Positions 1 through 64,000 of a stretch of DNA of 64,000 nucleotides are shown here, piece after piece; position 1 is the stretch's first letter, and every line of letters starts with the position of its first letter. A model generated the notes under the pieces. It made no database searches. It saw nothing but the letters and a program-made list of their open reading frames with translations, and was not told the DNA's origin. The stretch is taken from assembly GCA_020432045.1 (NCBI GenBank), contig JAGQHB010000045.1:1-64000 (forward strand), in the 5' to 3' direction. Position numbers and translations under genes: made by a program. Source of the DNA: Dehalococcoidia bacterium (lineage in GTDB: Bacteria > Chloroflexota > Dehalococcoidia > Tepidiformales > Tepidiformaceae).

Positions 1-940
1 GGACGGTTGCGTGGGCGTCCTGGAGGGATTGGGAACCTCGGGCGTTGGCGAGCGCTTCGACGGCTATCGTGAGGTGGTCGCGGCGGAATTCTTCGGCGAC
101 GAGGGTGGCAGCGATAGCGTGGAGGCCGGGGCGACGGCTGGCGACGAGTGCGGTGACAGCGAAGTGATAGACGTCGAGTGAGACGGTCCGGAGCCAGCGG
201 ACAACATCGCCGGTGATTAGCGGCTCACCATCTTCGCTGGCGACGAGGAGGTCGACGAGGGCGGCGTGGATGGCATCGTCGCTGGCGGTGCTGAATCGCT
301 CTATGAGCGAGGGGAGAACGGATGCGGAAACGTCGCCGAGCTGCCGGATGCACTCAGCGACCACTTCGGAGGGTGCAGACCAATCGAGCGTGGCTGCCAT
401 GTAGAGCGGCTCATGGCAGCCGGCGGCACCAAGGACCCGGGCGGCGGTGAGCGCGGGTTCGCCGGTGAGCAGGGATATGCGCGATGGGTTCGAAGCTTCA
501 GCGAGCAGGCGCGTGGCTACGAGGCTGGCCGTAGCGGGGTCGAGGTCGACCAAGGTGATGGCGGCGGCGGCACGAAGTTCGAGGGCTGCAGGACCGTTTG
601 GGGTGACTTCGTAGGTGGCGGCGGCGCGCAGCACGAGGGCCAGGTCAGCGGGGCTGGCGACAGGACGGAGCGCCTTGAGGATCGCCGCCCGCAGAGCGCC
701 ACCGCTATCCAGCTTCTTGCGGTCAGCTTCGACGGCGTTGTAGGCGGCGACGAGGTGGTCGTGGGCATCTGCCAGCGGATGCCTCTCGAGGATCGCAGCA
801 ACCGAAAAGAGGATGCCGGGGCTTAGCGGCAGATCGAGCGCCTCGAGAGCGGCATGCGCCTGGGCCGGCGGGTCGGCTTTCAGTGCTGCGAGGCGATCGA
901 GCGTGCGCCGAACCTGCGCTTCGGAGAGCCGGGCCGCCAT
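1..940 (-). CDS. HEAT-repeat-like helical protein, 3' end cut by window edge
   Basis: An open frame runs leftward from the ATG at 938-940 to the window edge without a stop, about 313 codons, so the C-terminus is missing. The protein (starting MAARLSEAQVRRTLDRLAAL) is rich in Ala and Leu and reads as successive amphipathic helix pairs, the look of a HEAT/ARM-type solenoid. No catalytic motif is visible. Such proteins are usually scaffolds, but the family cannot be named from this sequence. Its codons carry G or C in most third positions, like the neighbours. It lies 41 nt after the HAD gene on the same strand and may be the last gene of the rfbDC operon. Confidence 0.75.
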   Translation of the reverse strand, partial: MAARLSEAQVRRTLDRLAALKADPPAQAHAALEALDLPLSPGILFSVAAILERHPLADAHDHLVAAYNAVEADRKKLDSGGALRAAILKALRPVASPADLALVLRAAATYEVTPNGPAALELRAAAAITLVDLDPATASLVATRLLAEASNPSRISLLTGEPALTAARVLGAAGCHEPLYMAATLDWSAPSEVVAECIRQLGDVSASVLPSLIERFSTASDDAIHAALVDLLVASEDGEPLITGDVVRWLRTVSLDVYHFAVTALVASRRPGLHAIAATLVAEEFRRDHLTIAVEALANARGSQSLQDAHATV

Positions 941-981
941 GCATTACTCCTGTCGGGGCCAGAACGGAATTGTCGCCGATC

Positions 982-1368
982 TTATCCGTCGCGCAGGAAG
1001 ACCTGGAACTCCTCGTAGGCACGCCACATTTCGCGGTCTTCGACAAACGGCTTACCGGCAGGAAAGACCAGCGTGCCGCGGAAGGCCTTCGTAATGTCTT
1101 CGTGGTCATCGACGACGTAGTCGGGGACGTGCGGGACCCCGAGCTCTGAAAGGCGCTCGTGATGGTCATGAAGCGGCTTCCAGTGGCAGTCCCTGATGTG
1201 GTCATGCAAATCAAAGCGGCGGACGATTTCCCAACGGGGGCCGTAGCCGCTCCAAAGATAGACCGTGTGTCCGTCGCGGTTCAGTTGTTCAAAGACGTCG
1301 TGAACATGTGGGCGCAGTTTCACGTCCCAGGTGATCAGGGTGTCGTCGACGTCGAAAAAGATATTCAC
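982..1368 (-). CDS. HAD-superfamily hydrolase, small
   Basis: 128 aa, GTG start. The N-terminus has HAD motif I (DVDDTL, residues 6-11), with the nucleophile Asp and the acid/base Asp two residues later. A late acidic motif (VVDDHED) fits motif IV for Mg2+ binding. Motif II is probably the WSG stretch near residue 39. No large cap domain is present, so this is a minimal HAD phosphatase whose substrate cannot be inferred. It follows rfbC by 42 nt on the same strand, so it may be co-transcribed with the dTDP-rhamnose genes. A phosphatase acting on sugar-nucleotide intermediates is possible but is only a guess from position. Confidence 0.8.
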   Translation of the reverse strand: MNIFFDVDDTLITWDVKLRPHVHDVFEQLNRDGHTVYLWSGYGPRWEIVRRFDLHDHIRDCHWKPLHDHHERLSELGVPHVPDYVVDDHEDITKAFRGTLVFPAGKPFVEDREMWRAYEEFQVFLRDG

Positions 1369-1410
1369 GGGCGAACTCTGGCGGTGATGAGCGTGGCGCG
1401 CAAGTTCTTG

Positions 1411-1983
1411 TCAGCGACGCGGCTCAAATCGGAACGCGGGCGACTGCTGGTACTGAGCGAACGATGGGGCATCCGCATCCCGGGCTGAGAGCACGGGCTC
1501 AGTGATCGGCCAGCGAATGCCGATGCCGGGATCGTCCCAGCGGATGGAGCCCTCGGTCTCCGGGGCATAGAACGAAGAACAGCGGTATTGGACCTCGCTG
1601 CCTTCTTCGAGCGCGAGAAATGCGTGGCCGAACCCAGTCGGGACGTAAAGCTGGTGCTTGTTCGCGGGGTTGAGTTCCACTGCCACCCACCGGCCGAAGC
1701 GGGGCGACCCGGCACGAAGGTCGATGGCGACATCAAGAATCGTCCCGGCCGTGCAACGAACCAGCTTGGCCTGAGGCTGGCGGAAATCCTGGTAATGGAT
1801 GCCGCGCAGGACGCCACGAGCGGAACGGGAATGATTGTCCTGGACGAATTCGTCTGTGATGCCGTGGGCGCGGTACTGGTCACGGTGATAGGTCTCAAGG
1901 AAGAAGCCGCGTTCGTCGGCGATAAAGTCTGTCTCGACGAGGAGGACTTCCGGGAGTTCCGTGGGCGTGACGCGGACTTCCAT
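1411..1983 (-). CDS. rfbC: dTDP-4-dehydrorhamnose 3,5-epimerase
   Basis: 190 aa, usual length for the cupin-fold RmlC family. It epimerises C3 and C5 of dTDP-4-keto-6-deoxyglucose on the way to dTDP-L-rhamnose. Family signatures visible are DERGFFLETYH near residue 23, GVLRGIHYQ carrying the catalytic His, and GFGHAFLAL further on. The ATG at 1981-1983 overlaps the rfbD stop by one base, so the two are translationally coupled. rfbA and rfbB, which make the substrate, are not in this window. A rhamnose-containing surface polymer or glycolipid is the likely use. Confidence 0.95.
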   Translation of the reverse strand: MEVRVTPTELPEVLLVETDFIADERGFFLETYHRDQYRAHGITDEFVQDNHSRSARGVLRGIHYQDFRQPQAKLVRCTAGTILDVAIDLRAGSPRFGRWVAVELNPANKHQLYVPTGFGHAFLALEEGSEVQYRCSSFYAPETEGSIRWDDPGIGIRWPITEPVLSARDADAPSFAQYQQSPAFRFEPRR

Positions 1984-2846
1984 CAGGCTGACACCCCGGC
2001 GGACTGGCGGCGGGCGTTCACGTAGCGGTCGAGCCCGTCGCGCCAGTGGGGGAGCGCTGCGACGCGAGTAGAGCCAAGGGCACTGAAGGCGGGACGGCGC
2101 ACGGGCCCGCCGTAGGTCTCAGCAGTCACGGGTTGCGGGCGCTGCGACACGCCGGAGAGTTCGAAGATTGCCGAAGCGAACTCATGCCATGAGCAGGAAC
2201 CGGCGGCCACGAGGTGAACGACGCCTTCCGTGCCCGAACGGATGATGTCCAGAAGCGCGGGGGCGACGTCCAGCGTATTCGTTGGCGACGTCACCTGGTC
2301 GGCGATGACGTTGGGGGACGCGCCACTGGCGGCGAGCCGGCACATGGTCTCGACGAAGTTGCCGCCCTTCCCCGAGGCGCCGGCGGCACCATAAATGGCA
2401 GAGAGGCGGACGATGGTGGAGCGTGGACAGCCCTGGGCCGCGAGATCTTCGCCCGCAAGCTTGGACGCGCCGTAGACATTCAGCGCGCGGCGGGCATCGC
2501 CCTCGACATATGGCGAAGGCTTCGTGCCATCAAACACGTAGTCGGTGCTGATCTGGATGAGATGCGCGTTGGCGGTCGCGGCCGCGCGGGCAGCGTGGAG
2601 CGCTCCGAGCGCATTCACCGCAAAGGCAGAGGCGGGATCCTCCTCGCAGCCGGGAAGGTTCGTCCAGGCCGTGGTGTTGACGACGAGGGCGGGACGGAGG
2701 CGAGCGACGAGATCGGAGACAGCACGGTAGTCTTCGATGCGGGCGTCCCGGCGTGTCGCAGACACGACATCCTCGCCCTGAGCCCGCCAATGGCGGACGA
2801 GATCAGAGCCCAGCTGCCCATTGGCGCCGAGGACGAGGATTCGCAT
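1983..2846 (-). CDS. rfbD: dTDP-4-dehydrorhamnose reductase
   Basis: 287 aa from the ATG at 2844-2846, chosen because the protein then begins MRILVLGANGQLG, the Rossmann NADPH-binding motif expected at the N-terminus. The frame stays open further upstream, but that stretch is low-complexity and overlaps the preceding gene. Other extended-SDR features are STDYVFDG and the catalytic YGASK (YxxxK). It catalyses the last step to dTDP-L-rhamnose. It shares one base with rfbC downstream and lies 16 nt after the small acidic protein gene upstream. Confidence 0.95.
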   Translation of the reverse strand: MRILVLGANGQLGSDLVRHWRAQGEDVVSATRRDARIEDYRAVSDLVARLRPALVVNTTAWTNLPGCEEDPASAFAVNALGALHAARAAATANAHLIQISTDYVFDGTKPSPYVEGDARRALNVYGASKLAGEDLAAQGCPRSTIVRLSAIYGAAGASGKGGNFVETMCRLAASGASPNVIADQVTSPTNTLDVAPALLDIIRSGTEGVVHLVAAGSCSWHEFASAIFELSGVSQRPQPVTAETYGGPVRRPAFSALGSTRVAALPHWRDGLDRYVNARRQSAGVSA

Positions 2847-2862
2847 CTGGTTCCCGGTACTG

Positions 2863-3276
2863 CTAGGTGTTTGCGGGAGTGGTGTTCTCTTCGGACTCAG
2901 AAGTGGCTCCCGCGTCCTCGTGGAGATCATCGTCATCTTTGTCGTCGTCGCCACGCTTGAGGAAGCCTTTGAGGCGACCAGCGACCTTGCCACCGACCTC
3001 ACCGATCTTTTCGCCAGCCTGGGAAGCAACGGGAGCGATGCGGTCCTTGGCTTCACCGAGGGCTTCCTTGCCCTTTTCGGCTACAGGCCCGATCTTCTCC
3101 CGCGCATCGCCGATACGGTCACGGAGATCGCTCGAACCGGTGTCGGTGCTGAGCAGCCCTTTGACATCGGCGGGGTTGTCTTTCAGGAATCCAAGGACTG
3201 CATCGACGGCGGCTTCTGCCTGGGTGGCGTCAATGCCGGCCTTTTCGGTAACGAGTTCGACGATCTGTTCTTTCAT
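2863..3276 (-). CDS. small acidic helical protein, unknown function
   Basis: 137 aa from the ATG at 3274-3276, preceded by GAGAGG as ribosome-binding site. Residues 1-45 form a compact helical domain (KAGIDATQAEAAVDAVLGFL) resembling small helical domains of the DUF937/DUF2780 kind; I am not certain which. Residues 50-105 are a long charged helix with KIG/KEALGEAKDR-type repeats, like LEA or apolipoprotein-like helices. The tail is an Asp/Glu-rich disordered segment. No transmembrane helix or signal peptide is seen. It lies between the HerA-like gene (44 nt upstream) and rfbD (16 nt downstream) on the same strand. A stress or surface-binding role is possible but unproven. Confidence 0.75.
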   Translation of the reverse strand: MKEQIVELVTEKAGIDATQAEAAVDAVLGFLKDNPADVKGLLSTDTGSSDLRDRIGDAREKIGPVAEKGKEALGEAKDRIAPVASQAGEKIGEVGGKVAGRLKGFLKRGDDDKDDDDLHEDAGATSESEENTTPANT

Positions 3277-3319
3277 TGGTTCAATCCTCTCCGCTTGGTA
3301 CCTCTCCGTGTAGTCAAGG

Positions 3320-5596
3320 TCAGTACACCCAGACGATATCGTATCGGATGAGCGAGACATCGGTCTTTGAAGGTTTGACGACGCGCTGTTCGAAGCGCGT
3401 GGTGTCGATGGCGCCGAGCGCCGAAATCTGGCCCTCGAGTTCGGCGATCTCCAGTTCGAGCTTCTCCTTGCGCTGCGCGGCGGTGCCCTCCATGCGGTTC
3501 TTGCTGAGGACACTATTGAGGCCGCCGGTACGCACGGTCCTGGTCTTCTTCGTGAAGAGACCGATGTTGCTGAGGATGGCACTGCCGATGCTGGCCCACT
3601 TTTCCATACGGCGACCGCTGAGTTCCTGCTCCTTGATGCCGAGGTCGGCGCGCTTCCTGGCGAGGCGCTCTTCCAGGGTGCGGCGCCTGGCGTCAACCTT
3701 TTCGGTGGTAGCGAGACGGCTGGCAAACGCGTCTTCACCCTCGCCAAGAATGCCCCATTGGCGGGTGGCGGGGTCGTAGAGGAAGGTCGCTTCGAAGCGG
3801 TCGTCGAGGCGATCGCTGAGGACACGTTCGATGGCGCGGGCACCGCCAGACTGGATGAACGCGGGGAGATCAGCAAAGCGGAGTCCGGGCGGGACGTCGG
3901 CGTCCAGGGATGATTCGGCCATTTCGCCGGGTTCCTGTTCGAGCATCTGGCCAGCAGCGACAGCCGGGTCGAGCCGGAACGACATCTCGCGAACCTCTTC
4001 CGCGGTGGTTGAGCCACCAGCGCGATACCGGGCCGCAGCTTTGACAAACAGGTAGGGCTCGGCGATATCGCCGCCATACCTGCGCACGAAACGCGGGGCG
4101 AGCGGCGCCGGTAGCGGCGGGACCGCAGTGACGGGGCGTGATGCCGGGGCCGGTGCTTGTGTTGGGGCCTGGGCGGGCGCCGGTGCAGATGCGACAACTG
4201 ATCCGGGCGATGTTATGGCGAGCGGTCCGAGGCGTTTGATCTCATCACGCGTAATTGGGCCACGAAGATATGACATCGCCCAGCGTGAATTGACGAGTGC
4301 GGGAGCCTTGCGATGGATGTCGTGGACGAGGAAGACGCGCTTTTGAACGCCGCCAATGAGTTCTTTGAAGTTGAACTGGCTTGAGGAATCGGCGAGCGCG
4401 GATTCGATGCCCTGGCGGACGCGCTCCTGGTCCTGCGTGGTTTGGAGGCGGCCAATGGCCCAGAAGCCCATGTTGGAGAGGCCCTTGTAGTCGAGATCGA
4501 CTGGATTCTGGGTGGAGAGGAGGACGCCCACACCGTAGGCGCGTGCCTGTTTCAGGAGCGTGAGGAGCGGCTTCTTCGTTGGGGGGTTCGCGGTCGGGGG
4601 GAAGTAGCCAAAGATCTCATCCATGTAGAAGAGGCAGCGCAGTTCGCCGGTACCGGGCTGCTTCCGCATCCATGTTTTCAGCTTGTTGAGGATGAGCGCG
4701 GTGACGAAGATGCGCTCCTCGTCGTCGAGGTGGGCGGTGTAGACGATAGAAAGCTGCGGGATGCCATCGGGAGAGCGGACCCACTGCTCGATGTCGATGG
4801 TGTCGCCTTCGCGCCAGGGCTCGAAGCGCGGGGAAGCAACGAGGTTGTTGAGCGCGAACATGAGCGCGTTGCGGTCCTTCTGCGGGAAGAACGCTTCGAC
4901 GGGCAGCGCGCCGACTTTTTCGAGTGGCGGGTTCGCCACCTGGCCGATGAGGCTTTCGAGCGTCAGGCTTTCGCCTCTGCGCCATGCAGCCTCGACGAGA
5001 TTGAAGAGAAGGATGTATTCACGGCTGGCGACCGGGTCGGCGTCCACCTGGATGAAGCCGAGGATGCCGGTGATGATCGCGTCGATCTCGTCGCGGAGCT
5101 CCTCTTCATTGGCTTCGAAGTCGATGCCGGGCCAATCGAGCGAATCGATAAGGTTGAGACCGATGCCAGCGGAGGTACCGGGGGTGAACACCTTGACGCG
5201 GCGGCCCGCGGTGTAGGCGGAAACGTCGGCAGGAGAGATATCCCAGTCAGCGAGACCCTTTTGCCACATGGCCGCGGTGGAGGCTGCAACCTCTGCGAGC
5301 GATTTGCCTTCACGGGCGGCATCGTCGCGGTCGATCCATGGTTCGAACTGGGCCGGTTCGAGGCGATCGAACGCAAGTGCGAGGTTGGCCATATCGCCCT
5401 TGGGATCGATGACGATGACGGGTACCTTCGCCTTGAGGAGTTCCTCGATGATGCAGACGGAGAGACCGGTTTTCCCGGAGCCGGTCATGCCGATGACGAT
5501 GCCGTGGGTGGTGAAGTCAGAAGGATCGACCAGAAACGGATCCCCGAGCACCTTCGATTTGGCATCGAAGGACTTACCAATGTAGAGGTCAGGCAC
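3320..5596 (-). CDS. HerA/VirB4-type ATP-binding protein (DUF87/DUF853-like)
   Basis: 758 aa, GTG start. Walker A is GMTGSGKT at residues 36-43. A first acidic strand follows (PVIVIDPKGD) and a Walker B-like CLFYMDEIF sits near residue 325, with a sensor-like LSTQNPVD about 40 residues later. This order is typical of the HerA/FtsK fold ATPases annotated as helicase HerA-like or DUF853 proteins. Pro/Ala-rich linker residues around 470-490 separate the ATPase from a C-terminal half with a coiled coil (roughly residues 640-730, alternating EEL/KRA-type charged heptads). The partner NurA-type nuclease is not adjacent. Role in DNA or protein translocation is inferred from the family only. Confidence 0.85.
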   Translation of the reverse strand: MPDLYIGKSFDAKSKVLGDPFLVDPSDFTTHGIVIGMTGSGKTGLSVCIIEELLKAKVPVIVIDPKGDMANLALAFDRLEPAQFEPWIDRDDAAREGKSLAEVAASTAAMWQKGLADWDISPADVSAYTAGRRVKVFTPGTSAGIGLNLIDSLDWPGIDFEANEEELRDEIDAIITGILGFIQVDADPVASREYILLFNLVEAAWRRGESLTLESLIGQVANPPLEKVGALPVEAFFPQKDRNALMFALNNLVASPRFEPWREGDTIDIEQWVRSPDGIPQLSIVYTAHLDDEERIFVTALILNKLKTWMRKQPGTGELRCLFYMDEIFGYFPPTANPPTKKPLLTLLKQARAYGVGVLLSTQNPVDLDYKGLSNMGFWAIGRLQTTQDQERVRQGIESALADSSSQFNFKELIGGVQKRVFLVHDIHRKAPALVNSRWAMSYLRGPITRDEIKRLGPLAITSPGSVVASAPAPAQAPTQAPAPASRPVTAVPPLPAPLAPRFVRRYGGDIAEPYLFVKAAARYRAGGSTTAEEVREMSFRLDPAVAAGQMLEQEPGEMAESSLDADVPPGLRFADLPAFIQSGGARAIERVLSDRLDDRFEATFLYDPATRQWGILGEGEDAFASRLATTEKVDARRRTLEERLARKRADLGIKEQELSGRRMEKWASIGSAILSNIGLFTKKTRTVRTGGLNSVLSKNRMEGTAAQRKEKLELEIAELEGQISALGAIDTTRFEQRVVKPSKTDVSLIRYDIVWVY

Positions 5597-5606
5597 AGAC
5601 TACCCC

Positions 5607-5624
5607 CCGGGCAGGACTGCCCGG
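5607..5624. terminator. GC-rich hairpin between HhH gene and HerA-like gene
   Basis: Perfect 7-bp stem CCGGGCA/TGCCCGG with a 4-nt loop, lying between the stop of the helix-hairpin-helix gene and the GTG of the HerA-like gene. It lacks a T-run, so terminator function is weakly supported. Confidence 0.35.
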
Positions 5625-5698
5625 CTGTGCCGTGGGCCTTGCGCATCCAGCCGGGCAGGAGAACGCGCTCGCAAGGATCAGGGCCGGCCGCCGGGTAG

Positions 5699-6103
5699 CT
5701 AGTACGTCACCGCAGGCGGAAGCGTCTTTGCACCGGCAACCCAGGATTCCACGGCACTGAGGGCCGGAGGACGCCGGACGAGCTTTTTCGCGGCGTTGAC
5801 CTCGAGCATTTTCGCGTGGAGGTTGTCGGCGCGGCGCGTCGCCAGCTCTTTGACAGTGTCGACGCCAGCACTTTCGAGCAGATCGGAGTATTCGGAGCCG
5901 ACGCCTCGGATTCGCATGAGGTCGGAGCGATTGACCCATTCAAGGATTTTGCGGCCATCGATTCCGGACCGCGAGGCAATGTCTTTGCGGCCGGCAGGCG
6001 AAGCCCCAGCTTTGAGCAGGGCTTCAGTCGTCTTGATACCGGCCGCGGTGAGCTTTTCGGCGAAGACCGGGCCGATCCCTTCGATATCAATGATTTTGGC
6101 CAT
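5699..6103 (-). CDS. stand-alone helix-hairpin-helix (DUF4332-type) protein
   Basis: 134 aa from the ATG at 6101-6103, chosen for the AGGGGTG ribosome-binding site just upstream. Two helix-hairpin-helix units are visible: DIEGIGPVFAEKLTAAGI near residue 6 and LMRIRGVGSEYSDLLESAG near residue 62, the DUF4332 pattern. Such units bind DNA non-specifically or mediate protein contacts. The whole protein aligns end to end with the last ~135 residues of the NuoG-like protein at 60161-63088 (shared LEWVNR, DLMR, AGVDTVKEL and a matching Ala-Lys-Thr C-terminus). It is therefore a free copy of a domain that is also fused to a redox subunit. It is followed by the HerA-like ATPase on the same strand. Confidence 0.88.
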   Translation of the reverse strand: MAKIIDIEGIGPVFAEKLTAAGIKTTEALLKAGASPAGRKDIASRSGIDGRKILEWVNRSDLMRIRGVGSEYSDLLESAGVDTVKELATRRADNLHAKMLEVNAAKKLVRRPPALSAVESWVAGAKTLPPAVTY

Positions 6104-6241
6104 CGAACACCCCTTTTCGGTGGGGCTAGTAGGCGGGCTACTGCTGCCGGGAATGGTACACCGGGAATGCGGTTCAGCAATGCGGCACGGGCATGGAATT
6201 TCGCGTGCGTCAGACACGCGTGTGAGGCATTCCCGCGACGA

Positions 6242-6865
6242 TCAGGCTGACGGCGCGGCGGCGATCATAAGGCTGCTTACGGCCGCGAGTTGGGCGTCTG
6301 TATCGAACTCCGGGTCGAGCATGCGGACTATCCGTGCCCCCAGCCAGAATGCATAGAGAGCTTCGGCGAGGTGGTTGGCGTTTACGGCTTCCGGGAGCCG
6401 CCCGCTGGACTGAACGGCGTAGAGCATGGAAGCAAGTCCGCGGATGATGTGCCGATGCTCGCTATTGGCCGCGTCACGTAGCGGCTGGTCGCCGGACCGG
6501 GTCACTTCCAAGAAGTTTTCGAGCATGATACGGGTGTGGGCGGCGGCCTCAGGAGTGCCGAGGTCTTCGAAGCTCTGCGCTGCCACGGCGTAGAAAGCCG
6601 CCATGGGGTCGGGGGACTCAGCGGCGCGCTGCCCCCAGAGGTCAGCGATCTGGGCCGCACCCTCCTTGAAGCATGCGTGAGCGAGATCCTGCTTGCTCGG
6701 GAAGTAGCGGTAGATTGCACCGGCGGATATACCGGCCGCATCGGCGATATCGGCCATAGTGGCCGATGCGATGCCGCATTCGCCAAAGACCCGGGCCGCA
6801 GCTTCGAGGATGCTGCGCCGGCGCGCTTCGATGTGCTCTTCGGTCACCCTTGCCACGTCTTCCAC
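6242..6865 (-). CDS. TetR-family transcriptional regulator
   Basis: 207 aa. The N-terminal HTH (residues about 12-60) contains ATMADIADAAGISAGAIYRYFPSK-type residues, the hallmark of TetR proteins. The C-terminal helical ligand-binding domain is variable, so the inducer is unknown. It is divergent from the MMPL exporter gene and the small ORF at 7076. A perfect 30-bp palindrome lies just upstream of its own ATG, and related half-sites lie in front of the divergent unit. Autoregulation plus control of the exporter is the obvious reading, the common arrangement for drug or lipid efflux systems. Confidence 0.93.
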   Translation of the reverse strand: MEDVARVTEEHIEARRRSILEAAARVFGECGIASATMADIADAAGISAGAIYRYFPSKQDLAHACFKEGAAQIADLWGQRAAESPDPMAAFYAVAAQSFEDLGTPEAAAHTRIMLENFLEVTRSGDQPLRDAANSEHRHIIRGLASMLYAVQSSGRLPEAVNANHLAEALYAFWLGARIVRMLDPEFDTDAQLAAVSSLMIAAAPSA

Positions 6866-6888
6866 CTCCTGCGCACCCTGCCCGGGCC

Positions 6889-6918
6889 GGTGTCAGTGAA
6901 TGGCCATTCACTGACACC
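6889..6918. promoter_or_regulatory. 30-bp perfect palindrome, probable TetR operator
   Basis: Every base of 6889-6903 pairs with 6904-6918. The core 6897-6910 is TGAATGGCCATTCA. It sits 24 nt upstream of the tetR start codon, where repressor binding would block tetR transcription. Confidence 0.8.
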
Positions 6919-7026
6919 TCTATTCGAACGGTTGGCAGGTAGCAGCGTCAAGTGTGTGTTTCTTTACGCAGATGAACCGGGCTCCGCCGTTTGGCGGAGT
7001 TGCGAGGTGGGAGCCACATGTTAACG

Positions 7027-7040
7027 TGAATGAATATTCA
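7027..7040. promoter_or_regulatory. imperfect TetR half-site pair
   Basis: TGAATGAATATTCA matches the TGAATG-nn-CATTCA core of the 6897-6910 operator with one mismatch, and contains the perfect 10-bp palindrome 7031-7040. It lies 36 nt before the ATG of the small ORF at 7076. Confidence 0.55.
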
Positions 7041-7044
7041 GTCA

Positions 7045-7062
7045 GATGAACGTACGTTCATC
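7045..7062. promoter_or_regulatory. 18-bp perfect palindrome, second TetR-type operator
   Basis: 7045-7053 pairs perfectly with 7054-7062. The core 7047-7060 is TGAACGTACGTTCA, the same TGAAyG-nn-CrTTCA form as the tetR-proximal operator. It lies 13 nt before the ATG at 7076. Confidence 0.7.
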
Positions 7063-7075
7063 CATGGAGGACTTA

Positions 7076-7273
7076 ATGTACTCTCCCTCTCTCTTCAACC
7101 TGCTCGCCGAGGATTTCCGCCGGGATCGAATGAATTCGCGGCGTGAATTCGGCAACCGCCCTTCCCGCCTCGCGGCGATCCTGGATCACTTCACGCGGCA
7201 CGGGGCCGAGGCGACAAACGAGACGCCACTGCCGCCGGTCCGCCCGTCGCGACCCGTTTCGCTCCGGGACTGA
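7076..7273 (+). CDS. small protein between TetR operators and MMPL exporter
   Basis: 65 aa from the ATG at 7076-7078, chosen because GGAGGA lies 6 nt upstream; an upstream in-frame ATG at 7046 falls inside the 18-bp palindrome and is less likely. The sequence (MYSPSLFNLLAEDFRRDRM then a basic, Pro-rich tail) has an amphipathic N-terminal helix and no membrane span. I do not recognise it. Its position, with a good ribosome-binding site directly behind two TetR-type operators and a hairpin right after its stop, suggests an expressed first gene of the exporter transcript. It may be a small regulatory or accessory peptide. Confidence 0.6.
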   Translation: MYSPSLFNLLAEDFRRDRMNSRREFGNRPSRLAAILDHFTRHGAEATNETPLPPVRPSRPVSLRD

Positions 7274-7274
7274 T

Positions 7275-7301
7275 GTCCGAAGGCCTGTTCGGCCTTCGGA
7301 C
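7275..7301 (+). terminator. hairpin after the small ORF
   Basis: An 11-bp perfect stem (7275-7285 with 7291-7301) and 5-nt loop begins 2 nt after the stop of the small ORF. There is no T-run. It could be a weak terminator or an RNA-stability element between the small ORF and the exporter gene. Confidence 0.5.
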
Positions 7302-7366
7302 GGACGGCGCAACACACGGAAACCAATAGCCTGCTTGAGAACCACATTGCCGGGAGCAACCCTGTC

Positions 7367-9598
7367 ATGACCGTTTTCCCCTCACCTGAACGCCTCGCCC
7401 GCTTCAGCGTCCGCCGTCCCTGGGCGATTGTTGGCGGATGGGCCGCTGTGCTTGTGCTATCGCTAATCTCAGCTTCGATGATTGGCGACGTGCTTTCGAC
7501 GGGCGCTGAAAACTTCGTCGCAACAGATTCCAGCCGAGGCAACGACCTGCTCGAACAGCGGCTGCTGGGGGTCATCCCCGGGCAGGAGACGATCGTCGTC
7601 CAGTCCGCCGACCGTACCGTGGACGACCCGGCCTACCGCGCTTTCATTTCTTCGCTGACGGACGACGTGCGAGCGCTGGCAGACGATGTCGTGTCGGCTG
7701 TCAGCGTGGTCGACTCCGACACAATCCCCGTCTCGGCGGACGGCAAGACGACGCTCATCGCGGTGACGCTGACGGACGAAGTGCTGAAGGCGGACCAGCA
7801 TATTGAGCCTCTCCTGGACCTTCTCGCCTCGCGCGATGGCGTTGACGGGTTCACGGTGACGACGGTGGGCGACGGCAGCGTGGCGGTCGCGTTCACGCAC
7901 CAGTCTGAGAGCGACCTGCAGACGGCCGAGATTTACGGCATTCCGGTCGCGATCCTCATCCTTGTGGCTGTGTTCGGGGCGCTGGTGGCGGCGGGGCTGC
8001 CGCTCCTGCTCGGCCTGATTTCGATCGTCGTAGCGATTGGCCTGGCCGCGGTCGTGGGACGCGCGTTCGACCTTTCGATCTTCATGGTCAACTTCGTCAC
8101 GACGATGGGCCTCGCGGTCGGCATCGATTACGCGCTGATCATCGTGAAGCGAGTGCGCGAAGAACGGGAGTCAGGCCTCTCGCGAGACGAGGCAATCATC
8201 CGCGCGGGCGCGACGGCGAGCCGGGCCGTCCTGTTCTCCGGCATGGCAGTGATCGTGGCACTGTTCGGGATGGTGATCGTACCGAACAGCATCTTCCGGA
8301 GCCTTGGCTTCGGCGCCATCCTGGTGGTGGCCGCCGCGGTCGTCGCCGCGATGACGCTGCTGCCGGCCGTGCTCAGGCTGCTGGGCGACCGGGTGAATTC
8401 CGTCCGCATTCGCATTCCGGGCAGGCGCCCTTCGGCGGGCGACGGGACGGGCGGCTTCTGGGACCGCAGCGTACGACACGTCATGGCCCATCCGTGGGTG
8501 AGCGTCGTAGCATCCGTCGGATTGCTCGTCGCGGCGGCGCTGCCGTACGCGACCATTGAGCTGGGCTGGTCGGGCGTGAGCACGCTGCCGGCGGACACGG
8601 AAGCGCACCGGGCGTTCGAGATTCTCGATGCCGAGTTTTCTGCGGGGCTCGCCTCGCCAGCGCGCATCGTGATCGACGCGCCGGATGTCGCCTCGGAACG
8701 GGTGAGCAGCGCGATGGACGGACTCATTGCCAGCCTGGCCGGGGACAGCCGCTTCGGCGAGCCGCAGGTTGAACGCAACGACACCGGCACCCTCGCGGTC
8801 ATCAATGTGCCGCTACAGGGAGACCCTCAGTCGGATGAGGCGCGCTCCGCTGTGCGTGACCTTCGAAACCACCTGATCCCTGCCGCGTTTTCCGGGTCGG
8901 GAGCGGATGTCCTCGTCGCGGGAGCAACTGCGGAGGGCATGGACAACACGAACATCATCTCGGACTACACGATCCCGGTGTTCGCGTTCGTGCTGGGCCT
9001 GAGCTTTGTCATCCTGCTGGTCGTGTTCCGCAGTATTGTCGTGCCGATCAAAGCACTGGTGATGAACCTGCTCTCCGTGGGCGCGGCTTACGGTCTGATG
9101 GTGCTCGTGTTCCAACACGGCGTCGGCCACAAGCTGCTCGGCTTTTCGCAGGTCGAAGTAATTGAGTCGTGGGTGCCGTTATTTATGTTCGCCGTGCTGT
9201 TCGGACTGAGCATGGACTACCACGTGTTCCTGCTGAGCCGTATCCGCGAACACTTCGACCACACCGGGGACAACACCGAGTCGGTAGCGCACGGTGTGCG
9301 GGCGACGGCCGGCATGATCACAGGGGCTGCGGCAATCATGGTCGCTGTGTTCTCCGGGTTCGCGGCGGGTGAGATGGTGATGTTCCAGCAGATGGGCTTC
9401 GGCCTCGCAGTCGCAGTGTTGCTCGACGCCACAATCGTCCGGGTCGTGCTTGTCCCGGCGAGCATGCAGCTGCTGGGAGCGCGCAACTGGTACCTTCCAT
9501 CGTGGCTGAACTGGCTGCCAAAGGTAGATGTGGAGGGACATAGCGTCCCGTCACCGGCTCCCGCGGCACTGCCGCTCGGCGCAACCGGGGCCGAGTAG
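7367..9598 (+). CDS. MMPL-family (RND-like) membrane exporter
   Basis: 743 aa. The layout is typical of MMPL/YdfJ proteins: a TM helix near residue 25, an extracytoplasmic loop (about 50-170), a cluster of TM helices, a second large loop (about 370-540) and a second TM cluster. The conserved GIDYALIIVKRVREE after TM4 and GLSMDYHVFLLSRIRE after TM10 are the family's proton-relay/loop motifs. These proton-driven pumps export lipids or hydrophobic drugs across the cytoplasmic membrane. It is divergent from tetR with shared operator-like palindromes, and followed by a strong terminator. The substrate is unknown. Confidence 0.93.
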   Translation: MTVFPSPERLARFSVRRPWAIVGGWAAVLVLSLISASMIGDVLSTGAENFVATDSSRGNDLLEQRLLGVIPGQETIVVQSADRTVDDPAYRAFISSLTDDVRALADDVVSAVSVVDSDTIPVSADGKTTLIAVTLTDEVLKADQHIEPLLDLLASRDGVDGFTVTTVGDGSVAVAFTHQSESDLQTAEIYGIPVAILILVAVFGALVAAGLPLLLGLISIVVAIGLAAVVGRAFDLSIFMVNFVTTMGLAVGIDYALIIVKRVREERESGLSRDEAIIRAGATASRAVLFSGMAVIVALFGMVIVPNSIFRSLGFGAILVVAAAVVAAMTLLPAVLRLLGDRVNSVRIRIPGRRPSAGDGTGGFWDRSVRHVMAHPWVSVVASVGLLVAAALPYATIELGWSGVSTLPADTEAHRAFEILDAEFSAGLASPARIVIDAPDVASERVSSAMDGLIASLAGDSRFGEPQVERNDTGTLAVINVPLQGDPQSDEARSAVRDLRNHLIPAAFSGSGADVLVAGATAEGMDNTNIISDYTIPVFAFVLGLSFVILLVVFRSIVVPIKALVMNLLSVGAAYGLMVLVFQHGVGHKLLGFSQVEVIESWVPLFMFAVLFGLSMDYHVFLLSRIREHFDHTGDNTESVAHGVRATAGMITGAAAIMVAVFSGFAAGEMVMFQQMGFGLAVAVLLDATIVRVVLVPASMQLLGARNWYLPSWLNWLPKVDVEGHSVPSPAPAALPLGATGAE

Positions 9599-9620
9599 CC
9601 GGCAGCGTCCGTACAAGAAG

Positions 9621-9648
9621 AAACGGCCCGCCAGTTGGCGGGCCGTTT
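9621..9648 (+). terminator. intrinsic terminator after MMPL gene
   Basis: Perfect 12-bp stem AAACGGCCCGCC/GGCGGGCCGTTT with an AGTT loop, 24 nt after the exporter's stop. The stem ends in T residues and is followed by GGTTGT. Confidence 0.85.
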
Positions 9649-9689
9649 GGTTGTCGACTCGCACGGCATGGGGCAGTTCCCGAGGCGTT

Positions 9690-9695
9690 TACACT
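9690..9695 (+). promoter_or_regulatory. -10 box TACACT for leaderless methyltransferase gene
   Basis: TACACT lies exactly 6 nt before the GTG at 9702, and no Shine-Dalgarno is present. The transcript would begin at or near the start codon. Confidence 0.6.
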
Positions 9696-9701
9696 GGCCT
9701 T

Positions 9702-10510
9702 GTGGAGACAAGGGAGACTGACCGCGAACGGTTAAGGGACACGTTCAACACGGCTGCGCAGCTCTACCAGCGGGCCCGGCCGGAGTATCCGGAGTCGCTC
9801 TTCGATCGGGTTATCGCGGTCACAGGGCTTCCAGCAGGGTCCCGCCTGTTGGAAGTGGGTTGCGCGACGGGCAAGGCGACGCTGCCGCTGGCACGGCGCG
9901 GGTACCGGATCACGTGCGTGGAACTTGGCGCGGAGCTGGCCGATGCAGCACGGCACAACCTGTCCGCGTTTCCGGATGTCGAGGTGGTAACCGCGGCGTT
10001 TGAGAAGTGGCAGCCAGACAACGAGCGCTACGACCTCGTGTTTGCAGCGACGGCGTGGCACTGGGTCGACCCGGTGCTCAAGTATGGACGAGCCGCGGCC
10101 GCGCTGAAGCCCAGAGGCTATCTTGCATTCTGGGAGGCGGGGCACGTCTTCCCGCGGGCGGAGACCCGTTTTTCGAAGAGCTCCAGGAGATCTACAACGA
10201 AATCAGCGAAGTGCTGCCTGCGGACGCGGTGTTGCCGCGGCCGGGCGAACTGCCGGACCAGCGCGAAGAAATTGAAGCCAGCGGGTTGTTCGAGGTCGTG
10301 GACATTACGCAGGTCGACTGGGTGATCGACTACGACGCAGAAAGCTACATCAACCTGCTCAATACGTTCTCCGGGCACATCGCGATGGAACAGTGGCAGC
10401 GGGAGCGGCTGTATAGCGAAATCCGGCGGAGGCTTGGGCTGCGCCCGGACCGGCTGCTACACCGCGGATGGGGTGGTGTGCTGCACGTGGCGAGGGTACG
10501 GGGCTCCTAG
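9702..10510 (+). pseudogene. class I SAM-dependent methyltransferase with a single-base frameshift
   Basis: From the GTG at 9702 the frame encodes an N-terminal Rossmann methyltransferase: LLEVGCATGKATLPLARRG is motif I (SAM-binding), with VELGAELADAA as the acidic loop and FAATAWHWVDP as post-motif II. After EAGHVF (codons ending 10151) the homologous reading jumps by one base to AGGDPFFEELQEIYNEI and continues to the stop at 10508-10510. Restoring one C in the CCC run at 10151-10153 gives a continuous 269-aa protein of normal family length. This is either a recent inactivating deletion or a sequencing error. The substrate is unknown. Confidence 0.85.
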
Positions 10511-10526
10511 CTACTCCGGTGCAGGA

Positions 10527-10868
10527 TCAGGCGAAGAGCGACTTCAGCGTCTCGACAAAATCCGGCGCACCATCGAGCGAGGAGCGGGAGAGGAAGATGA
10601 TCGAGTCGGGGTACTGACCTGCATCGAGAAGGCGGCGGAGCCAGGCCTTGCCGGCAATGCGCGCTGCCTCTTCGCGGAAGGCAGGTGTGTTTTCTCGGCC
10701 GACGATTTCAGCGATGTAGGCGGCAGCCGGGTTGTTGAGGAGGATCGAGAGCTCCTTCGCATGGATACCGGGCCGGTCGATCGAGAAGTTTGCCTGCGTG
10801 GCACCGAGCAGATCCGCACCGGGGGTGAATCGCTGGAACTCAATGGTGAGATCCGTTTCCACGGTCAT
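10527..10868 (-). CDS. hypothetical protein coupled to argG
   Basis: 113 aa. The ATG at 10866-10868 overlaps the argG stop (ATGA), so it should be translated with argG. No family is recognised. It is soluble, with an N-terminal beta-like segment (VETDLTIEFQRFTPGA) and a mostly helical remainder (KELSILLNNPAAAYIAEIV). No signal peptide or metal-binding motif is seen. Its position suggests a role tied to arginine synthesis or simply a co-transcribed passenger. It converges with the broken methyltransferase gene, 16 nt away. Confidence 0.75.
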   Translation of the reverse strand: MTVETDLTIEFQRFTPGADLLGATQANFSIDRPGIHAKELSILLNNPAAAYIAEIVGRENTPAFREEAARIAGKAWLRRLLDAGQYPDSIIFLSRSSLDGAPDFVETLKSLFA

Positions 10869-12106
10869 CTCTCTTCCTCCCTGGGCATGGCGATCTTGAG
10901 GGATTCGCGGAGTCCCGGCAGCACCTGCTGGCGCGCCTGAACCCGCGACTGAAGGCCCCAGATCGTGATAAAGCCCACCGCCGCGTTTTGGTCGTAGGTA
11001 TCGCCGCGATCATAGGTAGCGAGCCCGCGGTCGTATAGCGAGGTATCCGCGCGGCGGCCGACAACTGTTGCACTGCCGCGATGCAGTTTGACGCGGACTG
11101 TGCCACTGACGAAGCGCTGAGTGCTTGCCATGTAGGCGACGATGTCCTGGTGGTGGGCGCTAAACCAGAGCCCGTTATAGATGAGTTCGGCGTATTCCCG
11201 TGAGATGTCTCGCTTGAGGCGTAGCTGCTGCTTGGTGAGGGTCATTGATTCGAGGGCCTTGTGCGCGGCAAGCAGCGTGACGGCAGCAGGCGATTCGTAG
11301 ATCTCGCGGCTCTTAATGCCGACGAGGCGGTCCTCGATGTGGTCGATACGGCCGACGCCGTGAAGCCCTGCGAGCGTGTTGAGGCGTTCGGTGATTTCGA
11401 GTGGGGAGAGTCCTTCCCCGTCGATGGCGACGGGCATGCCCTGTTCAAAGCGAACTTCAATGTATGCGGGGGCGGACGGCGCATCTTCGGCGGAACGAGT
11501 CCATTCATAGGCGTCCGGCGGGGGTTCCTGCCACGGATCCTCGAGGACACCGGCTTCGCAACTACGGCCCCAGAGGTTTTCGTCAATCGAATAAGGCCCC
11601 TTCGCGGCCCAGGGGATGTCAACGCCGTGCTGGCTGAGGTACTCAATCTGGTAGTCGCGGGCCATCGCGTACTCGCGCGTGGGGGCGATGATTTCGAGGC
11701 CGGGATCGAGCGTCTTGATGCCGATATCGAAACGGACCTGGTCGTTGCCTTTCCCGGTGCACCCGTGGGCGACGGCGGTGGCGCCCTCTTCGTGGGCCAC
11801 GTCGACGAGGAGCTTGGCCATCAGGGGGCGGGCGAGCGCGGTGGCCAGGGGGTAGGCGTCCTGGTAGACGGCGCCGGCGGCGAGGGCGGGAAACGCAAAG
11901 TAGCGGATGAAGTCCTCGCGGGCATCGATGACGCGGACCTTGAGGGCGCCGGCGGCCATTCCCCGGGACTCAACGACCGGTTGTTCACGGCTCATGCCAA
12001 CGTCGATGTTGAGGGCGATCACCTCGTACCCCTTTTCGATGGAGAGCCATTTGATGGCGGTGGTGGTATCCAGCCCGCCGGAGTAGGCGAGCACGAGCTT
12101 TGGCAT
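10865..12106 (-). CDS. argG: argininosuccinate synthase
   Basis: 413 aa from the ATG at 12104-12106, after which the protein opens MPKLVLAYSGGLDTT, the PP-loop ATP-binding motif expected right at the N-terminus. The enzyme condenses citrulline and aspartate with ATP in arginine synthesis. Other family features are TGKGNDQVRFD (citrulline/aspartate site), the GPYSIDENLWGRS region and length close to the usual ~400. The stop overlaps the ATG of the small downstream gene. argH is not in this window. Confidence 0.97.
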   Translation of the reverse strand: MPKLVLAYSGGLDTTTAIKWLSIEKGYEVIALNIDVGMSREQPVVESRGMAAGALKVRVIDAREDFIRYFAFPALAAGAVYQDAYPLATALARPLMAKLLVDVAHEEGATAVAHGCTGKGNDQVRFDIGIKTLDPGLEIIAPTREYAMARDYQIEYLSQHGVDIPWAAKGPYSIDENLWGRSCEAGVLEDPWQEPPPDAYEWTRSAEDAPSAPAYIEVRFEQGMPVAIDGEGLSPLEITERLNTLAGLHGVGRIDHIEDRLVGIKSREIYESPAAVTLLAAHKALESMTLTKQQLRLKRDISREYAELIYNGLWFSAHHQDIVAYMASTQRFVSGTVRVKLHRGSATVVGRRADTSLYDRGLATYDRGDTYDQNAAVGFITIWGLQSRVQARQQVLPGLRESLKIAMPREEER

Positions 12107-12277
12107 GGGTCGTTCCCGGGGTGCAGTGTCAGAAGGAGTATCGCTTCCCTGCCGCGAACGGGGAACGCAGAGGGGCGCGTGCCGGAAGACCGTGACAGAC
12201 CGGTAGCCGGCAGGTGGCGAGTTGAGGACAGGCATCGATGAAGGCGGGCTGGATCCGGCACCGGCAGCCGTGGATAA

Positions 12278-14023
12278 GTGCAGAGGGGAAGGATGCAAGC
12301 AGAACGGCCAGGGCCGCAAGGCGACCAGCCGGGCGAGCGTGAGCCTGCCCGGTGGTCAACGTCCAACGAGGCAACCGCACCAGACGCCGACGCATACCGG
12401 CGGCGCTACCTCGAGCTGTTCAACGGCGCCAACGACATCATCTATACCCATGACCTGGATGGAGTGTTCACATCGGTGAACGCTGCCGGATTGCGAATAA
12501 CGGGCTATGCGGCGGCGGAGGTGATCGGGCACCCGTATTCCACCGTGGTGGCCCCGGACCACCTCGATTTCGTGCGGGAGATCACACTCCAGAAGCTTCG
12601 TGGCGAAGAGGCGGAGACGCGCTACGAGATCGACATCCTCGCCAAGGGAGGCGCGAGGATTCGAGTAGAGGTCAGCAGCAAGATCCTGGAGCGGGACGGA
12701 CGTCCCTTCGAGGTACTCGGGATTGCACGGGACATCCGGGACCGGCAGGAGCACGAACGGCGTCTCCGTTTCCTGGCGACACATGACCCGTTAACGAATC
12801 TGCCAAACCGGCGCACGCTCGAGACCGCCGTTGAATGGAGTGCGCAGAGCGGCACCGGGGGTGTGCTGGCGTTCATTGACCTCGATAATTTCAAGGTCGT
12901 GAACGACACGATGGGACACGCGGCGGGAGACGAAATCCTGGTGGCCGTGACGCGGGTGCTGTCAGGGGCGCTGGAGCCCGGGGACCTGTTGGTCCGACTG
13001 GGCGGAGACGAGTTCGCGGTCCTTTTCGCCTCGACGGACCGCGATCACGTGTCGCGAAGTGCCGAGTCCGTGCGGAGAGCGATTGAACAGCACACGTTCC
13101 GGGTCGGGGAGCAGGGCTTCTGGCTGGGGGCAAGCATCGGGCTGGCACAGGTCGAGACCGGAGGTGAACCGGGCAGTGCGCTGGCGGCGGCAGACGCGGC
13201 GATGTACGCGGCCAAGTCCCAGGGCCGGAACCGCGTCGTGTGGAACGACACGTCGGGCCTCACGACCGGCAAGCTGAAGGAGGAGAGCGTCTGGGCGTTC
13301 CGGATCCGGTCGGCATTGGACCAGGGGAAGTTCGTAGTCCACTACCAGCCAGCCATCGATCTGCATACAGGGAAGACGGTGCAACACGAAGCGCTGGTGC
13401 GGATGCGGTCTGACCGGGGGCTAATCAGCCCATCAGCGTTCCTGGCGGCAGCGGAAAGCAGTGGCCTGATCGCGAGCATCGACCGGGTAGTGTTCCGGAC
13501 AGTAGTACGTCAGCTCGGACGCTCGCCGGGACAGCGCGTATTTATGAACATATCCGGACGGAGCCTGACGGACCCGGAATTCCATTCGCTGGTAGAGCAG
13601 GCGTTGAAGTCGCGGCCAGAGCTTGGACCGTGCCTGGGGTTTGAAATCACGGAGACGCTGCTGCTGCAACGAAACGAGCGGGCGCACGCATGGATGCGAG
13701 CCATGGCGGGGGCCGGCTGCACGTTCGCCCTGGACGATTTCGGCACGAGTTTCAGTTCGCTGAACCACGTGAGCGAACTGCCGGTGCACCAGATCAAGCT
13801 CGATGGGACCTTCACACGTGAGATGCATACATCGCCCGCGAGGCGCGCAGTGGTGACAGCCATCAGGGCTCTCGCGGAGGGTCTGGGGATGACGACGGTG
13901 GCGGAGTCAATCGATAGCCCGGAGATATTGGACACGGCGCGCGCACACGGCATTCAGCTCGGCCAGGGCTACCTGCTTGGTGCTCCCGGGCCATTCCTCG
14001 CCGACGACCTGATGGTCGCTTAA
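12278..14023 (+). CDS. PAS-GGDEF-EAL cyclic-di-GMP signalling protein
   Basis: 581 aa with three domains: PAS (about 40-145), GGDEF (about 160-325) and EAL (about 340-575). The GGDEF signature is intact (LGGDEF near residue 242), so diguanylate cyclase activity is plausible. The EAL half keeps HEAL (near 370), FMNISG, FEITET, LDDFGTS, HQIKLDG, VAES and the QGYLLG end, the residues needed for metal and c-di-GMP binding, so phosphodiesterase activity is also plausible. There is no TM helix, so it is a cytosolic sensor. The first ~35 residues are low-complexity and the start is uncertain (an alternative ATG is at 12293). Confidence 0.95.
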   Translation: MQRGRMQAERPGPQGDQPGEREPARWSTSNEATAPDADAYRRRYLELFNGANDIIYTHDLDGVFTSVNAAGLRITGYAAAEVIGHPYSTVVAPDHLDFVREITLQKLRGEEAETRYEIDILAKGGARIRVEVSSKILERDGRPFEVLGIARDIRDRQEHERRLRFLATHDPLTNLPNRRTLETAVEWSAQSGTGGVLAFIDLDNFKVVNDTMGHAAGDEILVAVTRVLSGALEPGDLLVRLGGDEFAVLFASTDRDHVSRSAESVRRAIEQHTFRVGEQGFWLGASIGLAQVETGGEPGSALAAADAAMYAAKSQGRNRVVWNDTSGLTTGKLKEESVWAFRIRSALDQGKFVVHYQPAIDLHTGKTVQHEALVRMRSDRGLISPSAFLAAAESSGLIASIDRVVFRTVVRQLGRSPGQRVFMNISGRSLTDPEFHSLVEQALKSRPELGPCLGFEITETLLLQRNERAHAWMRAMAGAGCTFALDDFGTSFSSLNHVSELPVHQIKLDGTFTREMHTSPARRAVVTAIRALAEGLGMTTVAESIDSPEILDTARAHGIQLGQGYLLGAPGPFLADDLMVA

Positions 14024-14112
14024 CGAACGGGGTTCTTGCGGGCGACGCAGCGGCTGGCCGTGCGGTCCCAGTATTGGCGGTTCCGCAGGACGTAATCGGG
14101 ACGCTCCAGCAT
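14020..14112 (-). pseudogene. truncated methyltransferase N-terminus (remnant)
   Basis: 30 codons beginning 2 nt after the nadE stop: MLERPDYVLRNRQYWDRTAS then a short basic tail ending where the convergent EAL gene ends. The YVLRNRQYWDR stretch resembles the first helix of SAM-dependent methyltransferases (family recollection, not a search). The minus-strand TAA uses bases 14020-14022, within the end of the EAL gene. It looks like the 5' stub of a gene once coupled to nadE and cut by a deletion. Confidence 0.35.
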
Positions 14113-14114
14113 GG

Positions 14115-15851
14115 CTACTCCCACCCTCGCCAGCGGGAGGCAAGCGGGAAGCGCCGGTCGCGCCCAAAGGCACGGGACGTGATCTTGACACCGGGGGCGG
14201 CCTGACGGCGCTTATATTCGTTCCGATCGACCATCGTGGCGACACGCCGGACGACTGCCTCATCGAAGCCCATGGCAACGATCTCCTGAACCGTGCGGTC
14301 GTCTTCGACGTAGGCTTCGAGGATCGGGTCAAGAACTTCGTACGGCGGGAGGCTGTCCTGGTCGACCTGGCCGGATTTGAGCTCGGCGCTTGGGGGTTTC
14401 GTAATGGTGTTCTCGGGGATGAGGGCCCGGCCAGCATTGCGGTTGTACCAACGGCAGAGGTGGTAGACGAGCGTCTTGGGGACGTCCTTGATGACGGCAT
14501 AGCCGCCTGCCATGTCGCCGTAGAGGGTGGCATAGCCGGTGGCCATCTCACTCTTGTTACCGGTGGTGAGGACGATCCAGCCGAACTTGTTGGAGAGCGT
14601 CATGAGGACGTTTCCGCGCTGGCGGGACTGGAGGTTTTCCTCGGCGGTCCCCTCCTCCGTGCCTTCGAAGGCATCCGCGAACATTGCGAGCATGGCAGCG
14701 TGGGCGGGCTCAATCGGCACGGTGAGGTAGCGAATGCCGAAGTTCCCGGCGAGCAGTCTTGCGTCATCCTGGGAGTGGTCACTGGAATAGCGGCTCGGCA
14801 TGGAGACACAGATGACGTTTTCGGCACCGATGGCATCCACTGCCACTGCTGCCACAATCGCGGAATCGATGCCCCCGGAGAGCCCGATCAGGGCCTGTTT
14901 GAAGCCGGTCTTGGCCATGTAGTCGCGAGTCGCGAGGACGAGCGCGCGCCAGACTTCTTCTTCCGGGCCGAGGGCCGCGACGAGGGGCGGGCGGGCATCA
15001 CCGGGAGATTCTGGGATGGCGAATCCTATGTCGATGCGTTCGACGGTGTCCGGAAGGTCGACGTCACGGAGTTCAACGCGGCGGCGTGGGTCGTGGAGGC
15101 GGCGCTGGGAGACCGCGTGGACATCGATATCGACGACGACGAGGGATTCTTCGAACTGGGGGCCGTTGGCAAGGAGGCGGCCCTCTGCGTCGAAGACCAT
15201 CGTACCGCCGTCGAAGACAAGCTCGTCCTGGCCACCAACGGCGTTCACGTAGGCGACTGCGATGAGGTTGTCGGATGCACGGGTCGCGATCATTCGGGCC
15301 CGATCGCTGTGCTTGCCGCGCTGGTAAGGCGACGCGTTGATGTTGATGCAGATCTCGGCCCCGGCGAGGGCCATCGTGCTGAGCGGCGCCCCCGGATACC
15401 AGAGGTCTTCGCAGATGCTGACGCCGAAGAGCACGTCGCCGGCGCGGTATACAGGGACGCGGCGTCCAGCGGCAAAGTAGCGTTCTTCGTCGAAGACGCC
15501 GTAGTTGGGGAGCCGCTGCTTGTGGTAGGTATCGACCCAACGGCCATCGCAGAGTACGGCGGCAGCGTTGAACGCACTGCCTTCGACCCAATCGACAAAG
15601 CCGACGACGGCGATGATCCCGGCCGTAAGGGGCGCGAGCGTATCCGTAATCTCGCGTGAACGGTCGCAGAAGGCACGGCGAAGAACCAGGTCTTCCGGTG
15701 GGTACCCGGTGACAGCGAGTTCGGGAAAAGCGACGATGGCGCAGCCGGCGTCACGGGCAGCAGCAATTCCGCGGGCGATAAGGGCAACGTTCCCTTCGAG
15801 ATCGCCGACCGTTGGGTTGAACTGGGCGAGGCCGACGCGAATGTTGCGCAT
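14115..15851 (-). CDS. nadE: glutamine-dependent NAD+ synthetase
   Basis: 578 aa. The N-terminal nitrilase-like glutaminase domain (about 1-270) carries the Glu-Lys-Cys triad: FPELAVTGYPPED, YHKQRLPN and SICEDLW. The C-terminal ammonia-ligase domain has the ATP-pyrophosphatase loop LIGLSGGIDSAIV and TTGNKSE. It amidates deamido-NAD+ using glutamine. TATACT lies 20 nt upstream of the ATG and a GGAGGG ribosome-binding site lies just before it, so this gene has a conventional leader, unlike many neighbours. Confidence 0.96.
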   Translation of the reverse strand: MRNIRVGLAQFNPTVGDLEGNVALIARGIAAARDAGCAIVAFPELAVTGYPPEDLVLRRAFCDRSREITDTLAPLTAGIIAVVGFVDWVEGSAFNAAAVLCDGRWVDTYHKQRLPNYGVFDEERYFAAGRRVPVYRAGDVLFGVSICEDLWYPGAPLSTMALAGAEICININASPYQRGKHSDRARMIATRASDNLIAVAYVNAVGGQDELVFDGGTMVFDAEGRLLANGPQFEESLVVVDIDVHAVSQRRLHDPRRRVELRDVDLPDTVERIDIGFAIPESPGDARPPLVAALGPEEEVWRALVLATRDYMAKTGFKQALIGLSGGIDSAIVAAVAVDAIGAENVICVSMPSRYSSDHSQDDARLLAGNFGIRYLTVPIEPAHAAMLAMFADAFEGTEEGTAEENLQSRQRGNVLMTLSNKFGWIVLTTGNKSEMATGYATLYGDMAGGYAVIKDVPKTLVYHLCRWYNRNAGRALIPENTITKPPSAELKSGQVDQDSLPPYEVLDPILEAYVEDDRTVQEIVAMGFDEAVVRRVATMVDRNEYKRRQAAPGVKITSRAFGRDRRFPLASRWRGWE

Positions 15852-15969
15852 CCCGTTCCCTCCGTGCGACGAGTATAGCGCCGGGCGATTACGCGGCTTG
15901 TGCGAGAGCGGCGAGAATGGTCTTCACGCGGCCGCCAGGCGCGGTCTAAAAAAGCATTCGAGGAGTGGC

Positions 15970-16380
15970 ATGAACGAACTGGAAGAGGGAGAGCGTTTGG
16001 CGCTGGACTTCAGCAAGCTGGCGAAGGTTGCGGCCGCGTGCCCGGACGTTCTGCCGGTTGCCGTGCAACATGCGGATACGGGCGAGGTGATCCTCGTGGC
16101 ATATGCAAACGAAACGGCACTGAAGCATTCGCTTGAATCCGGGAATGCGACCTTTTGGAGCACGTCGCGCAACGAATTGTGGGAAAAGGGCGCCACATCC
16201 GGGGAGACATTCGCGCTGATCGAGGTACGCGTGAACTGCGAACAGAATTCGTTGCTATACGTGGTCCGGCCGCGGCGGGGGAACATCTGCCACACGAAAA
16301 ACGGGGCCGGCGAGCCGCGAAATTGCTACTACCGGCGGCTCGACGCGGGCACTGGCAGGCTGATGAACCTGGACCCGTGA
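15970..16380 (+). CDS. hisI: phosphoribosyl-AMP cyclohydrolase-like protein, variant metal site
   Basis: 136 aa; AGGAG precedes the ATG at 15970. It has the HisI fold signature: VAVQHADTGEVILVAYANE, ATFWSTSRNELWEKG and TSGET. PRA-CH normally opens the phosphoribosyl-AMP ring in histidine synthesis. The canonical Asp triad D-C-D-x-D reads N-C-E-Q-N here (residues 89-93). The zinc cysteines are 12 apart (C107, C119) instead of the usual 7 in CHTGxxSC. I recall similar NCEQN versions elsewhere, so this is probably a conserved subfamily rather than a dead gene. Whether it catalyses the same reaction is open. No other his genes are nearby. Confidence 0.8.
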   Translation: MNELEEGERLALDFSKLAKVAAACPDVLPVAVQHADTGEVILVAYANETALKHSLESGNATFWSTSRNELWEKGATSGETFALIEVRVNCEQNSLLYVVRPRRGNICHTKNGAGEPRNCYYRRLDAGTGRLMNLDP

Positions 16381-16446
16381 CACAGGCTGGAAACAAGCGG
16401 CGCAGGGCGGCGTGTGTAGAATGAGCCCCCAAGCGGGAGGCGGCAG

Positions 16447-17733
16447 ATGCAGGATGTACTGGCAATGGTACTGGCTGGTGGACAGGGGGATCGGCTTTCG
16501 ATCCTCTCCGAACAGCGGGCGAAGCCCGCTGTTGTCTTTGGTGGCCAGTACCGGATTATCGACTTCGTATTGAGCAATTGCGCGACGAGCGGGATCTCGA
16601 ATGTCTCGGTCCTGACGCAGTACCGGCCCCGCTCACTGGTGAACCACATCGCGGCGGGGCGCGACTGGGGCTACGACTCGCTGCGGAACCAGCTGCAGAT
16701 CCTGCAGCCATACCTGGGCCGGGCGGACATGGACTGGTACCAGGGCACAGCGGACGCGGTGTATCAGAACCTGTATGTGGTGGAAGAGGCCCAGGCGAGC
16801 GAAGTGCTGGTGCTGGCGGGAGACCACATCTACCTGACCAACTACCGAAATATGATTGCCTACCACCGTGCCAAGGGGGCGGACGTGACCGTCGGGGTGT
16901 ACGACGTCCCGGTGGAGGATGCGCATCGCTACGGCGTACTGGACCTCGACGGCGAGGGACGGATCGTGAACTGGGAAGAGAAGCCTGCCAACCCAAAGTG
17001 GACGTGGGTGAGCATGGGCATCTACTGCTTCAATCGCGACACGCTGGTGGAGCAGCTGCAGGCGGATGCCGACGATGCAGAAAGCAACCACGACTTCGGG
17101 CGGAACATCATCCCGAAAATGTTCCGTGACGCGAGAGTGTTCGGCTACCCGTACTCGGGATACTGGCGGGACGTCGGAACGGTGGCTTCGTACTGGGAAT
17201 CAAACATGGAGCTGGCGCTGCCGAATCCGCCCTTGCGGTTCGATAGCGATGTCGCCCCACTCTGGACGTCCGGGCCGAAGCAGCCGGCAGCGCGATTCGG
17301 GTCGCGGGCAATCGTGCACGATTCGGTGGTCTCGCCGGGCTGCCAGGTGGATGGCAACGTGATCCGTTCAATCCTGTCGCCGGGCGTCATCATCGAGGCG
17401 GGCGCCGAGGTGCGGGACAGCATCATCCACCATGGCTGCGTTATCAGGACCGGCGCGGTTGTCGACCGGTCGATCCTCGACAAAGAAGTCGTCGTTGGAC
17501 GAAATGCGGTGGTAGGCGAAGGCGATGAATCGGTAGCAAATTTCGAGCGTCCGGACATCGTGAACTCCGGGATCTCGATCATCGGGAAGCGGGTGTCGGT
17601 GCCTTCGGGCCTCCACGTAGGCCGCAACGTCGTGATCGGACCGGGAGTGAGCGACGAACTCAGCGAAATAGCACGGCTGGAGAGCGGTTCATCGGTACAC
17701 CCCCGGGTGATGCCGCTTCACCTGTTCGTGTAG
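16447..17733 (+). CDS. glgC: glucose-1-phosphate adenylyltransferase-like nucleotidyltransferase
   Basis: 428 aa. The N-terminus has the sugar-nucleotidyltransferase motif AGGQGDRLSILSEQRAKPA, then GGQYRIIDFVLSN and YRPRSLVNHI, all GlgC-like. The C-terminus is a left-handed beta-helix of hexapeptide-type repeats (SVVSPGCQVDGNVIRSILS). GlgC makes ADP-glucose for glycogen. A TAGAAT -10 lies 24 nt upstream of the ATG and a GGGAGG site lies before it. No other glycogen gene is in view, so the exact nucleotide and sugar are inferred from similarity. Confidence 0.9.
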   Translation: MQDVLAMVLAGGQGDRLSILSEQRAKPAVVFGGQYRIIDFVLSNCATSGISNVSVLTQYRPRSLVNHIAAGRDWGYDSLRNQLQILQPYLGRADMDWYQGTADAVYQNLYVVEEAQASEVLVLAGDHIYLTNYRNMIAYHRAKGADVTVGVYDVPVEDAHRYGVLDLDGEGRIVNWEEKPANPKWTWVSMGIYCFNRDTLVEQLQADADDAESNHDFGRNIIPKMFRDARVFGYPYSGYWRDVGTVASYWESNMELALPNPPLRFDSDVAPLWTSGPKQPAARFGSRAIVHDSVVSPGCQVDGNVIRSILSPGVIIEAGAEVRDSIIHHGCVIRTGAVVDRSILDKEVVVGRNAVVGEGDESVANFERPDIVNSGISIIGKRVSVPSGLHVGRNVVIGPGVSDELSEIARLESGSSVHPRVMPLHLFV

Positions 17734-17763
17734 CAACACCTGGCGACGCCGATCGACGATGCT

Positions 17764-18258
17764 CTATTTCCGAGGACGGATGGCGTAGAGGGTGCGGCCC
17801 TTAGCACAGAGGCGGTCCTGTTCGTCCCTGATCTCAATTTCGACGACGGCGAGTTGGCGGCCCTTCTTGATGACGCGTGCATCCGCCACGATCTGGTTGC
17901 CGAGCGCGGGGCGCATGTAAGTAATGCTGAGGTCCGCGGTACCCGCGGCCTGGTCCATCGCAGGATCGAGCGTGGGGATGATCGCCTCAAGCATCGCGAT
18001 ATCGACGAGGCAGGCGAGAAGGCCACCGTGCACGCTTCCACCGACGCCGCCCATGGTCGTGGCCGAAGCAGCGATCGCGACGCGGGAGAAGCCGGGGCCG
18101 GAGTCGAGGAGGCTGATGCCGAGGGCGCGGTGTAACGGGTGCGTGGCGAATGCTGCCCGGCGCGCTTCGACGATCGAGGGGGCGGCGTCTACCACGAGGG
18201 GAGGACTGTCGACGCCTGAGCGGCCGGATTGTGGCAGTCGTGCATGGTGAGTGCGCAT
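17764..18258 (-). CDS. PaaI-type hotdog thioesterase
   Basis: 164 aa as drawn. The hotdog core shows TMGGVGGSVHGGLLACLVDIA, the family's HGG-containing active-site helix, then LSITYMRPA and RVIKKGRQLAVVEIEI strands. Such enzymes hydrolyse acyl- or aryl-CoA thioesters. The start is uncertain: the ATG at 18258 overlaps a TAGAAT box on the minus strand, so the GTG at 18195 may be the real start. It converges with glgC and is divergent from the acetyltransferase. Confidence 0.85.
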   Translation of the reverse strand: MRTHHARLPQSGRSGVDSPPLVVDAAPSIVEARRAAFATHPLHRALGISLLDSGPGFSRVAIAASATTMGGVGGSVHGGLLACLVDIAMLEAIIPTLDPAMDQAAGTADLSITYMRPALGNQIVADARVIKKGRQLAVVEIEIRDEQDRLCAKGRTLYAIRPRK

Positions 18259-18316
18259 TCTACGTGGAAGGCGGACAGGGTCGAATGCGGGCCCGTGCGT
18301 GCCACACTGTCCCGCG

Positions 18317-18871
18317 ATGCTAGAAGCCGTGGCGCCAGTGACGATCCGACTCGATGATGGGAGAGCCGTGGGACTCCGTGCGCTGACCGCGAGCGACCGG
18401 GCCGAGCATCAGCTATTCGTCGAGCGGCTTTCGAAGCGATCGTCGCGGTTGCGGTTCTTCGTGCCGCTCCGGACCCTGGGCGGAGTTCAGCAGGACGCGT
18501 ACTTCGACCTCGATTACCGCGACCGGCTTGCAGTGGTTGCGGTCATTGGGGATGACCCGGCCATCCATGCCGTCGGACGGTATGCCCGGGAATCAGACGG
18601 CGTCGCAGAGGTGGCGTTGGTGGTCGACGACGGGCTCCAGGGACTCGGGCTCGGGACAGCGTTGCTCAGGCGCCTGGCAAGCCTGGCTCGCGAGCGCGGT
18701 TTCACGATATTCAGCGCGCTCGTGTTGCCCGAGAACTCGACGATGCTGGCACTTTTCGAACACACGGGTTGGCCCACTCGCGTAACCCGCACACGCGACG
18801 CGATTCGCCTTGAGATAGAGCTGCCGGACGAATCGCAGGACGGCGGCCCAGCAAGGACAATCGAGACATGA
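18317..18871 (+). CDS. GNAT-family N-acetyltransferase
   Basis: 184 aa from the ATG at 18317. The frame is open further upstream but that part overlaps the divergent gene's promoter. Motif A, which binds acetyl-CoA, is VVDDGLQGLGLGTALLRRL (residues about 102-120), followed by motif B (FSALVLPENSTMLALFEHTGW). The RDRLAVVAVIGDDPAIHAVGR segment matches the GNAT domain used in fusion to Pat-type protein acetyltransferases. The acceptor is unknown. The stop overlaps the start of the lactonase gene (ATGA). Confidence 0.88.
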   Translation: MLEAVAPVTIRLDDGRAVGLRALTASDRAEHQLFVERLSKRSSRLRFFVPLRTLGGVQQDAYFDLDYRDRLAVVAVIGDDPAIHAVGRYARESDGVAEVALVVDDGLQGLGLGTALLRRLASLARERGFTIFSALVLPENSTMLALFEHTGWPTRVTRTRDAIRLEIELPDESQDGGPARTIET

Positions 18872-19929
18872 ACGGCGGCGATCGCTCCTTGTACGCCGGC
18901 ACGTACACCTCCCGGGAGAGCGAGGGGATCTACCGGCTGGCGTTCAACTCTGAAACCGGGACGGCCGGAAAGCCGGTGCTCGCGGCACGCACCGCGAACC
19001 CATCGTTCGTGCTACCGAAGCCCGGAGGGCAGCTTCTCTACGCGGTGAACGAGCTGTGGGAGTTCGGGGGCCGGCCGGGAGGCGGTGTGACCGCGTTTGC
19101 GGCAGGTGCAGACGGGACACTGGAGGTGATCGGGTCCGAGTGCACGCACGGGGCAGACCCCTGCCACCTTGCCTTCGATTCGACGGGCCAGTTCTTGCTC
19201 GTCTCCAACTTCACCGGCGGGAGCCTGTGCGTGTTGCCAGTGCGAGACGATGGCAGCCTGGAGCAGGCGAGCGATGTCGTGGAGCACCAGGGGCAGGGGC
19301 ACCACCCACGGAGACAGTCGCAGCCGCATGTGCATTCGGTTGCGGTCAGCCCCGGCGGGCTCGTGATCGCCGCGGACCTCGGCATCGACCGGCTGGTGGT
19401 CTATCGGCTGGACACGGACCGAGGTTCGCTGGCGCGGGTGAACGAATGCGCGACGGCCCCGGGCGCCGGTCCGCGCCACATGGCATTCAGCGAGGATGGA
19501 CGAGTGCTTTTTGTTTCCAACGAGCTGGATTCCACGATCACCAGCTACAGCTGGGACGAGGCGACGGGAGGCCTGGCTCGACTCTCAGCAGTGGCGGCGG
19601 CGACCGTGAGAGCGGAGGAGAATTCGCCGGCGCATCTCTTGATGCACCCCGGAGGGTGCTGGCTGTTCGCTTCGAATCGCAGGCACGACAGCATCGCAAC
19701 ATTCGCTCGCGATGCGGACGGAGGTTTGGAGCGGGTTTCCACCGCGCTGAGCGGTGGCCGGAAGCCGCGCGGATTTGCGATCGATCCAGGCGGACGCTGG
19801 CTGGTGGCGGCGAACCAGGATACTGACTCGCTCGTCTTCTTCGCGATCAACGAAGATACAGGGGAACTCACTCGGCAGGGCGAACCGTTGCGTGTGCCAT
19901 CGCCGGTCTGGGTGGCGTTCAGCGCCTGA
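18868..19929 (+). CDS. 6-phosphogluconolactonase-type beta-propeller (YbhE/Pgl family)
   Basis: 353 aa, beta-propeller of the lactonase family. Visible signatures are LYAGTYTS at the start, NPSFVLPKPGGQLLYAVNE, PHVHSVAVSPGG and GAGPRHMAFSEDGRVLFVSNE, the usual repeating blades. In E. coli the homologue hydrolyses 6-phosphogluconolactone, but many relatives act on other lactones. It is translationally coupled to the acetyltransferase and converges with a phosphotriesterase-like gene 6 nt away. The pathway role is inferred. Confidence 0.9.
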   Translation: MNGGDRSLYAGTYTSRESEGIYRLAFNSETGTAGKPVLAARTANPSFVLPKPGGQLLYAVNELWEFGGRPGGGVTAFAAGADGTLEVIGSECTHGADPCHLAFDSTGQFLLVSNFTGGSLCVLPVRDDGSLEQASDVVEHQGQGHHPRRQSQPHVHSVAVSPGGLVIAADLGIDRLVVYRLDTDRGSLARVNECATAPGAGPRHMAFSEDGRVLFVSNELDSTITSYSWDEATGGLARLSAVAAATVRAEENSPAHLLMHPGGCWLFASNRRHDSIATFARDADGGLERVSTALSGGRKPRGFAIDPGGRWLVAANQDTDSLVFFAINEDTGELTRQGEPLRVPSPVWVAFSA

Positions 19930-19935
19930 GCAGCG

Positions 19936-20880
19936 TTAGTAGGGCTGGTTCAGCTCGAAGATGTGGCGGGGGTTCCCGACGGTCATCTGATGGATCGCCT
20001 CGTCGCTGACGCCACGCTCCCGGAGCATGGGGATCACCACATTGGAGATGTGACCGAAGTTCCAGGTGGGGCGCATGCGCTCGACGACCTCGGCTGGCAT
20101 GAAGTCGATGTGGCAGGACGCGTCGTGGCTGAGGGTGATCCGGTCCGCGTAGCCACGTTCGACAAGGGCAGCGACCATGCCGGCACGCTGGGCATCGTCC
20201 CGTGGCCGCTGGAGGCCGATGCGGTCCATACCGCAGTAGCTACCGTTCTGGATGATCTGGTCGAGGTAATCGATGTCGTCGGAATCATCGCTATGGCCGA
20301 TGACGATGCGCGAGAGGTCGACGCCTTCTTCTGCGAAGACTCGCTGCTGGTCGAGACCGGTGCGGTTGCCGGCGTGGGTGTGAGTGCAGATGGGCACACC
20401 AGTTTGACGGTGGGCCCGGGCTGAGGCGCGAAGGATACGTTCATTGGTGGCGTCGAGGGCGGGTTCCGTGGCGCACTTGATGACGTTGGCGCGGACGCCG
20501 GTAGTGCTGATGCCTTCGGTGATGTCGCGGACCATAAGTGCGGTCATATCCGCTTCGGGGCGGCCAACGAAGTAGAAGGGGCGCTGATAGTAAAAGCCGG
20601 TGGGGACAATGATCTGCATGCCGGACTTCTCAGCGGCTTCGCGGATGAATGCGGGGTTGCGGCCGAGGTCGATCGGCGTGAGGTCGACCATCGTCTTCAC
20701 GCCGGCGGCGAGTGCATCCTTGAGGCGTGCGACGGCATCTTTCATGAGGGCTTCGCGGTCGAAGAGTTCCGGGTATTGCTGGTACATGGGCGGCCACATG
20801 ACCAGCACGTGTTCGTGCATGAGGGTGAAGCCCATGTCAGCGGTATCGAAGGGGCCGGTTGCACTCTGGATGATAGCCAC
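19936..20880 (-). CDS. phosphotriesterase-like metal hydrolase (PTE/PLL family)
   Basis: 314 aa amidohydrolase-fold protein. Metal ligands are visible in order: the first HxH in TLMHEHVLV (residues about 20-25), a bridging Lys in VIKCA, His in CTHTHAGN, His in VIGHSDD and Asp in LSHDASC. This is the binuclear-site pattern of phosphotriesterases and phosphotriesterase-like lactonases. The natural substrate is probably a lactone or ester rather than an organophosphate. Its neighbour is also a lactonase. Confidence 0.92.
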   Translation of the reverse strand: MAIIQSATGPFDTADMGFTLMHEHVLVMWPPMYQQYPELFDREALMKDAVARLKDALAAGVKTMVDLTPIDLGRNPAFIREAAEKSGMQIIVPTGFYYQRPFYFVGRPEADMTALMVRDITEGISTTGVRANVIKCATEPALDATNERILRASARAHRQTGVPICTHTHAGNRTGLDQQRVFAEEGVDLSRIVIGHSDDSDDIDYLDQIIQNGSYCGMDRIGLQRPRDDAQRAGMVAALVERGYADRITLSHDASCHIDFMPAEVVERMRPTWNFGHISNVVIPMLRERGVSDEAIHQMTVGNPRHIFELNQPY

Positions 20881-20978
20881 GGGCCGGCTCCGGGAGGTTG
20901 GCTCGGGAGCAGTGAAGGGCTACCCGGCGGGCGGGAGGATACGCGCACGGCTTACGGATCGAAAGTTCGCCGCGGTAG

Positions 20979-22700
20979 CTACTTTCCGACGGCGGGGACG
21001 CCGACGACTTCGATCTCCTCGGCTCTCACAGACTCTCGCGTCCCCTTTTCGGCGACGCGGTAGACGAGGCCCTGGCCACTGGCGAGCTTCAGCTGCGCGT
21101 GGAGGGCGGGAAGGCTGGCAAGGAAGAAGGTGATGACGCCCATGAGCGGCCAGACGGCGAAGCCTGCAAGCGCGAGCTTCCGGGAGACATGGGCAGGACG
21201 CGGCCCGCGCGACCGGTATTCGATGACGATGAGGGCGAGGAGCGGGAAGAAGCAGAGGTAAATGCAGAGGCTGGTGAGGCTCAGCCAGAGCCACGGACTG
21301 ATGGCGCTGCTAAAGTCACCCGCCAGGATATTGCCGAGGCGCCAGGTGGGGCCGGGGAGCTGGAATGGGCGGGCCAGCCACCATCCGGGCATTTCGGCGC
21401 CGAGGTGGTCGTTGAGAAAGATGGGGAGATGGGCGCCCATGGTGACGAGATACCACTGCGCCATCCAGAACGAATGCACCTTGGTGACGGCCCCGGCGAG
21501 CGTGAGCTTGCGGCGGAAGCTGAGAGGCGATTGGCGGTTCAGGGTCGCCATCCAGGCGTAGGGGACATCGCTGGCGCCCCAGGCGTGGCGCACGCTCTGG
21601 GCGTAGTGCGCCCGAAGGGTCTTGAACCAGCCGTCGGTGAGGACGCAGTCGTTGCCGAGGGGCAGGTAGAGGGCTTCGCAGCGGACCTCGTCCCCGAGGG
21701 AATAGGAAGCCTTGAGGTAAAGATGCCAGTCTTCCGGGATGACCTCTTCGTCCCAGTAGTCGACTTCGTGGAGCATCTGCCAGCTGAGCGAGTAGCAGGA
21801 TGTAGGAAAGCGGACGCTGCCCGGGAGACAGAGGTTGGAGAGCCGGTTGATGCCGGACAGGCCGTCGGGGATGCGAAGCGGCGCCGGAATGTCCCAGATG
21901 TTGTTCGAGTTGAAGATCGTTGGCTGCCAGAAGGTCCGGTAGCGGCGCGGCTCGGTGAGGAAGAGGAAGTTGAGCGCCTGGAAATGGCGGGGATGGAATA
22001 CCGCGTCGGCGTCGCAGCTCGTGACGGTGTAGCGGCCGATGTCCTGGCCGTCTTCGACGATGAGGCGGGCGTGGGCATCGCGGAGCGCCCATGCCTCGTT
22101 CGAGCCCTTGCCGGGGGTTTCGCCTTCGATCCCGTGCGGGTGGAACGTGGCGAACATATCGGCGAACTGGGAGCGAAAGCGAAGTATGAGCTCGGCGGCC
22201 TTGGCATGGGCGCCGGGTTCGCGGTCTTCCATCGCCATGACGACGACGAGTTGCCCAGCGTTGCCCTGGGCTGCAAGCGCAGCCACCGTCCGGGAGAGGC
22301 CCTCCACGCTTTCCTTGTAGTTCGGAATGACTACGAGATGCCGCGGCCAGGCCCATTGGGCAGCGGCCGGACGAGATGCTCTCCAGACTGAGTAGGCCTG
22401 GGGCCAATGAATCTTCTCCCAGCGGCTGATCCGCCGGAGGCCGACAACGCAGGCCACGACGATCGAGTAGCTGCGGATAAGCCAGTAGAGGAAGAAGACG
22501 ACGAGGCCAACCGCCAGCACCACCGGCGCACTGAACGGCGCCCAGACGATGGACGATGCGAGGAACAGCGAGACAGCCAGGGGAAGGGCGTCCCAGAGCC
22601 GCGCCCGAAACGGGCTACGCGAATGAAGGGCAAGCTCCGGTGGCCGGCGAAGGATCGCCGGTGACGGATCGGGTGCAGGTTCGAGGGCGCGAAGCGCCAT
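20979..22700 (-). CDS. membrane glycosyltransferase family 2
   Basis: 573 aa from the ATG at 22698-22700; the longer frame upstream is low-complexity. Two TM helices lie near residues 35-85, then the GT2 domain starts at HLVVIPNYKESVEGL. Catalytic features are SCDADAV (DxD-like), VIPEDWHLY (acid/base ED) and QSVRHAW, the Q-x-x-R-x-x-W variant of the processive-enzyme motif. Three to four further TM helices follow (about 430-540). This is a cellulose-synthase-like membrane polysaccharide or glycolipid synthase. The sugar is unknown and no accessory genes are adjacent. Confidence 0.88.
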   Translation of the reverse strand: MALRALEPAPDPSPAILRRPPELALHSRSPFRARLWDALPLAVSLFLASSIVWAPFSAPVVLAVGLVVFFLYWLIRSYSIVVACVVGLRRISRWEKIHWPQAYSVWRASRPAAAQWAWPRHLVVIPNYKESVEGLSRTVAALAAQGNAGQLVVVMAMEDREPGAHAKAAELILRFRSQFADMFATFHPHGIEGETPGKGSNEAWALRDAHARLIVEDGQDIGRYTVTSCDADAVFHPRHFQALNFLFLTEPRRYRTFWQPTIFNSNNIWDIPAPLRIPDGLSGINRLSNLCLPGSVRFPTSCYSLSWQMLHEVDYWDEEVIPEDWHLYLKASYSLGDEVRCEALYLPLGNDCVLTDGWFKTLRAHYAQSVRHAWGASDVPYAWMATLNRQSPLSFRRKLTLAGAVTKVHSFWMAQWYLVTMGAHLPIFLNDHLGAEMPGWWLARPFQLPGPTWRLGNILAGDFSSAISPWLWLSLTSLCIYLCFFPLLALIVIEYRSRGPRPAHVSRKLALAGFAVWPLMGVITFFLASLPALHAQLKLASGQGLVYRVAEKGTRESVRAEEIEVVGVPAVGK

Positions 22701-22954
22701 AGAGAAGGCTCGTCTCTCGAAGAGTCTTCCCACGCCGACGGGGTTAGCTGACGGACTACGGCCGGAGATAGCCGCTCTGCTCGCCGCGTCGCCTGGGGGC
22801 CGACGGCCAGCAGATTCGCCCCTGGATTGGTTCCCCCGTTCCGGTACGCCCGGACTAGGCGTGCGATTTCTCGCAGGGATCAGCGTGAGGTCGACGGTGA
22901 AATCCGTCAAGAACCGAAGTCTTACGGATGCTGCGGCACAAGCACCGGGGCGCG

Positions 22955-22960
22955 TAGCAT
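22955..22960 (+). promoter_or_regulatory. -10 box TAGCAT for leaderless hydrolase gene
   Basis: TAGCAT ends 8 nt before the ATG at 22969 with no Shine-Dalgarno between, so the mRNA probably starts at or near the ATG. Confidence 0.5.
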
Positions 22961-22968
22961 CCGGGGTT

Positions 22969-23685
22969 ATGAGCCGATTCACACGCCTGACCGACAACGA
23001 GATCGTGGACATTCGCGAGGTGCGATTCGCGGTGGAAGCCGCGGGCGAAGAAGCGCCGGGGGTGTTGTTCTACGCAGAGGGTGAAGACGCGATGCCGCTG
23101 GTCGTGATCCAGCACCCCGCGACAAGTTCCAAGGACGATTACTTCGTGCGGGACGTGGGAATGATGTGGGCGCGGCGGGGCTGGGCATGCATGGGCCTCG
23201 ATGCGCCGTACCACGGGGAGCGGGGAGTCGCGGACCCGATGCGGCTGCTCCGGGAGCGCGACCATTTCCCTGCTGCGAGTGCCCAATTCTCGGCTGAACT
23301 GACTGCTGCGGTGAACGCGGTTGCCGAGAAGTTCCCGGTGGACACGGCGCGGTTGGGCTACGTCGGCTACTCGATGGGCAGCATGCTCGGGATCCCGGCT
23401 GTAGCGGCCGATGGACGGTATAAGACCGCGGCCTTCTGCCTGGTTGGCGAAGGGGGCCTGCTGGGATCCGCCACGGCCGAAGGATCACCCGTGGCAGGAC
23501 TGGGCAACGTCGCGGTCCGCATCGTGGGTAAGCTAAGCGACGAGTTTTTCCCGCGGGAATCGACGGAAGCGCTGTATGCGGCGCTCCCCGGGGAAAAGGA
23601 CCTCGCGTGGCTCCCCGGCGGCCACTTCGAGATTGGGCCGGATGTGATCAAGTCAGCAGAGCAGTGGCTGAAGCGGACCCTCTAG
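22969..23685 (+). CDS. alpha/beta hydrolase (dienelactone-hydrolase-like)
   Basis: 238 aa from the ATG at 22969, chosen because TAGCAT lies just upstream as a -10 box; the longer frame has no better signal. The nucleophile elbow is GYSMGSMLG, with the His in LPGGHFEIGPD near the C-terminus and the oxyanion strand VVIQHPATSSKDDYF. The overall pattern is an alpha/beta hydrolase of the dienelactone hydrolase or acetyl-xylan-esterase group. Its stop codon shares the CTAG palindrome with the stop of the convergent CBS gene. Confidence 0.88.
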   Translation: MSRFTRLTDNEIVDIREVRFAVEAAGEEAPGVLFYAEGEDAMPLVVIQHPATSSKDDYFVRDVGMMWARRGWACMGLDAPYHGERGVADPMRLLRERDHFPAASAQFSAELTAAVNAVAEKFPVDTARLGYVGYSMGSMLGIPAVAADGRYKTAAFCLVGEGGLLGSATAEGSPVAGLGNVAVRIVGKLSDEFFPRESTEALYAALPGEKDLAWLPGGHFEIGPDVIKSAEQWLKRTL

Positions 23686-24128
23686 CCCAATTCCCGGCCT
23701 GTCACGTATCCCGCCATCCGGTCGATCTCCGACTGCTGATTGAGCATCGCCCAGCGCATGAGGTCGCCAATCGAAACCATACCGGCGAGTTCACCGCCGG
23801 GACCGACGACGGGCAGGTGGCGGACTCTTCGATTGGTGATCGTCTCCATTGCCTCGGTGATCGGCGTTTCGAGACCGACGGTGATCACGTCGCGGGTCAT
23901 GACATCGCGGATGCGCGTGTGGTCGGGCTCGCAGCGAGCGCCGATGACGCGACGGAGGATGTCGCGTTCTGAGAGGATGCCTACCATCTGGGCGCGTTCG
24001 GCCACGACCAGGGCGCCCACACCGTGGCTATTCATGAGATGGACCGCCTCGTGGACGGAGGCGGTGGGCCCGATGAGGAAGACACCGTTGCCCTTTTCGG
24101 CGATTACATCGCGAACGAAGCCGTGCAT
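23682..24128 (-). CDS. CBS-domain pair protein
   Basis: 148 aa from the ATG at 24126-24128, chosen because GGAGG lies 8 nt upstream. Two CBS motifs fill the protein: residues about 8-62 (ASVHEAVHLMNSHGVGALVV, ILSERDILRRV) and about 75-130 (VMTRDVITVGLETPITEAME, VSIGDLMRWAM). Stand-alone CBS pairs bind adenine nucleotides and act as energy sensors. An AT-rich stretch (24150-24195) with TATGAT and TATAGT carries the promoter. It is convergent with, and 4 nt overlapping, the hydrolase gene. Confidence 0.93.
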   Translation of the reverse strand: MHGFVRDVIAEKGNGVFLIGPTASVHEAVHLMNSHGVGALVVAERAQMVGILSERDILRRVIGARCEPDHTRIRDVMTRDVITVGLETPITEAMETITNRRVRHLPVVGPGGELAGMVSIGDLMRWAMLNQQSEIDRMAGYVTGRELG

Positions 24129-24205
24129 TTGGCATTCCTCCACCTGAAATAGAGTGAGACTATATCATACCTTTCCCCAATCTATATCAATGGATTGCAA
24201 AACCT

Positions 24206-24727
24206 TCACGCGGAGCCTTCGCGCCGGCGGCTTACCGCCTCGCAGACGCCGGATGCGGCGGCGATCTTGAAGTTGTCCCAGGTGACCGTCCGCGCTGGCG
24301 TGAAGACGACCCAGCGCCAATGACGGCCCCGAGCCGTGGAGTCGTTGCGCTTCGGCTCCACCGATTCGCCATGGCCGCCAGCGTACTTGGAGCCCATCTG
24401 CCAGCGGACCGCCTCGAGATCGGCGTCGGCGGCTTCATCTTCTGGGGTTTCGAGGACGCGAGCGGACCCCTGGAACATGGCGCCCTGGAGTTCGGGGAAT
24501 CGCTCGTTCCGGTCCACGAGGATGGTCGTGACTGGGTTCCGGCGGAGGTTCACCACCTTCTGGCCACGGCAGTAGAAGTAGATTTTGCCGCCGCCCCAGC
24601 CGAACCAGAGGGGCGTGAGGTTTATGCGGTCCGCGGGTCCGATGGTCGCGACGCGCATGTTCCAGCTGGAGAGCATGATCTCATCAAGCTGCTCGGGTGT
24701 GAGTGAAAGTTCCTTCGGGATTGGCAC
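24206..24727 (-). CDS. pyridoxamine 5'-phosphate oxidase-like flavoprotein
   Basis: 173 aa from the GTG at 24725-24727, preceded by GGAGA; a longer frame would run towards the tRNA-Gly. The split-barrel flavin-binding pattern is visible: MRVATIGPADRINLTPLWF, KIYFYCRGQKVVNLRRNPVTTILVD and ELQGAMFQGSARVLE. Relatives bind FMN or F420 and reduce or oxidise small molecules. The substrate is unknown. A second protein of the same broad family lies at 28559-29104. Confidence 0.85.
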   Translation of the reverse strand: MPIPKELSLTPEQLDEIMLSSWNMRVATIGPADRINLTPLWFGWGGGKIYFYCRGQKVVNLRRNPVTTILVDRNERFPELQGAMFQGSARVLETPEDEAADADLEAVRWQMGSKYAGGHGESVEPKRNDSTARGRHWRWVVFTPARTVTWDNFKIAAASGVCEAVSRRREGSA

Positions 24728-24781
24728 TGTGGTCTCCTCGTCGTGAGCGTAGGGAGATGATACCCTCCACAGTGCCCTTGA

Positions 24782-24855
24782 GCGGGTGTGGTTCAATGGC
24801 AGAACGCGACCTTCCCAAGGTTGAGACGAGGGTTCGATTCCCTTCGCCCGCTCCA
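24782..24855 (+). tRNA. tRNA-Gly (CCC)
   Basis: 74 nt including encoded CCA. Acceptor stem GCGGGTG/CGCCCGC (one G-U pair) with U73. The anticodon loop is TTCCCAA between CGACC and GGTTG, giving anticodon CCC. The T-loop TTCGATT is standard. The nearest -10-like element is TACCCT at 24761-24766. Confidence 0.95.
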
Positions 24856-24868
24856 GTACGAGACAAAA

Positions 24869-24894
24869 CGAAAGGCGCCCGTTGGCGCCTTTCG
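24869..24894. terminator. terminator after tRNA-Gly
   Basis: Perfect 11-bp stem CGAAAGGCGCC/GGCGCCTTTCG with a CGTT loop, 13 nt past the tRNA. It may also serve the convergent GGDEF-like gene, which ends at 24922. Confidence 0.85.
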
Positions 24895-24921
24895 CATGTG
24901 TTCGAGTCGCCGGGCAGGGTG

Positions 24922-25701
24922 TCAGGCGGCTGAGAATTCGCGGCTGCTGGATGGCAGGGGGCCGCCGCGGCCGCTACGCTCACGCGCCGCGGCGAGGTCA
25001 CGCTGTGCGCGGCGGAGGAAGTCTCGGACTTCAAGCTCGCCCTGGTAGCTGGTAAGAGAGGCGACCGGCTGCACCTGTTTGCGGCGGCCTTCAGGGATGA
25101 CCGATTCAAGGAGCTTGACCGTGGCAGCGGTGCGGTCGGCCATGGCCTCGCCGGTGTCTTCGACGACCAGCGTGGCGAAGACGGGTCCTTCCAGATGGGC
25201 GACGAAGTCGCCTTCGCCGGCCGCGCGCCGGAGAGCTTTACCCACGGCGGGGAGTGCCTTTGGCATATCGCGCTGATCGATGCCCTGCAGGTCTGTGAGG
25301 ACGAGCGAGAAGCCGCGGCCGTTGCGAACGGAGCGCATCATCTGGCGGCGAAGTTCAAAGACAAAGTGCCGCGAGTTGGGCAGACCGGTAACGTCATCTT
25401 CGTAGATTGAGCCACGCATCTTGTCGAGCGACCGCTTGAGGCGGGCGCCCTGGTCGGACTCTTCGTACCAGAACTGGACGTGGACGCCAACGAAGAGTGC
25501 CGTTGTCAGGAAAAGTGTGACGAAGATGTCCTTTTGGCCGCCTGAAAAGATGGCGACCGCCTGGACAAGCGTCAGGATGAACCAGAGTGCGAACGTTGCG
25601 GGTCTCATCACCTTCAGAATGGGCGAGCCAGTCACCGAACCGAGCCGCGACGGGTCGCTGGACACAACAATGCCGTCAGCGGGGGCAGGCCTGTTCACCA
25701 C
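24922..25701 (-). CDS. membrane protein with degenerate GGDEF domain
   Basis: 259 aa; GGAGGA precedes the GTG start. Two TM helices lie near residues 33-75 (FALWFILTLVQAVAIF, ITVTLFL-like segment), then a GGDEF-fold domain from EDDVTGLPNSRHFVFELRR to the end. The fold markers are kept (D-TGLPN-R-F-EL), but the catalytic GGDEF reads LEGPVF, so cyclase activity should be lost. It may be a c-di-GMP or nucleotide sensor, or a structural relic. The PAS-GGDEF-EAL protein at 12278-14023 keeps its motifs. It is an odd single gene with no partner in sight. Confidence 0.8.
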   Translation of the reverse strand: MVNRPAPADGIVVSSDPSRLGSVTGSPILKVMRPATFALWFILTLVQAVAIFSGGQKDIFVTLFLTTALFVGVHVQFWYEESDQGARLKRSLDKMRGSIYEDDVTGLPNSRHFVFELRRQMMRSVRNGRGFSLVLTDLQGIDQRDMPKALPAVGKALRRAAGEGDFVAHLEGPVFATLVVEDTGEAMADRTAATVKLLESVIPEGRRKQVQPVASLTSYQGELEVRDFLRRAQRDLAAARERSGRGGPLPSSSREFSAA

Positions 25702-25796
25702 ATGTCCTCCTCCGGGTTTCGTCTTAAGAATCGAACCCCGAGGTGACTGCCAACAGGCACCGGATGTAAATCGCTCGTAATCCGCTTGCGAAATTG

Positions 25797-27242
25797 TCAG
25801 CGGCGTTTAGGCAGTGTGTCGAGGTACGCGGAGATCGCCTCGGCGGCGCGGCGGCCATCGGCAAGGGCAGTAACCACGAGGTCGGCGCCGTTGACGTTAT
25901 CGCCGCCGGCGAAGACACCCGGCCGTGAGGTGCTGCCAGTCTGGCGATCAACCTGAACAAGGGACTTGCGGTCGGTGGCAAGACCGCTGGTGGTCTTCGG
26001 CACGATGGGGTCGGCACCATAGCCGATGGCGATGGCGACCTGATCTGCCGGGACGGTGTATTCGCTGCCCGGGACGGGTTCGGGGCGGCGACGGCCGGAC
26101 TCATCGGGCTCGCCCAGTTCCATTTTCTGTAGCTCGATGGCGACGACGCGGCCGTCCTCGCCGATGATCCGCGTGGGGAGGGTGAGCATGGCGAAGTTAA
26201 CGCCCTCTTCGCGGGCGTTCTTGCGCTCTTCGCCGCGGCCGAGCATCTCGGCCTCAGTGCGCCGGTACACGAGGGTAACGTTTTCGGCGCCGAGGCGGAT
26301 GGCCGTCCGGACGCAGTCCATCGACGTATCGCCGCCGCCGATGACGACGACGTTCCTGGGATCGGGGAGTGGGTCTTTGAGGTGTCCCGGGAGCTGTTCG
26401 GACGTCAGGTTGCCGCGAACGAGATAGTCAGTCGCGGCGTACACGCCCTGGAGCTCTTCGCCTTCGATACCCATCTTGTTGCCAACACCAGCGCCGGTAC
26501 CGACGAAGACAGCGTCGAACTCACCGGCGAGCATGTCGTCGATCGTGATGTCGCGGCCCACGTATGTGTTGCAGACAAACTTCACGCCCAGTTCTTCGAG
26601 GTGTGCCAGGTATTCGTCGACGATGGACTTCCGCATCTTGAAGTTGGGGATGCCATAGACAAGGACTCCGCCAGGCTCGGGCCAGAACTCGAACACTGTG
26701 CAGCCATGGCCCTGGAGGGTGACCATCTCAGCCACGGCAAGGCCGGCGGGCCCTGCGCCAACGACCGCGACATTGCGGCCTGTCGGTTCGGGCATGAAGC
26801 GGGGCTTGGGGTAGCCGCCGACCTCCTTCCGCTGGTAGTCAGTGACGAACGCTTCGAGCTTGCCGATGGTGACCGGGGGTTCGGTGGTCTTGTCGGGACG
26901 GATGGCAAAGCCGACAACGCAGGCGCCTTCGCAGAGGCTTTCCTGGGGGCAGAGGCGGCCGCACATCTCGGGGAGGTTGCTGGTTTCGCGGAACTTGTCG
27001 GCGGCTCCGAGGATGTCACCTACTTCGAGGAGCGCGAATGCACCGGGGATGTCGTTGCTGACCGGGCAGGCTTCCTGGCAGGGTGCCGACGGACACTGGA
27101 TGCACCGGGACGCTTCGATCATCGCCGCATTAAGGTCGAAGCCGAGGTAGGTCTCGTCGAAGTTCTTAACCCGTTCAGCCGGGTCTTGTTTCGGAACCGG
27201 CTGAACGCCGATCGACAACCGGCGGTGGACGATGTGAGTCAT
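25797..27242 (-). CDS. gltD: NADPH-dependent glutamate synthase small-subunit-like protein
   Basis: 481 aa. The N-terminal cluster domain has CIQCPSAPCQEACPVSNDIP and CGRLCPQESLCEGAC, the two [4Fe-4S] motifs of GltD. FAD binding is VVGAGPAGLAVAE and NADPH binding is VIGGGDTSMDCVRTAIR, with AGGDNVNGADLVVTA near the end. It passes NADPH electrons to a partner that makes glutamate. No large subunit (gltB) is adjacent, so it may work with a distant or different partner; NfnB/SudA-like roles are alternatives. Its ATG overlaps the stop of a 38-codon frame upstream. Confidence 0.92.
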   Translation of the reverse strand: MTHIVHRRLSIGVQPVPKQDPAERVKNFDETYLGFDLNAAMIEASRCIQCPSAPCQEACPVSNDIPGAFALLEVGDILGAADKFRETSNLPEMCGRLCPQESLCEGACVVGFAIRPDKTTEPPVTIGKLEAFVTDYQRKEVGGYPKPRFMPEPTGRNVAVVGAGPAGLAVAEMVTLQGHGCTVFEFWPEPGGVLVYGIPNFKMRKSIVDEYLAHLEELGVKFVCNTYVGRDITIDDMLAGEFDAVFVGTGAGVGNKMGIEGEELQGVYAATDYLVRGNLTSEQLPGHLKDPLPDPRNVVVIGGGDTSMDCVRTAIRLGAENVTLVYRRTEAEMLGRGEERKNAREEGVNFAMLTLPTRIIGEDGRVVAIELQKMELGEPDESGRRRPEPVPGSEYTVPADQVAIAIGYGADPIVPKTTSGLATDRKSLVQVDRQTGSTSRPGVFAGGDNVNGADLVVTALADGRRAAEAISAYLDTLPKRR

Positions 27243-27355
27243 GGATGTTCTCCCGCAAAAGCAAACAGCGGATTCAGGATGCCGATGGCGACCGGAATGT
27301 ACGAGCGATCGTAGCCGAGCACGGCGACCTCGTTCAACGCGGGGGTGCGGGGCAT
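27239..27355 (-). CDS. possible small protein coupled to gltD
   Basis: 38 codons from the ATG at 27353-27355, ending in ATGA overlap with gltD. It has a hydrophobic stretch (YIPVAIGILNPLFAFAG) that could insert in a membrane. No Shine-Dalgarno or clear -10 precedes the ATG, so expression is uncertain. The frame is open further upstream into the divergent gene, where it looks like shadow sequence. It may be a real leader peptide or chance. Confidence 0.35.
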   Translation of the reverse strand: MPRTPALNEVAVLGYDRSYIPVAIGILNPLFAFAGEHP

Positions 27356-27425
27356 GTCGAGCGGGGAGATGTGGTCGAAATTAGGTGAAGGGCAGCGGCT
27401 CGCCGCCCGAAGCTGGGGGTCGAAC

Positions 27426-28562
27426 ATGGACGCGCCGGAAACACGGGACGATACGCCGGTTAGCGCCGACGAAACGCCGTCCGCGCCGCCGCCGGACACG
27501 CTCCTCGCGGCCCGGCTGGCGCGCATGCGCACGGAGGTGCGAAGCAACGCTTACCAGTCCTTCGATTTCGACGAACTGGCGCCGGCCAAGGACCACAAGC
27601 GTTTTCCACTGGCATGGAAGGCAGTCGTTGGGGGCGTGGCAGGCGTAGGAATTGCGGGAATCGTGCTGGCCGGCGTTGCAGCGCGCGGTAACGGCGGAAC
27701 GACAGCGCCGGGACCGGAAACCTCGGCGACAGCGACGGAGGCTCCCCGCGGAGCGGCGTTGCTCGGCGAACCGACGCCCACGCCGGGAACGGTCTCAGGC
27801 GTGGTTACGACCGCGACGGCGAGTCCGGCAGTGGCGGGCACGCCTCCAGAGGGTGCAATCAGCTCGCGCAACATCGCAGCGGTGGAGACGCCAGACCCGA
27901 AGGAGTACCGGCTTTCGACGCCGCTTCGTGGCGGGTCGGTGGTGACGGAGGCGTTCGGAGTATCACGCGGCGAAGGCCAGATCCACGCAGGCGTGGACCT
28001 TGTCGCGAAAGACGGTGGCCCCCTGGACGTGATTGCAGCCTGCAATGGTGGTGTTGTCGGCGCGGACCGGCTAAACGGCTACAGCGATTTCGTGGTGGTG
28101 GACTGCGGCGGCGTGCGCGTGGTGTACGCGCAGATGGAACGGATCGATGTAAAGGCGGGCGATTCGGTCGACGTCGCAAAGACAAGAATCGGTGTGGCCA
28201 AGGGCCACCTGCACTTTGAGCTGCGGTTGAACGGCGTGCCAATCGATCCAATCCCGTACTTCGACCCGTCGGCGCCGCCAGGGACACCGACACCGACGCC
28301 GACGCCGACGCCAGACCCGACGGAAACACCGACGCCGGGTTCGACGAAGACGCCTGGTGGCTCGACGACGCCTGGGGGCAGCCCCGGCGACCCGGACAAC
28401 CCGGGTGATGACCCGACGGCGGCGTCGACGGCGACGGCCACGCCAACGGCGACGCCAACCGCAACGGCCACGCCGACGATCACACTAACGCCGACACCGA
28501 CAGCGACACCGACACCGAGGCCACCCACACCGACGCCGACGCCGCGGCCCATCCTCCGCTAG
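27426..28562 (+). CDS. membrane-anchored M23 (LytM) peptidase with Thr-Pro-rich tail
   Basis: 378 aa from the ATG at 27426. A cytoplasmic N-terminus (about 65 residues) precedes one TM helix (AVVGGVAGVGIAGIVLAGVA, about 66-87) and a Thr/Ala/Pro linker. The LytM domain (about 160-285) has HAGVD (H-x3-D) and GHLHFEL (HxH), the Zn ligands, so it is probably an active endopeptidase acting on peptidoglycan or a partner. The last ~95 residues are TPTP repeats, a linker type common in Chloroflexota surface proteins. Its TAG stop shares CTAG with the convergent oxidase. Confidence 0.9.
   Translation: MDAPETRDDTPVSADETPSAPPPDTLLAARLARMRTEVRSNAYQSFDFDELAPAKDHKRFPLAWKAVVGGVAGVGIAGIVLAGVAARGNGGTTAPGPETSATATEAPRGAALLGEPTPTPGTVSGVVTTATASPAVAGTPPEGAISSRNIAAVETPDPKEYRLSTPLRGGSVVTEAFGVSRGEGQIHAGVDLVAKDGGPLDVIAACNGGVVGADRLNGYSDFVVVDCGGVRVVYAQMERIDVKAGDSVDVAKTRIGVAKGHLHFELRLNGVPIDPIPYFDPSAPPGTPTPTPTPTPDPTETPTPGSTKTPGGSTTPGGSPGDPDNPGDDPTAASTATATPTATPTATATPTITLTPTPTATPTPRPPTPTPTPRPILR
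28287..28557 (+). repeat. Thr-Pro coding low-complexity repeats
   Basis: Repeated ACG/CCG/CCA codons (units such as ACGCCGACACCG) encode the TPTP tail of the M23 protein. They are imperfect and in frame, so they are coding low complexity rather than a mobile repeat. Confidence 0.8.
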
Positions 28563-29104
28563 GCTTCGCCGGCGGCGAGCCGCGCCTGGTGCTCGCGGTC
28601 GGCGCGCTTGCCCTGGTAGACGCGCATGTCGATGGCGCGGACGGTCTTCGGGGTCATGCGGAAGAGGAGCCTGGGCTCGGTCTGCATATTTGCGAAGAAT
28701 TTGTCGACCGCCTCCTCGTTGGCGGGGTCTCCACGGCCGACGTACTTCTCGGCGAGTTTGCGGGCGATGGGCCAGATATCGAAGGCAGGGCGTTCGAACG
28801 GGACGCATTCGCCGTCGAACTCGACGTGGGCGGTCATCGGGGCGCCGGTTTCGATGCAGAGGGAGGCACGCGGGTCCTTGAACAGCTGCTTGCACCAGAC
28901 GCGGGGGTAGGTACCGACAAGCCAGATGTGGCCCCCGGGGTAGCGGACGTGGCCGAACTCCATGTCTGGGAGGGAAGCATCGGGTTCCCAGAGGAACCAG
29001 ATGGGCACGGTGTAGGGGGCACCATCGGAACGGAGCGTCGCGATGACGGCGATACTTGGCTTTTCGAGGTAGGGAGCGAGTTCTTCGGGCTTCATTCGGG
29101 GCAT
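28559..29104 (-). CDS. pyridoxamine 5'-phosphate oxidase-family protein
   Basis: 181 aa. The split-barrel core is seen in KPSIAVIATLRSDGAPYTVPIWFL, HIWLVGTYPRVWCKQLFKDP and HVEFDGECVPFE. The family binds FMN or F420 and reduces or oxidises small substrates; the partner is not determinable here. It is unlike the 24206 protein in detail, so these are not recent duplicates. The stop shares CTAG with the M23 gene. The DUF5615/DUF433 pair lies upstream on the same strand, 18 nt away. Confidence 0.85.
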   Translation of the reverse strand: MPRMKPEELAPYLEKPSIAVIATLRSDGAPYTVPIWFLWEPDASLPDMEFGHVRYPGGHIWLVGTYPRVWCKQLFKDPRASLCIETGAPMTAHVEFDGECVPFERPAFDIWPIARKLAEKYVGRGDPANEEAVDKFFANMQTEPRLLFRMTPKTVRAIDMRVYQGKRADREHQARLAAGEA

Positions 29105-29122
29105 AGGGGGCTCCTTGGGGGA

Positions 29123-29476
29123 CTAGCGACGGAACGGGACATATATCAGCGGGTTCATGCCATCGTCGTCCGATCCTGCCTTTGCGAGCAGTTCCAAGTC
29201 GCGGATGACGGCGCCAAATCCGGCCTGTGAGCCACGAAGCATCACCACCGAGCTGAACGGAGGGCCCTGCCGGAGTCTACGGGCAGTGAGTTCTACGAAG
29301 TCCCGGTCACGGGTTACCAGCAGCCGGCCGAGCTCCGTCGAACGATCGAGGAGATGGGAATCCGATGCGGTACCCATCCCGTCGTCCAGAGCAGCGAGCA
29401 CATCGAGATCCATTCGCCGGAGTCCATCCGCGATCACGCGCTCAACATTATGGTCGAAGTAGAACGCGAAGGTCAC
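29123..29476 (-). CDS. DUF5615-type PIN-like toxin
   Basis: 117 aa. The N-terminus has FYFDHNVERVIADGLRRMDLDV, with the DxN-type motif of the DUF5615 (Mut7-C-like PIN) family, and LLVTRDRDFVELT carries the second acidic group. These proteins are predicted RNases paired with DUF433 antitoxins. The start overlaps the DUF433 stop (ATGA), so it is translated after the antitoxin as in toxin-antitoxin operons. Toxicity is family inference. Confidence 0.85.
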   Translation of the reverse strand: MTFAFYFDHNVERVIADGLRRMDLDVLAALDDGMGTASDSHLLDRSTELGRLLVTRDRDFVELTARRLRQGPPFSSVVMLRGSQAGFGAVIRDLELLAKAGSDDDGMNPLIYVPFRR

Positions 29477-29793
29477 TCGCCCGCATTCGGAAGCTTCAGG
29501 TTAGCGAGCCGGGCCTGCAGCTCGGGATCCTCCGTGGTGGCTCGCAATGCCTCGAACTCCTCGTCCCGCCGGGCGATAAGGTCGTCGAGTTCGCGTTTGT
29601 TGTCGTAGTAGTACGCGAGCAGCGAGTAGGCCTGGCCGCGGGTAAGCGCCGGGAACTGCTCGAGCAACTGGTCGACGCTCCAATCCTGCGCGAGGTAGGT
29701 CTCAAGCAGGATCAGCGCCTTGTAGCCCACGCCCTCGATGCGAAGGCGGCCCTGGTCGTCGTAGACGAGGTGCGGGTAGGCGGTGGCGGGCAT
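29473..29793 (-). CDS. DUF433-type antitoxin
   Basis: 106 aa. The DUF433 pattern is recognisable: HLVYDDQGRLRIEGVGYKA, then WSVDQLLEQFPALTRGQAYSLLAYYYDN. This HTH-like domain binds DNA and usually represses its own operon. The acidic C-terminal helix (LIARRDEEFEALRATTED) probably wraps the toxin. It overlaps the DUF5615 gene by 4 nt. Confidence 0.85.
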   Translation of the reverse strand: MPATAYPHLVYDDQGRLRIEGVGYKALILLETYLAQDWSVDQLLEQFPALTRGQAYSLLAYYYDNKRELDDLIARRDEEFEALRATTEDPELQARLANLKLPNAGE

Positions 29794-29820
29794 GTCTCCA
29801 GTATAGCCATGCGAGATGGG

Positions 29821-30795
29821 TCAGTTGGCCTCGTAGCGCGGGGGCTCGATCCACTCGGAGCTGGCGGGGTTTTCCTGGGCGCGGAGCTCGGCGCGGCGCT
29901 GCTCGGTCTCGTACTTCTTCGCGAGCTTGATGACCTTCTGGCGTTCGCGGGCGTGCTCTTCCTGACGCCGCTGCTTTGCGACACTCGGGCGCCGGGGCTT
30001 GCCGGCGTGGACTTTCACGCGCTCCTCATCTTCGAGCTGGGTGAGATGGGCACGGACGTTGTTCTCGGCGGCGCGGCGGAGGCGCTTATCAAGATCGGGA
30101 TACATCTGGAGCATGATGTCCCAGCTAGACAAGGCGCCGCCCTGGCCAAGGATGTCGGTGATCTGCTTCTCGCGCATGTTGCGGTGGTTGATGTACATCT
30201 GGATGCGTTCGCGCGGGTCCCAGATGAGCTTGCCGTGGCCGGGGCAGATGACCTTGAGGTTCGGGAGTTCGGCGAGCATCTGGAGCGAACGGCGGTAGTC
30301 GCCGAGGTCGTGGACGGTGGTGGTGCTGCTACCGAGGAGGGTGTCGCCGGAGAAGAGCACGCCTTCGTCTTCGAGGTAGTAGACGACGGAATCGGTGCTG
30401 TGACCGGGCGTGAAGATTACGCGGACGCGGACGCCGCCATCGAGTTCGATGACTTCGCCATCGGCAAACGTGCGGACGCCGCTTCGAGGAAGCCGGCCTT
30501 TGAGGAGGGGCAGACCGTGCTTGGGAGCGATGATTTCGGCCTTGAGCTCGGACTGCATCCACTTGAGGTTGCCGCTGTGGTCGGCGTGGTGATGGGTAAT
30601 GCCGGCGAGGGCGATCTCGGCCTTTTCGGTGGCGGCAAGGTAGCCCTTGATGAACCAGTGATAGCGGTCGATGGCTTCGCCGGAATCGATTGTAAGGACC
30701 TGACCATCGCCGACGGTGTAGATACACGTGAAGTCGGGATGCATGGGGTTGTCGTCGGGGACCATGACGGCGCGGACGGAGGGAGAAACCTGCAT
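29821..30795 (-). CDS. MBL-fold metallo-hydrolase
   Basis: 324 aa. The metallo-beta-lactamase motif is THHHADHSG (HxHxDH), followed by FTPGHSTDSVVYYL (His), LFSGDTLLGSS (Asp) and CPGHGKL (His), giving a full binuclear site. After the domain (to about residue 230) there is a helical C-terminal region with a charged coiled-coil-like end (KQRRQEEHARERQKVIKLAKK). It resembles the LACTB2/glyoxalase-II-like hydrolases. The substrate is unknown. Confidence 0.92.
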   Translation of the reverse strand: MQVSPSVRAVMVPDDNPMHPDFTCIYTVGDGQVLTIDSGEAIDRYHWFIKGYLAATEKAEIALAGITHHHADHSGNLKWMQSELKAEIIAPKHGLPLLKGRLPRSGVRTFADGEVIELDGGVRVRVIFTPGHSTDSVVYYLEDEGVLFSGDTLLGSSTTTVHDLGDYRRSLQMLAELPNLKVICPGHGKLIWDPRERIQMYINHRNMREKQITDILGQGGALSSWDIMLQMYPDLDKRLRRAAENNVRAHLTQLEDEERVKVHAGKPRRPSVAKQRRQEEHARERQKVIKLAKKYETEQRRAELRAQENPASSEWIEPPRYEAN

Positions 30796-30851
30796 GGCGG
30801 GGATTCTACGCGGACGAAGGGAGACGCGGGGAACGAGGCAGGGAGCGGTTG

Positions 30852-30857
30852 TACACT
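30852..30857 (+). promoter_or_regulatory. -10 box TACACT of the tRNA-Arg promoter
   Basis: TACACT sits 8 nt before the mature 5' end of tRNA-Arg, showing that TANNNT works as a -10 element for a gene that has no start codon. Confidence 0.6.
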
Positions 30858-30865
30858 CGTGACGG

Positions 30866-30941
30866 GCCCCCGTAGCTCAGGGGATAGAGCAGGCGCCTTC
30901 TAAGCGTCTGGCCGCAAGTTCGAATCTTGCCGGGGGTACCA
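30866..30941 (+). tRNA. tRNA-Arg (TCT)
   Basis: 76 nt with encoded CCA. Acceptor stem GCCCCCG/CGGGGGT (G-U at the first pair), D-arm TAGCTCAGGGGATAGAGC, anticodon TCT within CGCCTTCTAAGCG, T-arm with TTCGAAT, discriminator A. Confidence 0.95.
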
Positions 30942-31084
30942 GGAAAAATGGGCCGGTAGCCCGGAGGCGGTTTCGCGAAGGGCGCGCACTATGGGTAGGA
31001 CGTGGGCGCCGGGACGGCACGTCCGCCCGGCAACGGGGGATAGCGGCCCGGATGGTGCCAATCTCACGTCCAAGGACTGAATCC

Positions 31085-31516
31085 ATGATTACGCATGTGC
31101 TGGTACCACTCGATGGCTCTGATGCTTCGGAAGAGGCGCTCGCGCCGGCCGCTGAACTGGCAGAGCGATTCGGCGCGAAGCTTTCGCTCATGACGGTGAT
31201 GCTGCGCTTCCCGGAGTCGCGGATCCACGTCCCAAAGATGGACGAGCAGAGCGTCGCGAGCGGGCAGTCGTATCTGGCGGACGTGGTGTCGCGGCAGGCT
31301 CTGGGTTCGGGCATTTCAACGGAAGCGGTGCTCGGAACGCCGGCGGAGGCGATCATCGAGTTCGCCCGTGGCCATGGCGTGGACCTGATCGTGATGAGCA
31401 CGCACGGGACGACCGGCAGCGATAAGACGCAGCATGGATTGGGAAGCGTGGCGTGGAAGGTGTTGCACAACGCGCCGTGTGCGATCTACCTCGTGCCGAT
31501 CCGCCCGGCGGGCTAG
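31085..31516 (+). CDS. universal stress protein (UspA family)
   Basis: 143 aa from the ATG at 31085. The N-terminus is ITHVLVPLDGSDASEEAL, and the ATP-binding G-2x-G-9x-G region is VMSTHGTTGSDKTQHGLGSVAWKVLHNAP, with APCAIYLVP at the end. A single Usp domain of usual length, probably ATP-binding. No operon partner is evident; the tRNA is 143 nt upstream. Confidence 0.93.
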   Translation: MITHVLVPLDGSDASEEALAPAAELAERFGAKLSLMTVMLRFPESRIHVPKMDEQSVASGQSYLADVVSRQALGSGISTEAVLGTPAEAIIEFARGHGVDLIVMSTHGTTGSDKTQHGLGSVAWKVLHNAPCAIYLVPIRPAG

Positions 31517-31565
31517 CGGGGGAGACGAAGCGGTGGGTGGCCCACCAAACCAGTCGCCCTTGCAC

Positions 31566-31571
31566 TAGAAT
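31566..31571 (+). promoter_or_regulatory. -10 box TAGAAT for leaderless kinase gene
   Basis: TAGAAT lies exactly 6 nt before the GTG at 31578 and no Shine-Dalgarno is present. Confidence 0.65.
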
Positions 31572-31577
31572 CCGCCG

Positions 31578-33170
31578 GTGGTAGAGCAGTTCGGGCGCTA
31601 CGAAGTGCGAGGGGAGCTTGGTCGCGGCGGGATGGCGACGGTCTACCGCGCATGGGACCCACGCTTCGACCGGGACGTCGCGGTGAAGGTACTGTCCCAC
31701 CGGCTGACAGATGACCCATCGTTTCGGACACGCTTCGAGCGGGAGGCGCGGGCGATTGCGGCGCTGGAACACCACGCAATCGTGCCCGTGTACGACTACG
31801 GGGAAGAGGGCGAGAACCTCTACCTGGTGATGCGGCTTTTGAGCGGCGGCAGCCTCGCAGACCGCGTTGAGCGTGGACCGATGTGGCTGGACGCGATTGC
31901 GCCGGTCGTGGAACGGGTCGCTGACGCGCTGGACTACGCGCACGGGCGCGGCGTGATTCACCGCGACGTAAAACCGGCGAACATCATGTTCGACGTGGGC
32001 GGCAATGCGTTCCTGGCGGACTTCGGGATCGCACGGTTGGCGGAGCAGACATCGACGCTGACGGGGCTGGGGGTGGTGGGGTCGCCGACGTACATGTCGC
32101 CGGAGCAGGCCGAGGGCAAGCCGATCACGGGCGCATCGGACATCTATAGCCTCGGCGCGACCACGTACGAGGCGCTGGCGGGGCGTCCTCCGTTTTCGGC
32201 GGAGAACCCGCTGGCCGTGCTGATACAGCACATCCGCGATGAGCCTCCCTCGCTGACGACGCTGCGACCCGATCTGCCGGAGTCCGCGGACGAAGCGGTG
32301 CGGCAGGCGATGGCGAAGGAACCGGGGGCGAGGCCGGAGACGGCACGGGCGTTCGCCGTGGCGTTGCGGGAAACGACAGTTCGGCGACAGCCGAGTGGCG
32401 GAGCGACGGTTGTCGAGGCGGGCAGGGTGGCGTCGCCGCCTCGACCGGGCCCAAGCACAGCTCCAATGCCGCCCCCGCCGGTGGCCGAGCGGATACCGCC
32501 CCCGCCGGTGGCCGAGCGGATACCGCCGGCGCCGGTGGCCGAGCGGATGCCACCCCCGCCCGTGGCGAGCCAGGCACCTGTTGAGCGGGTCCCGGACATG
32601 ATGGCAACGAGAGTCGCGGGCGGACGATTGTCTGCTGCGGCGGGGGGTGCTATCGGCGAGCAGAGGGCGATCGATTGGTGGTTTGTTGGGGCGGTGGCGG
32701 CAGGGGGATTACTGGTCTTCGTCGGCTATCTGCTGGTTGATATCTGGTATGATCTCTCATCACAGCCCCACTGGTCGAAAGTCCGCCTGTTCTGGCCGCA
32801 TGACTTGTACCAATCCAGTAAGGAATTCGCTCCCCGAGTGGGTTTCGTGACCCTCCTTTACCTCCTGGTGCTGCTGCCCGTACTAGGGATCGGCGCAAGC
32901 GCTATCGCCTTCGTCGCCGAGCGGAACGTCGGCGGACCACGGCGCAGACTGGCCAATCCCTCTTTGAGGGCGATAGCGATCGCAGTCATCGGCGTAACTT
33001 TCCTCTACCCAGTCTCCTCAATGCTGGCCTTTAAATACTGGGACACGCAGTTCTTCTTCAGCCCGGTCGGGAGCATGGTGTCAGATCTTCCTTCGCTTCC
33101 GTTGATTACGATCGGAGCGGCGGTGATCCTAGGGGCCTCGTTCTTCCCCGAGCGGCGACGATCCACATAA
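31578..33170 (+). CDS. eukaryotic-type Ser/Thr protein kinase with C-terminal membrane domain
   Basis: 530 aa, leaderless GTG start. Kinase residues about 7-265: GRGGMATVYRAW (P-loop), VAVKVLS (Lys), HRDVKPANIM (catalytic loop, RD type), DFGIARL (DFG), GSPTYMSPEQ (activation segment), SDIYSLG. A Pro-rich linker with 9-residue repeats follows, then four TM helices (about 365-525). It is a membrane Ser/Thr kinase, but lacks the PASTA sensor domains of PknB. Ligand and targets are unknown. The gene stands alone. Confidence 0.95.
   Translation: MVEQFGRYEVRGELGRGGMATVYRAWDPRFDRDVAVKVLSHRLTDDPSFRTRFEREARAIAALEHHAIVPVYDYGEEGENLYLVMRLLSGGSLADRVERGPMWLDAIAPVVERVADALDYAHGRGVIHRDVKPANIMFDVGGNAFLADFGIARLAEQTSTLTGLGVVGSPTYMSPEQAEGKPITGASDIYSLGATTYEALAGRPPFSAENPLAVLIQHIRDEPPSLTTLRPDLPESADEAVRQAMAKEPGARPETARAFAVALRETTVRRQPSGGATVVEAGRVASPPRPGPSTAPMPPPPVAERIPPPPVAERIPPAPVAERMPPPPVASQAPVERVPDMMATRVAGGRLSAAAGGAIGEQRAIDWWFVGAVAAGGLLVFVGYLLVDIWYDLSSQPHWSKVRLFWPHDLYQSSKEFAPRVGFVTLLYLLVLLPVLGIGASAIAFVAERNVGGPRRRLANPSLRAIAIAVIGVTFLYPVSSMLAFKYWDTQFFFSPVGSMVSDLPSLPLITIGAAVILGASFFPERRRST
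32469..32567 (+). repeat. 27-bp in-frame tandem repeat in the kinase linker
   Basis: Three 27-nt units at 32469-32495, 32496-32522 and 32523-32549 encode PPPPVAERI-type 9-mers; a fourth partial unit runs to 32567. The first two units are identical, suggesting recent slippage duplication. Confidence 0.8.
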
Positions 33171-33176
33171 CGCCCC

Positions 33177-33527
33177 CTACTGCTGGATGAGGGAGATACG
33201 GTTGCCTTCTGGGTCGGCGATTGCGGCGATGGTTGGGCCCTGCGGGAGGTCTTTCGGTTCGTTGAGGATCTTGCCGCCGAGGGCCACGGCTTTGTCCATG
33301 GTGGCGCGCAGGTCCAGCACCTGGATGGAGAGGATGACGCCGGGGTTTTCTGAGCGGGCGATGTGGCCGCTGATTGGTTCAGGCGCGCCGATACCTGCAC
33401 CAATGTTCATGACGCGGCCTTCGCCGATGGTCCAGTTGAAGAGCGCACCGTAGAAGGCGCGTTGAGCTTCGGGGTCACGGGCGCGGATTTCCCAGTGGAC
33501 GACGGGACGGGCCCAATCTTCGGGCAT
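33177..33527 (-). CDS. glyoxalase/bleomycin-resistance (VOC) family protein
   Basis: 116 aa from the ATG at 33525-33527, preceded by AGGAG 8 nt upstream; longer frames upstream are not supported. The VOC fold is visible as VVHWEIRARDPEAQRAFYGALFNW (first beta-alpha-beta unit) and a second unit ending ADPEGNRISLIQQ. Metal-ligand His/Glu are present in VHWEI and GNRIS regions. It may be a dioxygenase, epimerase or resistance protein; no substrate clue. Converges with the kinase. Confidence 0.85.
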   Translation of the reverse strand: MPEDWARPVVHWEIRARDPEAQRAFYGALFNWTIGEGRVMNIGAGIGAPEPISGHIARSENPGVILSIQVLDLRATMDKAVALGGKILNEPKDLPQGPTIAAIADPEGNRISLIQQ

Positions 33528-33648
33528 AGTGCGGCTCCTGCAGGGTGCTTTAGCACAGCCTACAGGGTGGGCCGCGTCATCGGCGTATGGCTGGCCAGGC
33601 GCAGCTTCGCTGGACGGTGGCACTGGACGGGCGAGCCGAGGGTGCCGG

Positions 33649-33654
33649 TAGTAT
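33649..33654 (+). promoter_or_regulatory. -10 box TAGTAT for leaderless DinB-family gene
   Basis: TAGTAT ends exactly 6 nt before the ATG at 33661; no Shine-Dalgarno. Confidence 0.6.
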
Positions 33655-33660
33655 TCGCGA

Positions 33661-34110
33661 ATGGGGGAAGAAACCGGCCCGGTGACGTTGCTTACTGAGA
33701 TCGAGACGGAACAGTCCCGGCTGCGGGGTCTGCTGTCTGGAAGAGATGAAGCGTTCATGGCAGAACGCCCACCAAACGGAACGTGGTCGGTGTTGGAGAA
33801 TGTGCGGCATCTCCTGTTCGCCGAGCAATCACACCTCGGGCGCTTCCGGGCGGGTGGAAGGGAGTGGAGCCCGCTGGGATTACCGCCAACCGGCATGCAG
33901 GGGCAGCGGCAGCTACAGGTGATGGCTGGAACGCCGACGGCCAGCGTGGCGGAGGTAATGGACGCGTGGGTGGTGGCTCATGCCTCGATCCGGGCGGGCA
34001 TCGAAGGAGACGCTGGCGGCGCGGCGAAGGTGCTCGATCGGCATCTTCGCCACCTTCGGGCGCACATCAAGGTGATCGAGCGGCTTCTTCGGAACGCTGG
34101 GAGCGGCTGA
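33661..34110 (+). CDS. DinB-family metal-dependent four-helix-bundle protein
   Basis: 149 aa. The DinB/YfiT pattern shows a first His in WSVLENVRHLLFAEQSHLGR (H..H) and a late HLRHLRAHIKVIERLL with the third ligand His. Members are helical bundles that bind a metal and act in thiol or DNA-damage chemistry; some are bacillithiol transferases. No cofactor clue exists here. It is leaderless and precedes prfB by 40 nt on the same strand. Confidence 0.88.
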   Translation: MGEETGPVTLLTEIETEQSRLRGLLSGRDEAFMAERPPNGTWSVLENVRHLLFAEQSHLGRFRAGGREWSPLGLPPTGMQGQRQLQVMAGTPTASVAEVMDAWVVAHASIRAGIEGDAGGAAKVLDRHLRHLRAHIKVIERLLRNAGSG

Positions 34111-34138
34111 CCGCGGCGACCTTTGGCTGACGGGGCAG

Positions 34139-34144
34139 TAGGAT
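34139..34144 (+). promoter_or_regulatory. -10 box TAGGAT for leaderless prfB
   Basis: TAGGAT lies exactly 6 nt before the second ATG at 34151. The earlier ATG at 34148 is only 3 nt away and less likely to start translation. Confidence 0.6.
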
Positions 34145-34150
34145 CGGATG

Positions 34151-35255
34151 ATGCAGGACGTACTGGCACGGGCCAATGGATTGATCGAGCGGATTTCGGA
34201 CACGCTGGTGCGCCTTTGACCTGCCCCGCGAAGAAGCTCGACTGGCACAACTCGACGCGGAGGCCCTCGAACCGGGCTTCTGGGACGATGGGGACAACGC
34301 CCGCGGTGTGATGCAGCGGACGGCGGCATTACGTGCGCATGTGCAGCAGTGGCGGTCCCTGGAGCGGCGCGCCGCCGACACGGCCGAGCTGGTCGAGATG
34401 GCGATGGCGGAAGGTGACGATTCGATAGAGGCCGGCGCCACGAAGGAGCTGGACGCTGTCGAGAAGGACCTCGAAGGGCTGGAGTTTCAGCTTCAGCTGT
34501 CGGGCGAATACGACAACCGCACGGCGATCCTCGCCATCCACGCGGGCGCCGGCGGGACTGACGCGCAGGACTTCGCCGAGATGTTGATGCGAATGTACCT
34601 GCGCTATGCGGAAAAGAAGGGGTTCGCGGCCGACATCCTCGACGTGACCGAAGGCGAAGAGGCAGGGATCAAGAGCACGACGATCGAATTTGCGGGGCCG
34701 TATGCGTTCGGGTACCTGAAGAGTGAGCGGGGGGTCCACCGGCTGGTGCGGCAGTCGCCGTTCAACGCGGGGGCGGCGCGGCAGACGAGTTTCGCCAAGG
34801 TGGAAGTGATCCCGGAAGTGGACGACATGGCGGAGATCGAGATCAAGGACGAGGACATCCGGATCGACGTGTTTCGATCGAGCGGGGCGGGCGGCCAGAA
34901 CGTACAGAAGAACTCGACGGCGATCCGGATCACGCACCTGCCGACGGGGCTGGTAGTGACGTGCCAGAACGAGCGATCGCAGGGCCGGAACCGGGAGAGC
35001 GCGCTGAAGGTGTTGCAGTCGCGGTTGCTGGAGATTGAGCTACGCAAGCAGGAAGAAGAAAAGGCGCGGTTAAAAGGTGAGCACGTCGACATGTCGTTCG
35101 GTTCACAGATCCGAAACTACGTGTTGCACCCGTATAAGCTTGTGAAAGACCTGCGCACAAACTACGAAACGAGCGACCCGACGGCCGTGCTCGACGGGGA
35201 ACTCGACCCATTCGTCGAGGCATACCTGCGGGCACAGGTCGGTGAGGGTACATGA
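34151..35255 (+). CDS. prfB: peptide chain release factor 2 with programmed +1 frameshift
   Basis: The first 22 codons (34151-34216) end in CTT followed by an in-frame TGA at 34217-34219. Reading CTT TGA C with a +1 slip gives Asp-Leu-Pro and continues in the frame that ends at 35255, for 367 aa in total, close to the usual 365. This is the classic autoregulated RF2 shift site: low RF2 slows TGA decoding and favours the slip. Family motifs are SPF (RQSPFNA, TGA/TAA recognition) and GGQ (SSGAGGQNVQKNS). The internal SD-like AGGGGG of E. coli is not clear here. It releases completed chains at UGA and UAA stops. Confidence 0.95.
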
Positions 35256-36631
35256 CGCGACTGCTTCTCGTTCTCGCAGCGACGCTGCCGGTAGCCGTGA
35301 CGCTGTTCGCGCTGCCCGCGACCCCTGCCAGGGCCGACGCCACGATTGAAGCGGCCGCAGTCGAGAATGGTTATCCGAAAGAGCTGACGTTCACACTGAA
35401 GGCGAATGCGCCGGTGGTGATCACGGACGTGACATTACGCTTCACGATCCTGGGGACGGGCGTTGGGGCACTGGGCAAGCCGGAGCCAGGTGCTTTCACG
35501 CCCGGGACGTCGATCGAAACCTCCGTGAAGGTCGACACGAACCCGAACACGAACTGGATCCCCGCGGGGAGCGAGTTCGAATGGAACTGGGAGCTGACAC
35601 TGGCCGACGGGACGGTGACGAAGGGCCCGTCGGAGCGGTACCTGTACCTGCCGCCGAACAAGGATTGGAAGACGGTCTCGACCGACTTCGCGATTGTGTA
35701 TTTCACCGGCCCACGTGAGGGCCTCGCGCAAGAGATGCTGCAGGCGTTCGAAGAGGTGGCGCAGACACACGGGCGGGAGCTGCTGAAGACGGAGATCACG
35801 CAGAAGCCGGTGCGGTTCTTGCTGATGGCGAGCAACGAGGAGATCCAGGAGGCGCAGCCGAGCAAGGGGACCACGCTGGATAACTCGGACCGGGTAGTGA
35901 CATGCGGGTTCCGGCCCGGAAACTCGAAGCAGTTGATCTTCGGGACGGTTTCGTGCGGTGGTTCGGATCCCGTGGACACACTGCGCCACGAGTTCGCACA
36001 CGTGCTCAACGCGGCAGCGGGCGAAGGGACGCTGGTGAAGCTACCGACGTGGCTGGAGGAGGGCCTGGCCGTGTACGCGCAAAAGGACCCAGGCGAGTAT
36101 TCGGCGGTATTCCAATCGGCGCTGCGACGAAACCAGACGATCCCGTTCCGGGAGATGAGCCTGCCAGTGGCCGACGAGAACCGCATCATCCTGCAGTATG
36201 GGCAGGCGTACACGATGACGAAGTACCTGATCGACACATACGGCGTACCAAAGCTGAACCAGATGCTGGACGCGACGAAGAAGAACACGCGCTTCGACAT
36301 GGCATTGGAACAGACGTATGGGTTCGACCTTGACAGGTTCCAGCAGGAGTTCCTCGCGGCGCTGGGTGGCACGGCGGCGCCCACAGCGGCGCCAACGACG
36401 AACCAGCAGCCAGGTCAGCCAACGGCCGCGCCAACAACGCGCGGGCAGAATCAGCCGCAGCCGACCCCTGCGCCAGTGCGACCGTCAAGCGCGTCGAGTT
36501 CGGGTGATGGCAGCGGGCTGAGCACGACGACGGTGCTGCTTGCTGGTGGGGCCGTCGTGCTCCTGCTGCTGGGGGTGATGTCGTTCCTGGTCATGCAGAT
36601 CTTGCAGAACCAGCGCGGCGGGCGGGCGTAG
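35252..36631 (+). CDS. membrane-anchored peptidase-MA-like metalloprotease
   Basis: 459 aa; its start overlaps the prfB stop (ATGA). A signal peptide (LLLVLAATLPVAVTLFALPATPARA) comes first. The catalytic HEFAHVL (HExxH) with the downstream WLEEGLAVY (third ligand Glu) fits peptidase MA-like gluzincins near residue 240. A Thr/Pro/Gln-rich linker and a C-terminal TM helix (about 425-447) follow. It is exported, anchored by the C-terminal helix, and likely acts on cell-surface proteins. Coupling to prfB is odd for a surface protease. Confidence 0.9.
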   Translation: MTRLLLVLAATLPVAVTLFALPATPARADATIEAAAVENGYPKELTFTLKANAPVVITDVTLRFTILGTGVGALGKPEPGAFTPGTSIETSVKVDTNPNTNWIPAGSEFEWNWELTLADGTVTKGPSERYLYLPPNKDWKTVSTDFAIVYFTGPREGLAQEMLQAFEEVAQTHGRELLKTEITQKPVRFLLMASNEEIQEAQPSKGTTLDNSDRVVTCGFRPGNSKQLIFGTVSCGGSDPVDTLRHEFAHVLNAAAGEGTLVKLPTWLEEGLAVYAQKDPGEYSAVFQSALRRNQTIPFREMSLPVADENRIILQYGQAYTMTKYLIDTYGVPKLNQMLDATKKNTRFDMALEQTYGFDLDRFQQEFLAALGGTAAPTAAPTTNQQPGQPTAAPTTRGQNQPQPTPAPVRPSSASSSGDGSGLSTTTVLLAGGAVVLLLLGVMSFLVMQILQNQRGGRA

Positions 36632-36671
36632 AGGCGGGGTCGACATCGATCCATTGGACGCACAAAGACAA

Positions 36672-36699
36672 GGAGCCCGGACGTTTCGACCCGGGCTCC
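36672..36699. terminator. terminator between peptidase and acyl-CoA dehydrogenase
   Basis: 9-bp stem GGAGCCCGG/CCGGGCTCC with a 10-nt loop between convergent genes; it may serve both. Confidence 0.75.
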
Positions 36700-36723
36700 G
36701 TCTTCGCTATCCTCGGCTGCAGG

Positions 36724-37890
36724 CTACCCCCGCGGGAGGCCGAGGCCACGGGTGGCGATGATGTTGCGGTTGATTTCGCTGGTGCCGCCGGCAATGGTGG
36801 CGGAGACGCTGGACGTATAGGCGGTCGCGGCATCGACCACCTGGTGCTTTGAGCCGTCCCGGAGCTGTCCGACCATCCCGAGGAGGTGCATCCGGGTCTG
36901 GCTGATGCGCTGGCCCATCTCCATGCCGAAGTTCTTTGAGACGCTGGCCTCCTTGTTCGGGACCTGGCCCTTGGCCTGCATGCCAGCGATCTGGTAGGCC
37001 ATGAAGGTAGCGACGTTGAGTTCGATCTGGCGATCGACGATCTCGCCACGGATACCGGGGCGCTGCTGCACGAACGCGCGGTTGTCGTTGGCGATCTCGA
37101 CGATCTCTTCGAGTTCGCGGCGGCCGCTGCCGGAGAGCTGGATGCTGGAACGCTCGAAGTCGAGGGCGACGGCCATGTGGTACCAGCCGCGGTTGAGTTC
37201 GCCGACGATGTTTTTCGACGGGACGCGCACGTCTTCGAAGAACACCTCGTTGAATTCGTGACGGTCGGACATGTTGACGAGCGGACTGACGGTGACACCG
37301 GGGCTCTTCATGTCGACGAGGAACATGGTGATGCCCTTGTGCTTCGGGGCTTCGGGGTCGGTGCGGGCGGCGAGCCAGCCCCAGTCGGCGTTGTGGCCGC
37401 CACTCGTCCAGATCTTCTGGCCGTTGATGATGTAGTCGTCGCCGTCGCGCAGGGCGCGAGTCTGAAGCGAGGCGAGGTCTGAACCGGAGCCAGGCTCGGA
37501 ATAGAGGGTGCACCACCAGTCGTCGACGCCAGTGATGCGGGGGATGTAGTGGCTCTTCTGCTCGTCGGTCCCATAGAGCATGAGCGAGGGGCCGACCCAG
37601 GCGATGCCCATGTTGCCGGAGGGCGCGCCGGAGTAGGACATCTCTTCGTTGTAGACGAGTTGGTGCATGTGGCTGGCGCCGCCGCCGCCGTACTCCTTCG
37701 GCCAGGCCATCGCGAGCCATTTCTTCTCTGCGAGGCGGCGCTGGAAGCCCTGGACGTAGTCCTTGTAAGCGGCGCCCTCACCGGGAACGCCACTGTCGGG
37801 GCGGTCGGCCTTGGGAGGGAGCTCACGGGCGATGAATTCACGGACTTCCTGGCGGAAGCCCTCTACTTCTGGTTCAAACTTGAAGCGCAT
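36724..37890 (-). CDS. acyl-CoA dehydrogenase
   Basis: 388 aa from the ATG at 37888-37890; upstream in-frame sequence is spurious. The FAD/acyl-CoA domains show MAWPKEYGGGGASHMHQLVY, WCTLYSEPGSGSDLASLQT (signature 1) and IINGQKIWTSGGHNADW, with the C-terminal TIAGGTSEINRNIIATRGLGLPRG (signature 2). It introduces a double bond into an acyl-CoA, chain type unknown. A TetR-family gene is 91 nt upstream on the same strand, consistent with fatty-acid-responsive control. Confidence 0.95.
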   Translation of the reverse strand: MRFKFEPEVEGFRQEVREFIARELPPKADRPDSGVPGEGAAYKDYVQGFQRRLAEKKWLAMAWPKEYGGGGASHMHQLVYNEEMSYSGAPSGNMGIAWVGPSLMLYGTDEQKSHYIPRITGVDDWWCTLYSEPGSGSDLASLQTRALRDGDDYIINGQKIWTSGGHNADWGWLAARTDPEAPKHKGITMFLVDMKSPGVTVSPLVNMSDRHEFNEVFFEDVRVPSKNIVGELNRGWYHMAVALDFERSSIQLSGSGRRELEEIVEIANDNRAFVQQRPGIRGEIVDRQIELNVATFMAYQIAGMQAKGQVPNKEASVSKNFGMEMGQRISQTRMHLLGMVGQLRDGSKHQVVDAATAYTSSVSATIAGGTSEINRNIIATRGLGLPRG

Positions 37891-37981
37891 GCGGACAGAC
37901 TCCGGTGTTTCTGAGTGTGAGGACTGTAACCCGGCCATTTTTGCGCTGCAACCCGGGGTCGCATTTCTGAAACCCGCGGCC

Positions 37982-38605
37982 TCACCATTCATCAGCGACG
38001 GTTTGCGGGGCCGCGAGGTCCGCGACGGTGGCGCTGATGCCGAGCGCGCCGAGCGCGACGACCACACCGATATCGATAACCTCACGCTTGCTGAGGCGGC
38101 CCGGGCGATACCAGGCGTGCGCCAGGTTGATCATGCCGATCAGGTAACGGGTCATGACGGGGACGTCTGTGTCAGAGCGGGCAACGCCTGCCTCGACGGC
38201 GTCCTGGACGATGCGGCGGAAAAGATGCGCGTACTGGTCCTCGAGCTCACGGAGCACTGCCGCATCCTCCGGGCGCAACGCCGGGCGTGAGGTCTGGACG
38301 AGTTCGCGAAGGGGAAGGTCGCCGAGGTCGTACTCGAGATGCGTGCGCAGAGCTGCTTCGAGGCGCACGCGAGCACTACCCGTATCGGCAAGGATGGCGA
38401 CCAGGCGCATGACGCGGCGAGCGATATCTCGCCGAAGAACAAGGAAGAGCAGTTCGGCCTTGGAATCCACGTGGCGGTAGAGGCTGGTCTTCTGGAGCCC
38501 GACCTCGGCAGCGATGTCTTCGATGCGCGCCTGGGGGAAGCCGCGCTCCTTGAAGACGCGTTCGGCGGCGTCGATCAGGCGGTCACTGTCGCGGAGGTGT
38601 GCCAT
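37982..38605 (-). CDS. TetR-family regulator
   Basis: 207 aa from the ATG at 38603-38605. The HTH (residues about 6-52) includes ARIEDIAAEVGLQKTSLYRHVDSK, with the C-terminal domain of unknown ligand. It sits between the lipid operon and the acyl-CoA dehydrogenase gene, all on the minus strand, and may control either. I see no clear operator palindrome near its start. Confidence 0.9.
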   Translation of the reverse strand: MAHLRDSDRLIDAAERVFKERGFPQARIEDIAAEVGLQKTSLYRHVDSKAELLFLVLRRDIARRVMRLVAILADTGSARVRLEAALRTHLEYDLGDLPLRELVQTSRPALRPEDAAVLRELEDQYAHLFRRIVQDAVEAGVARSDTDVPVMTRYLIGMINLAHAWYRPGRLSKREVIDIGVVVALGALGISATVADLAAPQTVADEW

Positions 38606-38705
38606 GACGTGCCGCTCCCGGTCACCTGCGGTGACGGCAAAACCGTACCAGAGAGGCGAGGAAGGCGGCAGGCGGCAGGGCTCAGATCCCCCGCCCCGAG
38701 GTGAG

Positions 38706-39293
38706 TCACGCTTCTCGCGGCTGATTGCGGGCGAGCATCGCGAAACGCTGGAGGGCGGTGAGGTGGGTGAGGACGGCGAGCGGCCAGATCGCGAGAGTGA
38801 GCGCATTCAGGAGGAGGCCGATTGCGATGAGCGCGACACGTTCCTGGCGGCGGAACAGACCTTCGCGCATGGTCATGCCTGCGACTTCGGCACGGGCCCG
38901 GAGGTAGCTCACGGAGATGCTGCCGAGGATGGCGGCAAAGGTAACCGCGACCTGCACCTGCTCGCCGCGTTCGGCGAAATACCAGGCCATGCCTGCGAGG
39001 ATGAAGGCTTCGCCGAGGCGATCAAACACGGCGTCGAGGACAGCACCGTAGGGAGTAGCCTGGCCGGTGGCACGGGCTACGGCGCCATCGACCATGTCGA
39101 GGAGGCTAAAAAAGAGGAAGACGATCCCGGCAAGAAGGAGCTGCTCGCGGATCACGAAGTACGCGGCGAGCGCATTCCCGGCGAGCCCGGCGCAGGAGAT
39201 CATGTTCGGCGTGATGCCGGTGGCGGCGACGGTGCGCCCGAGCCTGTCGCTCATCTCCTGCGGGAGGCGTTGTGGGAGGAAGTTGATGCCCAC
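38706..39293 (-). CDS. CDP-alcohol phosphatidyltransferase, PIP-synthase-like
   Basis: 195 aa, GTG start. The CDP-alcohol motif D-x2-DG-x2-AR-x8-G-x3-D-x3-D is intact: LDMVDGAVARATGQATPYG then AVLDAVFD. The later SYLRARAEVAGM and FRRQERV region closely resembles actinobacterial phosphatidylinositol-phosphate synthase (from memory SYIKARAEASGL and ERPER). It would make a phosphatidyl-inositol-type lipid at the membrane (five or six TM helices). The last gene of the five-gene operon, 2 nt after the glycosyltransferase stop. Phosphatidylglycerophosphate synthase is the alternative. Confidence 0.85.
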   Translation of the reverse strand: MGINFLPQRLPQEMSDRLGRTVAATGITPNMISCAGLAGNALAAYFVIREQLLLAGIVFLFFSLLDMVDGAVARATGQATPYGAVLDAVFDRLGEAFILAGMAWYFAERGEQVQVAVTFAAILGSISVSYLRARAEVAGMTMREGLFRRQERVALIAIGLLLNALTLAIWPLAVLTHLTALQRFAMLARNQPREA

Positions 39294-39295
39294 GG

Positions 39296-40462
39296 CTAGT
39301 CGCCCACGCGGGCAAGTCCGGGTAGCGCGGCCTGCAATGGAGGGCGTTGGGGAATAGGGTGGCCGCGCACCTCGAGCGCAACTTCGTAGCGATGGAACAC
39401 GCGGTGGGCGACGGTGTCCCAGCTGAACTCGATTGCGCGGGCGCGGGCGGCAACGCCAAGGTCCCGCGCGAGAGCCGGCGAACGGAGCACGCGAAGGATG
39501 GCTGCTGCGATGTCGTCTTCATCGCGGGGACGGACGAGAAGCCCGTCTACGCCGTCGCGGACGATTGCAGCAAAGCCGGGGATGTCGCTGGCTACGACTG
39601 GCAGGCCGGCGGCCATGGCCTCCGCAAGGACGATACCGAAGCTCTCGTTTCCCGTATTGGGGCAGCAGTAGACGTGGGCGGAGTGGTGGTACCGCGGGAG
39701 TTCGGGGTAGGGCACGTTTTCGCGGAAGACGATATCGGGGATGCCAGACATGATGCGCTCATACTTCGAGAAGTCCCCTGCGCCGACGACGATGAGGCGC
39801 GTTTCGGGCTCGACCTGGCGGATCTGAAGAAACGCTTTGAGGAGGTAGGGCAGGCCCTTCCGCTTATCTGGACGGCCGACGAAGAGGATGTTCTTCTTCC
39901 CGTCCATGAATTCCGGGATCGGATCGGCCGGGCGGGCGAAATGGTCGTATTCGATGCCGTTGGGAATGATCGTGTACTCGCCCGGGAAGAAGCGGGAAAT
40001 ATGGTGTTCGGCGGCAGGCGAGACGGCTATGCGGTCGTCGAGCCTCTCCATGTTGCGCTTCGCGAGGGGCCTGGTGATGCCGTAGAAGTGGAGGCGGCTC
40101 TCGCTAGCAGCATGAAAGGTGCCGACGCGGGCGGCCTTTGTATAGCGAAGCATGTGATAGGGGACGAGCGGCATCAGCGGTTCGTGGGCGTGCATCACGT
40201 CGAAGTCGTGTTCGGCCAGGATCTTCCGGGCGCGCGGGGACATCCAGCTGAAGCTGACTCGGGCCCTGGAGCCGCCGACGGGGACGGTCACGGGCTTTCC
40301 AAACGGATAGCATTCGCCGGAGATGGCGTCGGGCCAGGAGGCCGGGGCGAAGATAGTGACGTCGTGACCCCACTTGCGGTAATGGCCCGCAAGCTGAGCG
40401 ACGTGGCTGTTTACACCGCCCTTCACGCACCAGTCGTACGGCGAAACAAGAGCAATTCGCAT
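39296..40462 (-). CDS. PimA-like GT4 glycosyltransferase
   Basis: 388 aa. The N-terminal MRIALVSPYDWCVKGGVNSH and the C-terminal YCCPNTGNESFGIVLAEAM (donor-binding E-x7-E) are very close to mycobacterial PimA (GGVQSH and YCAPNTGGESFGIVLVEAMAAG from memory). PimA transfers mannose to phosphatidylinositol at the inner membrane face. Here it sits next to a PIP-synthase-like gene and two acyltransferases, as in the PIM locus. The sugar and acceptor are inferred. Position: 0 nt from the PHP gene. Confidence 0.88.
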   Translation of the reverse strand: MRIALVSPYDWCVKGGVNSHVAQLAGHYRKWGHDVTIFAPASWPDAISGECYPFGKPVTVPVGGSRARVSFSWMSPRARKILAEHDFDVMHAHEPLMPLVPYHMLRYTKAARVGTFHAASESRLHFYGITRPLAKRNMERLDDRIAVSPAAEHHISRFFPGEYTIIPNGIEYDHFARPADPIPEFMDGKKNILFVGRPDKRKGLPYLLKAFLQIRQVEPETRLIVVGAGDFSKYERIMSGIPDIVFRENVPYPELPRYHHSAHVYCCPNTGNESFGIVLAEAMAAGLPVVASDIPGFAAIVRDGVDGLLVRPRDEDDIAAAILRVLRSPALARDLGVAARARAIEFSWDTVAHRVFHRYEVALEVRGHPIPQRPPLQAALPGLARVGD

Positions 40463-41206
40463 TCAGTGAACCTTGCGGGGACGACGCACCGCTCGCAGCA
40501 TTTTCCTGGGGGTAGCAGCATACCCCCAGGCCAGCCCGAGTGCAGCGCGATGAAGTCCGACTTCGCGCAGGTCGGGATACCGGGACATGCCGGGGACCGT
40601 CAAGTGGGACTTGAGCGCGTCGCGGAGGGCTTCGGGCCCAGAGCCGGGAAAGCTGGTCCAACCGGTGGCGGCATGGACAAGATGGTGGGCGTCGGAACCA
40701 CCGGTCTCGGGCAGATTCCAGGTTCGATTGCCTGCGAGCGCACGGGATGCTGTGACTCTACCCGCAGGGCTCGGGTTTGCAGTTTCGATGGCGTCGAAGG
40801 TGACCCCCGGTTCAGCGCGAACGTGCAGCCGGTCGAGCGTGCGGCGGCTGATTGAACGGGTGAGCCAGCTTAACGGATGAGGGACGACGGCAAGGCCGCC
40901 CTGGCGATGGATATCCTCCAGCGTTTGCTCGATCGCGCGGAAGCTGCGGGGGCAGTCTTCGATGAAGAGCGCGAGCAGGTGACCCTGCCGAGTCGTGACC
41001 TCAGCTCCGGCGACGACGTCGATGCGATAGCCGCGGCGGGCGGCGTATTCGCGAGCGCGGTGGCCGCCGGTAGCGTCCTCATGGTCGGTGACGGCGATGA
41101 GGTCGAGTTCGGTTTCGTGCTCGGCGAAATCGACGAGAGCCTCGACTGTAGCGAACCCGTCAGAAACGCGGGTGTGGAGATGAAGGTCAGCCCTGCCCAC
41201 AGCCAT
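40463..41206 (-). CDS. PHP-domain phosphoesterase
   Basis: 247 aa from the ATG at 41204-41206, chosen because the metal motif then lies near the start: MAVGRADLHLHTRVSDG (HxH), with TDHED, VVAGAEVT, VPHPLSW and GGSDAHH as other ligands. It is a trinuclear-metal phosphoesterase of the type near polymerase/histidinol phosphatases. In this operon it may act on a phospho-sugar or phospho-inositol. It overlaps the acyltransferase stop by 20 nt. Confidence 0.9.
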   Translation of the reverse strand: MAVGRADLHLHTRVSDGFATVEALVDFAEHETELDLIAVTDHEDATGGHRAREYAARRGYRIDVVAGAEVTTRQGHLLALFIEDCPRSFRAIEQTLEDIHRQGGLAVVPHPLSWLTRSISRRTLDRLHVRAEPGVTFDAIETANPSPAGRVTASRALAGNRTWNLPETGGSDAHHLVHAATGWTSFPGSGPEALRDALKSHLTVPGMSRYPDLREVGLHRAALGLAWGYAATPRKMLRAVRRPRKVH

Positions 41207-42053
41207 GCTCCGCCCAGAAGTCTTCGGGGACGCACCACTGGCCAGGTTGGGCGCGCAGCAATGGACTGAGGACGCGGGCGAAGCGCTGCATCGCAACGCA
41301 GATTGCGTCCGGCGTGTCCTCGACAAGGAACGGCTCTTCGACGGTGACTGTGAACCGATCGTTCCAGGCGCGGGTGGCGAAGATCGGGAGGACGGTGGCG
41401 CCGGTGCGAGCTGCGAGCTCCCACGGACCGCGCGGGAGGCGCACCATACGCCCGGCAACATCGATACAAAGGCCGTTCGCCTGGATATCGCGATCAGCCA
41501 TGAGACCAACAACGCCACCGGCCCTGAGGGCGCGGAATGCCGCAAGGGCGCCTGCCGTACCGGCGATATGGAAGGCGCCGCCGCCGGCAGAACGGAGACG
41601 GTTCAGCTGCAGGGTCATTTCGGGCGGCTGAATTTGTTCGACGAGGGCCGTGAACGCGCGGCCACGGAAGGTGATGGCCTGGAGACAGATCTCGGCGCCC
41701 CCTGTGTGGGCACTGACGATGATGAGCGGGCCAGGACGATCAAGGGCAGCGAGCCGCTCGCCGTTGACGAGACGGATGTGGCGTTCTTCAAAGCGCGACA
41801 TGTCCCGGTAGGGGATGGTGGCGATGTCCACCCAGTAGCGGGAGATGTTGCGAAGGGCGAGCCTTGCCTCACTCCGGGCGCGGGCGCGATCGCCATCGAC
41901 GAGCGGAAGCATGTTGCGGATGAGAGTGCGACGGAAGCCTGGCCGCAGTTGCCAGGTGGCCCAGCCGACGGCGGCTGCAACGGGATAGGAGACGGCGGGG
42001 ATGCGCCCAATGATGGGGGCTCCATAACGGAGCACATGGTGGCGGCCGATCAC
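41187..42053 (-). CDS. HtrB/PatA-type lipid acyltransferase, second copy
   Basis: 288 aa from the GTG at 42051-42053, whose GTGA overlaps the previous gene's stop; a longer ATG frame (42107) would overlap by 58 nt. The active-site motif is HTGGAE (HX4E) instead of the usual HX4D. Other features are GLMADRDIQANG and WELAARTGATVLPIF, typical of lysophospholipid-type acyltransferases of the LpxL/HtrB superfamily. PatA, which acylates PIM mannose, belongs to this group. It is coupled to the next gene. Confidence 0.88.
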   Translation of the reverse strand: MIGRHHVLRYGAPIIGRIPAVSYPVAAAVGWATWQLRPGFRRTLIRNMLPLVDGDRARARSEARLALRNISRYWVDIATIPYRDMSRFEERHIRLVNGERLAALDRPGPLIIVSAHTGGAEICLQAITFRGRAFTALVEQIQPPEMTLQLNRLRSAGGGAFHIAGTAGALAAFRALRAGGVVGLMADRDIQANGLCIDVAGRMVRLPRGPWELAARTGATVLPIFATRAWNDRFTVTVEEPFLVEDTPDAICVAMQRFARVLSPLLRAQPGQWCVPEDFWAEHGCGQG

Positions 42054-42931
42054 TGCCGCACCGTAGTTGTTTCTTTGGCTGGCCACATGTCGCGGAACAT
42101 GTACCACTGGTCGGGATAACGGCGGATAAACCGTTCGTGCGCCGCCATGATCGCGGCAGTGATGCGGCGGATGTCGGCCTCCTCGTCATCCGTTGGGGTG
42201 GCATCGACGGAGAAGTCCGCGTGGACCTCGATACCGGCGTGCCAGGGGTCACGACGAGGAAAGGCGCAGGGCAGGACTGCGGCGCCGGTGCGGCGGGCGA
42301 TGCGGGCGGGTCCGGCCGGAACATCGACCTCGCGGCCGAAGAACGGAACCCTAACGCCATCTCCGGGGCCGGGGCGGTCGATGAGGAGGGCGAGGAGGCC
42401 GCCACGGCGCAGGGACTTGAAAAGCGACGGCCCGAGGGATTCCAGCGGGAGCACCTTCATCCCGAGGCGCTCGCGGGCACCGAACACGGCGCTGGTGAGG
42501 CGAGCATCCGGGAAGGATTCGCCGACGACGGTGAGAGCGTGGCCGCGAGCAGCCGTGGCGGCGGCGCCGAGATCCCAATTGCCAAAGTGGACGGCGACGA
42601 TGACCACACCGCGGCCCGTGGCAGTTATTTCGGCGAGACGCATGAAGCAGCCATCCACCTCGTGGGCGGCCGCGAGGAACTCGGCAGGCTGCAGCGACGG
42701 CATTCGTGCAAAGTCGACCAGGTATCGGCAGTAGTTGGAGAGCGACCGGCGAGCAAGGTAGGACGCATTGGCGCCGGGGAGAATGTGGCGAAAGTTGCGC
42801 GTGGTGGCACGGCGTCCCCGGGGCCACCATGCATAGGCGATCCAGCCACAGGCTTCCGCGACGGCGTAGGAGACCCTGAGGGGCAGCCTCGCAAGGAGTG
42901 CGGTGACGAATCGCCAGGCGTAGTACTGCAT
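42050..42931 (-). CDS. HtrB/PatA-type lipid acyltransferase, first copy
   Basis: 293 aa. The HX4D motif is HFGNWD, followed by LLIDRPGPGDGVRVPFFG and ARRTGAAVLPCAFP, all usual for the LpxL/HtrB/PatA superfamily. The N-terminal hydrophobic segment (WRFVTALLARLPLRVSYAVA) anchors it. It is the first gene of the five-gene operon and about 25-30 % similar to the second copy by eye, so an old duplication. In an organism that may lack LPS, PatA-like acylation of a glycolipid is more likely than lipid A acylation. Confidence 0.88.
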   Translation of the reverse strand: MQYYAWRFVTALLARLPLRVSYAVAEACGWIAYAWWPRGRRATTRNFRHILPGANASYLARRSLSNYCRYLVDFARMPSLQPAEFLAAAHEVDGCFMRLAEITATGRGVVIVAVHFGNWDLGAAATAARGHALTVVGESFPDARLTSAVFGARERLGMKVLPLESLGPSLFKSLRRGGLLALLIDRPGPGDGVRVPFFGREVDVPAGPARIARRTGAAVLPCAFPRRDPWHAGIEVHADFSVDATPTDDEEADIRRITAAIMAAHERFIRRYPDQWYMFRDMWPAKETTTVRQ

Positions 42932-43003
42932 AGAGGTGCGGCCCCTGTCGCGACACAGAGATCGTAACAGGGGCCAGTGAACTGAGGCGGCGTTACGGAG
43001 TTC

Positions 43004-44170
43004 TTAGATTGCGCACTGCGCGGCGAGCGTGCTCAGGTCGCGCGTACGGTCGCGCATTTCGATCTCCCCAGCGAAGCCGTTGGTGGTGAAGCCCAGGGAA
43101 ATGCCGGATTCGGGGTCGCCCCAGGCGAGCTGTCCGCCAGCGCCGGCGTGACCGAAGGCACGTTCCGAGCAGGCGGTACCGAATCCGCGGTAGGGCATGT
43201 TTTCGCGGTCGCCGGCGACCATCATGCCGAGGGAACGATTGATCGGCTTACCCCAGAGCAGGTCGACGTGGCGATCGTCTGTGCGGGGAATGATGGCCAT
43301 GTCGATGGTTTCGGGCTTGAGGATGCGGTTTCCATCATGGCTGGCGCCACCGTTGACGAGCGCCTGGTAGAAGAGTGCCAGGGCGCCGGCGGTACCGATC
43401 CCTCCGCCGCCGGGGATACCGATTTCGCGCTGGCCGGGATCATTGAAGCGGAGGATGGCGTAGGGAGTGACTTCGCCCCAGCCGCCCGGAGGTGGTGTGG
43501 GCTCGGTGACGTAGTAGATGTCGGCGACGCGCTGATTCAGTTCCCGGGGGAGACCGATGTAGAGGTGATCCTGCAGGCCGAGGGGCGCAATCAGGCATTC
43601 GCGAAGGTACTGATGCCATTCCATGCCGGTGTGGCGTTCGACGAGGTCGACGACCACCCAGTGCAGGGAGCTGGCGTGGTACTCGAACTTTGTACCGGGC
43701 TCGTACGTGAGGCGCCAACGAGCGAACGCTTCGCGCCGTCCTTCGCGGGTGGCCCACTTTGGCGGGCCGAGCGGTGCCTGGGGGAAGCCACCGATGTGGA
43801 GGAGGGCCTGTTCAATGGTCACGACATCTTTGCCGTTGGTTTTGAACTCGGGAATGTGGTCGGCGACTTTGTCTTCGAGGCGGATTTTGCCCTGTTCGAG
43901 GAGCTGCCAGGCGGCGACCGAAACAACGCCCTTGGTGCTGGAGAAGATGGTGTAGAGCGTGTCGTCAGTGACCGGCCGCTCAGCTTCGCCGTGACGAGAT
44001 GAGCCAAAGGTCGCTGAGCCGGCGAGGACACCGTTGCGGCCGAGGGCGACCTGGCAGCCGGGGATGTTACCGGCATCGACTTCCTGCTTGGCGCGGGCGA
44101 AGAGCGCTTGCAGGCGGGCGGAATCGACGCCGGCGTCTTCCGGCTTTGCAGCAACTGGCAATGTGGGCAT
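43004..44170 (-). CDS. class C beta-lactamase-like serine hydrolase
   Basis: 388 aa. The serine motif S-x-x-K is SSTK (residues 77-80). The second motif Y-x-x is YHASS near residue 165, and the KTG position reads HAGAG near residue 333. This fits the esterase/D-aminopeptidase branch of the beta-lactamase superfamily. There is no signal peptide, so it is probably a cytosolic esterase or peptidase, not an antibiotic-resistance enzyme. A divergent ArsR gene starts 154 nt away. Confidence 0.9.
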   Translation of the reverse strand: MPTLPVAAKPEDAGVDSARLQALFARAKQEVDAGNIPGCQVALGRNGVLAGSATFGSSRHGEAERPVTDDTLYTIFSSTKGVVSVAAWQLLEQGKIRLEDKVADHIPEFKTNGKDVVTIEQALLHIGGFPQAPLGPPKWATREGRREAFARWRLTYEPGTKFEYHASSLHWVVVDLVERHTGMEWHQYLRECLIAPLGLQDHLYIGLPRELNQRVADIYYVTEPTPPPGGWGEVTPYAILRFNDPGQREIGIPGGGGIGTAGALALFYQALVNGGASHDGNRILKPETIDMAIIPRTDDRHVDLLWGKPINRSLGMMVAGDRENMPYRGFGTACSERAFGHAGAGGQLAWGDPESGISLGFTTNGFAGEIEMRDRTRDLSTLAAQCAI

Positions 44171-44254
44171 GGACGCACCTCCGTTGTGGATGGGGACGAT
44201 ACCCGCAGGCGGGGATGGCGCAACGCAGGGGTAAGACCGGCTGACCAGACGGTA

Positions 44255-44302
44255 TTGACTTGCAAGAGGTCGCTTGCAAATACTGAACTCTATGGTTCAG
44301 TA
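44255..44302 (+). promoter_or_regulatory. promoter with two inverted repeats ahead of arsR
   Basis: -35 TTGACT (44255-44260), 18-nt spacer and -10 AATACT (44279-44284). One inverted repeat, TTGCAAG/CTTGCAA (44260-44279, 6-nt spacer), fills the spacer. A second, TACTGAAC/GTTCAGTA (44281-44302, 6-nt spacer), covers the -10 and start. Both would allow ArsR-type repressor to block transcription. Confidence 0.7.
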
Positions 44303-44323
44303 CTCCCATCGGAGGCAGTGCCC

Positions 44324-44671
44324 ATGCAACTCACACTCGAACCCGAACAGCGGCTAGATCGATCGTTCTCGGCGCTTGCCGATTCGACGCGGAGAGGGAT
44401 CCTGGCACGGCTCGGGCGGGGTGATGCTTCGATCAGCGACCTCGCGGCAACGTTCGGGATGACAGCGACGGGGATGAAGAAGCACGTTTCAACGCTGGAG
44501 GACACGGGACTCGTGACGACGCGCAAAACAGGGCGCGTGCGGATGTGCAGCCTCGGATCGCAGAAGCTCGACGCGGAGACCGCCTGGATTGCTGGCTATC
44601 GCGAGATGCTCGTGGCGCGGCTCGGCCGGTTGGAGTCGTTCCTGGACGAGACGCGCGAGGAGGGCGAATAG
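44324..44671 (+). CDS. ArsR-family winged-helix regulator
   Basis: 115 aa; GGAGG lies 8 nt before the ATG. The winged HTH is SFSALADSTRRGILARLG and ISDLAATFGMTATGMKKHVSTLEDTGLV. No Cys-pair metal site is visible, so it may not be a metal sensor. It is followed by an AHSA1 gene 83 nt away, the common ArsR-AHSA1 pairing. The promoter repeats at 44260-44302 suggest autorepression. Confidence 0.93.
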   Translation: MQLTLEPEQRLDRSFSALADSTRRGILARLGRGDASISDLAATFGMTATGMKKHVSTLEDTGLVTTRKTGRVRMCSLGSQKLDAETAWIAGYREMLVARLGRLESFLDETREEGE

Positions 44672-44754
44672 ACGTAGTTCCAGCCGAGCCGTATCCAAAG
44701 CCACGACGACCGCCTTGCAGCAGCAGGACCAGTACAAATCCCTGGAGGAACAGA

Positions 44755-45237
44755 ATGGTGATGCCGGGTCAGCAGAACAAAGCCGTAGTGACGAGAGTCG
44801 GGGACCGGGGGATGCACACCGAGCGCGTGTTCAATGCGCCGCGTGCACGGGTGTGGCGCGCCTACAGCGAACCGGAGCTGGTGGCGCAGTGGTGGGGCCG
44901 GGGCAACAAGCTGGTGGTGGAGACGTTCGAATTCTGGAAAGGCGGGCACTGGCGATTTGTCGAGCACGCCGACGGGGAAGAGGCGGGGTTCGAGGGCCGA
45001 TTCCGGGAGATCGAACCGTTGGACCTGATCGAGCAGACATTCGAATGGGACGGGATGCCGGGCCACGTCTCGATGGACAGCGCACGGTTCAGCGACACTG
45101 CCGACGGCAAGACGCTGCTGGTGATCGATTCGTTATTCATGACCGCGGAGGACTGCGCCGGGATGTTCGAGGCCGGGATGGAGGGCGGCATGAACGAGAG
45201 CTACGCGGCACTGGACCGGTTGCTGGAAACGCTCTGA
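44755..45237 (+). CDS. AHSA1/SRPBCC-domain protein
   Basis: 160 aa from the ATG at 44755, with GGAGGAA 4 nt upstream. The domain runs from TERVFNAPRARVWRAYSEPELVAQWWG to the C-terminal helix ESYAALDRLLETL, the Bet v1-like fold that binds small hydrophobic ligands or assists Hsp90 partners. It is co-transcribed with arsR in many bacteria. Ligand unknown. Confidence 0.9.
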   Translation: MVMPGQQNKAVVTRVGDRGMHTERVFNAPRARVWRAYSEPELVAQWWGRGNKLVVETFEFWKGGHWRFVEHADGEEAGFEGRFREIEPLDLIEQTFEWDGMPGHVSMDSARFSDTADGKTLLVIDSLFMTAEDCAGMFEAGMEGGMNESYAALDRLLETL

Positions 45238-45251
45238 GCGGAAGATGCGGT

Positions 45252-45277
45252 ATCCCGGGCGAAGGCCCGCCCGGGAT
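45252..45277 (+). terminator. hairpin between AHSA1 and rhodanese genes
   Basis: Perfect 10-bp stem ATCCCGGGCG/CGCCCGGGAT with a 6-nt loop between convergent genes. No T-run. Confidence 0.6.
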
Positions 45278-45282
45278 GTCAT

Positions 45283-45708
45283 CTACGGTCGTGGCTGTCC
45301 GGGGAGGCGGGGTTCTACCGTAACGACCGGTGCGCCGGACTTCTTCCAGGCCGTGAACCCTCCCGCGATGTGGCAGACGGGGGTGAGGCCCATGTCCTGC
45401 GCTGTCTTCGCAGCGAGGGCCGAGCGGACCCCGCCCGCGCAGAAGAATACGAACTTGTTGCCCGAAGCGAAGAATTCCTTGTGATAGGGGCTGGCCGGGT
45501 CGATCCAGAATTCGAGCATGCCGCGGGTGACGTTGATAGCGTCCGGGATGCCGCCATCCCGCCAGATCTCGCGAGGGTCGCGAAGATCGATGATGGTGAT
45601 GCCTTCCTGGCCAAGGAGGGGACGCGCCTGTTCGACGGTCAGCGTCTCGATCTCCTTTTCGGCCTCTTCGGCCATCTCCTTGACGCTCTTTTTGATCTGC
45701 AATGGCAT
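45283..45708 (-). CDS. rhodanese-like domain protein
   Basis: 141 aa. The rhodanese domain spans about residues 30-135: TIIDLRDPREIWRDGGIPDAINV and the active-site loop FFCAGGVRSA with Cys90, then HIAGGFTAWKKSG. It can move sulfane sulfur from thiosulfate or persulfide to an acceptor. The N-terminal 20 residues (KKSVKEMAEEAEKEIETL) are a charged helix. No partner gene is adjacent. Confidence 0.93.
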   Translation of the reverse strand: MPLQIKKSVKEMAEEAEKEIETLTVEQARPLLGQEGITIIDLRDPREIWRDGGIPDAINVTRGMLEFWIDPASPYHKEFFASGNKFVFFCAGGVRSALAAKTAQDMGLTPVCHIAGGFTAWKKSGAPVVTVEPRLPGQPRP

Positions 45709-45800
45709 GTCGAAATCCCTCGCCGGAAATGGGAGTCAGCCACGGGTCGTGGCGGAGGGACTGTATCCGATCGTGGCCGACAGCGGGAGTGCGCCGAAAC

Positions 45801-46475
45801 CTACACTGGAAGCAAGCCGCGCTGGACGGCGCGCATGACAGCGTCGGCGCGGCTCTGAGCGGAGAGCTTGGCGAGGATGGAGGCGACATGGAACTTCACG
45901 GTATTCTCGCTGATGCCGAGGCGGAGTGCGATGGCACGATTGGCGTCCCCGTCGGCCAGGCAGCGGAGGACATCGAGCTCGCGCGGGGTGAGTGACTCGT
46001 CAGACGGCTGCAGACCGTGCTGGCGCGGGTCGTGGACGTAGAGGCCCGCAGCGACAGCCTCCACGGCCGCACGAAGCTGACGGGGTGTGGGGTACGCGGA
46101 GAGCCACGCGCCAGGGCTGGCCGCTGAAGCTAGAGCGGGGCGCGAATCGGCCCCGAGGATGACGGCCGGGCCCTGAGAAGGCTCCGGAGGCTCGCCGTCG
46201 AAGATATTCACCACGATGCCCGATTCGGCGGGAGCAAACGGGAGCACGGCGACGATGTCGAGGCCAGCTTCCCGCGCGATCTGCGCGATGGCCTGCCGGC
46301 GGCCCGGCAATCTCGCAACGATGGCAACCTGGAGGGCCCCCGGGCCCGGCAGATCGGAAGGGGTCACCTTCCGATCGTGCGGCCTGGGTGCTGCCGGGGG
46401 AACCGCCGCTGGACGGGCGGGCACGCTAGGCGCGCTCACCGACAACGGCGGCGATGTCCTTGAGGACGCCTCCAC
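45801..46475 (-). CDS. LuxR-type response regulator with degenerate receiver
   Basis: 224 aa as drawn from GTG; the first 35 residues are Pro/Ala-rich and overlap the protease gene by 50 nt, so a GTG at 46367 may be the true start. The C-terminal HTH is LTPRELDVLRCLADGDANRAIALRLGISENTVKFHVASILAKL. The N-terminal domain has the length of a receiver but no clear DD-D-K phosphorylation residues, so it may be phosphorylation-independent. It follows the HtrA-like gene on the same strand. Confidence 0.88.
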   Translation of the reverse strand: MEASSRTSPPLSVSAPSVPARPAAVPPAAPRPHDRKVTPSDLPGPGALQVAIVARLPGRRQAIAQIAREAGLDIVAVLPFAPAESGIVVNIFDGEPPEPSQGPAVILGADSRPALASAASPGAWLSAYPTPRQLRAAVEAVAAGLYVHDPRQHGLQPSDESLTPRELDVLRCLADGDANRAIALRLGISENTVKFHVASILAKLSAQSRADAVMRAVQRGLLPV

Positions 46476-47316
46476 GCACGACTTTGAGCGTGCGGGATTG
46501 ACCGACGGAGTCGGGGCCGAGCGCGCCCTGGAGGGCTTCCGACCCGTCGATCACGTCGGAGTCGATGCGGACGAGAATGTCGCCGACGAGGATCCCGGCG
46601 GTCGCTGCCGGGGTGCCGCTGTCAACGCTAACGACGAGGAGGCCAGTCTCCTGCGCCGACTCAAGGCTGACAGAGGCCGGGAGCTGGACGGGCTGGCTGC
46701 TAATGCCGAGGTAGCCGCGCTTGAGGCGGCCACCGGCGAGCAGGGCGGAGACGATCGGCTCGATGGCCGAGACGGGCAGCGTGATGCCGCCGTGACCGAG
46801 GTGCGAGGTGTTCATGCCGGCGATGAGCCCTCCGCTATTGACGAGCGCGCCGCCAGAAAAGCCGGGAAAGAACGTGGTATCGGAACGGACGAAGCCGCTG
46901 ACACGGACGCCGCCACGCGAGCGCCAGGGGCCGCCGACGGCAGCGACCGCGCCAAGGGAGGCTTCGATCCCGCCGGAGCCGGGCCGGCCGACGGCAAGGA
47001 CGAGTTCGCCAACGCGGAGGGCGCCGCCGAGGGCGCCCGGAGCGGTAGCACCGGTGACGCGGACGACAGCAATGTCAGTGCCGGGGTCGCGACCAGCGAG
47101 GGTGGCGGCGACGGTTTCGCCGCCGGGGAGGCCGACCATGATGCGGTCGTCGCGCTCGATGACGTGATTGGCGGTGACCACGACGCCGTCGCTCCAGACG
47201 ATGCCGGAGGCGGGAAGGCGGCGGCGGGCATCAACGGTGACGATGCGGGCGCCGGCGCTCTCGGCGGCGTCAGCAAGCTGGCTCGAGATAGCGGCGAGGG
47301 TGGCTGGTTCGGGCAC
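46426..47316 (-). CDS. HtrA-like trypsin-fold protease with PDZ domain, no signal peptide
   Basis: 296 aa from the GTG at 47314-47316, with GAGGTG 5 nt upstream. Catalytic residues are visible: VTANHVIE (His), PGTDIAVVRV (Asp) and FFPGFSGGALV (Ser). A PDZ domain follows (about 210-290: GYLGISSQPVQLP, AAGILVGDILVRID). Unlike usual HtrA/DegP it has no signal peptide or TM helix here, so it may be cytosolic. The Ser region reads GFSGGA rather than GNSGGP, but the Ser is kept. It is coupled to a LuxR-type regulator. Confidence 0.88.
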   Translation of the reverse strand: MPEPATLAAISSQLADAAESAGARIVTVDARRRLPASGIVWSDGVVVTANHVIERDDRIMVGLPGGETVAATLAGRDPGTDIAVVRVTGATAPGALGGALRVGELVLAVGRPGSGGIEASLGAVAAVGGPWRSRGGVRVSGFVRSDTTFFPGFSGGALVNSGGLIAGMNTSHLGHGGITLPVSAIEPIVSALLAGGRLKRGYLGISSQPVQLPASVSLESAQETGLLVVSVDSGTPAATAGILVGDILVRIDSDVIDGSEALQGALGPDSVGQSRTLKVVRGGVLKDIAAVVGERA

Positions 47317-47392
47317 GGATGCACCTCGTTGGGGAGATGGATCCAGCGTGCCGGGTTGGGAGGAGAGGCGGATCACCCGTATGGGTAGGGGG

Positions 47393-48274
47393 CTACATGC
47401 CGCGTTCGGCGGCGGCGACGGTGTTCACGAGGAGCATGGCGATGGTCATGGGGCCGACGCCGCCGGGGACGGGGGTGATCCAGGAGGCGACTTCGCGGGC
47501 TTCGGAATAGACGACGTCGCCGACGAGACGCCAGCCACGTTTGCGGGAGGCGTCGTCGATGCGGTTGGTGCCGACATCGATGACGACGGCGCCGGGCTTC
47601 ACCATGTCGCCGGTGACGGTGCCGGGGCGGCCGGCCGCGACGATGAGGATGTCGGCCTGCCGGGTGTGATAGGCGAGGTCCTTCGTGCCGGTGTGGCAGA
47701 GGGTGACGGTGGCGTTGGCGGCCGGCCCCTTGTTGCTGAGCAGGACGGAGAGCGGCCGGCCGACGAGCATCGAACGGCCGATGACGACGACGTGTTTGCC
47801 GGCGGGGTCGTTGCCGGTGCGCATGAGCAGTTGCTGGACTCCGTGCGGGGTGCAGGGCATGGCGCCATCAGTCTCGCCGCGAAGGAGGCGGCCAAGGTTG
47901 AAGGGATGGAGGCCGTCGGCGTCCTTCGCCGGGAGGATGGCATCGACGATGGCCTGTTCGTTGACCTGTGGCGGCATCGGGATCTGGGGGAGGATGGCAT
48001 GGAAGCGGTCGTCCGCGTTCAGGCCAGCGACGAGACGGAGGACATCGTCGTGGTCCGTGCCGGCGGGCAGGTGAAAGGTCTCGCTGAAGATGCCGGCCTC
48101 TTCGCAGGCCTTCGCCTTCGATGAGACGTACGAGATGGAGGCGGGGTCGTCGCCGACGAGGATGGCGGCAAGGCCGGGGACGCGGCCCCGTTCGCGAAGG
48201 GCGGCGGCGCGAGCGGCGACCTCGGCCCGGATGCTGGCGGCGATTGCGGTTCCATCGATGATTTGTGCGGTCAC
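47393..48274 (-). CDS. folD: bifunctional methylenetetrahydrofolate dehydrogenase/cyclohydrolase
   Basis: 293 aa from the GTG at 48272-48274, with TACATT exactly 6 nt upstream. FolD motifs are YVSSKAKACEEAGI (catalytic Lys), DVDGLHP-like ADGLHPFNLG, CTPHGVQQLL and VVIGRSMLVGRPLSVLL (NADP binding), ending WITPVPGGVGPMTIAML. It converts methylene-THF to formyl-THF. Leaderless. Confidence 0.96.
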   Translation of the reverse strand: MTAQIIDGTAIAASIRAEVAARAAALRERGRVPGLAAILVGDDPASISYVSSKAKACEEAGIFSETFHLPAGTDHDDVLRLVAGLNADDRFHAILPQIPMPPQVNEQAIVDAILPAKDADGLHPFNLGRLLRGETDGAMPCTPHGVQQLLMRTGNDPAGKHVVVIGRSMLVGRPLSVLLSNKGPAANATVTLCHTGTKDLAYHTRQADILIVAAGRPGTVTGDMVKPGAVVIDVGTNRIDDASRKRGWRLVGDVVYSEAREVASWITPVPGGVGPMTIAMLLVNTVAAAERGM

Positions 48275-48280
48275 GGAGCC

Positions 48281-48286
48281 AATGTA
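48281..48286 (-). promoter_or_regulatory. -10 box TACATT for leaderless folD
   Basis: On the minus strand TACATT ends 6 nt before the GTG at 48274, with no Shine-Dalgarno in the spacer. Confidence 0.6.
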
Positions 48287-48325
48287 GCGGGAGTGGGGGT
48301 TTTGGGCGTGGTGGCGGGTGGTGGC

Positions 48326-48370
48326 GCCCCTCACCCTCGGTCCCTCTCCCCCTGGCGGGGGCGAGGGAGG
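48326..48370. repeat. short palindromic intergenic repeat, copy 1
   Basis: GCCCCTCACCCTCGG followed by a pyrimidine tract and a CTGGCGGGGGCGAGGGAGG end; the CCCTC...GAGGG arms pair into a hairpin. A near-identical copy is at 48474-48517. Confidence 0.75.
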
Positions 48371-48473
48371 GCGAAGCTCTGCGGTGGGGATGGTTACCCT
48401 GGCCTGGCTCAGGGGCCCGCGGCCAGGGGTGGCCGCGACTACGGTGCGGACGTGGACGTACTTGGGCTGGAGC

Positions 48474-48517
48474 GCCCCTCACCCTCGGTCTCTCTCCCTT
48501 GGCGGGGGCGAGGGAGG
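48474..48517. repeat. short palindromic intergenic repeat, copy 2
   Basis: Same GCCCCTCACCCTCGG start and GGCGGGGGCGAGGGAGG end as 48326-48370, with one base fewer and a few substitutions in the middle. Both lie in the folD-acpS gap in the same orientation. Confidence 0.75.
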
Positions 48518-48548
48518 ACTTCAGCGGGCGTGTCGACTGTGGCTCGGC

Positions 48549-48554
48549 TACGAT
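48549..48554 (+). promoter_or_regulatory. -10 box TACGAT for acpS
   Basis: TACGAT ends 8 nt before the ATG at 48563; no clear Shine-Dalgarno. Confidence 0.5.
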
Positions 48555-48562
48555 GACCGGCC

Positions 48563-49009
48563 ATGGCCACGAAGTTCGCGCACGGCATCGACATTATCGA
48601 GATCGACCGGGTTGCCGACGTGATTGCGCGTCACGGCGACCGGTTTCTGAATCGCGTGTACACGCCGGACGAGATTGCGCACTGCCGCGGGCGGATCTCG
48701 GAGCTGGCGGCGCGGTTTGCGGCGAAAGAGGCGGTGATGAAGGCGCTTGGTACGGGGGTGCGGGGCGTCGGCTGGAAGGACATCGAAGTGCTGCCGAACC
48801 GCCGGGGGAAGCCGCTGGTGTTCCTTTACGGGCGCGGGGCGGCGCGGGCTGAACAAATTGAATTGCGCGGGCTGGAAATCAGTCTGACGCACGACCGGGG
48901 GCTGGCAATGGCCTCGGTCGTGGGTGAACGGGCGATGACGGAACTCGAAGACACTCCGCGGCGGGGCGAAAGCGCGCTGCGGCTGATCAGGGAAAAGGGG
49001 TTGCGATGA
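48563..49009 (+). CDS. acpS: holo-[acyl-carrier-protein] synthase
   Basis: 148 aa, slightly longer than the usual ~120-126. Signatures are GIDIIEIDRV (Mg2+ Asp) and RFAAKEAVMKALG (Glu), with ISLTHDRGLAMASVV near the end. It attaches 4'-phosphopantetheine to ACP. The C-terminal extension (TELEDTPRRGESALRLIR) is unusual in length. It is coupled to nnr (ATGA overlap), an arrangement seen in many bacteria. Confidence 0.95.
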   Translation: MATKFAHGIDIIEIDRVADVIARHGDRFLNRVYTPDEIAHCRGRISELAARFAAKEAVMKALGTGVRGVGWKDIEVLPNRRGKPLVFLYGRGAARAEQIELRGLEISLTHDRGLAMASVVGERAMTELEDTPRRGESALRLIREKGLR

Positions 49010-50568
49010 AGCTGGTAACGACGGCAGAGATGCGGGAACTGGAAGCGGCAGCGGTCGCGGCGGGCATCCCCGAACGGCAGCTGATGGAGGAGGCCGGGCT
49101 GGCCGTGGCGCAAGAAGCCTGGATGATGCTGGGAACGCTGGAAGGGCGCCGGATCCTCGTGCTCGCAGGGCCGGGAAACAACGGCGGGGACGGGATTGTT
49201 GCGGCGCGGCACCTGCTGGACTGGGGCGCAGACGTGATGCTGTACCTGCCCCGTGAGCGGCGCGATATGTCGCTCATCGAAGACCTCGCGCCGCGCGAGT
49301 TCGTGCTCGTGACACCCGACCTGGACCCGGACATGGAGCGGCTGACCTCGGCGGCAGACACGGCTGACCTCGTCATCGATGCGATGCTCGGGATTGGGCA
49401 GAAGCGGCCATTGGAGCCGGACGAGGCGATCACGCAGGTGCTGATCCGCCTGAAGCAGGCGCGCGCGGGGTACACGCCGCCGAAGCTCATCGCCGTTGAT
49501 GTGCCGACCGGGGTGAGTGCTGATTCGGGCGAGGTGGACCCGGCGGCGGTAGAGCCGGACATGACGATCACGTTCGGGCTGCCCAAGGTAGGGATGTATC
49601 AGGCGCCGGCGAGCGGGTTCGTGGGCCGCGTGCAGGTCATCGACATCGGCATCCCGAAAGAAGCGCAGGACGCTGTGAAACTGGAGCTCCTGACGTCGCG
49701 ACAGGCACGAGGGTGGCTGCCGGGGAGGCCGGAGGACGCCAACAAGGGGACATTCGGAAAAGTGCTGGTCGTGGGCGGCTCGGCGCGTTATGTCGGTGCG
49801 CCGCGGCTGGCAGCGGAGGCGGCGTACCGCGCGGGGGCGGGGCTGGTGACGATCGCCTGTCCAGCATCGCTCGTGAGCTCATCGGCGCCGGCATTGGCGG
49901 AAGCTACGTGGCTGCCGCAGGAAGCAAGCACCACCGGGGGCCTCGCTGGCAATGCAGCGATTTCGCTGCGCGGCGAGTGGGCAGCGTACGAAGCCGCGGT
50001 TGTTGGACCGGGGATGGGGAACGACGATGAGACACGCGCGTTCATGTGGGCGATCTTGCCGGACCTTGCAAGCCAGCTGCCGCGTGGCTGCGTGATCGAC
50101 GCCGACGCGCTGAACGCGCTTTCGGTGATGGCGGACGCGGCGGAGCGGGTGCATGCGAACGCGGTGCTGACGCCGCACCCCGGCGAGCTGGCGCGACTGA
50201 TGGGGACGACCGTGGCGGATGTGCAGGCGCGGCGAATGGAGGTGGCATTGGAAGCGGCAGTGAGATTCGGCTGCACGGTCGTGCTGAAAGGCGCACACAC
50301 CGTCGTCGCGCAGGCGGATGGGCGGCGGGCACTGAGCCCATTCGCGAACCCACTGTTAGCAACGGCCGGGAGCGGCGACGTGCTGGCAGGGATGATCGCG
50401 GGATACATGGCGCAGGGGGTGGAGGGGTACGAAGCGGCATGCCTTGGCGTGTATTTGCACGGTGCGACGGGAGAATCGCTGCGGGAAGAGATGGGCGAGG
50501 CAGGGCTGCTGGCGGGTGAGCTTTCGACGCGGCTACCGCGCGTGGTCCGAGAGATGCGCGCGCCGTAG
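49006..50568 (+). CDS. nnr: bifunctional NAD(P)H-hydrate epimerase/dehydratase
   Basis: 520 aa. The N-terminal YjeF_N epimerase (about 1-215) shows ILVLAGPGNNGGDGIVAARHL and VIDAMLGIG. The C-terminal YjeF_C dehydratase (about 235-515) shows GTFGKVLVVGGSARYVGAP, VGPGMGNDD, VLTPHPGELARLMG and the kinase-like NPLLATAGSGDVLAGMIAG with its catalytic Asp. It repairs hydrated NAD(P)H. Coupled to acpS. Confidence 0.96.
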   Translation: MKLVTTAEMRELEAAAVAAGIPERQLMEEAGLAVAQEAWMMLGTLEGRRILVLAGPGNNGGDGIVAARHLLDWGADVMLYLPRERRDMSLIEDLAPREFVLVTPDLDPDMERLTSAADTADLVIDAMLGIGQKRPLEPDEAITQVLIRLKQARAGYTPPKLIAVDVPTGVSADSGEVDPAAVEPDMTITFGLPKVGMYQAPASGFVGRVQVIDIGIPKEAQDAVKLELLTSRQARGWLPGRPEDANKGTFGKVLVVGGSARYVGAPRLAAEAAYRAGAGLVTIACPASLVSSSAPALAEATWLPQEASTTGGLAGNAAISLRGEWAAYEAAVVGPGMGNDDETRAFMWAILPDLASQLPRGCVIDADALNALSVMADAAERVHANAVLTPHPGELARLMGTTVADVQARRMEVALEAAVRFGCTVVLKGAHTVVAQADGRRALSPFANPLLATAGSGDVLAGMIAGYMAQGVEGYEAACLGVYLHGATGESLREEMGEAGLLAGELSTRLPRVVREMRAP

Positions 50569-50824
50569 CGGGTAGCACCGTGCGCGGATCCGAAGGGGTC
50601 CGGGGCCGATAGCCGGGTGGCGCGTTGAATCTTGACCAAGGGAAAGGCGGGAGCACTGTGCTCTTCCCGCTGGCCGTCGAAAGAAATAGCGTGTGTATTG
50701 ATGAAGTGGTTGGGAGGCTGGTCAGGGTGATCGCAGCAGAGCCAAGGGTTTTCGAGTCCTGAGCACGCCGAACGGCCGGCGGATACCCCGATCCGTCGCG
50801 TTAGCCTTTTACGGCTCGCGGCTA

Positions 50825-52015
50825 TTGAGCCAGGCCGGGCAGGGCATCTTCCTCGGTGCGATCTTCTGGGCAGCGGGGTCTGGTGGTTCCGCCGTGGGCG
50901 GCGCCAGCGGCGTGTTCGTGGCGATGATGGCGGGCGCGGTATTGGCTGGAGTCCCTGCGGGAATCGCCATCGACCGGGCAGGGGCTGGATCAGGGTTGGC
51001 GATCGGAGCCTGGCTGCGGGTGCTCGTAGCGGCCCTGGCGGTGTTTCTTGCGGGCTCGACAGCGGGTGCGTTCATGGTGGCACTGGCGTATTCGAGTGCG
51101 TCCCAGGTATTTAGCAATTCAGAGATGGCGATGGTGCATGCGTTGCAGCGGGAACGGCCCGCCCGTGGCCACGCGGTACTCCTGGTGCTGCAGCATGCCG
51201 GGCAGGGGGCTGGCCTAATCCTTTTCGCACCCGCCCTCTACTACCTGGGCGGGCCGGCAGCGATGCTCGGCGGCGCAGCAGGCGTGTTCGCAGTGGTCGG
51301 ACTGCTGGCGTTGTTCGTGGCGAAGCGCACGGCGGTCGGGAAGCGCGCCCGGACCGGTGTCTCTTTGATGCCGGCACTACGACTGTTGCGCGATGACGAC
51401 TCGGTGGCATTCGCGAGCGGGCTGCTGATCTACTTTGAACTGAGCGTAAAGGCGATGGTCGTCGCGCTGCCAATCCTGGCATTCCGGGAGTTGGATCTCG
51501 GCGTCACGGCGTTGACGGGACTGGGGCTGGCCGGTGGGACTGGAGCTTTAGCAGGCATCTGGCTGGTCACCACGCAGCTGGGTCCGGACGGGGCGGCGCG
51601 GCTGGCGCGGCCTGTGTTCGCGAGCATCGTGGCGCTGACGGCAATGCTGGCAGTGTTCGCAAACGGCGTGCCGCTGGTACCGGGCGCTGCTATCGATGTC
51701 GCGGGACTCGTACCCGTGGCGGCCGGACTGGGCCTGTGCGCCGCGCTGGCGCCGGTTTGCGGACGAGCGGTGCTCTCCCGGCAAGCTCCAGCGACACACC
51801 AGGCGCGGGTGTTCGCGACGCAGGGGCTGTTGAGCGACCTCGTCGCCGTTGTGCCGCTGGCGATCGCCGGGATTGGCACATCGATGGCCGGGGCGGGAAC
51901 GACGTTCCTGTTCCTCGCGGTGGTGGGTTTCGCGAGTCTGCTGTGCCTGGAGTTTGCACTTCCGCGATTCCGGCGAGAAGAACTCGTACTGGCCATGCAG
52001 CCCATCGACGAGTAG
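50825..52015 (+). CDS. MFS-type membrane transporter, start uncertain
   Basis: 396 aa from a TTG. The protein has about ten or eleven hydrophobic helices and a mid-loop (residues about 165-185) basic segment, the MFS layout. The frame is open back to 50705, and the in-frame residues just upstream (SVALAFYGSRLL) complete the first TM helix, so the real start is probably upstream, perhaps the CTG at 50759, or a frameshift has hidden a start. Substrate unknown. Not coupled to nnr (256 nt gap). Confidence 0.75.
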   Translation: MSQAGQGIFLGAIFWAAGSGGSAVGGASGVFVAMMAGAVLAGVPAGIAIDRAGAGSGLAIGAWLRVLVAALAVFLAGSTAGAFMVALAYSSASQVFSNSEMAMVHALQRERPARGHAVLLVLQHAGQGAGLILFAPALYYLGGPAAMLGGAAGVFAVVGLLALFVAKRTAVGKRARTGVSLMPALRLLRDDDSVAFASGLLIYFELSVKAMVVALPILAFRELDLGVTALTGLGLAGGTGALAGIWLVTTQLGPDGAARLARPVFASIVALTAMLAVFANGVPLVPGAAIDVAGLVPVAAGLGLCAALAPVCGRAVLSRQAPATHQARVFATQGLLSDLVAVVPLAIAGIGTSMAGAGTTFLFLAVVGFASLLCLEFALPRFRREELVLAMQPIDE

Positions 52016-52064
52016 GAGAACGCGCTCAGACGTTGGGCCGTTGTGTCCGGCGGCCTGATACCGG

Positions 52065-52070
52065 TACGTT
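52065..52070 (+). promoter_or_regulatory. -10 box TACGTT for leaderless PAP2 gene
   Basis: TACGTT ends exactly 6 nt before the ATG at 52077; TTGTGT at 52041-52046 is a plausible -35. Confidence 0.65.
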
Positions 52071-52076
52071 CCCGGC

Positions 52077-52817
52077 ATGGAATTCCGCTATCACTTCACG
52101 CGGACGGCACTGCTTCGTGAAGCGGTCACGACCGTCGCGGCGGTGCTGGCGTACTTCCTGGTCCGCGGGCTGACCGAAGGCAGCGTCTCGCTGGCGGTGG
52201 AGAATGCGGGACGCGTCCAGGAGGCGGAGGAGGCCCTGGGAATCGCCTGGGAGTGGACGATCCAGGAGGCGTTGATCAAACACGACTGGGCCGTCACATT
52301 CGCCAACTGGGTGTACATCTTTGGCCACTGGCCAGTGATCGCCTGCGGAGGACTGTGGCTCGCGGTGCGCCATCCGCGTTCGTACTTCCTCACGCGGAAC
52401 GCGTTCTTGATCTCCGGGTTGATCGGGCTTGTGATCTTCGCGGCATTTCCAATGGCGCCTCCTCGGCTCGCGGAGGCCGGGCTGATCGATACGGTGACGG
52501 AGCGATCGAACGCGTACCGCTTCCTTCAGCCGCCGACGCTGGTGAACCAGTATGCGGCGATGCCAAGTCTGCACTTCGGATGGGACCTGCTGCTGGGCAT
52601 CGGGTTGGCCGGGGCCGTGCAGCGCCGGGTGCTGCGCTTGCTGGCGCTGCTTCTGCCTACATTGATGGTGGTCGCCGTGATTGCGACTGCAAACCATTAT
52701 GTGTTGGACGTGGTCGCAGGCGGGACGGTCGCGCTGATCGGGCTCTGGATCGCGGTGAAGATCCGGCCACGGAGCCCCGATTGGCTGTGGGGAGGAGCGC
52801 CGCGCAATGTCCGCTGA
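52077..52817 (+). CDS. PAP2-superfamily membrane phosphatase/transferase
   Basis: 246 aa with about six TM helices. The PAP2 motifs are PMAPPRL (motif 1 like), MPSLHFGW (PSxHxxW-like) and ANHYVLDVVAG (catalytic His with Asp). This form, with widely spaced motifs and MPSLHFGW, is the PAP2_3 (Aur1/inositol-phosphoryltransferase-like) group. It may cleave or transfer a phospholipid head group. The stop overlaps the next gene by 11 nt. Confidence 0.88.
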   Translation: MEFRYHFTRTALLREAVTTVAAVLAYFLVRGLTEGSVSLAVENAGRVQEAEEALGIAWEWTIQEALIKHDWAVTFANWVYIFGHWPVIACGGLWLAVRHPRSYFLTRNAFLISGLIGLVIFAAFPMAPPRLAEAGLIDTVTERSNAYRFLQPPTLVNQYAAMPSLHFGWDLLLGIGLAGAVQRRVLRLLALLLPTLMVVAVIATANHYVLDVVAGGTVALIGLWIAVKIRPRSPDWLWGGAPRNVR

Positions 52818-53505
52818 CCCGCCGTTCCTCGCTATTGCCCACCGGTACGGAAACGGGCTGCGGCAGCTCCACCGGGCCGAGGATGCGGGCGCGGACCTCG
52901 TGGAGGCTGACGTATGGCTCTACCGCGGCCGGCTGGAGGTTCGGCACAGCAAGACGATGGGACCAGTCCCGCTGTTGTGGGACCGCTGGAGCCTGGAGCC
53001 GGCCTCGCGTGCGCGGCTGAGCCTGGCGGCACTCGTGCAAGCAGCCGCACCCGGGACCGAGCTGATGCTGGACCTTAAAGGGGCTGCTCCGGGCCTCCCC
53101 GGAGCAGTGCTCGGAGAAATGGAACGGGTCGCACCTGGCCGGAGCTATGCAGTGTGCTCGCAGGGTTGGCAGCTGCTGACGCCATTTGAACCGCTACCGC
53201 ACGTCCGCGTGGTGCACTCCGTGGGGAACGTACGGGCATTGCGCGATGTGCTGAACAGACTTTCGGGTGAATCGCACCACGCAATTTCCATCAACCAGAA
53301 GCTGCTGGATGCGGCACTGGTCCGCGAGCTGCGGCAGGCGGCGCCCACGGTGATGACGTGGCCTATTAACTCGCTGGAACGGCTCGCACGCGTTCGCAAC
53401 TGGGGCGTGACGGGGGCGATCAGCGATCGGCTCGCGATCGTCCGAACTATCGTGGGTGCGCGCGGTGATCGGGAAGCGACCGGTTCAGGCAAGGGGATGG
53501 AATGA
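52807..53505 (+). CDS. glycerophosphodiester phosphodiesterase family protein
   Basis: 232 aa. The GDPD barrel opens with FLAIAHRYGNGL (HRG-like HRYG), then AGADLVEADVWLYRGRLEVRHSK with E-x-D and the second His. A later ELMLDLKG carries another ligand Asp/Lys. It would hydrolyse glycerophosphodiesters to glycerol-3-phosphate. It overlaps the PAP2 gene, so both may act in phospholipid head-group turnover. Confidence 0.9.
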   Translation: MSADPPFLAIAHRYGNGLRQLHRAEDAGADLVEADVWLYRGRLEVRHSKTMGPVPLLWDRWSLEPASRARLSLAALVQAAAPGTELMLDLKGAAPGLPGAVLGEMERVAPGRSYAVCSQGWQLLTPFEPLPHVRVVHSVGNVRALRDVLNRLSGESHHAISINQKLLDAALVRELRQAAPTVMTWPINSLERLARVRNWGVTGAISDRLAIVRTIVGARGDREATGSGKGME

Positions 53506-53554
53506 CAGCGGCGCGGCTTCACGGGAATGGCGCACGGCCATAGCGTGGAATGCT

Positions 53555-54616
53555 GTGCACGAGGAGCGTTACGACGATGAACCGGGCTCCGCGGGCGGGA
53601 CCGGGTTGCGGGCTGTCGCGGCATTTGCCGCGATCGGAACGATGGCGCTGCTCATGCTCTTTGTCGTCACGGCGGCTTCGACTCGAGCCTTGCCGGCCGT
53701 GTTGCCCGGCTGGGACGTGTCCGTGCCGGGCGTGTCCCAGGCACTGGCCGAGCTGCCGGAGGGGTACCGGGTTGAAGCGCCGGCGGAAGACCATCGCTTC
53801 AACCGGCCCATCCGCATCCTCGTCCTGGGCGCGGACCGGCGGCCGGACGAATCGCCGCTGTCGGCGCGCACCGATTCGATCCTGGTGCTGACGCTGGACC
53901 CGGCGACGCATCGGGGGACGGTGCTCTCGGTGCCCCGGGATATGTGGGTACAGTTCGGCGAGGGCGACTACGGGCGGATCAACGCGTCGTTCCGGGCCGG
54001 GGCAGAGGGCGGAGGGACGATCAACGCGGGAGCCGAACAGACCATTCGCGACCTGCGCGAGAACTTCGGCATCGAAGCCGACTACTTCGTGTGGCTGGAT
54101 ATCCGGGGCGCGGCGCGCGTGATCGAGGCGCTGGGAGGCGTCGATGTGGACATCCCGGCGGAACTGACGGTGGCGGAGTGGTTCTATTCCGATGACGACG
54201 AGACAAGTCCTCGCTATGTCGAGTTCCCCGAAGGGAAGCAGCACCTGACCGGGTACGAAGCAATAGCGTTTTCGCGCTACCGGGAGGATAGCGACCTGTA
54301 CCGTGTCCAGCGTCAGCAGCTGGTGCTTCGCGCGCTGTTGGAAGACGCGGTGGCGTTCCGGGGATTGATCGGTGCGCCGGTGGCCGCGTGGGCGGCACGG
54401 AGCGTGGTGGTGACCGATATCCCAGCGGGGCGGGTGCCGGGGATTGCCCTGCTGGCAAGCCGGGTAGCCGGTGAACTGGAGACGTTTTCGCTGGGGGACC
54501 AGGTGGACGGTACGCCGACGGTCTGGCCGGTCACAACGGCGGACGGCGCTTCGGTGCTGGATTGGGACGCGGCGAACGTTGCCGTGCTCGTGGCAAACGC
54601 GGCAGCGACACGCTGA
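53555..54616 (+). CDS. LytR-CpsA-Psr (LCP) family protein
   Basis: 353 aa from the GTG at 53555, with TAGCGT 8 nt upstream; the frame is open further upstream without better signal. One TM helix (about 18-42) anchors it. The LCP domain has RILVLGADRRPDESPLSARTD, VLSVPRDMWVQF, RINASFRAG and AFSRYREDSDLYRVQRQQLV, with the Asp/Arg pattern that binds polyprenyl phosphate. LCP enzymes ligate glycopolymers to peptidoglycan. It is fifty bases from fabF, which has its own promoter. Confidence 0.93.
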   Translation: MHEERYDDEPGSAGGTGLRAVAAFAAIGTMALLMLFVVTAASTRALPAVLPGWDVSVPGVSQALAELPEGYRVEAPAEDHRFNRPIRILVLGADRRPDESPLSARTDSILVLTLDPATHRGTVLSVPRDMWVQFGEGDYGRINASFRAGAEGGGTINAGAEQTIRDLRENFGIEADYFVWLDIRGAARVIEALGGVDVDIPAELTVAEWFYSDDDETSPRYVEFPEGKQHLTGYEAIAFSRYREDSDLYRVQRQQLVLRALLEDAVAFRGLIGAPVAAWAARSVVVTDIPAGRVPGIALLASRVAGELETFSLGDQVDGTPTVWPVTTADGASVLDWDAANVAVLVANAAATR

Positions 54617-54654
54617 TCGGGAGCGACGCGCTCGCCGCAAGCCGGTGCGAGAGG

Positions 54655-54660
54655 TACGCT
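54655..54660 (+). promoter_or_regulatory. -10 box TACGCT for leaderless fabF
   Basis: TACGCT ends 7 nt before the GTG at 54668; no Shine-Dalgarno between. Confidence 0.55.
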
Positions 54661-54667
54661 TCGGGCC

Positions 54668-55921
54668 GTGAATAGACGGGTTGTTGTCACGGGAATGGGC
54701 ATGATTACGCCCATTGGCCACTCGGTCGAAGCCAACTGGGATGCACTGGTGAACGGGCGGTCCGGCACAGCCCGGATCACGCGGTTCGACCCCGACGGAT
54801 ATGCTTCGCAGGTCGCAGGCGAGGTGAAAGATTTCGACGCAGCGGCACACATCGACCGCAAGGAAGCGAAACGGACAGACCGGTTTGCGCAGTTCGCGAT
54901 CGTGGCGGCCCGTGAAGCCCTGACTTGCGCGGGCTTCGAAGTGACCGCGGAGAACGGGCACCGCGTGGCATGCGTTATCGGCAGCGCCCATGGGGGGATT
55001 ACCACGCTGCTGCAAGAGCAAGACGTGTTGCGGACGAAGGGCCCGGGGCGGGTGAGTCCATTCGTGATCCCGATGACGCTTACTGACATGGCCTGCGCGA
55101 ACGTGAGCATCCGGTTTGGCACGCGCGCTGTGAACTACAGCCTTGTGAGTGCCTGCGCGAGTTCGGCCGACAGCATCGGTGAGGCCGCGAACGTGATCCG
55201 CCGGGGGGATGCGGATGTGGCGCTGGCGGGCGGAGCCGAGGCACCGATTACGCCGCTAACGGTTGCGGGGTATAGCGCGGCGAGGGCACTGGGGACTAAC
55301 AACGATGACCCCGAGCGCGCTTCGCGGCCGTTCGACGTGCGCCGGTCCGGGTTCATCATGGCGGAGGGGGCCGGGATCCTGCTGCTGGAGGCGGAAGAGC
55401 ACGCGCTCGCCCGGAACGCGACAATACTTGCCGAGTTGGCCGGCTATGGTGCAACCAGCGATGCATTTCATATTACCCAGCCAGATGAAAACGGCCGCGG
55501 CGCCATGAGGGCGATGCAGCTCGCGCTTGAGCAGGCGGACCTGCAGCCGGACGACGTGGACTACCTGAATGCGCACGGCACATCGACGCCAATGAACGAC
55601 AAGCTGGAGACGCTGGCAATCAAGCGGGCGTTTGGCGACTACGCCTACAGCCTGCCAATCAGTTCCAGCAAGTCTATGACGGGGCACCTCCTCGGGGCGG
55701 CGGGTGGCGTCGAGGCGATCGTCTCGGTGCTGGCGATCAACAACAATATCATCCCGCCAACAGCAAATTACGGAATGCCAGACCCGGACTGCGACCTGGA
55801 TTATGTCCCGAATATAGCCCGGCCGATGGCGGCGATCGATGTGGTAATGAGCAATTCACTCGGCTTTGGCGGACACAACGCGAGCCTGTTGTTCAGGCGT
55901 TACCGGCCGGGGGGCGAATGA
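54668..55921 (+). CDS. fabF: 3-oxoacyl-[acyl-carrier-protein] synthase II
   Basis: 417 aa, KAS II length. The Cys-His-His triad is YSLVSACASSADS (Cys near residue 165), NAHGTSTPMND (His) and SKSMTGHLLGAAGG (Lys-His). It elongates acyl-ACP with malonyl-ACP. The stop overlaps recJ (ATGA). Other fatty-acid-synthesis genes are not adjacent, though acpS is upstream. Confidence 0.95.
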   Translation: MNRRVVVTGMGMITPIGHSVEANWDALVNGRSGTARITRFDPDGYASQVAGEVKDFDAAAHIDRKEAKRTDRFAQFAIVAAREALTCAGFEVTAENGHRVACVIGSAHGGITTLLQEQDVLRTKGPGRVSPFVIPMTLTDMACANVSIRFGTRAVNYSLVSACASSADSIGEAANVIRRGDADVALAGGAEAPITPLTVAGYSAARALGTNNDDPERASRPFDVRRSGFIMAEGAGILLLEAEEHALARNATILAELAGYGATSDAFHITQPDENGRGAMRAMQLALEQADLQPDDVDYLNAHGTSTPMNDKLETLAIKRAFGDYAYSLPISSSKSMTGHLLGAAGGVEAIVSVLAINNNIIPPTANYGMPDPDCDLDYVPNIARPMAAIDVVMSNSLGFGGHNASLLFRRYRPGGE

Positions 55922-57615
55922 CGTTCGCAGCAGCGCGACCATTGACCCGTTGGCAGTTGCGCGACCCCTTCGCACACCAGAACGGGATCCCCAGGTTCCC
56001 GGAGGTAGTCGCGACCGTCCTCGCTGCTCGGGGAATCACCACCCGGGACGCAGCCGACCGCTTCTACAAGCCACACCTTGATGCAGAACACGACCCGCTC
56101 TTGCTCCCTGGCATGCAGGATGCCGTCGACCGGACTCGCCGCGCGGTGAGGCAGGGCGAACTGATCTGCCTGTATGGGGATTTCGACGTGGACGGGGTGA
56201 CGTCAATCGCGGTGCTGACGCTTGGCCTGCGGGAACTTGGTGCGAAGACCGTGCCGTACATCCCCGACCGGTTCACCGAAGGCTATGGGCTAAACTCCGG
56301 CGCCGTGCGCCGGATCCATGCCATGGGGGCTGCCGTGCTGATGACGGCGGATTGCGGCATCTCTTCGGTGGATGAAGTGCGGGTGGGCAACGAACTGGGG
56401 ATGGACACGATCATCCTCGACCATCACACGGTGCCGGACGAGATGCCGGCGGCACTTGCCGCGGTGAATCCGAAGCGGTTGGATTCGCCGTATCCGTTCA
56501 CGGAGCTGGCGGCGGTGGGCGTGGCCTACCGGTTCCTGCAGGTGCTGTACGAAGCAGAGGGGCGGACGCTCGACGAATCGGCGTTCCTCGACCTCGTAGC
56601 ACTTGGCACGGTGGTTGACGTGGCGCCGCTGGCTGACGAGAACCGCCGGATCGTGACAAGCGGGCTGGGGCGGATGCAGGGGGGGCTGCGGCCAGGCCTG
56701 GAGGCGCTTGCAGCGGTCGCGGGGATACGCGCGGAGAAATTCAACGCGGAAACGCTCGGGTTTGCGATCGGCCCGCGGATGAACGCGGCAGGCCGGCTGA
56801 AACATGCGAACCTGGCGCTTGAGCTGATGATGGCCGAGGACCTGGCGACGGCAAGACCGCTGGCGCAGGAACTGGATGTGTTGAACCGGGAGCGGCAGCA
56901 ACAGACGATCGAAGCGCTGGCCGCAGCGCAAGAGCTGTGCGACCCACGAGATCCCCTGATCATGGTCGGCAGCGACGAGATCCACGCCGGAATCGTGGGG
57001 CTGGTGGCGGCGCGGCTGGCCGACACCTGGAACCGGCCCACCGTGGTGTACGAACGCGGGGCAGAGACGAGCCGGGCGAGCTGCCGGAGCATCCCGGCGT
57101 TCGACATTGTCGGCGCGATCCGCAAGGAGAAGCACCTCCTGGAGCGGCATGGCGGACACCGTGCGGCGGCGGGCTTCACGGTCCGCAACGAGCACCTGGA
57201 AGCACTGCGGGAGCGGCTGATCAACACGGCAGCGGAGTTGCTGGACGAGGACAGCCTGGTGCGGACGTTCACGGTGGACTGCGAGACGCCGCTCTCGTCC
57301 GTCAGCGGGCTGGATGTGAAGGGGCTGATGCGGTTCGAGCCGTGCGGGCAGGGGAACCCGAAACCAGTATTGCTGAGCCGGAACGTGAAGGTGATGCGTA
57401 CAAAGACGGTTGGCGCGGGTGGAGAACATCTGACAATGACGCTCAAAGACGGTCCGCTGACATGGCCGGCGATCGCCTTCCGGCAGGGCGAAAACGACGT
57501 CGCGAACGAGATCGATATTGTCTATTCGTTCTCGCGGGACTGGGGCGGGGACCAGCTAAAGCTAGAAGTTCACGACTTTGCACCATCTGGTGTGGGCCGG
57601 CCGCTGGAAGAGTGA
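55918..57615 (+). CDS. recJ: single-stranded-DNA-specific exonuclease RecJ
   Basis: 565 aa. DHH-family motifs are YGDFDVDGVTS (motif I), VLMTADCGISS (II), TIILDHHTVPD (DHH, III) and VNPKR, with the DHHA1-type GSDEIHAGIVGLVAARLAD and GGHRAAAGF. The C-terminal OB fold fits. It degrades ssDNA 5' to 3' in recombination and mismatch repair. Coupled to fabF and followed at 1 nt by the next gene. Confidence 0.95.
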   Translation: MTFAAARPLTRWQLRDPFAHQNGIPRFPEVVATVLAARGITTRDAADRFYKPHLDAEHDPLLLPGMQDAVDRTRRAVRQGELICLYGDFDVDGVTSIAVLTLGLRELGAKTVPYIPDRFTEGYGLNSGAVRRIHAMGAAVLMTADCGISSVDEVRVGNELGMDTIILDHHTVPDEMPAALAAVNPKRLDSPYPFTELAAVGVAYRFLQVLYEAEGRTLDESAFLDLVALGTVVDVAPLADENRRIVTSGLGRMQGGLRPGLEALAAVAGIRAEKFNAETLGFAIGPRMNAAGRLKHANLALELMMAEDLATARPLAQELDVLNRERQQQTIEALAAAQELCDPRDPLIMVGSDEIHAGIVGLVAARLADTWNRPTVVYERGAETSRASCRSIPAFDIVGAIRKEKHLLERHGGHRAAAGFTVRNEHLEALRERLINTAAELLDEDSLVRTFTVDCETPLSSVSGLDVKGLMRFEPCGQGNPKPVLLSRNVKVMRTKTVGAGGEHLTMTLKDGPLTWPAIAFRQGENDVANEIDIVYSFSRDWGGDQLKLEVHDFAPSGVGRPLEE

Positions 57616-57616
57616 C

Positions 57617-58027
57617 GTGGCCGAGATCCGCTTGAGCGACGACGGTAACCGGGCGCTGGCCGAAGCACAGAGCTTCTGCCGGCGAGCGAATGTCGCGATA
57701 GTCAGCGCGGAGCATCTGCTCGCCGGGGCGTTGCTGGTCCTTTCGGAGTCGGGAGCCGAGGGGATTCCGGACAGGACGGCGTTGGAAGCAGCGCTCATGC
57801 TGGCACAGGGCGCGGGGAGCGATGCATTCAGCGAGCGGGTGATGTTCGGGTCGGCGGCGCGCGAAGCGATCAATAGCACAGCAGGCACGGTGCGACAGGG
57901 CGGCGGCAGTATCATCGGCCCGCGGGAGCTGGCACTCGGCACTGTCGATTCTGGAAACGTGAGCCCAATGTTCTTCACGGCACTCGGGATGGCACGCGAA
58001 CGGCTCCGGACGGCGCTCTCGGCGTAG
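57617..58027 (+). CDS. Clp N-terminal-domain-like protein
   Basis: 136 aa from the GTG at 57617, 1 nt after the recJ stop. Two Clp_N-like repeats can be seen: RLSDDGNRALAEAQSFCRRA with VSAEHLLAGALL, and VMFGSAAREAINSTAG with IGPRELALGTV. That fits the helical N-domain of ClpA/ClpC without an ATPase. It might act as a free adaptor or inhibitor for Clp proteases. The match is by eye and moderate. It follows recJ, an unusual pairing. Confidence 0.75.
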   Translation: MAEIRLSDDGNRALAEAQSFCRRANVAIVSAEHLLAGALLVLSESGAEGIPDRTALEAALMLAQGAGSDAFSERVMFGSAAREAINSTAGTVRQGGGSIIGPRELALGTVDSGNVSPMFFTALGMARERLRTALSA

Positions 58028-58080
58028 GCCGGGATCCTGTAGGCTCGGCCCATTACTTGCTTGAGCGGAGGGGGCTGCAC

Positions 58081-58914
58081 ATGGGCGTACTCGACGGACA
58101 GGTAGCAATCGTGACGGGCGCGAGCCGTGGGCTCGGCAAGGACATAGCGCTGTCGCTGGCCAGGGCCGGGGCAATGGTGATCGTCTCGGCGCGGACGGAC
58201 GAGCCGGGGCAGTCGCGGATCCCGGGTTCGCTCGCAGACACGGTGGGCCAGATCGAGGACGCGGGCAGCAAGGCGCGGGCGATCCGCTGCGATGTAGCCG
58301 ACGAAGCGGACATCCAGAACCTGGTGAAGACGACCCTGGACGACTTCGGCAAGATCGACATCCTGGTGAACAACGCTGGCATCCTGGTGCCGGGCACGGT
58401 CCTGGAAATGGAGCCGAAGCACTGGCGGCTGTCGTTCAAGGTGAACATGGAAGGACCGTTCCTGGTCTGCAAGGCGGCGCTGCCGGCGATGATCGATGCG
58501 GGCGGCGGGCACATCATCAACATCTCGTCACGGGGAGCGATTGGACCGGGGGCCGGCCCGTACGACGTGGCACGTCCTACGGGCGGTGCAGCATATGGGG
58601 CGACGAAGGCGGCACTTGAACGGTTTTCACAGGGGCTCGCGTCGGAAGTATTCCAGCACAAGGTGTCGGTGAACGTGTTGTCGCCTCACCTGGCGATCTG
58701 GTCGGAAGGGGGGCACTTCTTCCGGACCCGCGCGGGCGAGCCGGATTATTCGGGCTGGCGGATGACAGGCGACATCATCGGCGACGCGGCCGTCGTGATC
58801 TGTTCACAGGAACGCGGGCGGTACACGGGCAACATCCTGTACGACGAGCTGGTCATGTTGAAGGAAGGCGGGATGAGCGCGGAGGAAGTAGCGAGGCGGT
58901 ACCCGGTGGAGTAG
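58081..58914 (+). CDS. short-chain dehydrogenase/reductase
   Basis: 277 aa from the ATG at 58081, with GGAGGGGG upstream. The SDR fold shows VTGASRGLGKDIALSLA (NAD(P) binding), VNNAGILVPG and ISSRGAIGPG (Ser), and YGATKAALE with YxxxK. It resembles 3-oxoacyl reductases, but the substrate is unknown. It lies 53 nt after the Clp-N-like gene. Confidence 0.92.
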   Translation: MGVLDGQVAIVTGASRGLGKDIALSLARAGAMVIVSARTDEPGQSRIPGSLADTVGQIEDAGSKARAIRCDVADEADIQNLVKTTLDDFGKIDILVNNAGILVPGTVLEMEPKHWRLSFKVNMEGPFLVCKAALPAMIDAGGGHIINISSRGAIGPGAGPYDVARPTGGAAYGATKAALERFSQGLASEVFQHKVSVNVLSPHLAIWSEGGHFFRTRAGEPDYSGWRMTGDIIGDAAVVICSQERGRYTGNILYDELVMLKEGGMSAEEVARRYPVE

Positions 58915-58927
58915 GGACGTCGCGAGT

Positions 58928-59251
58928 CTAGCTGGAGGGGACGAGTTCGATGGTCGCCCACTCCTCTTCAAGCGAGAGCATGGACATCCAGCGGTGGAGC
59001 AGAAGCCGGTTGTTGGCATACCACTCCGTGCTCTCGTGGGTTTCCAGCGTGCGGGTTGCAACCGCCTCACTGACCCAGTGTTGGATCGCGAGGTAGGAGG
59101 TAGTGCCTTCGATGTGTTCGAGGGCCATGCCGAGGCAGCCCTCAAGTTGCCGGTACGCCGGTGCGATTTCGTCCCGAACCATCAAGACCATGTCTTCCGC
59201 CTGTGACGAGTCTTCCAACTGCCAGCGCTTGTAGATGATGTATCGAGCCAA
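58928..59251 (-). CDS. NIPSNAP/ABM-like ferredoxin-fold protein
   Basis: 107 aa. The pattern (ARYIIYKRWQLEDSSQAEDM, GCLGMALEHIEGTTSYLAIQHW, ATRTLETHESTEWYANNR) resembles the antibiotic-biosynthesis-monooxygenase dimer fold. Catalysis is not evident. It stands alone between the SDR gene and the toxin-antitoxin pair. Confidence 0.7.
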   Translation of the reverse strand: MARYIIYKRWQLEDSSQAEDMVLMVRDEIAPAYRQLEGCLGMALEHIEGTTSYLAIQHWVSEAVATRTLETHESTEWYANNRLLLHRWMSMLSLEEEWATIELVPSS

Positions 59252-59425
59252 GAAAGAGCCTTTCGTTGCATTGGCCGCACAGGAATGAGTGACGCCCAGG
59301 GCGGAGCGCGTGGATGCTGTTCACTTTCCCTGACGGGCCGCGGCCTGTCGAGGACGTCCTGGAAAGCGTCGCGAGTCGCAAACGGAAACTGGGAAAGTTG
59401 GGGTGCGTTTAATCGTCCTGCCAAC

Positions 59426-59445
59426 CCAGCAAACCAGCTTGCTGG
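59426..59445. promoter_or_regulatory. inverted repeat upstream of vapB, probable TA operator
   Basis: CCAGCAA/TTGCTGG with a 6-nt spacer, directly upstream of the -10 box, where a VapB-type antitoxin could bind to repress its own operon. Confidence 0.65.
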
Positions 59446-59451
59446 TAGGAC
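59446..59451 (+). promoter_or_regulatory. -10 box TAGGAC for leaderless vapB
   Basis: TAGGAC lies exactly 6 nt before the GTG at 59458; its first base directly abuts the inverted repeat at 59426-59445. Confidence 0.55.
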
Positions 59452-59457
59452 GGCGGC

Positions 59458-59721
59458 GTGAAGACGACCTTCGACCTCCCGGACGACCTGGTGTGCGCTA
59501 TCAAGCTTCGTGCGGTGCTTGAGGATCGGAAGCTGAAGGACCTGATGGCGGAGCTCTTGCGGCAAGGGTTGTCGGCGCCGGACAGAGCGGCGGCGGCGCG
59601 TCGGGTGCAGGTACCCCTGGTGCGATGCGTACATAGCGCGGCCGCAGACGAAGAGATGACCCCAGATAGGGTCGCGGCGGTGCTGCTGGAAGAGGAAGCG
59701 CACGGCGCCGGCCGCGAGTGA
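59458..59721 (+). CDS. VapB-type ribbon-helix-helix antitoxin
   Basis: 87 aa, GTG start. The N-terminal KTTFDLPDDLVCAIKLRAV is a ribbon-helix-helix DNA-binding motif. The C-terminal region would neutralise the toxin. Its stop overlaps the start of the PIN gene (GTGA), the usual antitoxin-first order. Autoregulation by the upstream inverted repeat is likely. Confidence 0.88.
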   Translation: MKTTFDLPDDLVCAIKLRAVLEDRKLKDLMAELLRQGLSAPDRAAAARRVQVPLVRCVHSAAADEEMTPDRVAAVLLEEEAHGAGRE

Positions 59722-60164
59722 GCGGGTACCTCTGCGACGTCAATGTCTGGCTGGCGTTGGCACTCTCCGGGCATGCCCATCACAAGGCGGCTCGAACGTG
59801 GCTGGACAGCATTGACGCGGCGGCGAGCATCTTCTTCTGCCGGCAGACACAACAGTCGTTGTTGCGACTCCTGACCAACCCGTCCGCCCTGCGCCCGTAT
59901 GGCATCGATCCACTCTCGAACGCGGACGCGTGGAGAACCTACGAGGCGTTCCTGGGCGATGACCGTATAGAGCTGAGGACGGATGAGCCGGCCGGATTGG
60001 AGCGAACGTGGAAGGCGTTCGCGATCAGAGGGTTGGCCTCGCCGAAGCTGTGGATGGACGCGTACCTTGCGGCGACTGCTGTAGAGGGCGGGTACCAGAT
60101 GGTGACCACCGACGCAGCATTTCGTCAGTTCCCGGGGATCGACCTCGTGTTCCTCGGGTCCTAG
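59718..60164 (+). CDS. VapC-type PIN-domain toxin
   Basis: 148 aa, GTG start coupled to the antitoxin. The PIN acidic residues are CDVNVWLAL (first Asp), RQTQQSLLRLL (near the second Glu position), PKLWMDAYLAA (Asp) and TTDAAF (Asp), a VapC RNase pattern. Its stop shares CTAG with the NuoG-like gene on the other strand. Confidence 0.88.
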   Translation: MSGYLCDVNVWLALALSGHAHHKAARTWLDSIDAAASIFFCRQTQQSLLRLLTNPSALRPYGIDPLSNADAWRTYEAFLGDDRIELRTDEPAGLERTWKAFAIRGLASPKLWMDAYLAATAVEGGYQMVTTDAAFRQFPGIDLVFLGS

Positions 60165-63088
60165 TGGCTGACGGCGGGCTCCATGGTCTTCGCAGCGGCC
60201 ACCCAGGCTTCGACCTGTTCCGCTGACGGGGCTGCCCGCTGGCCAGCGGCGGCGGTCTCCGCGAGCTTCACGTGGAGGTTTTCGGGGCGGCGGCCTCCGA
60301 GCTCCTTCACGGTGTCGACGCCCGCATCTTCCAGCAGGTCGGCCAGTTCAGCGGTGACGCCGGGGACGCGCATCAGGTCGGCGCGGTTCACCCATTCGAG
60401 GACATCAGAAGCGCTTATTCCGTCGATGCGGGCTGCCAGCTCCTTGCGCCCATCCGGGCCTCCGCACTGGTCGAGCAGCTCGCGCAGCCAGTGGATGCCG
60501 AGGGCGGCGAGCTTCGCTGCCATTTCCTCGCCGGTAACCTGGGCGATATCGCCAAGGGCCTGGCCCGCCATACGGCCGACGAGGCCCTGCGGGCCTGATG
60601 GCGCGGCAGCCACGGACTGCAGAGCAGCGGACGGCGTGGCCAGCATTTCACCGGCGCCGATCGTCACGGCCGGGATGGACCTCCCGCCGAATAGGGCGGC
60701 GATAGCCCCACCCTGGAGGAGGCTGGAGGCGTAGACGGTTCCTTCGCGGACGCGCTCGGTGACCGTGATATGTGCGCGGACGCTGGCCGTGCCAGCGCCG
60801 ATAGCGACTTCATCGCCGGTTTTGAGGCCCAGCCGTTCGGCGTCCTCTTCGCTCACCTGGATGCGGTCGTAGCGATGAAGCTTCTCGGCTTCTGGGTGGC
60901 GCAGGGCAGCGGCATCTGCCGCTGTGTAGAGGTCTCGCGAGGTGACGACCCGGAGGCCGCCGGCAACTGCCGCTGCGGCAACGGGGACGATCGTGCCTTT
61001 GCCTGAGCCGGCGAGCGCCGGGCGCGTACCCTCGCCGATCAGGAGGTTCCAGGCCTCCAGGTAGTCCGGGTTAGCCTTCGCGATCTCACCTAGCGCGGCA
61101 TCGGGTGAGGCGGGGAGTTCCAAACCAAGGGCGGCGCCAAGGGCGCCGAGCACGGAGAACAGGTCCCGGGCATCTCCCTCGGGCACGACGGCGGGAGCGG
61201 TCTTCTGAATGCGATGGTCACCGACGGTGTACGTGCCCGCTGACGCATAGGCACGGCCCTCGGCGAGGACGACGGATGCCCGCCTGGCAGTGGCGCTGAG
61301 GACATTGTCAATGGCAACGATTGTCCCGATGCCTTCAAGATCGGCGGCCGCCAGGGGGAGGCGCATCGTCGGGTCGTCGCGGACGACGAGGAGGCCGGCG
61401 AGGCCTTCCAGTGGGTTCTCAGAACCGGCCGTGGCGACGCCCTGGTCAAGGAGTCCGTGGATGTTGACCTCCGCGGGGAGGACGACAAGGTTTTCAGACG
61501 CTTGATTGCCGAAGAGAGCGACCGCCACGTTGGCGGCGCCGCCGGCCATGGCACCGGCCGTTTCAGGGCTCACCGGGTTGGGGGCACAGACGACCAGTGT
61601 TTGATCGCGCGGGGCATCCTTGAGGAGCGCGGCGGCAGCAGCGATATCGGCGTCGTCTGAGCGGCCCGAGTTAATGGCGTCAGCGAGCGCCGCGGCCATC
61701 TGGCCTTCCTCGCCACCGTTGGGTCGGAGCCACGCGGCTGCAAAGTCGACGAGCTCACTGCGAAGCGAGCCGATGACTACGAGCTTTGCGCCACGACGGA
61801 CGACGGCGTCTTTGATCCGGACGGAGGCTACGTTGTGGCTTTCTTCGAGGTCGTCGTGGACGAGGACGATAGCTCTCGCGTCCTTGATGCGGGTCATGTC
61901 GCCAGCGGCCTTGCGTGAGCCGAGGCGGGCTTCCAGTGAAGTATTGACGGAACGGACGACAGGGCCGAGCGAGCTATCGGCGCCACCCTTGAACGCAGAT
62001 GAGGCAATTCGGGAGGCGAGCAGCGCCTCTTCGTTGGTGACGGTGGCGCCAACAAGGACGCCAACCTTGCCTTTGCCCGCAGCTTCCTTGAGTGCCCGCG
62101 CGGCTTCGGCAACGGTTTCTTCAAAAGTCGAAGGAACCTGGATAGCGCCGCGCCGGATGGAGTGCCTGGAAAGGCGTTCGCGGGGCTTCAGCGAGTCGTA
62201 GTGGTAGCGCCCGCGGACACAGATCTGGTCGCCACTGACGGGGTTGCCGTCGCCGGGGCGGACGAGCACGCCGCGACCATCGCGCGAACCGAGCGAGATG
62301 CTGCAGCCGATAGCGCAGGAGTCGCAGGTGGTCGTGGTCCAGGTATCCGGCTTGGAAACCCACTTATTGGGATGTTCCATGAGCGCGGCTGTGGGGCAGA
62401 CGTCGATGCATGCCCCGGAAAAGTCGCAGTTGGAATCGTGGATTGCGCCGCCCGCGCCAAAAGCGATCTGCGTGTCCCAGCCGCGGCCACCAAGCGTGAT
62501 GGCGCCGGTGTGGCGCTTGTCTTCGCAGGCGCGCTGGCAGCGGGTGCAGATGATGCACATCTGCGGGTCGAACTCCATGAATGGATTCGCTCGGTCGGCC
62601 AGAGGCTGCGGCGACTGGTACCAGGAACGCTCTTCACCGACCCACGGCTCGTAGCCCGACATGCCGACGGCTTCGCACGTGGCCTGGAGTTCGCAGCGGT
62701 AGTTTTTCGAACAGGTGAGGCAGCGGTGGGTGACGACATCGTCGCGGAGGCAGATGTCGCCGGGGTGGCAGTGTTCGCGGCGATGGCAGGTGAGACAGCG
62801 GTCGCTGTGGTTGGCGAGGATGATCGCGATCACGGCCTTGCGGGCGTCCTTGACCTCGTCGCTCTCGGTAGTGACGGTCATTCCGTCCTGGACCGTGCTG
62901 GTGCAGGCGAGCTGGAGCCCAGGAGGGCCCTGGATATCGACGAGGCAGCTGCGGCAACCGGCGTAGGGTTTGAGGCCGTCGATGTAACAGAGCGCGGATG
63001 TGTAGACGCCGTTGTTTTTGAGCGCTTCTACGAGGGGAGCGCCATCGGGCGCCTCGAATGTCCTGCCATCAACGGTGATTGTTGCCAT
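60161..63088 (-). CDS. NuoG-like iron-sulfur/molybdopterin-fold protein with C-terminal HhH domain
   Basis: 975 aa. The N-terminal [2Fe-2S] uses C34, C45, C48 and C62. Next, H94, C98, C101 and C107 form the usual NuoG His-Cys3 [4Fe-4S] motif; a second RCLTC-type copy follows (C123, C126, C132, with H121 and C138), which is unusual. A ferredoxin-like pair follows (CIICTRCQRACE, CIDVCP), then CDSCAIGCSI with the last Cys in QICVRGR. The molybdopterin-type region (about 300-800) lacks an obvious catalytic Cys/Sec. Residues about 842-975 are a DUF4332-type HhH domain, paralogous to the 5699-6103 protein. Probably an electron-transfer subunit of a complex I-like or formate-dehydrogenase-like enzyme. 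Confidence 0.9.
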   Translation of the reverse strand: MATITVDGRTFEAPDGAPLVEALKNNGVYTSALCYIDGLKPYAGCRSCLVDIQGPPGLQLACTSTVQDGMTVTTESDEVKDARKAVIAIILANHSDRCLTCHRREHCHPGDICLRDDVVTHRCLTCSKNYRCELQATCEAVGMSGYEPWVGEERSWYQSPQPLADRANPFMEFDPQMCIICTRCQRACEDKRHTGAITLGGRGWDTQIAFGAGGAIHDSNCDFSGACIDVCPTAALMEHPNKWVSKPDTWTTTTCDSCAIGCSISLGSRDGRGVLVRPGDGNPVSGDQICVRGRYHYDSLKPRERLSRHSIRRGAIQVPSTFEETVAEAARALKEAAGKGKVGVLVGATVTNEEALLASRIASSAFKGGADSSLGPVVRSVNTSLEARLGSRKAAGDMTRIKDARAIVLVHDDLEESHNVASVRIKDAVVRRGAKLVVIGSLRSELVDFAAAWLRPNGGEEGQMAAALADAINSGRSDDADIAAAAALLKDAPRDQTLVVCAPNPVSPETAGAMAGGAANVAVALFGNQASENLVVLPAEVNIHGLLDQGVATAGSENPLEGLAGLLVVRDDPTMRLPLAAADLEGIGTIVAIDNVLSATARRASVVLAEGRAYASAGTYTVGDHRIQKTAPAVVPEGDARDLFSVLGALGAALGLELPASPDAALGEIAKANPDYLEAWNLLIGEGTRPALAGSGKGTIVPVAAAAVAGGLRVVTSRDLYTAADAAALRHPEAEKLHRYDRIQVSEEDAERLGLKTGDEVAIGAGTASVRAHITVTERVREGTVYASSLLQGGAIAALFGGRSIPAVTIGAGEMLATPSAALQSVAAAPSGPQGLVGRMAGQALGDIAQVTGEEMAAKLAALGIHWLRELLDQCGGPDGRKELAARIDGISASDVLEWVNRADLMRVPGVTAELADLLEDAGVDTVKELGGRRPENLHVKLAETAAAGQRAAPSAEQVEAWVAAAKTMEPAVSH

Positions 63089-63097
63089 GGGTAGCCT

Positions 63098-63571
63098 TTA
63101 GAGACGGTGGAAGTCGGCGTTGGGATCCGGCGCTTTCATGCCGTTCGGGTAGGTGTTCTCGTGCGAACCGAGGAACTTCGTCGCCATCCGGGAGAGGGCA
63201 TGCTTGTCGCGGTACATCTCGTCGAACTGGTAGACAGCATCGTCCAGGGGGCCGCCGGGCTGGATCGCCTCGTAAGGGCAGGCCTCGGTGCAGAGGCCGC
63301 AGTACATGCAGACTCGAAAGTCGATCTCGTAACGGTCGATGTTGCGGCGGCCTTCGGCGTCCTGGCTGGTGGCGACGAGGATGCAGCCATCAGGGCAGGC
63401 CTGCGCGCACGTTGAGCAGCCGGTGCAGCGCTCTTCAAACCAGAGAAGGTTGGTGCGCGCATAAACAGGGACGGGCCGGACCTCTTCGGGGTACTGGATG
63501 GTCGCAACGGGCTTAAACAGGCTCCTGAGGGTGAGGCCCATACCGCGTGCGATGCCCTTGCCGTATGCCAT
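63098..63571 (-). CDS. NuoI-like ferredoxin protein with two [4Fe-4S] motifs
   Basis: 157 aa. Two CxxCxxCxxxCP motifs are present: CTGCSTCAQACP and CMYCGLCTEACP, spacing as in NuoI. The N-terminal helix (GIARGMGLTLRSLFKPVATI) resembles the NuoI membrane-side helix. It precedes the NuoG-like gene by 9 nt, so the two form one unit, without other Nuo subunits in the window. Quinone reduction or another acceptor remains open. Confidence 0.92.
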   Translation of the reverse strand: MAYGKGIARGMGLTLRSLFKPVATIQYPEEVRPVPVYARTNLLWFEERCTGCSTCAQACPDGCILVATSQDAEGRRNIDRYEIDFRVCMYCGLCTEACPYEAIQPGGPLDDAVYQFDEMYRDKHALSRMATKFLGSHENTYPNGMKAPDPNADFHRL

Positions 63572-63734
63572 GAAAGCCCCCGGGATCCGAATTGACCCGA
63601 ACCCAGCGTGCTGGGGCCTCGATCCTACTGGAGGGCGATTGTGAGGGAAAGCACGAGGAGCGAGCGCGGGTTTGTGAGGGGTGGCACAATCGAGCTATCA
63701 TCAACCGCCCGAACCGGATGGCAGGAGCTGTGCC

Positions 63735-64000
63735 TTGGCGACCGTGAAGTACCTTCGCGACCAGCGTCATGTGGGGACCGTCGAAGCGATTGCCCACAAG
63801 ATGTACCCATTTCCGAACGAAGAATACCCAGACCGCGATGTCGTCGTGAATGTGCCAGTCGCCAAGATGGCTGCCGGCCAGGCAAACGGGAAGGACGTTT
63901 TCCCTGACCTCATCGTGCTACGGCGCCCCGGCGCGTGGCTGCACGAGATTGCCGCGGTAGAGATGCACGACACGGTGAACGATGCCAGCGCACTCGAACG
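63735..64000 (+). CDS. hypothetical protein, C-terminus cut by window edge
   Basis: From the TTG at 63735, with AGGAG 7 nt upstream, a frame stays open to the edge (88 codons). It has KDVFPDLIVLRRPGAWLHEI and AAVEMHDTVNDASALE, a D-x..E-x-E style order that recalls PD-(D/E)XK-type nuclease-like domains, but this is weak. No family is certain. Confidence 0.6.
   Translation, partial: MATVKYLRDQRHVGTVEAIAHKMYPFPNEEYPDRDVVVNVPVAKMAAGQANGKDVFPDLIVLRRPGAWLHEIAAVEMHDTVNDASALE

Follow-up and report, generated by a model that had tools for sequence, protein, structure and literature searches.

A DUF4332 domain fused to the C-terminus of a NuoG-type complex I subunit in a few Tepidiformaceae genomes

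In the window, the whole stretch of 64,000 nucleotides analysed here from a Tepidiformaceae genome (Chloroflexota), we identified a NuoG-like protein carrying a DUF4332 domain at its C-terminus, and a separate gene for a free DUF4332 protein (Table 1). The fusion, though rare, is real. Its host is most readily understood as the only NuoG of the genome, the [Fe-S]-rich peripheral-arm subunit of NADH:quinone oxidoreductase (complex I). With confidence evenly balanced for and against, we propose that the fused domain, tethered to the peripheral arm, makes contact with protein rather than serving as a tether to DNA.

Table 1. Features of the window discussed in the text.
Feature	Position	Strand	Description
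NuoG-like subunit, 975 aa	60161..63088	-	Domains in order: Fer2, NADH-G 4Fe-4S, Fer4_Nqo3, Molybdop_Fe4S4, molybdopterin, MoCo-binding, linker, C-terminal DUF4332
C-terminal DUF4332 (double helix-hairpin-helix-like), residues ~851-975 plus stop	60161..60538	-	
Ala/Pro/Gly-rich linker, about residues 812-850	60539..60655	-	Predicted disordered
NuoI-like 2[4Fe-4S] ferredoxin subunit, 157 aa	63098..63571	-	Lies immediately upstream of NuoG, a pairing conserved in the family
Free DUF4332 protein, 134 aa	5699..6103	-	Both hairpins with GxG, KKLVRR loop intact
HerA/DUF87-type ATPase, 758 aa	3320..5596	-	Downstream of the free DUF4332 gene

The fusion and its host protein

DUF4332 (Pfam PF14229) was recognised in the 975-aa protein at residues 851-967 (E 3.9e-29; 101.7 bits, gathering cut-off 23.2) and in the free protein at residues 8-128 (E 5.7e-42), and a search of the genome revealed no DUF4332 copy beyond these two. 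A BLASTP alignment of residues 853-975 with residues 11-134 of the free protein gave 52% identity across 125 aa (E 1e-35), the fused C-terminus aligning end to end with the free protein except for the first ten residues of the latter, and the motifs LEWVNR, DLMR, AGVDTVKEL, RRxxNLH and AxAKTxxPAV were common to both. The kinship of the two regions, first noticed in the initial annotation, was thereby borne out by a profile search. The C-terminal region is correctly assembled, the same architecture recurring in genomes G016, G019 and G030 and on contig PQAJ01000177, and the four other fused proteins scored 93-106 bits against PF14229 (Pfam). A mis-assembly or contig chimera as the source of the fusion was ruled out by the same architecture in five independent assemblies. 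The initial annotation had also regarded a DUF4332 domain on a NuoG-type subunit, accompanied by a free paralogue, as non-standard, and close orthologues indeed lack the domain. A gene resembling PIN-domain toxins, preceded by a small partner gene, lies at 59458-60164 in convergent orientation to the NuoG gene, the stop codon of which it overlaps by 4 bases.

The body domains were assigned with Pfam, and the ligands for N1b, N5, N4 and the Fe4S4 cluster of the molybdopterin fold are present (Cys 34/45/48/62, His94-Cys98/101/107, Cys178/181/184/231 and Cys255/258/262/290), so that both domain set and ligands are those of a NuoG. Solved NuoG and FdsA chains matched the body in sequence and fold searches, and a fold search with the model of the whole protein, of which the N-terminal 300 residues are poorly predicted, confirmed a NuoG/FDH fold. 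The score against the NCBIfam NuoG equivalog TIGR01973 was 213.9 bits, below its cut-off of 470, and by that model the protein is 'NuoG-like'. Named relatives of the protein belong to Tepidiforma, Tepidiformaceae and other Dehalococcoidia bins of Chloroflexota. An identity as formate dehydrogenase alpha subunit was rejected, as the Mo-ligating Cys/Sec and its neighbouring His are absent (ADSSLGPVVRS as compared to DTCARVCHS in FdsA) and the genome has an FdsA of its own (contig C12), which keeps VDTCARVCHS and adjoins NuoE- and NuoF-like genes. Besides this FdsA, the 975-aa protein is the sole NuoG-type protein in the genome.

The complex I genes of the genome are scattered over several contigs, and we therefore infer membership of the 975-aa protein in one complex from gene content. 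In the operon on contig C20, NuoC, D, H, J, K and M were identified and NuoI is missing between H and J; a second operon (contig C108) has its own NuoI, and NuoF is located on contig C89. The NuoI-NuoG gene pair recurs across the family, and this conserved pair, the operon without NuoI and the missing formate-dehydrogenase active-site Cys together argue for a NuoG. The simplest reading of the gene content would be that the pair completes the complex I of contig C20. In Chloroflexus, second complex I gene sets are likewise scattered, one of them lacking nuoG (PMC3150298).

A further feature of the NuoG body lies at 62675-62809 (residues 94-138), where an N5-type Cys motif occurs twice in tandem (H94, C98, C101, C107, then C113, C123, C126, C132, C138). 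This duplication is near-invariant among 24 orthologues and, judging by the sequence, may provide NuoG with one extra Fe-S cluster.

Distribution and origin of the fused domain

A survey of 61 genomes of relatives found the NuoG body in almost every family member. After 813-824 residues, about 25 orthologues terminate at a normal stop and have no DUF4332, and fused proteins of 965-985 residues occur in 4 of the 38 Tepidiformaceae genomes sampled (G000, G016, G019 and G030), a count that leaves out the NuoG of G027, which breaks off at residue 794 where contig C235 ends. The Tepidiforma genomes surveyed are without the fusion. A fifth fusion was found on contig PQAJ01000177.1 (L071), labelled Holophagae bacterium FeB_10, as part of a Tepidiformaceae NuoI-NuoG pair; since its NuoG body is 94% identical to that of G030 (KLAP124), the Holophagae label or binning is wrong. 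The initial annotation had named homologues without the domain in related genomes as a finding that would count against it, and most relatives do lack the domain.

Scans of 393 genomes from the class, and of samples of 400 from the phylum, detected no further NuoG-DUF4332 fusion, the domain there being free or attached to unrelated partners; across the phylum it is widespread (126 of 400 genomes sampled), mostly as a free protein. Most of the other long open frames with DUF4332 that we checked have the look of non-coding read-through ahead of a free gene, and plausible real fusions among them are limited to a 4-TM protein, an XRE-type regulator and a large membrane protein. Two loci of other Chloroflexota (L170:2000-3433 and L171:2024-3382) encode a multi-helix membrane protein that has DUF4332 at its C-terminus and also contains a long stretch rich in Ala and Asp, and in a genome of the same class (G301, L175:3457-4404), which has three further DUF4332 matches, the domain is fused to an XRE-type helix-turn-helix regulator.

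In the domain tree, the five fused copies formed one clade (99/95) that lies beside the free copies of the family and is separate from the copies of other Chloroflexota. A derived Trp (GI-x-WL) unites the fused copies, the free ones differing at this site, and the stretch RVPGVTAELADLLE is identical in the fused domains of G000 and G030. Monophyly of the fused NuoG bodies was rejected (AU p 0.007), and a tree of the last third of the body likewise did not unite the fused genes. Since the fused domains form one clade and the NuoG bodies do not, DUF4332 was gained once on NuoG, after which either repeated losses or a transfer between genomes through 3'-end exchange followed. Some direct support for such recombination comes from the nuoG 3' end of G030 and FeB_10 (loci L006 and L071), where linker and DUF4332 stand out as a divergent island between well conserved flanks: third-position differences were 0.08-0.40 per 50 codons in the body and 0.38-0.59 in linker and domain, and the 3' flank is again about 90% identical.

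Proposed function of the fused domain

In some Tepidiformaceae, a DUF4332 copy related to the free gene of the family is joined to the C-terminus of NuoG by a linker, and we propose that it would serve on the peripheral arm as a tethered protein-protein contact, either adaptor or stabiliser, and not as a DNA tether. In the full NuoG model, residues 814-842 have a pLDDT under 50 and the DUF4332 domain reaches about 86-94, and the linker of about 30-45 residues is predicted to be disordered; the fused DUF4332 is thus modelled as a folded domain on a flexible tether. The model of the free protein (pLDDT 96) has eight helices, and its halves resemble HhH-type domains of the RadA/RAD51 N-terminus, Pol-theta/Hel308 and NusA AR2 with Z about 6-7, a weak resemblance that is silent on function. 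NusA AR2 is an HhH domain known for protein contacts.

The fused domain is under purifying selection. Its dN/dS was 0.11-0.46, as compared to 0.08-0.28 for the body and 0.13-0.73 for the linker where estimable, these values being rough as synonymous sites are near saturation in most pairs; in the closest pair (G030 and FeB_10) the domain gave 0.11 at a dS of 0.96. None of the five fused copies has a frameshift or stop, and the core LEW[VA]NRADLMR...AGVDTV[KR]EL is conserved in them. Such constraint is not expected of a passenger, that is, a read-through or recombination accident tolerated on the exposed C-terminus of NuoG and being lost without consequence; furthermore, no convincing relics of a lost domain were found downstream of the unfused nuoG genes. 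Nevertheless, the patchy distribution, with fusions in only 4 of 38 family genomes plus FeB_10, makes such an accident a serious rival, and it gains further ground from the repeated loss or exchange needed to account for fused bodies that are not one clade and from the faster evolution of the domain than of the body (82% and 94% identity, respectively, in the closest pair). On balance, we consider it rather unlikely. The same patchiness indicates that the enzyme works without the domain, and hence that any contact made by it is dispensable.

The partner in the proposed protein contact may be a second subunit of complex I, a different complex or the free paralogue. In E. coli, the tails of NuoB, NuoF and NuoI and the G-loop of NuoG are lineage-specific extensions that stabilise the peripheral arm (PMC8357420), and by this analogy a stabiliser within the complex would be the most economical guess. 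A pairing of the fused domain with the free or another DUF4332 protein, by which complex I would be docked to the partner of the free protein, seems improbable to us. It would fit the presence of a free copy in four of the five genomes with a fusion, when free copies occur in only 12 of 61 relatives, and the core residues shared by both kinds of copy, but we saw no sign of dimerisation by DUF4332, our search of FeB_10 turned up the fusion and no free copy, the free genes do not adjoin respiratory genes, and the hairpins and loop are where fused and free copies differ most. The free gene is paired with the HerA/DUF87-type ATPase gene also in genome G023, and in genera g8 and g13 a ketopantoate-reductase-like gene lies near the free copy instead.

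That the module links a redox enzyme with DNA or RNA, as the initial annotation had suggested, found no support in a comparison of the 5 fused copies with 42 free ones. The GxG of hairpin 1 is present in 40 of the 42 free copies and that of hairpin 2 in 37 (all 42 having G-x-G/A), and the basic loop KKLVRR in 40, features that are common in free members but constitute no formal family criterion. All three are lost from all five fused copies, the loop by deletion, and these copies are acidic (net charge -4 to -9, pI 4.5-5.1). DNA binding by the fused copy is therefore unlikely as judged from its residues, the loss of GxG lowering the chance of it while still being compatible with some. The loss of the DNA-facing features, with the helical core retained, argues against contact with nucleic acid and for contact with protein. 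Although the free copy matches HHH_5 (Pfam) and its fold resembles domains of RadA and Pol-theta/Hel308, we regard a nucleic-acid role of the fused domain as very improbable, and in other Chloroflexota DUF4332 is found on a membrane protein as well. Equally remote, in our judgement, is a docking of complex I on a defined cytosolic partner, whether nucleic acid or the free DUF4332 protein together with the HerA-like ATPase encoded beside it, which, if true, would physically link respiration and a DNA-handling machine.

Comparison with known systems

Within the literature searched, DUF4332 appeared in one paper, as a neighbour of heliorhodopsin genes and with no function attached, and we retrieved no account of complex I subunits bearing either DUF4332 or HhH domains. 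HhH-type extensions are said to occur on some alphaproteobacterial NuoE proteins; if true, these would be a precedent that lowers the novelty of the NuoG fusion. The fusion is reproducible and we found no prior description of it in that literature, yet it is built of known parts and confined to few genomes of one family. Its interest lies in showing that, inside a single bacterial family, a core complex I subunit acquired a complete free domain and that the recruited copy lost its nucleic-acid features, and for the otherwise undescribed DUF4332 family it would hint at protein contacts rather than only DNA.

The 975-aa protein resembles NuoG/Nqo3 (2fug_3, 7nz1_G, 8e9g_G) in its Fer2, NADH-G 4Fe-4S and Fer4_Nqo3 domains and in a molybdopterin-type body without Mo active site, but differs in the C-terminal DUF4332 on a disordered linker, the duplicated N5-like Cys motif, a score below the NuoG equivalog cut-off, and a gene that is paired with nuoI apart from the other nuo genes. 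The best solved sequence matches to its body are from the NAD-dependent formate dehydrogenase FdsA (6tg9, 9wxb), whose active-site Cys-His it lacks, whereas the separate FdsA of the genome has VDTCARVCHS. The fused domain is like the free PF14229 proteins of Chloroflexota in having a double HhH-like domain over its full length and 52% identity to the free copy of the same genome, and unlike them in lacking both GxG hairpins and the KKLVRR loop and in being acidic. Finally, as with the E. coli NuoB/F/I tails, the NuoG G-loop and Thermus Nqo15 (PMC8357420), extra taxon-restricted sequence, in some cases on NuoG itself, has been added to the peripheral arm. In contrast to those short tails, loop and separate subunits with known contacts, a whole domain was recruited here on a flexible linker and its contact is our proposal, making the fusion a small natural case of how supernumerary complex I parts arise.
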